DNA from: a virus
Direction: 5' to 3' (one strand)
Virus record (IMG/VR): IMGVR_UViG_3300032523_001177
Span: 1 to 28,762 of that record
DNA length: 28,762 nt
Position 1 is the first letter of the stretch. Each line of letters starts with the position of its first letter. The notes below the pieces were generated by a model. The model ran no database searches and was not told the origin of the DNA. It saw only the letters and a program-made list of their open reading frames with translations. A program made the translations under genes and the position numbers. Below are positions 1 through 28,762 of the stretch, in pieces.

Positions 1-469
1 CCCCGGAGACGCAGGTAATGCCAGTAATCACGCTACTGGTAACACTGCGAGCGGTCCACACCCCGGCAACTTTTTCATAAACGAATTTATTCGATGTTCT
101 ATAATACCAATCACCGTTCACGCCACCAGAAGGCGCCCCCGCCCCACTGGACCACTGGGCCCGTCCCGAAATCCGCTGAAATTCGTAGACGTTCATCCCG
201 CCCGGAGTGCCACGGAGTCGCATAAAAACGATGTCGCCAACCACCGCCGCCAGCCCGTCCAGTGCATACGCTGGTTGCGCCGTCGCCGTTCCGGTGATTA
301 CTGGGAAATAAGGATCAACCCAAACATTGGAATACTCCGGGCAGGGGGTAACCGTTGTCCAGGCATGGGGCACGCCATCGCAAGGCGGCGCACCAACGAT
401 TGCACCAATTGCCGTAATTTTGGCAACAAACCATTCCGACAGAAATTCCCGTGTTCGCGGAGTCGCCAT
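1..469 (-). CDS. Tail fibre/tip-type protein, N-terminal part (runs off the left edge)
   Basis: Starts at ATG 469-467, one base after the stop of the upstream tail gene, with no clear Shine-Dalgarno sequence, so translation is probably coupled. The frame stays open to base 1, giving at least 156 residues without a stop. The early part is rich in Pro, Trp and Thr. Around residues 117-138 it contains a GDWYYRTSNKFVYEKVAGVW segment, of the kind that often precedes collagen-like or fibre domains in phage tail proteins. Its place directly after the distal tail gene supports a host-interaction or tail-tip role. The function of the missing C-terminal part cannot be judged. Confidence 0.6.
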   Translation of the reverse strand, partial: MATPRTREFLSEWFVAKITAIGAIVGAPPCDGVPHAWTTVTPCPEYSNVWVDPYFPVITGTATAQPAYALDGLAAVVGDIVFMRLRGTPGGMNVYEFQRISGRAQWSSGAGAPSGGVNGDWYYRTSNKFVYEKVAGVWTARSVTSSVITGITCVSG

Positions 470-470
470 T

Positions 471-1595
471 TTAAGGGTCGAACCTAAAAAGTTTTTTCAT
501 GTTGTAGGACCAATAAATTGGCAAACCCGTTGCGGCCTGAAAATTATTGCAAACATACAAATACTTCATCAAACCAACGTGAGGCAAACGGTTGTGGTGC
601 TCGTAGATCGCCCCCGAGATCGCCAGCCGGTTTATCGGCCCGGTCGCCTGCATTTCGGTTGGCACCGTGAATTCAGAGAAAATAAAGGAAATATCACAAT
701 ATTTATTGTTGTAGATTGATGCGTCAATCAAATCGCTTCCCGGTGGAACTCCAAAATTTATCGGGGTCGTGGGGAATGGCCCCGGATATTCGGTAATCTC
801 AATTCCCTCGAATAATAACGACCCTTGCTCAAACCCGAAAAAAGCCCCGGCTTGGCCCGCCTCCGAGTACCAATTGAGTCGCCCGGAAGCCTGCCGGATA
901 TTTATTGATGTAACCATCCGATACGGCACAAAAAACCAGGTTACAACTACCTTGGATTTCATGACTACGATTTGCGGCCCGGCCCCGGTTGTCGCCGAAG
1001 TCGCCTGCGCCAGCCCTGCGGGAAGGTCCGGCGATTGGAAAAAAAACGTCCCGTTATTGCTGGCCAAGAATTCCGCCGTTGGCGTCCGCACCATTTTTGA
1101 GAATCGCCGATATTCGCCATAATCAGAAAACATCTGCTGGAATCCTTTGGTGTCGTAATGACTCCGCCCCGCCGCAAATTGCCACGTCTGCGAGTCCGAC
1201 AAAACCAGATACGGCCTAGCCTCGAATTGCACGCTTATTTTGTATTTTTCGTAAACGGCCAAGAAGGATGGCAATTTCCGATCAACGTCGTCCTGTAAGC
1301 TTAGTGTGCTGTTCTGCGCATCGTATGCGCCCGCCGCACCGATGCCCTGTAGGCTCGTAATTTTGCTGGCGTATAACCAGTTGTATTCTGGATGCGCCAA
1401 TGGCAAAACACGGGACAAACTGCCGTTGGCGTTGATTATGGCGCTGCCTAGAATGTCGGCCAAAACGTATCCGATATTACCCCGGGAAACAATAAACTCC
1501 ATCGACGCCGAACCGCCATCGGGCCCGAAGGAAGCCTGAGACGGTGAAACCGAATCAATTCGCTCCCAATAATTCGGCAGTAGAACGCTGGCCAT
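471..1595 (-). CDS. Putative distal tail protein
   Basis: A 374-residue protein encoded immediately after the tape measure gene. The two genes overlap by one base in a TAATG junction. In siphoviruses this slot normally holds the distal tail protein or the first baseplate/tip component. The sequence is rich in beta-prone stretches, aromatic residues and Asn/Ser, with no signal peptide, membrane segment or enzymatic motif that I can see. I assign the role from gene order and composition, not from a recognised family. It could instead be another tail-tip or receptor-binding component. Confidence 0.5.
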   Translation of the reverse strand: MASVLLPNYWERIDSVSPSQASFGPDGGSASMEFIVSRGNIGYVLADILGSAIINANGSLSRVLPLAHPEYNWLYASKITSLQGIGAAGAYDAQNSTLSLQDDVDRKLPSFLAVYEKYKISVQFEARPYLVLSDSQTWQFAAGRSHYDTKGFQQMFSDYGEYRRFSKMVRTPTAEFLASNNGTFFFQSPDLPAGLAQATSATTGAGPQIVVMKSKVVVTWFFVPYRMVTSINIRQASGRLNWYSEAGQAGAFFGFEQGSLLFEGIEITEYPGPFPTTPINFGVPPGSDLIDASIYNNKYCDISFIFSEFTVPTEMQATGPINRLAISGAIYEHHNRLPHVGLMKYLYVCNNFQAATGLPIYWSYNMKKLFRFDP

Positions 1596-3196
1596 TATCG
1601 TTTGCCCGCCCCTGGTTGGTTGATTGGGAAACCACCCGCTGGCGGTGGATTCTGGCCAGCAACCAGCTTATCGATTCCCGCCACTATTTTGCCCGTATTT
1701 TCAGCCGTTTTCATTTCCGGGGTATTGGCACCAGACCCAAAAGATGCGGCCATAAGGCCTTTGCCAAGCTCTGCAAATCCCATGAACTGGGCCCCCTTGG
1801 AAGCCGCACCACGGGAAGCGTCTTGGGTGATTTCAGGAACTTTCAGGGTCTTGGCTGGGCCATCTGCTGGCATCAAGGTTTTGGCAAAATCCGACATAAT
1901 TACGGCGCCTTCCTTCATGGTTTTGCCGAACCACGAAACCACGTAAACAATAGCCTCGGCAAGGCCTTGCAGTGCCCAGACCAGATACGGGATTGCCAAC
2001 TGGAGCCCGGAAGTGAATATCAGGGCGAAGGCTTGCAGCATATCGTTTACCGCTGGCAACAGGTCGATAAAAAGCTGCAACAAAACCATCAGCACCGGAA
2101 GGATTGCGTCGATAATCGGGCCAAGGCTTTGCCCGATTGTCGCCGCTATTTGAGAAAGGCCCTTGGCAAACTGCTCAAAAATCGGGGTCAAGGTCAGCAA
2201 CACCCCGGAAAATATCCCGATGATCGGCCCCGCCAAATTCATCAAGGCTTCCGCCAGGATACCAAAAACCGGCATAAGCCCTTGAACCACCGGAACCATT
2301 GCGTCGGCAAAGGTGCGAACGATAGGAATCACCGCCGCCATAACTGGGACAAACAAACGGCCCACAACAGCGAACAAATCGGAAAACGCTAAATTTAGCT
2401 GCTCCATGATCGCAGGGTTGAGGGCTTCGACGAATTTTGACGCAATCCCGATAATGCCGGTAAACGCCCCCGCCACTCCAGCAATTGCGCCCAGCGCGCC
2501 ATCTAGCACGCCTTTAGCCGCACCGCCCACCGCACCACCCACCGCCACCGCCCCCTTGACGGCCCCACCCGCAACCATGCCGCCAACCGCCAAGGTTTTC
2601 GCCCCGGCAACCAATGCCAATGCACCAACCGCCCCGCCCAGTTTGGCCATTGCGCCGATCACCGGCAAAGCCGCCGTAGCAAACAAACCAATAGACCTCC
2701 CGGCCCCCGCCAACGCCGTAGCGAATTTGGGAAAACTTGAGACAAACCGGGTTTTAATATCGGTGCCCGCTGCGCTGAACTCGCGGCCCAAATATCGGGC
2801 AAATCCGCCAGTTGCGGCCAATGCCTTACTGGCGCTCGTCGCCGCCAACGTCACCGGCACCGATAGCCCCGTAACAAGGCCCTGACGGATGTCCGCCAGC
2901 CCTGCCATAAACTGTTTAACGGTGGTCAAATTGCCCAACGATTGCAGCAGCCCGCCCATCGCCGCCGAAGCCGGGACCAGCGTAGCCCGCAACCCGCCAA
3001 ACGCATCGGCAACCGCCCTCAGGCTTCCAAACGATGCTTGCAGGGGCCTCAAGGCCACCACGATTTCTTCAACAGCGTCGCCAACGCCCCCGGGGTTTAA
3101 CCGCCCCAACGCATCCGAGGCCAGCTTGGCCTTTGCCGCCAAGGTTGCAAAAATTTGCGCCAGGCGAAGCATCGGCGCATCAACAGCACTAGCCAC
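1595..3196 (-). CDS. Tail tape measure protein
   Basis: A 533-residue protein that would set tail length and leave the tail during DNA entry. It begins at GTG 3196-3194 behind a strong AGGAAGG element and overlaps the stop of the tail assembly chaperone extension by 8 bases. The N-terminal 100 residues are Ala/Leu-rich helix. A long Gly/Ala/Val-rich hydrophobic region follows (about residues 165-250), with more hydrophobic helices to about residue 410, and a Pro/Gly-rich polar C-terminus. This composition and the position directly after the frameshifted chaperone pair are classic for tape measure proteins. It is short for the family and predicts a short tail of several tens of nanometres. Confidence 0.85.
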   Translation of the reverse strand: MASAVDAPMLRLAQIFATLAAKAKLASDALGRLNPGGVGDAVEEIVVALRPLQASFGSLRAVADAFGGLRATLVPASAAMGGLLQSLGNLTTVKQFMAGLADIRQGLVTGLSVPVTLAATSASKALAATGGFARYLGREFSAAGTDIKTRFVSSFPKFATALAGAGRSIGLFATAALPVIGAMAKLGGAVGALALVAGAKTLAVGGMVAGGAVKGAVAVGGAVGGAAKGVLDGALGAIAGVAGAFTGIIGIASKFVEALNPAIMEQLNLAFSDLFAVVGRLFVPVMAAVIPIVRTFADAMVPVVQGLMPVFGILAEALMNLAGPIIGIFSGVLLTLTPIFEQFAKGLSQIAATIGQSLGPIIDAILPVLMVLLQLFIDLLPAVNDMLQAFALIFTSGLQLAIPYLVWALQGLAEAIVYVVSWFGKTMKEGAVIMSDFAKTLMPADGPAKTLKVPEITQDASRGAASKGAQFMGFAELGKGLMAASFGSGANTPEMKTAENTGKIVAGIDKLVAGQNPPPAGGFPINQPGAGKR

Positions 3197-3880
3197 CGTA
3201 CACCTTCCTTCGTGCTTCGTCTTCCGTCATCCCCAACGCCGTTAAAATCTCAAACGCCCGTGCCTTTGCCCCCGCAACAGTTTCAAACGCATAGGGCAAT
3301 GGCAAGGCAACCCCCTTATCGTTTCTTGGCCGATAGTAGATACCCGATACCTGCCTAGGCGTTAATTGCGCCACGTCTTCCATCCGCAGCAAATAGGGCT
3401 CGTCAACAAGCCCCGCAATCATTTGCGGCCAGTGCGGAACTATTCCACCGCCTCCACCGCCACCGGCTTTCCCTCGGGCATTGACTCCGCCACCATCGCT
3501 TCCATGATTACCTTTATTTCCTCGGCCTGCGTACTGATTAAATGCGAGGCCCGGATTTCGTCAACGCCCAGCATAAGCGAAATAAGGCAAATTGAGCCCG
3601 GCACTGATTGCAAGGCAGTGGCGCAAGAGGCCCCGCCAAACGCATATTTCCCCGCTACAATGTCGCCAGATACAACAGAAAGCGCCGTTGGGAAGTCTTC
3701 TCCTAGCAGTTCTTTTTGCCCCATTATTGATTTCAAGGCCCGGCCTTCTAGCCATTTCTCGAACTGGCCAAGCAGCGCCAGTGTCAGGGGTTTTACCTTG
3801 TGTTTGCGGCCATCCGCCGCATGAAATTCCATGCCGCCCGCATGGGTGCCAATTGTCTCGGATAAAGTTTTCAGTGCCAT
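3189..3880 (-). CDS. Tail assembly chaperone, long form made by -1 frameshift (gpGT-like)
   Basis: A predicted fusion of about 230 residues. The first 138 codons (3880-3467) are shared with the short chaperone. At GGGAAAG (3473-3467) a -1 slip moves ribosomes into the frame that continues to the stop at 3189. The new frame first encodes Ala and seven Gly, then IVPHWPQMIAG and a further 75 or so residues ending in RRKVYGG. The extension frame is open from the slip site and has an internal ATG at 3422, but that ATG has no good ribosome site. Lambda gpG/gpGT uses the same heptamer, in the same place before the tape measure gene. The function (guiding tape measure and tube assembly) is inferred from that parallel. 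Confidence 0.8.
3440..3880 (-). CDS. Tail assembly chaperone, short form (gpG-like)
   Basis: A 146-residue protein translated to the normal stop at 3440. It starts at ATG 3880 behind AGGAG. It is mostly alpha-helical, begins with a short beta segment (residues 13-30) and ends in an acidic tail. It has no signal peptide. The gene lies two genes downstream of the tail-tube gene and directly upstream of the tape measure gene, the standard position for the chaperone whose last codons carry the programmed frameshift. I do not recognise the family by sequence; the call rests on position, size and the slippery site. Confidence 0.75.
   Translation of the reverse strand: MALKTLSETIGTHAGGMEFHAADGRKHKVKPLTLALLGQFEKWLEGRALKSIMGQKELLGEDFPTALSVVSGDIVAGKYAFGGASCATALQSVPGSICLISLMLGVDEIRASHLISTQAEEIKVIMEAMVAESMPEGKPVAVEAVE
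3445..3473 (-). promoter_or_regulatory. Programmed -1 frameshift site: GGGAAAG plus G-rich tract
   Basis: On the minus strand the zero-frame codons GAG.GGA.AAG contain the heptamer G.GGA.AAG, which fits the X.XXY.YYZ rule and equals the lambda G/T slip site. Two bases later comes GGTGGCGGTGGAGGCGGTGG (3464-3445), then the zero-frame TAG at 3442-3440. The G-rich tract encodes PVAVEAVE in frame zero and a poly-Gly linker in the -1 frame. Confidence 0.82.
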
Positions 3881-3895
3881 TGGTGGTGGCTCCTA

Positions 3896-4390
3896 TTAGA
3901 CCTGGGTTAAATCAAAGTCGCCGTGAGATTCTGCCGTACAAGTCCAGCGCATATAACCGTTAACGTTCTGGGTTATCGTAAATTCAGTAACAATTGAGGG
4001 CACCGTAACCACGCCAGTATAGCCAAGCGCAACCGCATGGGTTAGCAATATTCTAACGTAATTTCCGACGTGCGGGGTGGAAGACTGGAAGGTACAAATT
4101 CCCGTCAGGGAAACCTTGCCCCGCCTAATCCCGCCGAAGGTCAATTGTTGTGGAGTGCCGAACTCCATATATCGCCGTTGGCTTCCAACCAGGTCGTCCA
4201 TTACGGGTATAAACGGGGTCAACCGGGCACCGCCCGAAGGCCACCCGGTCAATCCTCCGTAAATTGAAATATTCGTTATTTCCACCGTTGGCGCCGTAAC
4301 GGTCAACTGGTAGCTATCGCATTCAAGTTGCCGTTCAATGCCGTAAACAAGCCTTGCCACATTGCCGTATAAAGCGGGTAGCGGGTTCAT
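3896..4390 (-). CDS. Tail-associated structural protein, unknown family
   Basis: A 164-residue protein, beta-rich (many Thr, Val, Ile, Gly), with no membrane segment or catalytic motif. It lies between the putative tail-tube protein and the tail assembly chaperone, with 11- to 15-base gaps, so it belongs to the tail operon. The start MNPLPALYGN is at ATG 4390. It may be a second tube or minor tail protein. I recognise no specific family. Confidence 0.55.
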   Translation of the reverse strand: MNPLPALYGNVARLVYGIERQLECDSYQLTVTAPTVEITNISIYGGLTGWPSGGARLTPFIPVMDDLVGSQRRYMEFGTPQQLTFGGIRRGKVSLTGICTFQSSTPHVGNYVRILLTHAVALGYTGVVTVPSIVTEFTITQNVNGYMRWTCTAESHGDFDLTQV

Positions 4391-4401
4391 ATTTCACCCG
4401 C

Positions 4402-4740
4402 TTAGTAGGTGATCGAACCAGACACGTCTAGGGTAGCCTTGTCTTTCACCGCCGTTGCTGTTTTTACGCTGGTCAACAGGATCGTCTTGCTTGCGGTCGA
4501 ACCGCCGCCGACGTCGAAAATCACCGTGCCAGTTGCGCCAACCGTAGGGGCTGCGCCCGCATACGGCCCGCTGGCGCTCATTGAACCGCCAGCAATTCCG
4601 GCAATTACTTGCCGCCCGCCGCCGCTGGTAAAATTGGTCACCTCGACCTCCTCGATGGTCTGGTCAAGGCTCCAGGAATCCATCGGGTAGGCAACTCCGC
4701 CAATCGTCAAAGTGGCAAATTTGCCAGCATAATAAGGCAT
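4402..4740 (-). CDS. Putative major tail (tail tube) protein
   Basis: A 112-residue protein of the layout seen in many small phage tube proteins: a short N-terminal strand with TIGGVAYP, a W followed by an acidic EEVEVTNFTSGGGR stretch (about residues 29-43), Gly-rich loops, and Val/Thr strands to the end. Tube proteins form stacked hexameric rings around the tape measure. The position, upstream of the chaperone and tape measure genes and downstream of head-completion candidates, agrees. It is on the short side for a tube protein, so a tail-associated role other than the main tube is possible. Confidence 0.55.
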   Translation of the reverse strand: MPYYAGKFATLTIGGVAYPMDSWSLDQTIEEVEVTNFTSGGGRQVIAGIAGGSMSASGPYAGAAPTVGATGTVIFDVGGGSTASKTILLTSVKTATAVKDKATLDVSGSITY

Positions 4741-4741
4741 A

Positions 4742-5230
4742 TCAGGGCCCTCCTATAATTGTAATTTTGTACGTTAACGTCAATGCTGGCGATCCGGTAT
4801 TGGTCAATTGGACAACCTTGTGAGTCGAGTCCACTGTCTGAGAAGTCGTCTGAAGAAAACAAAATCCGCCGCCCGGGGGAAGGGTGATTGCCGGGGTTGT
4901 CCCCGAGAAAAACCAAACAAGCCCGTTGGTTGCATGAGGTTCCACCTTCAGGCTTCCGGTTGCCGTCTGCACCAGCATTGCGTAAACCCGAGTCATCGTA
5001 ATTGCTTGGCCAAGCTGGTCAGTAAACGATTGCAAATCAATCGAGACGGTGCCAGCTGAAGCAATTGTGCCGGAAGCCGCATAAACTGAATTTGCATTGC
5101 TGGCGCCAACTACCAGAGTGGCAAGCAATGAATTTGAATCAGGGCCTTGCACCGTGCTGGCAAACCCGGTGTTTGCCTTGGTTTGCTGCCACGTGGCCGC
5201 TATTGAGACTTGAGCAAGGTCTAATGCCAT
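4742..5230 (-). CDS. Beta-rich virion protein, unknown family
   Basis: A 162-residue, Ser/Thr/Ala/Val-rich protein starting MALDLAQVSI at ATG 5230. It contains alternating short strands, an ITMTRVYAMLV segment near the middle and a Gly/Pro-rich LPPGGGF turn near residue 120. The composition suggests an all-beta virion domain. It sits among tail-region genes, one base from the next gene on each side. I infer a structural role (tail or surface decoration) but cannot name it. Confidence 0.5.
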   Translation of the reverse strand: MALDLAQVSIAATWQQTKANTGFASTVQGPDSNSLLATLVVGASNANSVYAASGTIASAGTVSIDLQSFTDQLGQAITMTRVYAMLVQTATGSLKVEPHATNGLVWFFSGTTPAITLPPGGGFCFLQTTSQTVDSTHKVVQLTNTGSPALTLTYKITIIGGP

Positions 5231-5231
5231 T

Positions 5232-5609
5232 TTACACGTCCTCCAGAACGTACAAATTGAGCACGCCGCCGGGTGTTGATGTGACGGCTAAAGCGTCGCA
5301 ATTAAGCGTAATTGGGCAGGAATTCGGGAATCCGAATTGCCAAATCAACGGCTTGTTGGCGGTTAGGGTAAATGTGTCTTTTGTCACGCCCGCCAGCTTA
5401 GTAACTACGGTCATGGCTGCATCTGACCACAGGGCCATCGCTTTTACGGTGCTGGCGGTTAGCGGACAAACTACAGCGAAATTACTTGCTGCCGCTGCGA
5501 TTGTTACGGATATGTTTACCTGCCCATCGCTTGATTGAGTAGCTGAAAAATTCTGATTTGGCCCGCCGGAGTCCGAGAAATTGTAAGATACGGTATGGGT
5601 AAAAGGCAT
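5232..5609 (-). CDS. Beta-rich virion protein, unknown family
   Basis: A 125-residue protein of similar style to its downstream neighbour: Ser/Thr/Ala/Val-rich, with short strands and almost no charged residues in the core. It begins MPFTHTVSYNFSDSGG. The two adjacent genes could be diverged paralogues or two parts of one virion feature, but I see no clear residue-by-residue match. The role as a minor structural protein is inferred from context and composition. Confidence 0.5.
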   Translation of the reverse strand: MPFTHTVSYNFSDSGGPNQNFSATQSSDGQVNISVTIAAAASNFAVVCPLTASTVKAMALWSDAAMTVVTKLAGVTKDTFTLTANKPLIWQFGFPNSCPITLNCDALAVTSTPGGVLNLYVLEDV

Positions 5610-5610
5610 T

Positions 5611-6060
5611 TTATGCGCTCCGGGTTTCTGAAGACAAGAAAGAGAGCCTAAAAGTAGTTAGTTCGACGGTGCTTCTGTTCTCTACTTGGATAAATGATCC
5701 GCCTAGGCTCATTTGGGTGTCATATACGGTGCCAGCCCCGGCAAGCAATGGCTGGTAAATTGCGTTCCGTATCGTCTGGCGAAGCCCCAAATATCCTTGG
5801 GTGTCTAGTGTTTGGTCGCGGTCACCAGCTAAATAAAGGCAGATTATCGCCGGGTAGGAATAGGTAACGTGCAGGTTAAATGTTTCCTCCTCGATCACTT
5901 CGCCGCCGTCGCCAGGGGCCAGCACGATCATCGGGAAGGGGTCGCCGCCTAGCATCACCGCCCGCTTGCGTAGGGCAACCGTTGGCAATGGGTTGGCGCT
6001 AGCAACCGCTGTGGTTATGCGGGTTTTCAGGGCGCTTAGAATATCGTAGTAAGCTGACAT
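5611..6060 (-). CDS. Putative tail completion (tail terminator-like) protein
   Basis: A 149-residue protein with a short N-terminal helix (YYDILSALKTRIT), a middle strand region with FNLHVTYSYPAIICLYL, a helix around LGLRQTIRNAI, and C-terminal strands ending in FRLSFLSS. This helix-strand order and size are like tail terminator proteins that cap the tail at the neck. Gene order (after head-completion candidates, before tail genes) agrees. It overlaps the upstream gene by one base. The family call is tentative. Confidence 0.5.
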   Translation of the reverse strand: MSAYYDILSALKTRITTAVASANPLPTVALRKRAVMLGGDPFPMIVLAPGDGGEVIEEETFNLHVTYSYPAIICLYLAGDRDQTLDTQGYLGLRQTIRNAIYQPLLAGAGTVYDTQMSLGGSFIQVENRSTVELTTFRLSFLSSETRSA

Positions 6061-6434
6061 TATCCAAGCCCCGGAAGGTCAACGTCTTGAACCACCGTGC
6101 CCGCCTGGGCCTCACATTCAACCATGTATTTTTCGCCCCACACGTCAAGGTTGACGGAGGACGCAAACCACCTTACCCCTCGAGGGTCGGTGATTCGGCA
6201 ATTTAGTTGCGGGACAAAAACGGGGGAAGAAGAGTTTAAGTTTTTCCGCCAGACGTGCCAGGTGCAAAAAGTCCGATATGCTAGGGTGCCATCGCCCGAG
6301 TCGGATAAAACTGAGTCAATTCCCTGCTGAAGCGCATGACTGGCGGGCTTCTGCTCACCGTCCGGGTTGCGTATGATGATTGGTTGGGTGTTGTCGAATA
6401 CTTCGTAGTCGTTTGAGACGTCAATTGTGGGCAT
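6060..6434 (-). CDS. Putative head-tail joining protein
   Basis: A 124-residue protein starting MPTIDVSNDYEVF. Mixed beta structure is likely, with several Trp and Cys residues and a C-terminal part that reads as strands (VRWFASSVNLDVWGEKYMVECEA split by turns). It is encoded between the small genes after the major capsid gene and the tail terminator candidate, the usual location of head-closure or joining proteins. I do not recognise it by sequence. Confidence 0.45.
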   Translation of the reverse strand: MPTIDVSNDYEVFDNTQPIIIRNPDGEQKPASHALQQGIDSVLSDSGDGTLAYRTFCTWHVWRKNLNSSSPVFVPQLNCRITDPRGVRWFASSVNLDVWGEKYMVECEAQAGTVVQDVDLPGLG

Positions 6435-6444
6435 GTTTCAACCA

Positions 6445-6663
6445 TCAATAGATTTGTGAACGAATTTCGACGGGCCCCAAAATCTGGGCCATTCTGTTAA
6501 GCTCGCCAACTTGGCGAAGCAAGGCCTCTCGCCATTCGCCCCGGGAAACCGATTGCCCACCCACGGAATAACTGGGCTGCGGAGAGACACTATCGGCGGT
6601 TAATGCCGATAGTAGATTACTCCGTTGGGTGGAAACCGCCAGAATGTCATCGGCAAGGGCCAT
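6445..6663 (-). CDS. Small virion-region protein, unknown
   Basis: A 72-residue protein, starting MALADDILAVSTQRSNLL. It is helical at both ends with a short Ser/Gly-rich middle (SYSVGGQSVSRGEWREALLR). It has no membrane segment. Small helical proteins in this place in siphovirus genomes are often neck or connector components, but nothing here proves that. It is 3 bases from the upstream gene and 10 from the downstream one. Confidence 0.5.
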   Translation of the reverse strand: MALADDILAVSTQRSNLLSALTADSVSPQPSYSVGGQSVSRGEWREALLRQVGELNRMAQILGPVEIRSQIY

Positions 6664-6666
6664 AGG

Positions 6667-6903
6667 TTAGCTCACCCGGTAGGTGTGTTCGGTGCTGCGG
6701 ATTCCTAGAGTTGCGTTGTAAATTGCGATTGCCTCGCCTTGGCTGCTGGCCTCAATTTGCATATCGGGGAGGTGGGAAAGCCCGATTGTCCAGGTTTTCG
6801 CCTGCGCTGGCAAAAACGGCTGGGTACCAGCGGGTTCCGCCGGTGCCAACCCTGAGGCTAGCACCGGCTTGAACTCTACGGCTTGGTGGGGTTTTTTGGC
6901 CAT
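6667..6903 (-). CDS. Small protein after the capsid gene, unknown
   Basis: A 78-residue protein whose ATG shares its first base with the stop of the major capsid gene (TAATG), so the two are translationally coupled. The first half is Pro/Ala-rich and probably flexible. The second half contains a short beta-alpha unit (WTIGLSHLPDMQIEA, then SQGEAIAIYNATLGI). I recognise no family. Confidence 0.5.
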   Translation of the reverse strand: MAKKPHQAVEFKPVLASGLAPAEPAGTQPFLPAQAKTWTIGLSHLPDMQIEASSQGEAIAIYNATLGIRSTEHTYRVS

Positions 6904-8075
6904 TATTCGCTTCCGAGTACAACAAACCTAGGATCGCGAACGCCTGCGACACCCATCCAGGACGCCTTGACGGCCAAGGCAATATCCTGGTTGAACTCCA
7001 TCGGGTTCAACGGTGGGGCCTCAACGATTGTCAGGGGCTTGGCCTCGCGCCAAACGAAAGCCTTCTGGAAATCGCCTAGGTAAACCCGGATATTGCTGTT
7101 TGCAGCTGATACGCCGGAGTCAGTAAGGGCCTTGAGTGCGTGGGGACTGGTCAAGATTTGGTAATCTCGATCTAGCGGGTTGTCGCTCACGTTTTGGATC
7201 GGCCCGCCACTGGTGGCGTAACCCGGCTGGGTTCTGCGTACCTCGGTGGCGTTGACGATTGAACGGGTGGCATATTTCTGGGCTGGCGTCACCAGAATAT
7301 TCTTGGGCTCGATCAGAATCGGGTAGCCTGTTATCGGGTCGGTCATGTTCACAAACAACTGCTCGAGGCTGTTGATGGATGTCCAGTCAGTCAGGCTGAA
7401 GGTGGCGACCTTGTTTACCCAGCTGCCACCGCTGGCAACATAGGTGTTGTAGCTGGTGCCGTTCCAGCTGTGGTTGTTGGTGATGCCAAGGGCCACCTGC
7501 AAGATCTTGTATTCACGTGTTAGGGCAAGGTACTGGCCCACGCTCCTAGCGGAGTCCAAGATCTGGCTGGTTAGGTCGCTGAAGATTGCCTCCATCGAAA
7601 CAGCACAAATCCGCCCGTGTTTTTCAACGCCCGGGTAGGTGATATACTGCCCGGCAAACTGGGTTTGGGGATAGGGTTCGCCTTCCTCCAGTTTTTCGCC
7701 AACGTCACGAACGTCGGAAAGATAAGGCACCTTCTGAGTGCCCAGGTTGCCGTTGGTCACCGGAATTGTAGTGCAAAGGCTGTCACCGATAAACGATGCC
7801 AATTTGTACTTTTCCTTGATTTCGTTTACCAGCAGCTGGCCAGTAATTGCCGTAAAAAGCGATGCCGAAACGCTGTCGGCGGACTCCTGCACTCGGCCCA
7901 TTCGGTTTTCCAAAACGGAATCCCAATTAGAGCCAATGAAGGTTTCCGCCATCCGCCTAATAGACAGTTCGCCGGGGCGAATTTTCTTTGCCGCAAAGGC
8001 ATCCGCCAAGGTGCTTACGGTGGCGTTCACCCCGTTGGATTCGCAAATTCGCCTTAAATTCCGTTCAATGCTCAT
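6903..8075 (-). CDS. Major capsid protein
   Basis: A 390-residue protein that forms the head shell. ATG 8075 follows an AAAGGAGG element. The sequence has features of HK97-fold capsid proteins of the unprocessed or lightly processed type: a helical N-terminal arm, a variable EKLEEGEPYPQTQFAGQY loop (about residues 129-146), a spine-helix-like region with several Arg/Glu, and a C-terminal domain with ILVTPAQKYATRSIVNATEVRR (in two parts) and the ending AVKASWMGVAGVRDPRFVVLGS. The place after a protease/scaffold gene and a decoration-like gene, and the size, strongly support the call. Confidence 0.85.
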   Translation of the reverse strand: MSIERNLRRICESNGVNATVSTLADAFAAKKIRPGELSIRRMAETFIGSNWDSVLENRMGRVQESADSVSASLFTAITGQLLVNEIKEKYKLASFIGDSLCTTIPVTNGNLGTQKVPYLSDVRDVGEKLEEGEPYPQTQFAGQYITYPGVEKHGRICAVSMEAIFSDLTSQILDSARSVGQYLALTREYKILQVALGITNNHSWNGTSYNTYVASGGSWVNKVATFSLTDWTSINSLEQLFVNMTDPITGYPILIEPKNILVTPAQKYATRSIVNATEVRRTQPGYATSGGPIQNVSDNPLDRDYQILTSPHALKALTDSGVSAANSNIRVYLGDFQKAFVWREAKPLTIVEAPPLNPMEFNQDIALAVKASWMGVAGVRDPRFVVLGSE

Positions 8076-8100
8076 TGTAAAAGACCTCCTTTGGGGTAGA

Positions 8101-8583
8101 TTAAACCTGCCGTGCCACTGGTGCCAATTTGGAAAGAAGCTGAATTTTTACCCGGGTGATGCTGGTGCCCCGCTCGACAACTCGGCCGATTCCGAGAAGG
8201 TCGGTTGCAACCGCAACAACTTTTTGGGATTCCAGGGCATTGCCGGAAGCCTTTGCCGGGCCCACAAAATCGCCAATTTCAAAGGTTGCGCTGGCACAAT
8301 CGAAGGTGAATATTCCGCCGGCGTCTACCCGGCAAACGTTGTCAGTCGAGTTGCCAAAAATCCGTGCGTCGGTGTTGTTTTTTTGCTGCCCCGAAACCCC
8401 TAGAAACAACAGGGAAAACGCTGTTTGGGTGGTGGCGATATTGGTATCCCAGGCCTGATCTTCAGCACGAATTAACGTGCCGGTTGCCATGCCTACAATA
8501 TCGCCAACCGCAACAGCCTTAGCCGTGGCGATAGTCGCAAGAATCGGGTTCGTGGGGCCATACTGGTATTGAGAAACTGCCAT
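8101..8583 (-). CDS. Head decoration-like protein
   Basis: A 160-residue protein directly upstream of the capsid gene, with strong ribosome sites before itself (AAGGAGG) and before the capsid gene. It is rich in Ala, Val, Thr and Gly, and reads as repeated short beta strands (AVAVGDIVGMATG, FEIGDFVGPAKASGN, VVAVATDLLGIGRVVERG). The GDxV turns seen twice are common in capsid-stabilising proteins of the DUF2190 or gpD-like style. The role is inferred from these features and position. Confidence 0.6.
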   Translation of the reverse strand: MAVSQYQYGPTNPILATIATAKAVAVGDIVGMATGTLIRAEDQAWDTNIATTQTAFSLLFLGVSGQQKNNTDARIFGNSTDNVCRVDAGGIFTFDCASATFEIGDFVGPAKASGNALESQKVVAVATDLLGIGRVVERGTSITRVKIQLLSKLAPVARQV

Positions 8584-8605
8584 ATCAAAACCTCCTTTTA
8601 AGGGT

Positions 8606-9802
8606 TCAAGAACGTAGAGATTTCACCAGAGAATCAACCGTCAATCGTCCGTCATGGTTTACTGCTGATAGCGGTTTTTCGCCCTTGAAAATCACCCTGC
8701 GCCGATCTTCAATAATGCCCTTCCACGCCTTGGCGTTAGTGTCGGCAAGGATTCCGAGGAAGGCCTCGGTGATCGAATAGCCGGGAAGGCTCGAAGCATT
8801 GCAAGCCTTGCGGGCTTGTGCCAGCGCATATTCTCGGCGGTCGCGGGCCCGATAGGCGTCCACCTCCTCAAGCAATTTGCGAAGGCTTGGGTGGCCTGCA
8901 ATTCGACGCAAAGATTCCTCCATAGCCATTTTTTTCTTGGCGTTGGGCTCGTCGTCGCTGGGGTAGCCCTCGCCCTCCATGTCCTTATCATCCATCATGT
9001 GCATGCCTTCTTTTTCGTTCATTTCATCGTCTGGCTCGCCAGTCGCTGCGGCCATCATCGCCAACAGTTTGTTTATTTTGGCCTGCATGTCTAAACTGTC
9101 GTCGTTTAGAACGTCGGCGATCTGGTCTTTGGGAGAATTTTCGTAATCGCCTTCCGCCTCCATGTCGTCCTTTTCTTGGTCGAAAAGGCCCGGGCCCTTG
9201 ATTGCTCCAGGCATGTCGGCCTTTTCAATTTCCAACCTTACCGATGGTTTTAGCACAATCTTATCTCCGTTGTCGTTGTCGTACATACCGCCCCCTTCAA
9301 GTCGTTTGCTCACCCTGCTGAAACTCTCCAGCAAGCCCGCCGTGGTTGCGGGTTCCGCCACTAGATCAACTGAATCAACCTCTACGATTTCCTCGACCTC
9401 TTCCACGCCTTCCCTCATTTTGGTGCGGGCTTGGGCGTTGTGCGAAAGCCCCACCGCTCCAGGATCTTCCGCCGCAAACCATGCAAAACCTTCCGCAAGC
9501 GGGTGTTTCGGGTTGTAGAATAGGTCGGCGTAAATGCCGTCCTTGCCCATGCGTGGGTTACGGAGTCGGCCAAACCGGGATTCGTATTTTACGGGGCCTT
9601 CGCCCTTGGGATGGTCGATATTAACCATTACCCCGTTGTATTTTTCAAGGGCTTTCCGCATGACGCTATCGGGGTAATTCCTGCCATTGCGGGAAGTCTT
9701 CCCAAGCACTTTTACCCCCCTCACAACTGGCCTTTCCCGGGTGGGGGTGCTGCCGGCTGGTAGGGAATGGCGCTCTTCTGTCAATGTGCGTATGGTTGCC
9801 AT
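8606..9802 (-). CDS. Prohead protease fused to a scaffold-like C-terminal region
   Basis: A 398-residue protein. Residues 25-160 look like a prohead serine protease of the T4 gp21/S78-S80 type. They carry SRNGRNYPDSVM (37-48), a His in NIDHP (His64), GLSHNA with a candidate nucleophile Ser120, and VDSVDLVAEPATT (142-153), a motif typical of these proteases. From about residue 165 the protein turns acidic, Met- and Lys-rich and probably coiled, which suits an internal scaffold that the protease later removes. ATG 9802 lies 5 bases after the sigma-like gene. The catalytic residue assignments are by family analogy. Confidence 0.78.
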   Translation of the reverse strand: MATIRTLTEERHSLPAGSTPTRERPVVRGVKVLGKTSRNGRNYPDSVMRKALEKYNGVMVNIDHPKGEGPVKYESRFGRLRNPRMGKDGIYADLFYNPKHPLAEGFAWFAAEDPGAVGLSHNAQARTKMREGVEEVEEIVEVDSVDLVAEPATTAGLLESFSRVSKRLEGGGMYDNDNGDKIVLKPSVRLEIEKADMPGAIKGPGLFDQEKDDMEAEGDYENSPKDQIADVLNDDSLDMQAKINKLLAMMAAATGEPDDEMNEKEGMHMMDDKDMEGEGYPSDDEPNAKKKMAMEESLRRIAGHPSLRKLLEEVDAYRARDRREYALAQARKACNASSLPGYSITEAFLGILADTNAKAWKGIIEDRRRVIFKGEKPLSAVNHDGRLTVDSLVKSLRS

Positions 9803-9807
9803 ATAGG

Positions 9808-10275
9808 CTAAATGATCGCAGATCTAATGAGTTGTTGAATTTCTTTTAGCATTTTTTGCGGGTCAACGAATATCAAGCCCATTCGGTCGCATGCTGTTTG
9901 TGGCGTCTCGTTTTCCAACCATAGATATTCAACGAATTGCCGGGCCTCGGGCGTGAGCGTTGCCAGCGTATCGCGGGCCTCGACGGTGCTGCCGTTGGGG
10001 GCCTCAAGGCCATCGGGAAGGCCGATGGCGACGCCTTGCAAAGCCGTTTTTTTGCCGTGGCACTCCTTGTAAACTGCCCCCCAAATCCATGCCCGGGAAT
10101 AGGCTCCCAGGGTCACCCCTCGGGTTGGGTCGTATGACTTCAGCCCTGCCAGCATGCCAAGCCAACCGGCCTGCACCAGGTCATCTAGTGTGCTTTTTTT
10201 TCGGTATTTCCCGCAGAACCATCGGGCGATACTTATCACCAGTGGCCGGTATTTCAAGATTTCGGCGTCGTCCAA
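9808..10275 (-). CDS. Sigma-70 family-like factor in the head gene cluster
   Basis: A 155-residue protein. Residues 5-75 read as sigma region 2: a first helix KYRPLVISIARWF, then DDLVQAGWLGMLAGLKSYDPTRGVTLGAYSRAWIWGAV (in parts), which has the DLVQxGxxGLxxAxxxYDP core motif used for core polymerase contact and -10 recognition. The last 50 residues (LTPEARQFVEYLWL onward) resemble a reduced region 4 helix-turn-helix. The start is taken as TTG 10275, and no strong ribosome site is visible. The gene follows a strong terminator, so it must have its own transcript start or read-through. It probably directs host RNA polymerase to late structural genes; this is an inference. Confidence 0.75.
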   Translation of the reverse strand: MDDAEILKYRPLVISIARWFCGKYRKKSTLDDLVQAGWLGMLAGLKSYDPTRGVTLGAYSRAWIWGAVYKECHGKKTALQGVAIGLPDGLEAPNGSTVEARDTLATLTPEARQFVEYLWLENETPQTACDRMGLIFVDPQKMLKEIQQLIRSAII

Positions 10276-10297
10276 GGGGGGGCCCTGTTTTATTTGT

Positions 10298-10319
10298 AAA
10301 GCCCCGCTGGGTGGGGTTT
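10298..10319 (-). other. Hairpin in the sigma gene leader
   Basis: A four-pair CCCC/GGGG stem with a 7-base loop, extended by AAA/TTT across one bulged base. It lies between the terminator and the TTG start of the sigma-like gene. It has only a short T tract, so it may be a weak second terminator or a leader structure. Confidence 0.35.
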
Positions 10320-10362
10320 CGTGTATTCTACGGTGTTTTAGCTGATGCTGTTGTTCAAACGC

Positions 10363-10394
10363 AAAAAGGCCCGCATGGTTTGCGCCATGCGGGC
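10363..10394 (-). terminator. Intrinsic terminator after the 1288-residue protein gene
   Basis: On the minus strand a perfect 10-bp stem, GCCCGCATGG/CCATGCGGGC (10394-10385 with 10378-10369), has a 6-base loop and is followed by CTTTTT. It lies about 20 bases after the stop at 10414. It separates the packaging/portal transcript from the head and tail transcript. Confidence 0.85.
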
Positions 10395-10413
10395 TTTGTG
10401 GGTGGTGCGTAGA

Positions 10414-13400
10414 TTATCGGTATACCCTAAACCGTTCCGGGTCATCCTCGGGGCCAAAGTTGTCTTCGTCTTGCTTCGACCTTATTTTTTGTGGGAAGGC
10501 TTTTTGGCTGAGCCCGAAACTGCTGGCGTCGTCGGCGGTCACCTTGCCGGTCGGCACCGCCCAAGTTTTTGTTGCCGGGTTGAATTTTCCCCCACGTTTT
10601 TTCAACAGGGCAATTGCCTGAGAAAACCCTCGCCCGCTTGCCGTTACGCTGAAGTGTTCCACTTTACTTTTCTCCGGTTCGGGTGCGGTCGTCGCGCCCA
10701 GAGAAGTGGTATCTGGATTTTTTGGCGGAAGGTCAATAGGTTTCTGTGGGGCTGGTGGCGCTGCTGGGGTGGGTGTGCTTGTTTTAAGGGAAAAAGACGG
10801 TGTTTCTTCCCCGCTAGAAACAAGTCTGCCAGTTTTTAGCAATCGGTCAATTGCTGCGTGAGCCGGGTTTTCCAGTGGGTTTTCTGGGTCGAATTTCTTG
10901 GTGCTAGCCGTGTAATTCCGTAATTCTGCGTGAGTTGCGCTGCCATTTTTTAGTACCCCTATTATTCGCTTTTCCGCCTCGAATTCTTCCGCCTGCTGGC
11001 GTTTTTTTTCTTGCGGGCTCATTGTTGGTGCGGGTGCTGGTGCTGGTGCCTGGGTCGGTGCGGGTGTAGGTGCGGGTGTAGGTGCGGGTGCTGCCGTTGG
11101 TTCGGGCTCGCCTTGGCCACCCCTCGAGGCCATCAAGTCCCTGGCCACGTTTGGCAAGGTCAGCCCTGCGTAGCTGCCGGCCTTTAGGGCCATTTTGTGC
11201 TGGTGCGCCAGTAGTTCGGGAATGTCTAGATCTTCTTGGCCCGGCCCGGTTTTTTCGCTTGATTTCCCCATGATTCGGGAAGCCTCGGAAACTTCCGGCA
11301 TTTCGTACCTAACCTTTTCCCTGCGCTTTTTTCCGTCTGCTGAGGGCAAAACCGCAAACAACTTGCGTTCGCCGTTTTGAGAGTGCTCGTATAGTTCGCC
11401 GTCGTTGATGTCGTGAGTTTCGGAGTAGGTGCCCTTTTTTTTGCGGTATGCCGCCTGCTTTGCTTCGGTGTCTTCGTCGCCGTCCTGGAACTCCCGGTTA
11501 AAGGTTTTGCCGTTGTGGGTGCCGCTAATTTTGGCCAAATAGGCGGGCGCCGCTGTTTTACCTTGTCGGTGGTAGCCAATTGCCTTGGTTACCTTTAGGC
11601 TTGTTGGCGCTTCCGGTGTTGGTGGCGCTGAAGCCGCTGGCACTTCTGGCGGGGCTGGTGGCGTCGCTGGCTCTTGCGCCGCTGCCGCCCTCAAATCGCC
11701 ATAACCTGCCCCGGGCTCCGGTGCGGTTGCTGGGGTTGGTGCTGGTGCGGGCTGATTGCCAAACAAGGGTTCGGCCAATGCTGGGCCCGCCTTGGCGGGC
11801 TTGCCGTAAGCTGACTTGTAGTTTTTTGCTTGGGTTTCGGGCCCGGTAATTATTGCCGCCGATGATTTTCGGTAGTCGGTATCTGTGGCCCCTGGAATCA
11901 TATCGCTGGGGTTGGCGTGGTATCCTGCCGCTAGTGCTCCATCGGTGTTGTGTGCAATGTATGGGCCCGTTTTCTCCTTTAGTTCCGCCCTTGTTCGCCT
12001 TGCTGCCTCGCCGTTTAGTGCGGTCAACCTTGAGTAGTTGGCCCCGGTCGGCCCTTCGCCTATTGCGGTGTCAAGCGCTTTTTTGTCCACCCCTCCCTGC
12101 GCCATTGCTGCATCCAAATGCTTTTTGTAAAGTTCGCCCAGGTTTACGCTGGAAATTTCGCCTGAGTCTTTGCCAAGTTTGTTTTTTAAGTCGTCAAATT
12201 CCGCGGCGCCGTCTGAGGTCTTTCCGGCGTGCGTGTTTACTCCTCCAATTGCCGTTTGGTGGAAATCTTGGCGCTCGGATGTCCAGCCTTTTTGGGGCTC
12301 TTTAATTTGCGCCGCTGCCGCCCTCAAGTCGCCATAACCTGCCCCTGGGGCCTCGGCTGGCTGCGCTTGTGCCGATGCCCCCGAAGCTCCCGGGGAAAAC
12401 AAGCTCCCAAACATTTCGCCAGAACCGTCTTTTTTCGGGTCGTTCCTGTCCAGCCAGTCGAGACTTTTGGCTGCATCGTCTGCGATAGTTGAGGCCGCCG
12501 TTACCTTGGGGGCCTCTGCTTGGATTCGGTCCCCAAAAATATCGGTCATCATGTCAGGCTGTTTTTTTGCCGTGGTGGTGGCATTGCCGAACATATCGAC
12601 GGGCGGGGATGCTGCTGCCGCTGCTGGTGCTGGCTCCGGCTCCGGTGCCCCAAAATCAAACGATGTATCGGCGCCAGTGATCTCGCCGCCGTCGCCTAGG
12701 TCGCCCTCGGGCTCGTAGTCGCTGGGCTCGTAATCGTCGGGGTGCCCGTAGTCGCTGGGCTCGGGCTCGTCGGCGTCCGATCGGCCTGGTTCAAATCCGA
12801 GAATCTGCGCAAGGCCGTCATCATCGCCTTGGTTCTCGCCAGCTTCCTCGCCGCGTGAAATAACGGCAGCAGTTCGGTCGGAATCGGCTCTAGGGGCATT
12901 GTTGGCATCCTCTCGGTTGTTTATGAAATCGTCATATTCAGAATCGTATCGGCCCGTGTGTTCGTGTAGGGCGCTGTTGGCTCGCCGTTGCAATCCGTGA
13001 AGCAAAACGTCCTCGGCCTTTTTGCCGTCGGGGACAACCAAATGGCCTGCGTTTTGCAATGCTTTCGCCATATCGTCAAGCTTTAGGCCTCGCTTGTTAA
13101 GCGCTGATTTTAAGCCGTATTCCTTGATGTCGGTGGCATAACCGTAGTCGCCTCCGGAAATTCCACCCTCTTTTTTCACCAGGCTGATCAAGCTCTGCGG
13201 GCGTGATGCGTTGATTTTCCCGATGCGCTCTGCTTGCTTTTTTTTGCGGGCCTCGGCCTGCACTGGATTTGCTGCGTCTTTTTCAGCCTTGGCCTGCCGC
13301 TTATCGTCGGCCTTCTGTCTGTCGGCCTCTTTTTTGCCCCGCTTTTTTAGCGTGTCGTTGTAGCGTTTTTCTTTTTCCGCCTTCACCCGGGCAATCTTTG

Positions 13401-14280
13401 CCCGCACCGTCTCACCCTTTTCGGGCTTGGGCTCGGGCGTGGGTGCTGGTGCGGGCTCCGGCTTGGCAACCGGCTTGGCAACCTTTGGCACCTTGACGGG
13501 CTTGGCTGGTGCTGCTGGTGGCGGCGCCGGTGCTGGTGCGGGTTCTGGTGCGGGTTGTGCTGCTGCTTTTCGCAAGTCGTCGTAACTGTCGCTGTAGTCG
13601 GCCCCGGGGGTGTAATCGGTCACTATTGGGGGCGGTTCGCCCATGTCCGGGAATTCTTTGGGCTTCAAGGCTGTCGCAAGGTTGTTTTTTTCAGCGTCGG
13701 CCCGGTCAATTATGTTTTGGATTTTTGCTTGCATTTCCGGCGGGGCCTTGGCCAGCAAGGTCCGTCCAGCGTCGCCAATGTCGGCCAAATCCTTCCGGGA
13801 TTTTTCCATTCGGGCCAAATTTCTGGCGTGTTTTTTGTCCTGCTTGTCGTCGTAGTCTTCGGGGGGTTTTTGGGTTTTTGCGGTCTTTGTTTTTGCGGGT
13901 TTTGCTGCCGGTGGTGCCGGTGGTGCTGGTACTGGATCAACCTTTGCCGCTGCTCGTAAATCGGCGTATCCTGCCCCGGGTGGGGGTGATTTCGGTGCGT
14001 CTGGCTCGGCTATTTCGCCGTCTGGCCCGAACGCAAGGTTTTGATATTTTTTGGGTTCCTGTTTTTCACCAGGCTTTTCGCCCAACGTTTTTTGTCGACC
14101 TCCAAGCTCGTCGGGCTTTTTGCCCTTCATGTGGGCGGGGCCCTTGAGAATTGTCCCGTCGTCGCTGATCAGTACCGAAACCCCTCCGTGTTTTTTTCCG
14201 TTGGCCCCTTTGGTGCCGGGCTTTTTAGCCTGAGCCCCGATGGTGATCCATTTGGCCTCTCGAACGCTGTAAAACCTCAT
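10414..14280 (-). CDS. Large modular polyvalent-type protein, probably virion-associated and ejected
   Basis: A 1288-residue, highly charged protein made of small modules joined by Pro/Ala-rich linkers. Visible parts are: an N-terminal KWITIGA motif with Gly/Lys-rich HGGVSVLISDDGTILKGP (residues 10-50), like the start of many phage polyvalent proteins; a basic coiled-coil-prone region (about 290-350); a module at about 360-440 with SLISLVKKEGGI and LKLDDMAKALQNAGHL, also typical of polyvalent proteins; a winged-helix-like segment near 1105-1160; and a C-terminal GGKFNPATKTWAVP motif (about 1225-1240). No enzyme active site is evident. It overlaps the portal stop by one base. An ejected, protective or host-takeover role is inferred. 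Confidence 0.65.
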   Translation of the reverse strand: MRFYSVREAKWITIGAQAKKPGTKGANGKKHGGVSVLISDDGTILKGPAHMKGKKPDELGGRQKTLGEKPGEKQEPKKYQNLAFGPDGEIAEPDAPKSPPPGAGYADLRAAAKVDPVPAPPAPPAAKPAKTKTAKTQKPPEDYDDKQDKKHARNLARMEKSRKDLADIGDAGRTLLAKAPPEMQAKIQNIIDRADAEKNNLATALKPKEFPDMGEPPPIVTDYTPGADYSDSYDDLRKAAAQPAPEPAPAPAPPPAAPAKPVKVPKVAKPVAKPEPAPAPTPEPKPEKGETVRAKIARVKAEKEKRYNDTLKKRGKKEADRQKADDKRQAKAEKDAANPVQAEARKKKQAERIGKINASRPQSLISLVKKEGGISGGDYGYATDIKEYGLKSALNKRGLKLDDMAKALQNAGHLVVPDGKKAEDVLLHGLQRRANSALHEHTGRYDSEYDDFINNREDANNAPRADSDRTAAVISRGEEAGENQGDDDGLAQILGFEPGRSDADEPEPSDYGHPDDYEPSDYEPEGDLGDGGEITGADTSFDFGAPEPEPAPAAAAASPPVDMFGNATTTAKKQPDMMTDIFGDRIQAEAPKVTAASTIADDAAKSLDWLDRNDPKKDGSGEMFGSLFSPGASGASAQAQPAEAPGAGYGDLRAAAAQIKEPQKGWTSERQDFHQTAIGGVNTHAGKTSDGAAEFDDLKNKLGKDSGEISSVNLGELYKKHLDAAMAQGGVDKKALDTAIGEGPTGANYSRLTALNGEAARRTRAELKEKTGPYIAHNTDGALAAGYHANPSDMIPGATDTDYRKSSAAIITGPETQAKNYKSAYGKPAKAGPALAEPLFGNQPAPAPTPATAPEPGAGYGDLRAAAAQEPATPPAPPEVPAASAPPTPEAPTSLKVTKAIGYHRQGKTAAPAYLAKISGTHNGKTFNREFQDGDEDTEAKQAAYRKKKGTYSETHDINDGELYEHSQNGERKLFAVLPSADGKKRREKVRYEMPEVSEASRIMGKSSEKTGPGQEDLDIPELLAHQHKMALKAGSYAGLTLPNVARDLMASRGGQGEPEPTAAPAPTPAPTPAPTQAPAPAPAPTMSPQEKKRQQAEEFEAEKRIIGVLKNGSATHAELRNYTASTKKFDPENPLENPAHAAIDRLLKTGRLVSSGEETPSFSLKTSTPTPAAPPAPQKPIDLPPKNPDTTSLGATTAPEPEKSKVEHFSVTASGRGFSQAIALLKKRGGKFNPATKTWAVPTGKVTADDASSFGLSQKAFPQKIRSKQDEDNFGPEDDPERFRVYR
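11674..11712 (-). repeat. 39-bp direct repeat, copy 2, encoding the GAGYGDLRAAAAQ motif
   Basis: Differs at one position from the copy at 12307-12345. It encodes the same peptide motif in the same frame inside the 1288-residue protein, 211 codons after the other copy. Two more diverged versions are near residues 101 and 227. Confidence 0.8.
12307..12345 (-). repeat. 39-bp direct repeat, copy 1, encoding the GAGYGDLRAAAAQ motif
   Basis: Near-identical to 11674-11712. The high nucleotide identity of a motif otherwise surrounded by unrelated sequence points to recent duplication or recombination between linkers. Confidence 0.8.
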
Positions 14281-16469
14281 TATCTTGGCTCCTTAGGTTT
14301 ATCGGCTGCGTCCATTTGCGTTACTATTTTCTTGGCCCAGGAATACCCAGCGTCGCCACCCCAACCTTGCCATGCCTGCCAGCCTTTGCCCTGTTGGTCC
14401 CAGGTGCTGCCTTTTTTGTCCACCTCGTGGCGGTCGAAAAAGGCCTTCATGCGTCGGGCGGTGTCGGGCGAAACCTTCCGGCCATTGATTAGATCCCGGG
14501 CCCGGGCAACCCCTACGGGTGTCATGCCCTTCTCGCTGTCAGGTTTTTCCGCCCGTACTTTCAGGCTGCGTTCAGCCGCTTCCCGGGCCCCTTTGGGTGG
14601 CGTGAAATCGATGTGGTCGTATTTTCCACCTTCCCGAATTGATTCGTTTTTGGTCGGCGGGGCGTCTGGTTTTGATGCGTCGGCCTGTGCAACCGCTTGG
14701 GCCTGCTCCGGGCCCACCTCCACGAAAATACGGTTGACAACTTCGGCGGGCACCGTGGGGAATGCCGCTTGGGCAATGGCCTTCGCGGTGCCTACGCTTA
14801 ATTCCCGGGCCGCAACTTTGGTTGCCAAGTCAACCAGAGATTGAACTTGGGCCCCGTTTAGCGCCGTGTCTTGCACAACCTGCGCCGTTGTCTGGGCTTG
14901 GTCGGGTGCCGCACCGGGGGAAGCTCCAGGTGCAAGGGGGGTAGCTCCGCCCTGCTGGTCGGGCTGGCCAGCCGGCGCCGATGCCGCTGCTGCATCCTTC
15001 GCCTTTTTGATATTTCTTTGTTCCTCTTCGTAATCTTTGCCGCTGTCGGCGGTCACCGTCTGCGGGCTCCATAGACCTAGGTCGATATACGTTTTGGCGG
15101 TGTTGGCCTCGGAAGTTTTATCCCGAGAAATCAGGCTTGGGCCTGTCGCCTTTATCGTGATCTCCGTCAGGGCTTCCCGGGGGAGCATGCCGATGTTTAC
15201 GGCGTGGCTAATTTGCTGCCATGCGAGAGCCCTGTCTGGCCTCGTGCGTCGCTCGCCGATCGCTTGAGAGAGCATTTTTTGCATGCGCTCAAACGTTTTT
15301 ACTGCTGGAGCTTCTGCCACTAATGCACTAGCATAATTATTGTTTGAAGCGTCGGTACTCATCATGGTTTCGGTGATGCCAAACCTTGCCGCAATGGCTC
15401 GAAGATTGCAATTCAGCACCTCGACCATGTCTCCAGAACCAACGTTCAGGCTCGGAAATTCATAATCTACGTTGCCGGTGCTGGTCAGAATACTGCCATA
15501 ACCCATATGGTTGATTGACGTTGAACGGCTTTGGGTTGCGTCTGTTAGCGTGTAATCCGTTGCCGTGCGGGTTAATTCGCTAATTGCTTCCGGTGGTGAA
15601 TCGTTTACTTTACGGATAACTGCAATCTTTGAACGGGCTTTGGCAAGCGCAATCATGCTTTGCAAAACATCCTCGGAAGCTCTCAAATTGCTTTCAACTG
15701 CGTAAATCGTCGGCAAACCCCGCTTGGAGTTGCTCTCGACGTTCAACCGCAGGTGAAGGATTTGGTGGGCGGGTACAAGCGTGGGGGTAGTGCTCTCCCA
15801 AGGCTTTTGAACCACCCAATAGTGTGTACGGTGGTGAATATCTTCGTCCGAACAAACCACGCCAAATGACGAATTGGGGGTTGAATCGTCTGCGGGTGGC
15901 CTCACCAATTCGGGCTCAATAAACCTCACCCGTAGCAAACCATCATCGCCTACGAACGAACGCAAAAAGGCCTCGCCCTCGGTATGCAATCGGTAGATTA
16001 TTTCGCTTTCGACGTCACCCATTTTATTGTGTTCAATAAAAAGATCAAGCAACTCTTGAACTCTTGCAATTATTTCGGGGTGGGTGTCGGCTTTTCGTGC
16101 AATAACCTGGTACGTGAACCCGGTGCCAACCACGTAGTTCCGGTGGGCGTTGATTGCCGCTATTGCAAATTCGTTGTTCCGGGCAATTTGGCGCGAACGG
16201 TCACGCAGGACCTTCAGCTGCCACCAGTTAATGTAAGTGGGTAATAGCTCGCCGGCCATCCGGTTGTCTAGTCGGGCCAGTTGCTGCGAGGAGCTTCCAT
16301 CCATGAATCCGTAGGGGCCCGCCTCGGCGAATAAGTCTCGGGTATCCATGTATGGAAAATAAGGAAGGCCAGCATTCAAATCCATTGATTCGTGGATTTT
16401 CCGGGGGCCTCTGGCGGGTGTTTTCCCGTTGGTGCCGTTGGTGTTACTGGTGCCGTTTTGCGTCGTCAT
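14280..16469 (-). CDS. Portal protein with an extra C-terminal module
   Basis: 729 residues from ATG 16469, which sits behind AGGGGG; an upstream in-frame TTG at 16541 would overlap the terminase gene and seems less likely. The first 460 residues match lambda-type portal proteins: an N-terminal region leading to DRSRQIARNNEFAIAAINAHRNYVVGTGF (in parts), VESEIIYRLHTEGEAFLR, AHQILHLRL, a long stem helix, and FGITETMMSTDASNNNYASAL (in parts). A Pro/Ala/Gln-rich linker follows. The last 115 residues carry VGVARARDLINGRKVSPDT, RRMKAFFDRHEVDKKG and WGGDAGYSWAKK, a module I know from other phage structural proteins. Portals form the dodecameric DNA gate at one head vertex. Confidence 0.88.
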   Translation of the reverse strand: MTTQNGTSNTNGTNGKTPARGPRKIHESMDLNAGLPYFPYMDTRDLFAEAGPYGFMDGSSSQQLARLDNRMAGELLPTYINWWQLKVLRDRSRQIARNNEFAIAAINAHRNYVVGTGFTYQVIARKADTHPEIIARVQELLDLFIEHNKMGDVESEIIYRLHTEGEAFLRSFVGDDGLLRVRFIEPELVRPPADDSTPNSSFGVVCSDEDIHHRTHYWVVQKPWESTTPTLVPAHQILHLRLNVESNSKRGLPTIYAVESNLRASEDVLQSMIALAKARSKIAVIRKVNDSPPEAISELTRTATDYTLTDATQSRSTSINHMGYGSILTSTGNVDYEFPSLNVGSGDMVEVLNCNLRAIAARFGITETMMSTDASNNNYASALVAEAPAVKTFERMQKMLSQAIGERRTRPDRALAWQQISHAVNIGMLPREALTEITIKATGPSLISRDKTSEANTAKTYIDLGLWSPQTVTADSGKDYEEEQRNIKKAKDAAAASAPAGQPDQQGGATPLAPGASPGAAPDQAQTTAQVVQDTALNGAQVQSLVDLATKVAARELSVGTAKAIAQAAFPTVPAEVVNRIFVEVGPEQAQAVAQADASKPDAPPTKNESIREGGKYDHIDFTPPKGAREAAERSLKVRAEKPDSEKGMTPVGVARARDLINGRKVSPDTARRMKAFFDRHEVDKKGSTWDQQGKGWQAWQGWGGDAGYSWAKKIVTQMDAADKPKEPR

Positions 16470-16510
16470 GATAGGATAGCCCCCTAGGTGGTAAATGATG
16501 CCCTCGGGGC

Positions 16511-18001
16511 TCAAACCCTGCCGCTGATTTGCTCCGTCCAACCGTTATCGTTCCTTAGCAAACAAGCCAAATTGAATGCGTCGGCAAGGTCAGGCGATGC
16601 TCGGAGCCGCCGTTTTGTCATGGCTTTGGCCTCGACCATGCGGCGCTGGAGACTGTCGAGGGTGAATATCGGTTGGCGCAACTCCGCCAGTAGTTGCGTC
16701 CGGTCTTCGATGGGTAATGCCGCAATGCTGATTTGTTCAGCGTCGGCAAGTTCTGAACTGGCAAACCATAATTCGCTACGAAGGTTTGGGAAATCTCCTT
16801 CCCACCGGCTTTTCAGGGCGCTGTTGATTTCGACAAAATGGTATCGGTCGCTGCCCCCGCCCCGCATGTCCACCAGTCCGGCGCCTAGTCCCGCCGCGTC
16901 GATCAATACGGGGATTTTCCGGGCATTCTGGCCCTTGGTTTCGTATTGGCAACATAGGTCCTTTAAGCGATCGGCGGTCATGTTCAGGGACCAACCCCGA
17001 TGGCTCTCCATCGCTACTATCGCCATGCCTTTGCGTATGCAAATTGCTGTCCGGTCGTCACCGTATCGGGCTGGATCGCAACCGATTTGCACTAGCCAGT
17101 CAGGATTCACTTGGGTTGGCTGCACCAGGTAGCCAAGGGCCCGGTCACCCCAAACGCTTGATACGGAACGGCTGGGCCATTTTCCCAGGATTTGGACCTC
17201 GAATAACGGGCTTTCAGGCTCGTAATATCGGCCCTCCCACACGAACGCCGTAGGGGGCATTTCCTCGCCTGCCTCAGCTGGTCGGCATTCTTCGTGTACC
17301 CGGGTGTTGACGGTGGAGCGGTTGATTGCCCCGGGAATTTGCTCGATTCCGCTAGTAACGTTGGGATGGTCAAGGGCGCTCATCTCGAGCACCGTATGTT
17401 GGCCCGATTGCTCGGCCAAATACGCTGGGCAACTAGAATCATACGGGTTGAATATCGCAAGGAAAAAATGGCCTTTGCGGCCAAGCTCAACCATTGTTTT
17501 AGCACGCTCCCAATATTCAATCGGGATGCCTGCCGCCTCGTCAAAAACTATAAGCATGTCCGATAAGTGTCGCCCTTGAAAGGCGTCCGGTTTGTTGGCG
17601 GTCAATCCGTGAATCCAGTGGTCTGCTGCCGATTCCAACCGGTTGGCCTTCGGAAGCCAATTGGGGTCGTCGTGTTTTATTTTTCGTAGTTCTCGAAAAA
17701 GTAAATCTCGCACTTGCACTAAAACCGGCGCCGTGCAAAGGCATATCCCAGGGTTGTGCCGGTCGTAGAACCAGGCTGCCGCAACCGCCGAAACGAACGT
17801 TTTTCCTACGCTGTGCGCTGCCCTAACCAGCACCGAATACGGTGGAGCAACAAGTGCCCTTAGAATCGCCTCCTGCTGCGGGGTAAGCGCAAGGCCCCGC
17901 TGGCGTGCGTACTCAACGGGGCAATCAGGGATTTTTACTTTTGTAGCCGATAGCCTTTTGTTTGTTTGCCGGGCCTTCCGCAATAGCTCGAGTAGCTCCA
18001 T
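16511..18001 (-). CDS. terL: Terminase large subunit
   Basis: 496 residues. The ATPase half has Walker A AHSVGKT (residues 62-68), Walker B MLIVFDEA (149-156, with Asp154 and Glu155), and a possible coupling motif in FFLAIFNPYDSS. The nuclease half shows IGCDPARYGDD (Asp309), VLIDAAGLG (Asp368) and SPDLADAFNLA (Asp474), the expected RNase H-like acidic triad. The enzyme cuts concatemeric DNA and pumps it into the head through the portal encoded next. The gene starts inside the end of the small-subunit gene, a 77-base overlap, which implies coupled translation. Confidence 0.95.
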   Translation of the reverse strand: MELLELLRKARQTNKRLSATKVKIPDCPVEYARQRGLALTPQQEAILRALVAPPYSVLVRAAHSVGKTFVSAVAAAWFYDRHNPGICLCTAPVLVQVRDLLFRELRKIKHDDPNWLPKANRLESAADHWIHGLTANKPDAFQGRHLSDMLIVFDEAAGIPIEYWERAKTMVELGRKGHFFLAIFNPYDSSCPAYLAEQSGQHTVLEMSALDHPNVTSGIEQIPGAINRSTVNTRVHEECRPAEAGEEMPPTAFVWEGRYYEPESPLFEVQILGKWPSRSVSSVWGDRALGYLVQPTQVNPDWLVQIGCDPARYGDDRTAICIRKGMAIVAMESHRGWSLNMTADRLKDLCCQYETKGQNARKIPVLIDAAGLGAGLVDMRGGGSDRYHFVEINSALKSRWEGDFPNLRSELWFASSELADAEQISIAALPIEDRTQLLAELRQPIFTLDSLQRRMVEAKAMTKRRLRASPDLADAFNLACLLRNDNGWTEQISGRV

Positions 18002-18365
18002 TGGCCCGCATTACCTCAACCTCTTTTTTCAATAGTGCCATTTCTGCCCGTTCGTTAATTTTGGCAAAATGCTGCGGGAATCTTCGTTCTAGCATCCATG
18101 CCGCCGCCATCCAGGTGTGCCGGGAAGCCTGCTGGATAGTCTCAAGGTTAGCCCGGATAAACTCGGCCTCGGCCTCTGCCATACGCTTTTTAAGCTCTAG
18201 GTGCAATGGGGTGTTGCTTTCTGATCGGCGCCATTTGTACAAGGTCAGCCGGTCAATGCCTGCTGTCCTTGCGGCCACCTCGTATGGGCAACCCAGCTCG
18301 ATTGCCTTGCAAATTGCGTTTATTGCTACTTTTGTGAGCTTAGTTGGGGGTTTTCTTTTCTTCAT
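17925..18365 (-). CDS. terS: Terminase small subunit-like protein
   Basis: 146 residues from ATG 18365; an upstream GTG at 18398 inside the previous gene would add 11 residues. Residues 10-45 form a helix-turn-helix (AINAICKAIELGCPYEVAARTAGIDRLTLYKWRR, in parts) of the type that binds packaging sites. The middle is a long charged helix that could oligomerise (KKRMAEAEAEFIRANLETIQ), followed by HTWMAAAWMLERRFPQHFA, a segment often found in small terminase-like proteins. It lies directly before the large subunit gene. The role is DNA recognition for packaging. Confidence 0.82.
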   Translation of the reverse strand: MKKRKPPTKLTKVAINAICKAIELGCPYEVAARTAGIDRLTLYKWRRSESNTPLHLELKKRMAEAEAEFIRANLETIQQASRHTWMAAAWMLERRFPQHFAKINERAEMALLKKEVEVMRANGATRAIAEGPANKQKAIGYKSKNP

Positions 18366-18367
18366 TG

Positions 18368-18673
18368 TTAGTTCGTGTCCTCCCCGTCTTTTTTCCACTC
18401 CCGCAAGAATTTTTCAATAATCACTCGATCATATCCGCAAATATCCATATACTGTTCGGCCCACCAATGGCAATCAATTGTACGTTTACCTTCAAGCTCT
18501 AGCCTGTCAAGAACGCCAACCATTATAGCGAAAACCACTAGGACAAATTGCGGTTGGCTTGGGATGCTGCTGAGCCGAATCAATTCTAATCGGTGCTTCA
18601 AGTCGCTCGGTACAATCCGGAATAGCTCCGCCAGCTGGTCTTGAATTTCCTGATAGTGCTCAATCACCGTCAA
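18368..18673 (-). CDS. Small unknown protein upstream of terminase
   Basis: 101 residues with a TTG start overlapping the preceding stop (TTGA). It is helical, with a hydrophobic stretch FVLVVFAIMVGVL near residues 43-55 that is either a buried helix or a short membrane segment. The rest is charged (FLREWKKDGEDTN at the end). No family recognised. Confidence 0.5.
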   Translation of the reverse strand: MTVIEHYQEIQDQLAELFRIVPSDLKHRLELIRLSSIPSQPQFVLVVFAIMVGVLDRLELEGKRTIDCHWWAEQYMDICGYDRVIIEKFLREWKKDGEDTN

Positions 18674-18855
18674 GTACCGAATTCTTCAGGCTCATCCTCG
18701 TCGCAAATTTGCACCAACTCAAGGCAAACATGGCTTAGCACATCACAAGCGCCGACAGCATCTTTGTCCGTGCCGTTTTCGATGATTTTGGTCAGCCTTT
18801 CCATGCAAAGGGCTAGGGCCGCTTGAATTTCCAGCCCGCTGAAATTAACCGCCAT
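18670..18855 (-). CDS. Small acidic unknown protein
   Basis: 61 residues behind a strong TAGGAGG site. It is entirely helical by composition, with three Cys residues and an acidic tail ending ICDEDEPEEFGT. Such proteins in early and middle phage regions are often host-interaction peptides, but nothing specific can be read here. Confidence 0.5.
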   Translation of the reverse strand: MAVNFSGLEIQAALALCMERLTKIIENGTDKDAVGACDVLSHVCLELVQICDEDEPEEFGT

Positions 18856-18866
18856 TTTTCAGCCTC

Positions 18867-19079
18867 CTATTTGCCAACCTGGTTGTCGCCTAACGGGGCC
18901 ACGTTTATAGCTGCCGCCCCTTCTAATAATAGCAATCGTAGCGTTTCAACCGCCTCGGCGTGGAAAAGGATCGCCGCCACGTTGGCCCGCTGGTAGTCGC
19001 CCTCAACATAAGCGCAGTGGGCCTCGTTTAACCAGTCCCAGGAACCGGCGTCGGCGTTGATTTTGTACGGTGCTGGCAT
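18867..19079 (-). CDS. Small unknown protein
   Basis: 70 residues from ATG 19079. The middle reads as amphipathic helices (NEAHCAYVEGDYQRANVAAI, then FHAEAVETLRLLLLEGAAAI). No motif or family recognised. It lies in a run of small genes leading to the terminase genes, 9 bases after the KTSC-like gene. Confidence 0.5.
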   Translation of the reverse strand: MPAPYKINADAGSWDWLNEAHCAYVEGDYQRANVAAILFHAEAVETLRLLLLEGAAAINVAPLGDNQVGK

Positions 19080-19088
19080 GGTACGCCT

Positions 19089-19892
19089 TTATTTGAATGT
19101 TCGGTAAGTCGGGATTGCCCGTATCGGCGTGGTGCTGGTCCGTTGGTGGGTGCTGTGAGATATTTTACGGCCCGAACTCTTGAACACGGCCTTGGATTGT
19201 GCTCTATTTTTTGCTCCCAAGGAAGCCAGCCGCCGCTTCATCCTCATGCGCATGCCGACTAATGGCCTGCTGGAGAATGACCGTAGCGCTGGCGATCCAT
19301 CGCCTCCCCACCAGTAAAACTTGCCTTTAGAACCGGCTTTTAGCATGGCGTCCATCACCGAACGGTTTACCCTTGGGTACGTGTATCTGGCGGAAGGATT
19401 GTTCATGCTGGGCTTGATTAGAATCAGGGTGAAGTCGCCTTTTTCCCTCAAGTGAATTCGGTTTACTGCGTTGGCCAAAAAGCCTTTTTTGCCGGTGCTG
19501 TGCGGTGTCCCTACTGGCATGCCAAACGGTTTGAAATTGAGCCCTGCAATCCAGCTTGAACGAACGTAGGAATCAATACCGTCCAAATACTCCGGGGCCA
19601 CTCCCGGAACAAACGGCCTGTTTCGCCCGGGTGGTATCGCCGTGGTTGGCAATGCCGCCGGCGGGTATGGCCTTCCACCTACGGGAATATCTCCAGGCTG
19701 GGCCCGTTGCGCTGGCGCTGGCGCTGGCGCTGGCTGAAAACCCTGTGCTGTGGGTTGACTCAGTCCCTTTAGGCGTTGCCCTAATCGGGTAAGCGCTTGC
19801 CCCGCCGTCACCAATAAACCGCCAACGGTTGCCGCCGCGCCGGTGAACACGGCCCGGAAAAAACTCAAAAAGCTTCCAACCGTTGGAATCAA
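19089..19892 (-). CDS. KTSC-like domain protein with N-terminal hydrophobic segment
   Basis: 267 residues with a TTG start overlapping the preceding stop. Residues 5-33 are hydrophobic (FLSFFRAVFTGAAATVGGLL) and could be a membrane or signal-anchor helix. Residues 45-95 form a Pro/Ala-rich linker. Residues 108-200 contain RSSWIAGLNF and then YTYPRVNRSVMDAMLKAGSKG, matching the pattern of KTSC domains (SSxI followed by Y-x-Y, a helix and SKG). The C-terminal 60 residues are strongly basic (about 18 Arg/Lys) and could bind nucleic acid. KTSC domains are linked to RNA or nucleoprotein contexts, but their activity is not settled. Confidence 0.55.
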   Translation of the reverse strand: MIPTVGSFLSFFRAVFTGAAATVGGLLVTAGQALTRLGQRLKGLSQPTAQGFQPAPAPAPAQRAQPGDIPVGGRPYPPAALPTTAIPPGRNRPFVPGVAPEYLDGIDSYVRSSWIAGLNFKPFGMPVGTPHSTGKKGFLANAVNRIHLREKGDFTLILIKPSMNNPSARYTYPRVNRSVMDAMLKAGSKGKFYWWGGDGSPALRSFSSRPLVGMRMRMKRRLASLGAKNRAQSKAVFKSSGRKISHSTHQRTSTTPIRAIPTYRTFK

Positions 19893-20203
19893 ATTACCAC
19901 ATACCCCATATGCCCGCTAACCTGAATCGCGCCGCCTAGATTGATATTTAGGGCCTCGCCGCTTGCTGTTTCAAACAACCCGAAAAACCCGTTGGGGCCC
20001 AATGCGGTGCCGCTGGCGGATATTCCTCCGTTGGCTGCAAGACTCATGGCGCCAGTCAGGTCAGTTGATGCGGATTGAAATTTGGCGGTCACCGCCCCGC
20101 TGGCGATCATGCCGTAGTTTATAACTCGAATTTTCCTGCCCACAACCGCCGCAACAAGGGCCCCCTGCCCGCTGGTTGCTGTGTCTATTTTTACGAACGG
20201 CAT
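19889..20203 (-). CDS. Small beta-rich protein, probably virion-associated
   Basis: 104 residues behind a strong GGGGAG site. It reads as a compact beta sandwich: VAAVVGRKIRVINYGMIASG, then VTAKFQSASTDLTGAMSLAANGG, FGLFETASGEALNINLGGA and IQVSGHMGYVVI. I know this pattern from small proteins in phage structural regions. Its place upstream of the terminase genes, not in the head or tail block, is notable. The role as a capsid-surface or accessory virion protein is an inference. Confidence 0.55.
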   Translation of the reverse strand: MPFVKIDTATSGQGALVAAVVGRKIRVINYGMIASGAVTAKFQSASTDLTGAMSLAANGGISASGTALGPNGFFGLFETASGEALNINLGGAIQVSGHMGYVVI

Positions 20204-20231
20204 GATAATTCTCCCCTTTTCAGGTAAATGA

Positions 20232-20609
20232 TCATCCGATTATCGAGACAGTCACATAGCCAATTTGCGCTGGTTCCTCGATCAATCGCACCGTTATTTC
20301 CCGGATAAACTTGCAGGAATCGTCGATCAGGTAGCCGGATTGCACCAGGAAATCCATGATGGGCTTTGGCACGTTGTCCAAGTCTCGATCAGGCCGAAAA
20401 CCCTTCCCCTGAATTACCTCAATCAGGATTTTTACCTTTTTTTCCGATGGCTTTTTGGGCCTTGCCCCTTGCTGGGCCTCGGCGATTGCCGCCTCAACCA
20501 ACCATCTTCGGTAGTTCGCCGATTTAATTACCCTGCCCCTTGCCACTCGCCAAATCCCGTTTACGCTGGGCGGAACGGGCAAATCAAGCTGGGCAATCAA
20601 ATGCCGCAT
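20232..20609 (-). CDS. rusA: RusA-type Holliday junction resolvase
   Basis: 125 residues from ATG 20609; an in-frame TTG at 20621 would add four. RusA dimers cut four-way DNA junctions and can debranch DNA before packaging. The sequence has the N-terminal PVPPSVNGIWR segment and the catalytic run RPDRDLDNVPKPIMD, giving Asp76, Asp78 and Lys82. Asp96/Asp97 follow in LIDDSCKF, fitting the Asp70/Asp72/Lys76/Asp91 set of E. coli RusA. Length is normal for the family. The neighbouring HTH protein upstream and virion gene downstream give no further clue. Confidence 0.9.
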   Translation of the reverse strand: MRHLIAQLDLPVPPSVNGIWRVARGRVIKSANYRRWLVEAAIAEAQQGARPKKPSEKKVKILIEVIQGKGFRPDRDLDNVPKPIMDFLVQSGYLIDDSCKFIREITVRLIEEPAQIGYVTVSIIG

Positions 20610-20651
20610 AGGATCGCCCAACTGGTGGTGATCGTCCAGGGGCCCACAAAT

Positions 20652-20957
20652 TCAACCCGGGTGTTGTTGTGGCCCGGGCTGCTCCAGATCCAATATTTCC
20701 CCACGTGGAAGCCTCCATGTTGCCGGAAAACGGAACCACCGATCAATCCAAAGTCTAATCATCCGCCTCGATTTGCCAAACCGTTTCACCAGTGATTCGA
20801 TTGACTCGCCGGCAACCCGTCGTTTGATAATTGCCGTCACTTGTTTTTTGCCGTCGCTGCCACCGTTGATTTTCCAAAATTGGGAATGTGTCCGCCCCTC
20901 AAAGAGCTCTTGGATTCTAGTGAATTTCTTCCGTTGTTTCACCTTCACCACTTGCAA
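20652..20957 (-). CDS. Helix-turn-helix protein, unknown role
   Basis: Up to 101 residues; the start is uncertain (TTG 20957, or GTG 20951/20948 overlapping the previous stop). The protein is basic at the N-terminus. Residues 37-72 form a likely helix-turn-helix: KKQVTAIIKRRVAGESIESL followed by VKRFGKSRRMIRLWIDR. This fits DNA binding. The C-terminus is Pro-rich. It could be a small regulator in the replication block. No specific family recognised. Confidence 0.55.
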   Translation of the reverse strand: MQVVKVKQRKKFTRIQELFEGRTHSQFWKINGGSDGKKQVTAIIKRRVAGESIESLVKRFGKSRRMIRLWIDRWFRFPATWRLPRGEILDLEQPGPQQHPG

Positions 20958-21337
20958 TGCTCCCTGTCGGTATCGTCGACGATTTTTTGCAGCCGGTCAA
21001 TTTCGCCCAACAGCTGGTAAAAATAAACCCTCAAAAGCTCGCTGGCGCATGCGTCAATTGACGGCCTCATGGCCGCTATAAATTCATGGCTCAACGGTTT
21101 TTGCATGGTTGCCGGGGTGGGGCTGGTGTCAATTGCTTTTTTTTCCAACCGCAATTCCCACCCGTTGAAAAGAAATTCCGGCCCCACCGTTTCATAGTCG
21201 TCTGGTCTGCTGGTAAATGCTTCCTTCACCCCATATATATCCGGCCCGCAAAACCTGAGAATCACAACCGAAGCACCGTGAAGGTGATGCCCTTTTTTGT
21301 CAATTCTGGCCTTGGCGTTGATTGTCTGGGTTTTCAT
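20945..21337 (-). CDS. Unknown protein following a terminator
   Basis: 130 residues with ATG 21337 and AGGA in its leader. The start lies only 12 bases after the T run of the upstream terminator, so its transcript must come from read-through or a promoter overlapping that structure. The N-terminal half looks like mixed alpha/beta with several His and Gly residues. The C-terminal half is helical (ACASELLRVYFYQLLGEIDR). No motif or family recognised. Confidence 0.5.
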   Translation of the reverse strand: MKTQTINAKARIDKKGHHLHGASVVILRFCGPDIYGVKEAFTSRPDDYETVGPEFLFNGWELRLEKKAIDTSPTPATMQKPLSHEFIAAMRPSIDACASELLRVYFYQLLGEIDRLQKIVDDTDREHCKW

Positions 21338-21348
21338 GCGCTCATCCT

Positions 21349-21381
21349 AAAAAGCCCCGGGCAGGGTGACGTCTGCCCGGG
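21349..21381 (-). terminator. Intrinsic terminator after the secreted-protein gene
   Basis: On the minus strand a perfect 9-bp stem CCCGGGCAG/CTGCCCGGG with an 8-base loop is followed by GCTTTTT. It begins 23 bases after the stop at 21404 and ends just before the next start codon. Confidence 0.85.
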
Positions 21382-21403
21382 TGGTGGGTGGAAAGCCTGA
21401 CAA

Positions 21404-21745
21404 TCAACGGCGCCGGATAGTTGCAAACCATAACCCGCCGGGGCCTTGCGCCACGCCTTGGTCAACGATTACGCCAGCTGATCGGCAGCAATTTGCCAAC
21501 GCCTGGGCTGGGGTGGCGCCACAACCCACACCCTCGAAGCCGCCAGCTGGATTGCCGCAATGGCCAAGGCGGTTTCGCCGTGCTTGGAAATTCGCTGAAT
21601 CTTGCGCCGTTGTCACCGTGGTGGTGGTAGTGGTCACCTTTTGGGAGAAAGTCGATTTTTGGTGCCTAAATGGCCCGGCAAATGCCATGCTGGTGGTGGC
21701 GCCGAACACAACTGCCGCCGCTAAAAACAAAAAAGAGGTTTTCAA
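21404..21745 (-). CDS. Small secreted Cys-rich protein, planctomycete-like
   Basis: 113 residues with a TTG start behind AAAGGA. Residues 1-23 form a clear signal peptide with likely cleavage after AFA. Then comes a run of Thr and a small domain with four Cys (63, 75, 86, 87): GHCGNPAGGFEGVGCG followed by TPAQALANCCRSAG. The pattern of GH-x-GG, EGVG and a final NCC or NCCY resembles small exported proteins I associate with Planctomycetes. The function of that family is unknown to me. In a phage it may be a host-derived cargo gene acting at the cell surface, for example against competing phages; that is speculation. It is set off by hairpins on one side and a terminator on the other. Confidence 0.65.
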   Translation of the reverse strand: MKTSFLFLAAAVVFGATTSMAFAGPFRHQKSTFSQKVTTTTTTVTTAQDSANFQARRNRLGHCGNPAGGFEGVGCGATPAQALANCCRSAGVIVDQGVAQGPGGLWFATIRRR

Positions 21746-21767
21746 GCTAGAATCCTTTCAAGTAATT

Positions 21768-21834
21768 AAGGTTGGCTGTTGCCAACCTTGGCGGGTAATT
21801 CCCGCCATGTCACCGCCCGGGGAATGATCCCGGG
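21768..21834 (-). other. Cluster of three hairpins before the secreted-protein gene
   Basis: Three perfect inverted repeats follow one another: AAGGTTGGC/GCCAACCTT (9 bp, 4-base loop, 21768-21789), GGCGGG/CCCGCC (6 bp, 5-base loop, 21790-21806) and CCCGGG/CCCGGG (6 bp, 7-base loop, 21816-21834). None is followed by a T run on the minus strand. Confidence 0.7.
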
Positions 21835-21851
21835 GAAGCCTGCCGGTGGCG

Positions 21852-22337
21852 TTAGGTTAATTCGGTGGTATCGCATGCGCTTGCCGATGGTGGTAGTCGC
21901 ACAACACCACAAGGTCTTCCTCGTTTTCGTTTCCCGCTCGGGTGTAGCTCAAGTGATGCACCTGGAGCGTCGCCCTGGCTGGGCACCTCGCCCCGTATGT
22001 CAGGTTCTGGCACTGATACGATGCCCTCCGCATCGCCAAGATCCTTTGGGTTCTGCCAATTTTCACAAATTAGCCCTCCGTTGCCATCGGATTTAACTCC
22101 TAATTTTTTGGCCCAATTTGGTTGCCACTTTTTTGAGGCAAAAAGGACGCAAGTGTGGCTGGCTGTCCTTAATCGTCCGCTAATTGCAGTTCTCGGCTTT
22201 TTTGCTGTGGAAAGTCTTATTGCTAAACCTTCGTAAATAATTATTTTTACCCAAAATTGCATTTCAAACTTAGACATTTTCCCCGTTAGCTGAAGGGTTT
22301 TTCTGACGTGGGCTTTTAGCCCTGTGCCAAATTTCAC
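21852..22337 (-). CDS. Unknown ORF overlapping the HNH gene in another frame
   Basis: Up to 161 residues from GTG 22337, which overlaps the ParB-like stop and has GGGGGA just upstream. The first 90 residues do not overlap any other gene. They are basic, with MSKFEMQFWVKIIIYEG near residue 21. The last 70 residues are read in a different frame across the whole HNH gene and are Pro/Ser/Gly/Arg-rich, as expected for an out-of-frame shadow. Options are a true small gene with a long overlapping tail, or the N-terminal part of an HNH protein broken by a frameshift. No family recognised. Confidence 0.35.
   Translation of the reverse strand: MKFGTGLKAHVRKTLQLTGKMSKFEMQFWVKIIIYEGLAIRLSTAKKPRTAISGRLRTASHTCVLFASKKWQPNWAKKLGVKSDGNGGLICENWQNPKDLGDAEGIVSVPEPDIRGEVPSQGDAPGASLELHPSGKRKRGRPCGVVRLPPSASACDTTELT
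21857..22066 (-). CDS. HNH endonuclease, compact
   Basis: 69 residues from GTG 22066, with GGAGGG 7 bases upstream, which decides the start. The sequence is a minimal HNH fold: RRASYQCQN with Cys19, CPARATLQVHH with Cys28 and His37/His38, DLVVLCDYHHRQAH with Cys56, His59/His60 and His64. Two Cys pairs can hold a structural zinc, and His37/His38 with the distal His form the metal site. In phages, HNH enzymes near packaging genes can assist terminase, and elsewhere they are homing-type enzymes. This one lies far from terminase, in an A+T-richer patch. Confidence 0.8.
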   Translation of the reverse strand: MKIGRTQRILAMRRASYQCQNLTYGARCPARATLQVHHLSYTRAGNENEEDLVVLCDYHHRQAHAIPPN

Positions 22338-23356
22338 ATATCCCCCAGCAAAGTAGCCAAGAAAGTCGGGTACTTGCGCTTGATATTTTCTGCCAAACTT
22401 CGCATCTGGTCAAGTTGTGCGGGGCTCAAAACGTAGGCTTTCAACGGTCGAGATATTTTGCTTCCGAAATCCACAAAACTAGAAACAAGCTCGGCTGCCA
22501 TCGACTCTAATTTAGAACTCCCTGCCGTACTGGTGGCTTTTTTAAGTATGTCTATTCCGGCTTCGGTAATGTGCTGGCTGATTTCGGTTGGTGTGGCGTT
22601 GTTTTTCCTTCCTCTTTGCAAAATATCTTTAGCTGCCGTCTCTGTTAGCACTCCCTTTGTGCTCGATATTGCTTCAGCAATTTCCAGAAGGCCTTCTGGG
22701 TTGTCTGCGTGCGCTCTTAGTGTTTTCCCTAACGCCATACCAACTTTTAAGTTGGCCCCTTGTTTTTCTAGTTGCAGGTTTATTAGGCTTGCGGAAAAAG
22801 CGTCCCGAAGATTTGGCCGGGATACTCTAAAACTTAATGCGGCGTCTGTTATCAATTCTTCTTCAGTTCCCTTAAATTGTTTGCTTAAAAAAGCCTTGAC
22901 AACATAATTCAACGCGCCTTCTGCCGTAATTCTTTTTTTTCCGTGTATCGAACTAATGTCTTCGGAATTACTTTTCCCGTGAACGTCATTAGGCCTTGCA
23001 GCCAGCGCCCTCCTCCGGTATTCCGGAATAGATTTGCCGTCAATTACGTAGGCTATAATTGGCGCTTTTTCTTGTCGCCACACCGTGACACGGTGGCGCC
23101 CGTCGAGAATAAAGTATTTTCCGTCCTCATGCACGGCAAGCGCTGCGGGCAAGACTTCTCCTAATTGGTGCGATTCTAAAATAGACCGCAAGTTTTCCAA
23201 ATCAACGGGCCCGCCGTTTTCAACGTGCCGCATTTGGTACTCGTCAAGGCCCCCTATTTTTGCGTCAGGAATTTCTTGCAAAACATAGGAATAGCCAAAA
23301 CCCTCAAGCCTTGCCTCTGTTGCCCTGCACTCGTACCGTGATAAATTAGCTGCCAT
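22334..23356 (-). CDS. ParB-like nuclease-domain protein
   Basis: 340 residues from ATG 23356, behind AGAGGGG; an in-frame TTG two codons earlier is less likely. Residues 25-150 carry ParB/sulfiredoxin-fold features: a PVDLENLRSIL helix, YFILDGRHRVTVWRQ (residues about 84-98; the DGxHR motif), and AARPNDVHGKSNSEDIS, like the NxxHG motif of this fold. Then comes a helical part with a likely HTH near ALSFRVSRPNLRDAFSASLI. The C-terminal half is helical. Phage ParB-like proteins serve as DNA-binding regulators, partition proteins or CTPase/nucleases; which applies here is open. Base composition is visibly A+T-richer than the neighbouring clamp gene. Confidence 0.7.
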   Translation of the reverse strand: MAANLSRYECRATEARLEGFGYSYVLQEIPDAKIGGLDEYQMRHVENGGPVDLENLRSILESHQLGEVLPAALAVHEDGKYFILDGRHRVTVWRQEKAPIIAYVIDGKSIPEYRRRALAARPNDVHGKSNSEDISSIHGKKRITAEGALNYVVKAFLSKQFKGTEEELITDAALSFRVSRPNLRDAFSASLINLQLEKQGANLKVGMALGKTLRAHADNPEGLLEIAEAISSTKGVLTETAAKDILQRGRKNNATPTEISQHITEAGIDILKKATSTAGSSKLESMAAELVSSFVDFGSKISRPLKAYVLSPAQLDQMRSLAENIKRKYPTFLATLLGDM

Positions 23357-23384
23357 CGTCAAACCCCTCTTAAACTTATTTCTC

Positions 23385-23405
23385 GATATTCCACCTTGGA
23401 ATATC
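23385..23405. promoter_or_regulatory. Perfect inverted repeat upstream of the ParB-like gene (operator candidate)
   Basis: GATATTCC-n5-GGAATATC fills most of the 49-base gap between the clamp stop and the ParB-like start. It has no T run, so it is not a terminator. A weak promoter-like pair (TTGATT, 17 bases, TATTCC) would place a -10 box inside the left half. Binding by the ParB-like protein or another regulator is an inference. Confidence 0.5.
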
Positions 23406-24533
23406 TCACGATAAAGGCATAATCAATAAAGTGTAGTCCCCTACCGTGATCAGTGTCGGCTTGTCGTCGCCGTGGTGGTGCCAACGAATTGCCAGAAAGC
23501 CCGGAAGGTTTTTAATGCCTTCTAGCAAATACTTTGCATTTATTTGCAATTCAAACGGTTTGGTTTTGTCACTTTCAGGCTCGGCCTTAACCTCGGCTTG
23601 TCCCCACCCGGTTTCTGTCTGGCACCGGAACCTGAAGCCGGTGAACAGTGGGCCCGGCTCACGCAAAAAGTTTACCTTGATTTTTGGCAAATCGCTTTTA
23701 ATTGCCGTGGCTTTTTTTACGGCGTCGCACAATGCCCCGGCGGTAATCACTACCACCGTTTTAGCGTCGGCTGCTGGCGGAAGAATTCGCATATATTCCG
23801 GGTACCGTCCGGCAACCAATAGGGTTTGAATTGTCGTCTGCTCAACCGTAAAGGACCAATTTTTCCCGGTGGTAATTTTGCAGGGGCCCGTTTTTCCGGC
23901 GGTCAATCGCTCGACCATTTGCGCGGCTTTCAACGGGATGGTGCTGGCTGTTCCGCCGTGGTTGGCCCCTACGGTGGCCAGTCTGCGGCCATCCGTTGCG
24001 ACTCCGTAAATTTCGCCACTGGTGGCGATTCCTAGGGAAACCCCGGCCATTGCGCCCCGGGCTATCTCCCTGCTTGCTGCGTGGTTGATTGTCGCCAACA
24101 CCCGGTTAAGGGTTTCGGTGTCAACCTCGATTGGCTGGCTGTCCGGCTCGGTGATTACTGTGGGGAATGTGGCTGGGTCGATCCAAGGCAATTCGTAGGC
24201 GCTGCCCTCGCTGGCGATCCGGATATTTTCGCCAGCGTCGGCCTCGATTGTGATTTGCTCGCCTGCCGTGGCAAGAATTGCCGCCAGTCGGTCAACCGGA
24301 AGCAGAATCGCGTAAGGGCCCTCCTCCACGATTTCGTATTTTTGTAGGGTAACCCTGATTCCTGATTCCAGGTCGGTGGCCTCAACGAACGGCTCGGGCC
24401 CGTCCTTGGGGTTGCAATCTCGCAACCAAACCCGCAGGCAATCGAGCTCGGGCCTGATTGTTTTTCCGGGAATTGCTGCTTGGCAATCCCTGACCGCTAG
24501 CCGTAGGCTTTCCGTGTCTAAATTTGCTCGCAT
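23406..24533 (-). CDS. dnaN: DNA polymerase III beta subunit-type sliding clamp
   Basis: 375 residues, a normal length for a bacterial beta clamp. The three-domain pattern is visible. It includes PYAILLPVDRLAAIL in domain 1, YGVATDGRRLATVGAN in domain 2 (the conserved TDG-R-LA motif), and a C-terminus ending LLIMPLS, like the MPxRL end that forms part of the partner-binding pocket. The ring holds polymerase and other proteins on DNA. The start overlaps the sigma gene stop by 16 bases, so the two are made together. No polymerase or clamp loader is present in the window, so host loader use is probable. Confidence 0.92.
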   Translation of the reverse strand: MRANLDTESLRLAVRDCQAAIPGKTIRPELDCLRVWLRDCNPKDGPEPFVEATDLESGIRVTLQKYEIVEEGPYAILLPVDRLAAILATAGEQITIEADAGENIRIASEGSAYELPWIDPATFPTVITEPDSQPIEVDTETLNRVLATINHAASREIARGAMAGVSLGIATSGEIYGVATDGRRLATVGANHGGTASTIPLKAAQMVERLTAGKTGPCKITTGKNWSFTVEQTTIQTLLVAGRYPEYMRILPPAADAKTVVVITAGALCDAVKKATAIKSDLPKIKVNFLREPGPLFTGFRFRCQTETGWGQAEVKAEPESDKTKPFELQINAKYLLEGIKNLPGFLAIRWHHHGDDKPTLITVGDYTLLIMPLS

Positions 24534-25090
24534 AACGTTGGCACCTCGTTGGTGCGGCCCGAATATCGGGCCGCAATTATTCGCAATCGTCGCAATGCTA
24601 ATTTTACCCGGCTCCGCACTGTTTCCGGAGTAATTCCGAATACCTTACCAATTTCCGTTGCTGGTTCGCCAGCGTAGTATCGGGTAAGTATTTGCCACTC
24701 ACGTATTGGCAAATGAGACAGTAAACAGCGTAGCAAATCCTTTTCTTCCTCGCTTGCTCCCTCGGGTTTGAATTCTCCAGGGGGCTCATGGATTTTGTCG
24801 ATGTCCACCGTGGTTCTGTTTTTTGGGTGGTAAACCTCCTGCCACATTTTGATTCTGGTAACGTAGAACAAGTTAAACGCGTAGGTTGAAAACGTTGCCC
24901 CTTGCCCTGGTATCCAAGTCGCCGCTGACCGGCAAAGCGATTCGAAAAGCCTGCTTTTTATTTCCTCGTGGTCAATGCGCTTGGGGAACTTCAAGCGGGT
25001 TGCAAACGAATAAGCCAACCCAATGTTTTCGGCCACCAATCGCGATTGCTCCGGGGTCAGCGTGTAATTTTGCCCGTGCTTCGAGCCCAC
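24518..25090 (-). CDS. Sigma-70 family factor
   Basis: 190 residues from GTG 25090, chosen because GAGGAGG lies 7 bases upstream; a TTG at 25111 would add seven residues. Region 2 is visible near residues 15-85: VAENIGLAYSFATRLKFP, then a DHEEIKSRLFESLCRSAATW stretch and GATFSTYAFNLFYVTRIKMWQE. Region 4 near 120-175 has LSHLPIREWQILTRYYAGEP and TEIGKVFGITPETVRSRV, a clear helix-turn-helix. Both core domains are present, so it should redirect host RNA polymerase. It overlaps the zinc-protein stop closely and the clamp start by 16 bases. Confidence 0.88.
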   Translation of the reverse strand: MGSKHGQNYTLTPEQSRLVAENIGLAYSFATRLKFPKRIDHEEIKSRLFESLCRSAATWIPGQGATFSTYAFNLFYVTRIKMWQEVYHPKNRTTVDIDKIHEPPGEFKPEGASEEEKDLLRCLLSHLPIREWQILTRYYAGEPATEIGKVFGITPETVRSRVKLALRRLRIIAARYSGRTNEVPTLCEQI

Positions 25091-25091
25091 C

Positions 25092-25853
25092 CTATCGTCC
25101 TCCTCGACCAATTCCGGATATTGCTGAGTCCAAGATTTTCCGGAACTCTCCGGGCTCGGCTTTTTTTATTGGCGTCGTTTTTTCGTTCTGGCGCTCGGTG
25201 AACGCCTTGGCTAATTTCAGTTCTTCGTGCGTCTGGCTCTGCGCTGGGTAGTTGGGATTTCGTTTGAGGTACTCCAAAATGCTTATTGGGTATCGGCCTT
25301 TTTTTGCGGGCTCGGCGTCCCACATATTTCGTATTGCCGATCCGATCCGTTGGCCGGTCGAACACTGGCACACTACTGAGGTTTCGTAATGCACTCCGTT
25401 CCTTGCCACCCAACGCCCATCCTCGACGTCGGCCAACTCGGGAAGGCCCAGCACCCACCCGATGCCCCGGCAGGTCTCGCATACGGGCCTGAGGGCGCTG
25501 GCCTCGGTGCGTTTCACCTCGGCCCGGGCTGCCGTGTCCAGGCTGGCAAGTTCTTCCCGGATTGCCTGCAAGTGGTTACTGGCGAACGCTGGAATTTCAG
25601 GGCGTTGTGCTACCCGAATTATTGCCCGGGTCAGCTGGTCGTTGGTGCGGTTTTCGGACTCAAATAAATTGCCCCAAACGCCGTAGGTCAGCCGCCAATT
25701 TTCAGACTGGCACCCGAAAAGCCTTGCGTGCAGGTCTGACCAGACCAGCTGGTGAAATTCCGGGTCAACGTAGTACCCTTGGGCCGGAAGCTTGGCACGC
25801 TTGGCCAGTTCAATCTGGAACGCCTGCGAAGTCGTGATTTCCATATCAGTCAA
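25092..25853 (-). CDS. Zinc-ribbon protein of the replication block, unknown role
   Basis: 253 residues; the start overlaps the replication initiator stop (ATGA). The N-terminal 110 residues are helical (LAKRAKLPAQGYYVDPEF onward). Cys125-x2-Cys128 and Cys162-x-Cys164 form a likely zinc ribbon, with a Gly/Trp-rich stretch between. The C-terminus is charged and helical. The slot directly after a lambda O-like initiator is where helicase loaders (lambda P, DnaC) usually sit, but no Walker A motif is present, so it would be a non-ATPase loader or accessory protein if it acts there. Confidence 0.55.
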   Translation of the reverse strand: MTDMEITTSQAFQIELAKRAKLPAQGYYVDPEFHQLVWSDLHARLFGCQSENWRLTYGVWGNLFESENRTNDQLTRAIIRVAQRPEIPAFASNHLQAIREELASLDTAARAEVKRTEASALRPVCETCRGIGWVLGLPELADVEDGRWVARNGVHYETSVVCQCSTGQRIGSAIRNMWDAEPAKKGRYPISILEYLKRNPNYPAQSQTHEELKLAKAFTERQNEKTTPIKKAEPGEFRKILDSAISGIGRGGR

Positions 25854-26899
25854 CCGCCCCGCGTGAGTGGTTCGCGTCGCAAAAGCCGCAACGTGGATTC
25901 CGGTATCGTATTCACCGTTGGAGTGAAGGCAAGGGCTATTTTTTCGGGTGGCCTCGTCACCAGCAAAACCGGGTTGCCTTCCCGTGGGGGCAAATCCATT
26001 GCCGCCCGGGTTTGTGCGTCGATTATCCGCATGCGCTCGTCGCTCGTCGGTGGTGCTTTCTGTTGCTGGCGTGGCGATTGCCTTTGCTCGGGCTCAAATA
26101 TCCCTTTCCATCCGTTTGCAATAGATTTGGCAATCGCCGATATAGCTGCCTCCGGGCCCCATTCGGTGAATTGCCTCAGCTGGGCCTCGATGGTTTTTTC
26201 CACCCATTTCGGGAATCGGCTTGCGGCTCGGTACTCAAACCATTCCACCCATGCGGCCCGGAAGCCTGGGCTATCCAGCTGGGCCGGAAGGGCCGCCGTA
26301 GCGGGCTCGTAGTCTGGCGGTTTTGGCCTCGGGGGCCTCGGGGGCTTTTTGGGTTTTGGCGGTTTTGGTGGCGGGGACTCGGCGAGGTCAAGGCCATCGA
26401 AAAAATCAACATGCCCCCCGTGGGGGGTGGGGGGGTTTGGTTCTGGTATTGGCTTTGGTATTGGTTTTGGTTTTGGTGGTTGCCTACCTTGGGTTGCTAC
26501 CCTTGGGTTGCTGACCCTAGGTTGCTGACCTTGGGTTGCTGACCTTGGGTTAGAATTGTCCATTTCGCCAGTTGCCCACCCGTTTTGAGTCCTTGCGACC
26601 ACACCTTTTACAAAATTCGGAGCATGGTCGGCCCAATCGTGAACCAATAATCGGTGAACTGGACAAACGTCCAACCACCCGCAAGCAACCAAATTTCCCA
26701 CCAGTTCGGTTGGCTCTCCCTCCCAGTCGATTCCAGCCGCAATGTCTTCGTCAGAATACTTGCCAACGGCCCCGTTTTTTGCGTTTTGAGCGGTGAAGTG
26801 CCAAAGGGCTTCCAGTACCCCAACCACGCCCCATATCGGCAGCCTTAGACGCCGTTTCAGGCGGAGAAACTTGGGGTGGGTTGTCGTGTTAATTTTCAT
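25850..26899 (-). CDS. Replication initiator, lambda O / replisome-organiser-like
   Basis: 349 residues. Residues 5-95 read as a winged-helix domain (RLPIWGVVGVLEALWHFTA, EDIAAGIDWEG, LVGNLVACGWLDV, RLLVHDWADHAP), common to phage replication initiators. Residues 110-205 are a low-complexity linker of Gln/Asn and then Pro/Lys repeats. Residues 205-270 hold LDSPGFRAAWVEWFEYRAA and AAISAIAKSIANGWKGIFEP, a C-terminal domain found in many phage replisome proteins and likely to contact the helicase or its loader. The protein would bind the origin and recruit the host replisome. The gene contains the 14-bp repeat array in its linker. Confidence 0.8.
   Translation of the reverse strand: MKINTTTHPKFLRLKRRLRLPIWGVVGVLEALWHFTAQNAKNGAVGKYSDEDIAAGIDWEGEPTELVGNLVACGWLDVCPVHRLLVHDWADHAPNFVKGVVARTQNGWATGEMDNSNPRSATQGQQPRVSNPRVATQGRQPPKPKPIPKPIPEPNPPTPHGGHVDFFDGLDLAESPPPKPPKPKKPPRPPRPKPPDYEPATAALPAQLDSPGFRAAWVEWFEYRAASRFPKWVEKTIEAQLRQFTEWGPEAAISAIAKSIANGWKGIFEPEQRQSPRQQQKAPPTSDERMRIIDAQTRAAMDLPPREGNPVLLVTRPPEKIALAFTPTVNTIPESTLRLLRREPLTRGG
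26482..26551 (-). repeat. Five tandem 14-bp repeats inside the initiator gene (origin candidate)
   Basis: On the minus strand the unit is AACCCAAGGTCAGC. Five units follow without gaps: 26551-26538 and 26537-26524 are identical, and 26523-26510, 26509-26496 and 26495-26482 each have about two changes. Fourteen is not a multiple of three, so each unit is read in a different frame, which argues for selection on DNA, not on the peptide. Lambda has its origin iterons inside gene O in the same way. Confidence 0.7.
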
Positions 26900-26940
26900 A
26901 TTGCCCCCTGATTGTCAGGGGATAGAATATAGGAACGCAT
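26896..26940 (-). CDS. 14-residue leader ORF translationally coupled to the initiator
   Basis: Encodes MRSYILSPDNQGAI from ATG 26940. GGAGGTGA (26952-26945), a full anti-Shine-Dalgarno match, lies at ideal spacing. The stop TGA overlaps the initiator ATG (ATATGA). Translation of the leader would run through and open the hairpin covering the initiator ribosome site. The peptide itself may have no function. Confidence 0.7.
   Translation of the reverse strand: MRSYILSPDNQGAI
26904..26921 (-). promoter_or_regulatory. Hairpin sequestering the initiator ribosome binding site
   Basis: CCCCTGA-CAA-TCAGGGG forms a perfect 7-bp stem with a 3-base loop, and the initiator Shine-Dalgarno AGGGGG lies in its 3' arm and flank. 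ATG follows 4 bases later. Confidence 0.7.
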
Positions 26941-26972
26941 TAGGTCACCTCCGCACCAGGTTGTCCGTGCTA

Positions 26973-27006
26973 GAAACCGGAGCGCCTTCCAGGGCCTTCC
27001 GGTTTC
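26973..27006 (-). other. Long hairpin in the initiator leader
   Basis: GAAACCGGA/TCCGGTTTC gives a perfect 9-bp stem around a 16-base loop that can form an inner GCC/GGC stem. No T run follows on the minus strand, so a terminator is unlikely. It lies between the candidate promoter and the leader ORF. Confidence 0.55.
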
Positions 27007-27009
27007 GCC

Positions 27010-27038
27010 ATTTTACAAGCGCCAACACGAAAACGCAA
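27010..27038 (-). promoter_or_regulatory. Candidate sigma-70-like promoter for the initiator
   Basis: TTGCGT (27038-27033), a 17-base spacer and TAAAAT (27015-27010). The -10 box matches 5 of 6 consensus bases and the -35 box only 3 of 6. It points into the initiator leader and sits just downstream of the phased repeats, which would suit regulation by the protein that binds them. Confidence 0.35.
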
Positions 27039-27045
27039 ACAGTTT

Positions 27046-27084
27046 ATTGCGTCGCAATTGCGTCAGGATTGCGTTTTATTGCGT
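27046..27084 (+). repeat. Four phased ATTGCGT repeats
   Basis: ATTGCGT occurs at 27046-27052, 27057-27063, 27068-27074 and 27078-27084, with steps of 11, 11 and 10 bases, one helical turn each. A related inverted ACGCAAA is at 27033-27039. The array lies in the gap between the methyltransferase and initiator genes, so it is a candidate binding array for the initiator or a regulator. Confidence 0.65.
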
Positions 27085-27098
27085 CAGATTCTAATGCA

Positions 27099-28184
27099 CT
27101 AATCCGGCTCAGGCTCAAATTGTAATTCTTTTTGCCTGTCGTTTCCTTTCAAGCAATTCGGCGAAAACCACAACCGTTCACGGTTGGCGTTTAGGCTCCC
27201 CTGTTGGCCTTGGCTGCTAAATCCGCCTTGTGCCTTCCAGGCATGCACCCGCCACCCGATCCCCTCAAGCATTTCGTGCTCGCCAGAATACCCCGCCAGA
27301 ACGATTCTTAGTAAAGGATTTTTGCCGTTTTCTTGGCACCATTGCAAAACCTCGCCGGCAACGCTCCGGGAATCAACCCGGTAACATTCCTCCCGGTCAT
27401 CCGCCCCGTATGGCGGATCAAGAAAAATTCCCGTCAAGCCCAAATGAATTGTTGGCGTTTCCGTCACAACTCGCTTCCAGTCGCCGCACGCCACCCGCAC
27501 CCGCTGCAATCTCGTCCGAAGCCGCTCAAACCATCCATGAATTCCGCCTCGCCCAATTTTGCAGATTACCCCTTCTCCGCCCGAATTATTCACCCGTGGG
27601 ATCCGATACCCAACCCCTTGCTGGCAAATTCCACGCCCATTGTCACCAAGGTGAACCAGCTGTTTACAAACACCTTGCCCTTGGGTTCTAAGGTAAATTT
27701 GCTGTTTCCAAACACCTTGCCCGTCGTTTCTTGAGTTAACCAACATTCCATCCACCGAATGCCAGGGCCCCTTCCCGCTGCACCAGCCGGAACCGATCCA
27801 GCAACACAAGCCCCAGCACCACCAACCCGCCGCCTTGCAATCGTAAAAATTCGGGTCACCCATTAGCCTGTCGGCCAAACTGTCGCGCTGGCCAACTAGC
27901 CACAAATGCCTTGCGTGCAAATCGCATTCGTTCACCGGCCAATCCGCATGGTTGGCCACGCCGTCCGGATCGTTGGCCACCGCCCGCCAAAAATTGCATA
28001 GCATGCCGTCCGCATCGTTCACCGTTTCGGTCCTGCCCGGGCTTGGCCTGCCCAGCAAAACCGCACCGGAACCAAAAAACGGCTCGACGTAATTTGAAAC
28101 GTCGCCAATAGCCTCCCAAACAATTCTAGCGACCTTGGATTTTCCCCCAAAATAGGGAAATGGGGCCTTCAGCTTTTCGACCAT
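27099..28184 (-). CDS. D12-class DNA adenine N6-methyltransferase with internal repeats
   Basis: 361 residues from ATG 28184, which overlaps the preceding stop (TGATG); a GTG at 28208 would add eight residues. It has the SAM-binding FPYFGGKSKV (residues 9-18), EPFFGSGAVLLG (34-45) with NDADGMLCNFW, and the catalytic DPPY (256-259). Dam-like enzymes of this class methylate adenine, giving protection from restriction or marking DNA. Residues about 145-212 are an unusual insertion of Gly/Gln/Cys-rich repeats (GQGVWKQQIYL, GQGVCKQLVHLGD, GRGICQQGVG, GEGVICKIGRG) next to a Trp/Cys-rich stretch. The C-terminal part resumes the normal fold. Confidence 0.88.
   Translation of the reverse strand: MVEKLKAPFPYFGGKSKVARIVWEAIGDVSNYVEPFFGSGAVLLGRPSPGRTETVNDADGMLCNFWRAVANDPDGVANHADWPVNECDLHARHLWLVGQRDSLADRLMGDPNFYDCKAAGWWCWGLCCWIGSGWCSGKGPWHSVDGMLVNSRNDGQGVWKQQIYLRTQGQGVCKQLVHLGDNGRGICQQGVGYRIPRVNNSGGEGVICKIGRGGIHGWFERLRTRLQRVRVACGDWKRVVTETPTIHLGLTGIFLDPPYGADDREECYRVDSRSVAGEVLQWCQENGKNPLLRIVLAGYSGEHEMLEGIGWRVHAWKAQGGFSSQGQQGSLNANRERLWFSPNCLKGNDRQKELQFEPEPD
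27659..27722 (-). repeat. Direct repeat pair in the methyltransferase gene
   Basis: A 22-bp segment at 27659-27680 recurs at 27701-27722 with one change. The 42-base step equals 14 codons and encodes the GQGV-x-KQ units. Confidence 0.8.
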
Positions 28185-28414
28185 CACCCACCCCCACACG
28201 ATCCACACCGGGCCGCATAGGCCTTCTCACCCTCGGCTAAAACGGCCTTGGCGCTATCACGCACGTATGCACTGGCGCTCTCGGCCATCGCCGTAGCAAA
28301 CGCCCGCAACCGTCGCACCTCGGCAACTAGTTGCGCCAATTCGACCGAGGTAATTGCCCCGGGCGTTCCGGTTATTACAAGGTTTTGAATTAAGCGTAAT
28401 TCGTGTTCAGTCAT
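28184..28414 (-). CDS. Small unknown protein
   Basis: 76 residues, with ATG overlapping the previous stop (ATGA). It is a single long helical region (VELAQLVAEVRRLRAFATAM onward) that looks coiled-coil-prone, ending in a CGSCGGG tail. That tail could hold metal with Cys70 but has only a lone CxxC. No family recognised. Confidence 0.55.
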   Translation of the reverse strand: MTEHELRLIQNLVITGTPGAITSVELAQLVAEVRRLRAFATAMAESASAYVRDSAKAVLAEGEKAYAARCGSCGGG

Positions 28415-28644
28415 TGGCTAGTCTCCCCCATAATTTCCATGCGTTTGGCCTCGGCATTGACTGCTCGCCTCGCCCATTTAATTGCTTCCCTCAAAGTTTT
28501 TTCGGAATTTTCTACGCTTGCCAACTCAATAAATTTAGTTGGAGCAGGCTCACCAGGGACCGACGGTTTAACCTGCTTTTTAGCGTATTGAAAAATCAGA
28601 TTCTCAACTTCGTCGGCAAGGGCCTTTAGTGTGTCATGTTCCAT
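28411..28644 (-). CDS. Small unknown charged protein
   Basis: 77 residues from ATG 28644. It is mostly helix: an N-terminal TLKALADEVENLIFQYAKKQ, a Pro-containing turn, then a long helix ending AEAKRMEIMGETSQ. No motif recognised. It overlaps the small ORF before it by 11 bases. Confidence 0.55.
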   Translation of the reverse strand: MEHDTLKALADEVENLIFQYAKKQVKPSVPGEPAPTKFIELASVENSEKTLREAIKWARRAVNAEAKRMEIMGETSQ

Positions 28645-28711
28645 AATACCACCACCTTGCCAGATCCCAGATTTCCGGGATGAAGGGAATCAAACGCCAG
28701 AAATATTGCAT
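28634..28711 (-). CDS. 25-residue Trp-rich ORF
   Basis: MQYFWRLIPFIPEIWDLARW and five more residues, from ATG 28711 with AGGAG 6 bases upstream. Four Trp and four Tyr/Phe in 25 residues suggest a membrane-active or protein-binding peptide, or just a leader that couples translation to the next gene. The good ribosome site right after a terminator is the main evidence. Confidence 0.45.
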   Translation of the reverse strand: MQYFWRLIPFIPEIWDLARWWYYGT

Positions 28712-28722
28712 GAATTTCTCCT

Positions 28723-28762
28723 AAAAAAACCACCCGGCTGTTTAGCATCAGAACCCAGCCGG
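28723..28762 (-). terminator. Intrinsic terminator at the right edge
   Basis: On the minus strand CCGGCTG (28762-28756) pairs with CAGCCGG (28740-28734) around a 15-base loop, followed by GTGG and seven T. The stem probably continues beyond the window edge to pair with GTGG. It would end the operon upstream of this window. Confidence 0.7.

Follow-up and report, generated by a model that had tools for sequence, protein, structure and literature searches.

Short leader reading frames that gate the synthesis of replication initiators are known from plasmids and integrative elements. In plasmid R1 (IncFII), repA is translationally coupled to tap, a short leader ORF located ahead of it (PMC5717011), and in SGI1, where the leader S004 overlaps the rep gene and an inverted repeat lies over the rep start, an early stop codon in S004 prevents RepA expression, with leader translation being essential in cis and the leader product not acting in trans (PMC7826253). 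In the coat-lysis arrangement of MS2, coupling proceeds through RNA unfolding, with ribosomes on the upstream frame disrupting the structure over the downstream start (PMC12548453), and the engineered synTCE element couples translation in Escherichia coli with a 6-nt hairpin, a ribosome-binding site (RBS) and a stop-start overlap (PMC11602170).

Here, we analysed a 28.8-kb virus contig (hereafter, the window), in which a 14-codon leader ORF precedes the gene for a replication initiator related in part to the O protein of phage lambda. The locus resembles R1 in the placement of a short leader before an initiator gene, but the initiator is unrelated, the setting is a phage rather than a plasmid, the leader is just 14 codons long and, whereas the antisense RNA CopA blocks the leader in R1, no conserved antisense promoter was found here. 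As in SGI1, the leader overlaps the initiator gene and an inverted repeat covers the initiator start; S004 is, however, longer, its overlap with repA spans 4 codons, and coupling was demonstrated by mutation in SGI1, whereas here we infer it. Upstream translation would unfold the downstream start, as in MS2, where the upstream frame is, by contrast, a full gene. The hairpin over the second ribosome site and the overlapping stop and start codons have their counterpart in synTCE, although that element is engineered, with designed hairpin and leader and with URAUG in place of AUGA. Lambda O-type initiators share with the window initiator the match of the C-terminal part to phrog_678 and the direct repeats inside the gene, but not the N-terminal part, which here belongs to phrog_9474. 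A comparable leader gate is not known for lambda O. In the literature searched, outside of which lie most subscription journals, no phage initiator with such a leader was found described.

The initiator gene and its neighbourhood

The main genes of the window are on the minus strand, where the initiator gene and its neighbours are arranged as follows.

28208-27099, minus strand: D12-type adenine methyltransferase
25850-26899, minus strand: 349-aa replication initiator, matching phrog_9474 with its N-terminal and the O-like phrog_678 with its C-terminal part
26478-26551, minus strand: direct repeats within the initiator gene, 14 bp x 5.3, between its two conserved parts
25092-25853, minus strand: P2, the next gene, overlapping the initiator gene by ATGA (25853-25850), without a family match
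25111-24518, minus strand: sigma factor
24533-23406, minus strand: beta-clamp protein

The first-pass annotation of this DNA regarded the initiator as lambda O-like, a view supported by the match of its C-terminal part to phrog_678 (E 3.6e-10); the first 98 residues match phrog_9474, a replication initiation protein, and no Pfam match was obtained for the initiator. The repeats inside the gene adjoin a stretch that is G/T-rich on the plus strand, and in the related locus L032 the corresponding position (4344-4425) is occupied by a 12-bp x 6.2 array. The in-gene repeats are a possible lambda-type origin.

The methyltransferase and the leader/initiator region are separated by a 157-nt gap. Between the methyltransferase stop codon and the first hairpin described below, 4 copies of ACGCAAT (27046-27090, minus strand) recur approximately 11 bp apart, and this helical phasing suggests a putative protein-binding array; the relatives, whose intergenic regions are short, showed no such copies there. 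The methyltransferase (27099-28208), which occupies the place of an unrelated conserved pre-initiator gene of the relatives, matches its family only over approximately the first 90 residues, and its middle stretch contains imperfect repeats (QGVCKQLVHLGDNGRGICQQGV). The window also encodes 2 separate small sigma-factor-like proteins (9808-10275 and 24518-25111), each with a counterpart in the related locus L007; one contains region 2 only (E 3e-13), whereas the other has a clear region 4 together with a weakly matching region 2, a distribution suggestive of split or duplicated sigma functions.

The leader ORF and the predicted hairpins

The region immediately preceding the initiator gene comprises the following elements, listed in the direction of transcription.

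26973-27006, minus strand: hairpin 1, GAAACCGGA...UCCGGUUUC, 5' of the leader, −21 kcal/mol (predicted folding; counterparts throughout the clade)
26945-26952, minus strand: leader ribosome site GGAGGTGA
26896-26940, minus strand: leader ORF, 14 codons and TGA, encoding MRSYILSPDNQGAI
26897-26931, minus strand: hairpin 2 outer helix, 6 pairs, 26931-26926 with 26902-26897 (RNAfold)
26904-26922, minus strand: hairpin 2 inner stem, UCCCCUGA (26922-26915), loop CAA, UCAGGGGG (26911-26904) (RNAfold, opening energy)
26904-26909, minus strand: initiator Shine-Dalgarno sequence (SD) AGGGGG, 4 nt from the ATG
26896-26899, minus strand: ATGA, leader stop TGA (26898-26896) overlapping the initiator ATG (26899-26897)

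The 14-codon ORF with a perfect ribosome site reported in the first-pass annotation is present on the minus strand, and its stop codon overlaps the initiator start exactly as described; the span of 26896-26952 given for it covers the leader together with its SD, the leader itself starting at 26940. The leader reads ATG CGT TCC TAT ATT CTA TCC CCT GAC AAT CAG GGG GCA ATA TGA. Its ribosome site, GGAGGTGA, is complementary at 8 of 8 positions to the consensus anti-SD, which may differ from that of the host, and occurs only once in the whole window when both strands are scanned; 7 nt separate its GGAGG from the leader ATG. Dinucleotide shuffling of the 150 nt upstream produced a leader with a strong SD in 278 of 20,000 cases (1.4%) and one with the ATGA overlap in 79 of 20,000 (0.4%). 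By itself, the overlap is unremarkable, because ATGA is the commonest spacing among closely spaced prokaryotic genes (PMC12548453) and recurs at the junction between the initiator gene and P2.

The initiator SD was proposed to lie within a stem, and CCCCTGA-CAA-TCAGGGG is indeed found exactly at 26921-26915, 26914-26912 and 26911-26905; RNAfold lengthens the stem to 8 pairs and predicts the SD to be buried in it. The initiator AUG is predicted to be paired by the outer helix, which consists of A-U and G-U pairs and is weaker than the inner stem. Computed from the predicted RNA structure, opening of the initiator site (−16 to +3) costs 16.2 kcal/mol, compared to a mean of 7.7 (SD 2.4, maximum 10.3) kcal/mol for 17 other SD-bearing genes of the window, the starts of which were only crudely predicted. 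When the leader body is held open, as it would be by a ribosome, the computed cost drops to 3.7 kcal/mol. The segment folds better than its shuffles (p = 0.005, rising to 0.03 when the SD half is kept fixed), but the measures used for hairpin and leader were picked once the first examples had been seen, so that these p values, and those for the relatives below, are guides rather than strict tests. The minimum free energy (MFE) of the segment is unexceptional, with 13 to 18 of 104 background genes being as low (window, L032 and L105), and was dropped as an uninformative discriminator. No Rfam 15 family matched at the gathering score anywhere in the window.

The cassette in relatives of the window

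Relatives were collected from IMG/VR. A terminase search yielded L007 and L019-L024, a search with the initiator N-terminal domain 64 loci, and a search with P2 the locus L105. Loci with a close P2 make up the cassette-bearing clade, namely, the window, the L034 group (L019, L021 and L034-L041), L032/L033, L105 and L007. The full cassette was not found in 54 more distant relatives; in L109 and L110, which carry distant P2-like genes, the initiator gene stands right behind the upstream gene, without a cassette. Among genome contigs, terminase alignment gave no match and the N-terminal domain retrieved 1 bacterial MAG locus, devoid of the cassette. A beta-clamp scan found no relatives and P2 had no match among phages, where the initiator retrieved only distant cyanophage proteins, the genes of which directly adjoin a full upstream gene.

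Despite little sequence similarity, the members of the clade maintain the same order: a strong hairpin 1, a spacer of 21-28 nt, a start codon located 41-55 nt before the initiator, and a hairpin at the initiator SD. Hairpin 1 is present in all of them (−20 to −29 kcal/mol) and, in the relatives, is located directly behind the upstream gene. An upstream start with a strong SD is found in 3 of the 4 lineages (the window; L034/L035/L039/L041 of the L034 group; L032/L033 with L105), compared to 1 of 77 other genes, the single case being the terminase gene of L007, where the upstream start is an alternative one in frame. A hairpin at the initiator SD is predicted in 4 of 4 lineages, in L007 only as an alternative fold, with arms that differ between the window (UCCCCUGA/UCAGGGGG), L034 (UUGAUUCCUCC/GGAGGGAUCAA), L032 (ACCCUCC/GGAGGGU) and L105 (AAACCCUCC/GGAGGGUUU). 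The segment from the leader start to the initiator folds better than shuffles in each lineage (p from 0.0025 to 0.019). Holding the leader body open lowers the opening cost from 9-16 to 3.7-4.7 in 5 of 6 sequences and from 6.0 to 4.7 in L007, although the p values for opening energy are not significant in L034 (0.31), L035 (0.44) and L007 (0.72). L105 and L032 share the upstream gene and the cassette at approximately 93% and have nearly the same initiator C-terminal parts, but differ in the N-terminal domain, a pattern which indicates that in L105 the cassette stayed through an exchange of the initiator protein module. The identity of the cassettes within the L034 group was considered as evidence of selection and rejected, because it reaches into the flanking genes and marks recent recombination.

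Other features of the window are not maintained. The distance from leader start to initiator is 41 nt in the window, 48 in L034, 52 in L032, 55 in L105 and 44 in L007, and within the clade only L007 shares the ATGA overlap of the window. The upstream frame of the L034 group continues into the initiator in the same frame, whereas the leaders of L032 and L105 are in another frame and stop 29 nt and approximately 80 nt, respectively, past the initiator start. Thus, of the 2 features proposed for comparison among relatives, the hairpin over the initiator SD recurs but the stop-start overlap does not. The leader peptides, MRSYILSPDNQGAI, MQELYPLDSSISTEGS (in frame), VYIHSVQLRTLRIQGGY... and MTLIYASSLQLVKEG, share nothing convincing, and a function for the peptide itself was rejected as improbable, given that the leaders vary in both sequence and frame.

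Two loci display peculiarities of their own. L007 lacks a proper leader SD, with AAGG just 2 nt from the ATG, and its most stable predicted hairpin (GGUGAUGACGC/GCGUCAUCACUCC) lies over the start of the leader, leaving the initiator SD mostly free; the 3' arm is predicted to pair with the initiator SD only once the main hairpin has been opened. The 2 mutually exclusive hairpins (L007:1326-1379) share the arm GCGTCATCACTCC, one hiding the leader start and the other hiding the SD and start codon of the initiator, and might constitute a two-state RNA switch. In L105 (2044-2126), hairpin 2 is followed by a run of 6 T right before the initiator start, an arrangement resembling an intrinsic terminator and possibly an attenuator.

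A proposed translation-dependent gate and its alternatives

The best explanation of these observations, which we regard as reasonably probable, is a translation-dependent gate on initiator synthesis. The initiator SD and start codon would be locked in the predicted hairpin, the 5' arm of which lies within the leader; ribosomes loaded at the leader would cross this arm and hold the hairpin open, and the exposed site would then be translated by the same ribosome after termination at ATGA or by a newly arriving one. Were the leader not translated, little initiator would be made. Reinitiation at ATGA may contribute in the window alongside the unfolding, but termination-reinitiation could not be the conserved principle, because the overlap is absent from the L034 group, L032 and L105, whereas melting of the hairpin by leader-crossing ribosomes could be. 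The variation of the leader peptides in sequence and frame is in keeping with translation itself being what counts, and the peptide is probably irrelevant. Hairpin 1 probably insulates the cassette from upstream translation or transcription. The interpretation is thus partly supported, with the gate, rather than the overlap or the peptide, being what the relatives retain.

Several features of the cassette could also reflect transcriptional control, with the region serving as a promoter/operator or attenuator and the hairpin as a DNA dyad or terminator. Hairpin 1 could terminate the preceding transcript, an AT-rich stretch follows the leader start in every lineage, phage-encoded sigma factors may recognise unlisted promoters, and the hairpin of L105 is followed by the T-run (AACCCTCC-AAATCCAA-GGAGGGTTTTTTC). 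However, that hairpin was not listed by the terminator scan, the T-run is absent from the window, L032, L034 and L007, and the coding strand of the window, L032 and L105 yielded no sigma-70-like promoter from hairpin 1 to the initiator, rendering this explanation unlikely; given the lack of such a promoter, the cassette is likely to be an inner part of a longer transcript or to use a phage-specific promoter. Similarly unlikely is the possibility that the upstream start is an alternative, extended start of the initiator, with the hairpin tuning the ratio of the 2 forms and the window frame having been lost by an indel to leave a relic ORF. In L034, L035, L039 and L041, an ATG with its own GGAGG is indeed located in frame 48 nt upstream and could simply yield an initiator longer by 16 residues, but the start is out of frame in the window, L007, L032 and L105, the window has no in-frame upstream start at all, and an SD matching at 8 of 8 positions is unlike what decay would leave.

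We consider it improbable that the hairpin is primarily the site of a translational repressor, or that an antisense RNA blocks the leader in the manner of CopA, with leader translation being secondary. A sigma-70-like match on the plus strand (26901-26928, TTGCCC-16-TAGAAT) would direct antisense transcription across the leader SD, but 1.5 matches this good are expected per region by chance in shuffles and both strands of L032 and L105 gave none, while the variation of hairpin 2 loops and stems among lineages fits poorly with one shared protein site. Slightly less probable still is a chance coincidence, with neither the small ORF nor the GC-rich inverted repeat having any meaning: the leader is one of many short ORFs in the window and the segment MFE falls within the background range, but the leader start with its SD, the SD hairpin and hairpin 1 recur jointly across diverged lineages.

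Beyond the gate itself, we tentatively envisage, as a rather doubtful extension, a clade-specific RNA cassette of hairpin 1, leader and hairpin 2 that would travel with exchangeable initiator domains and tie the onset of replication to leader translation, with the L007 version possibly acting as a two-state switch that senses ribosome loading. The comparative set separates the features that would matter (SD, start and hairpin) from those that would not (peptide, frame and overlap). If the gate operates as proposed, it would represent a natural parallel to the engineered element, and the coupling of initiators to leaders, known from plasmids and integrative elements, would reach phages as well. 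An uncultured phage group would then limit the synthesis of its lambda O-like initiator through a plasmid-style leader gate, and the onset of replication would respond to the translation capacity of the host.
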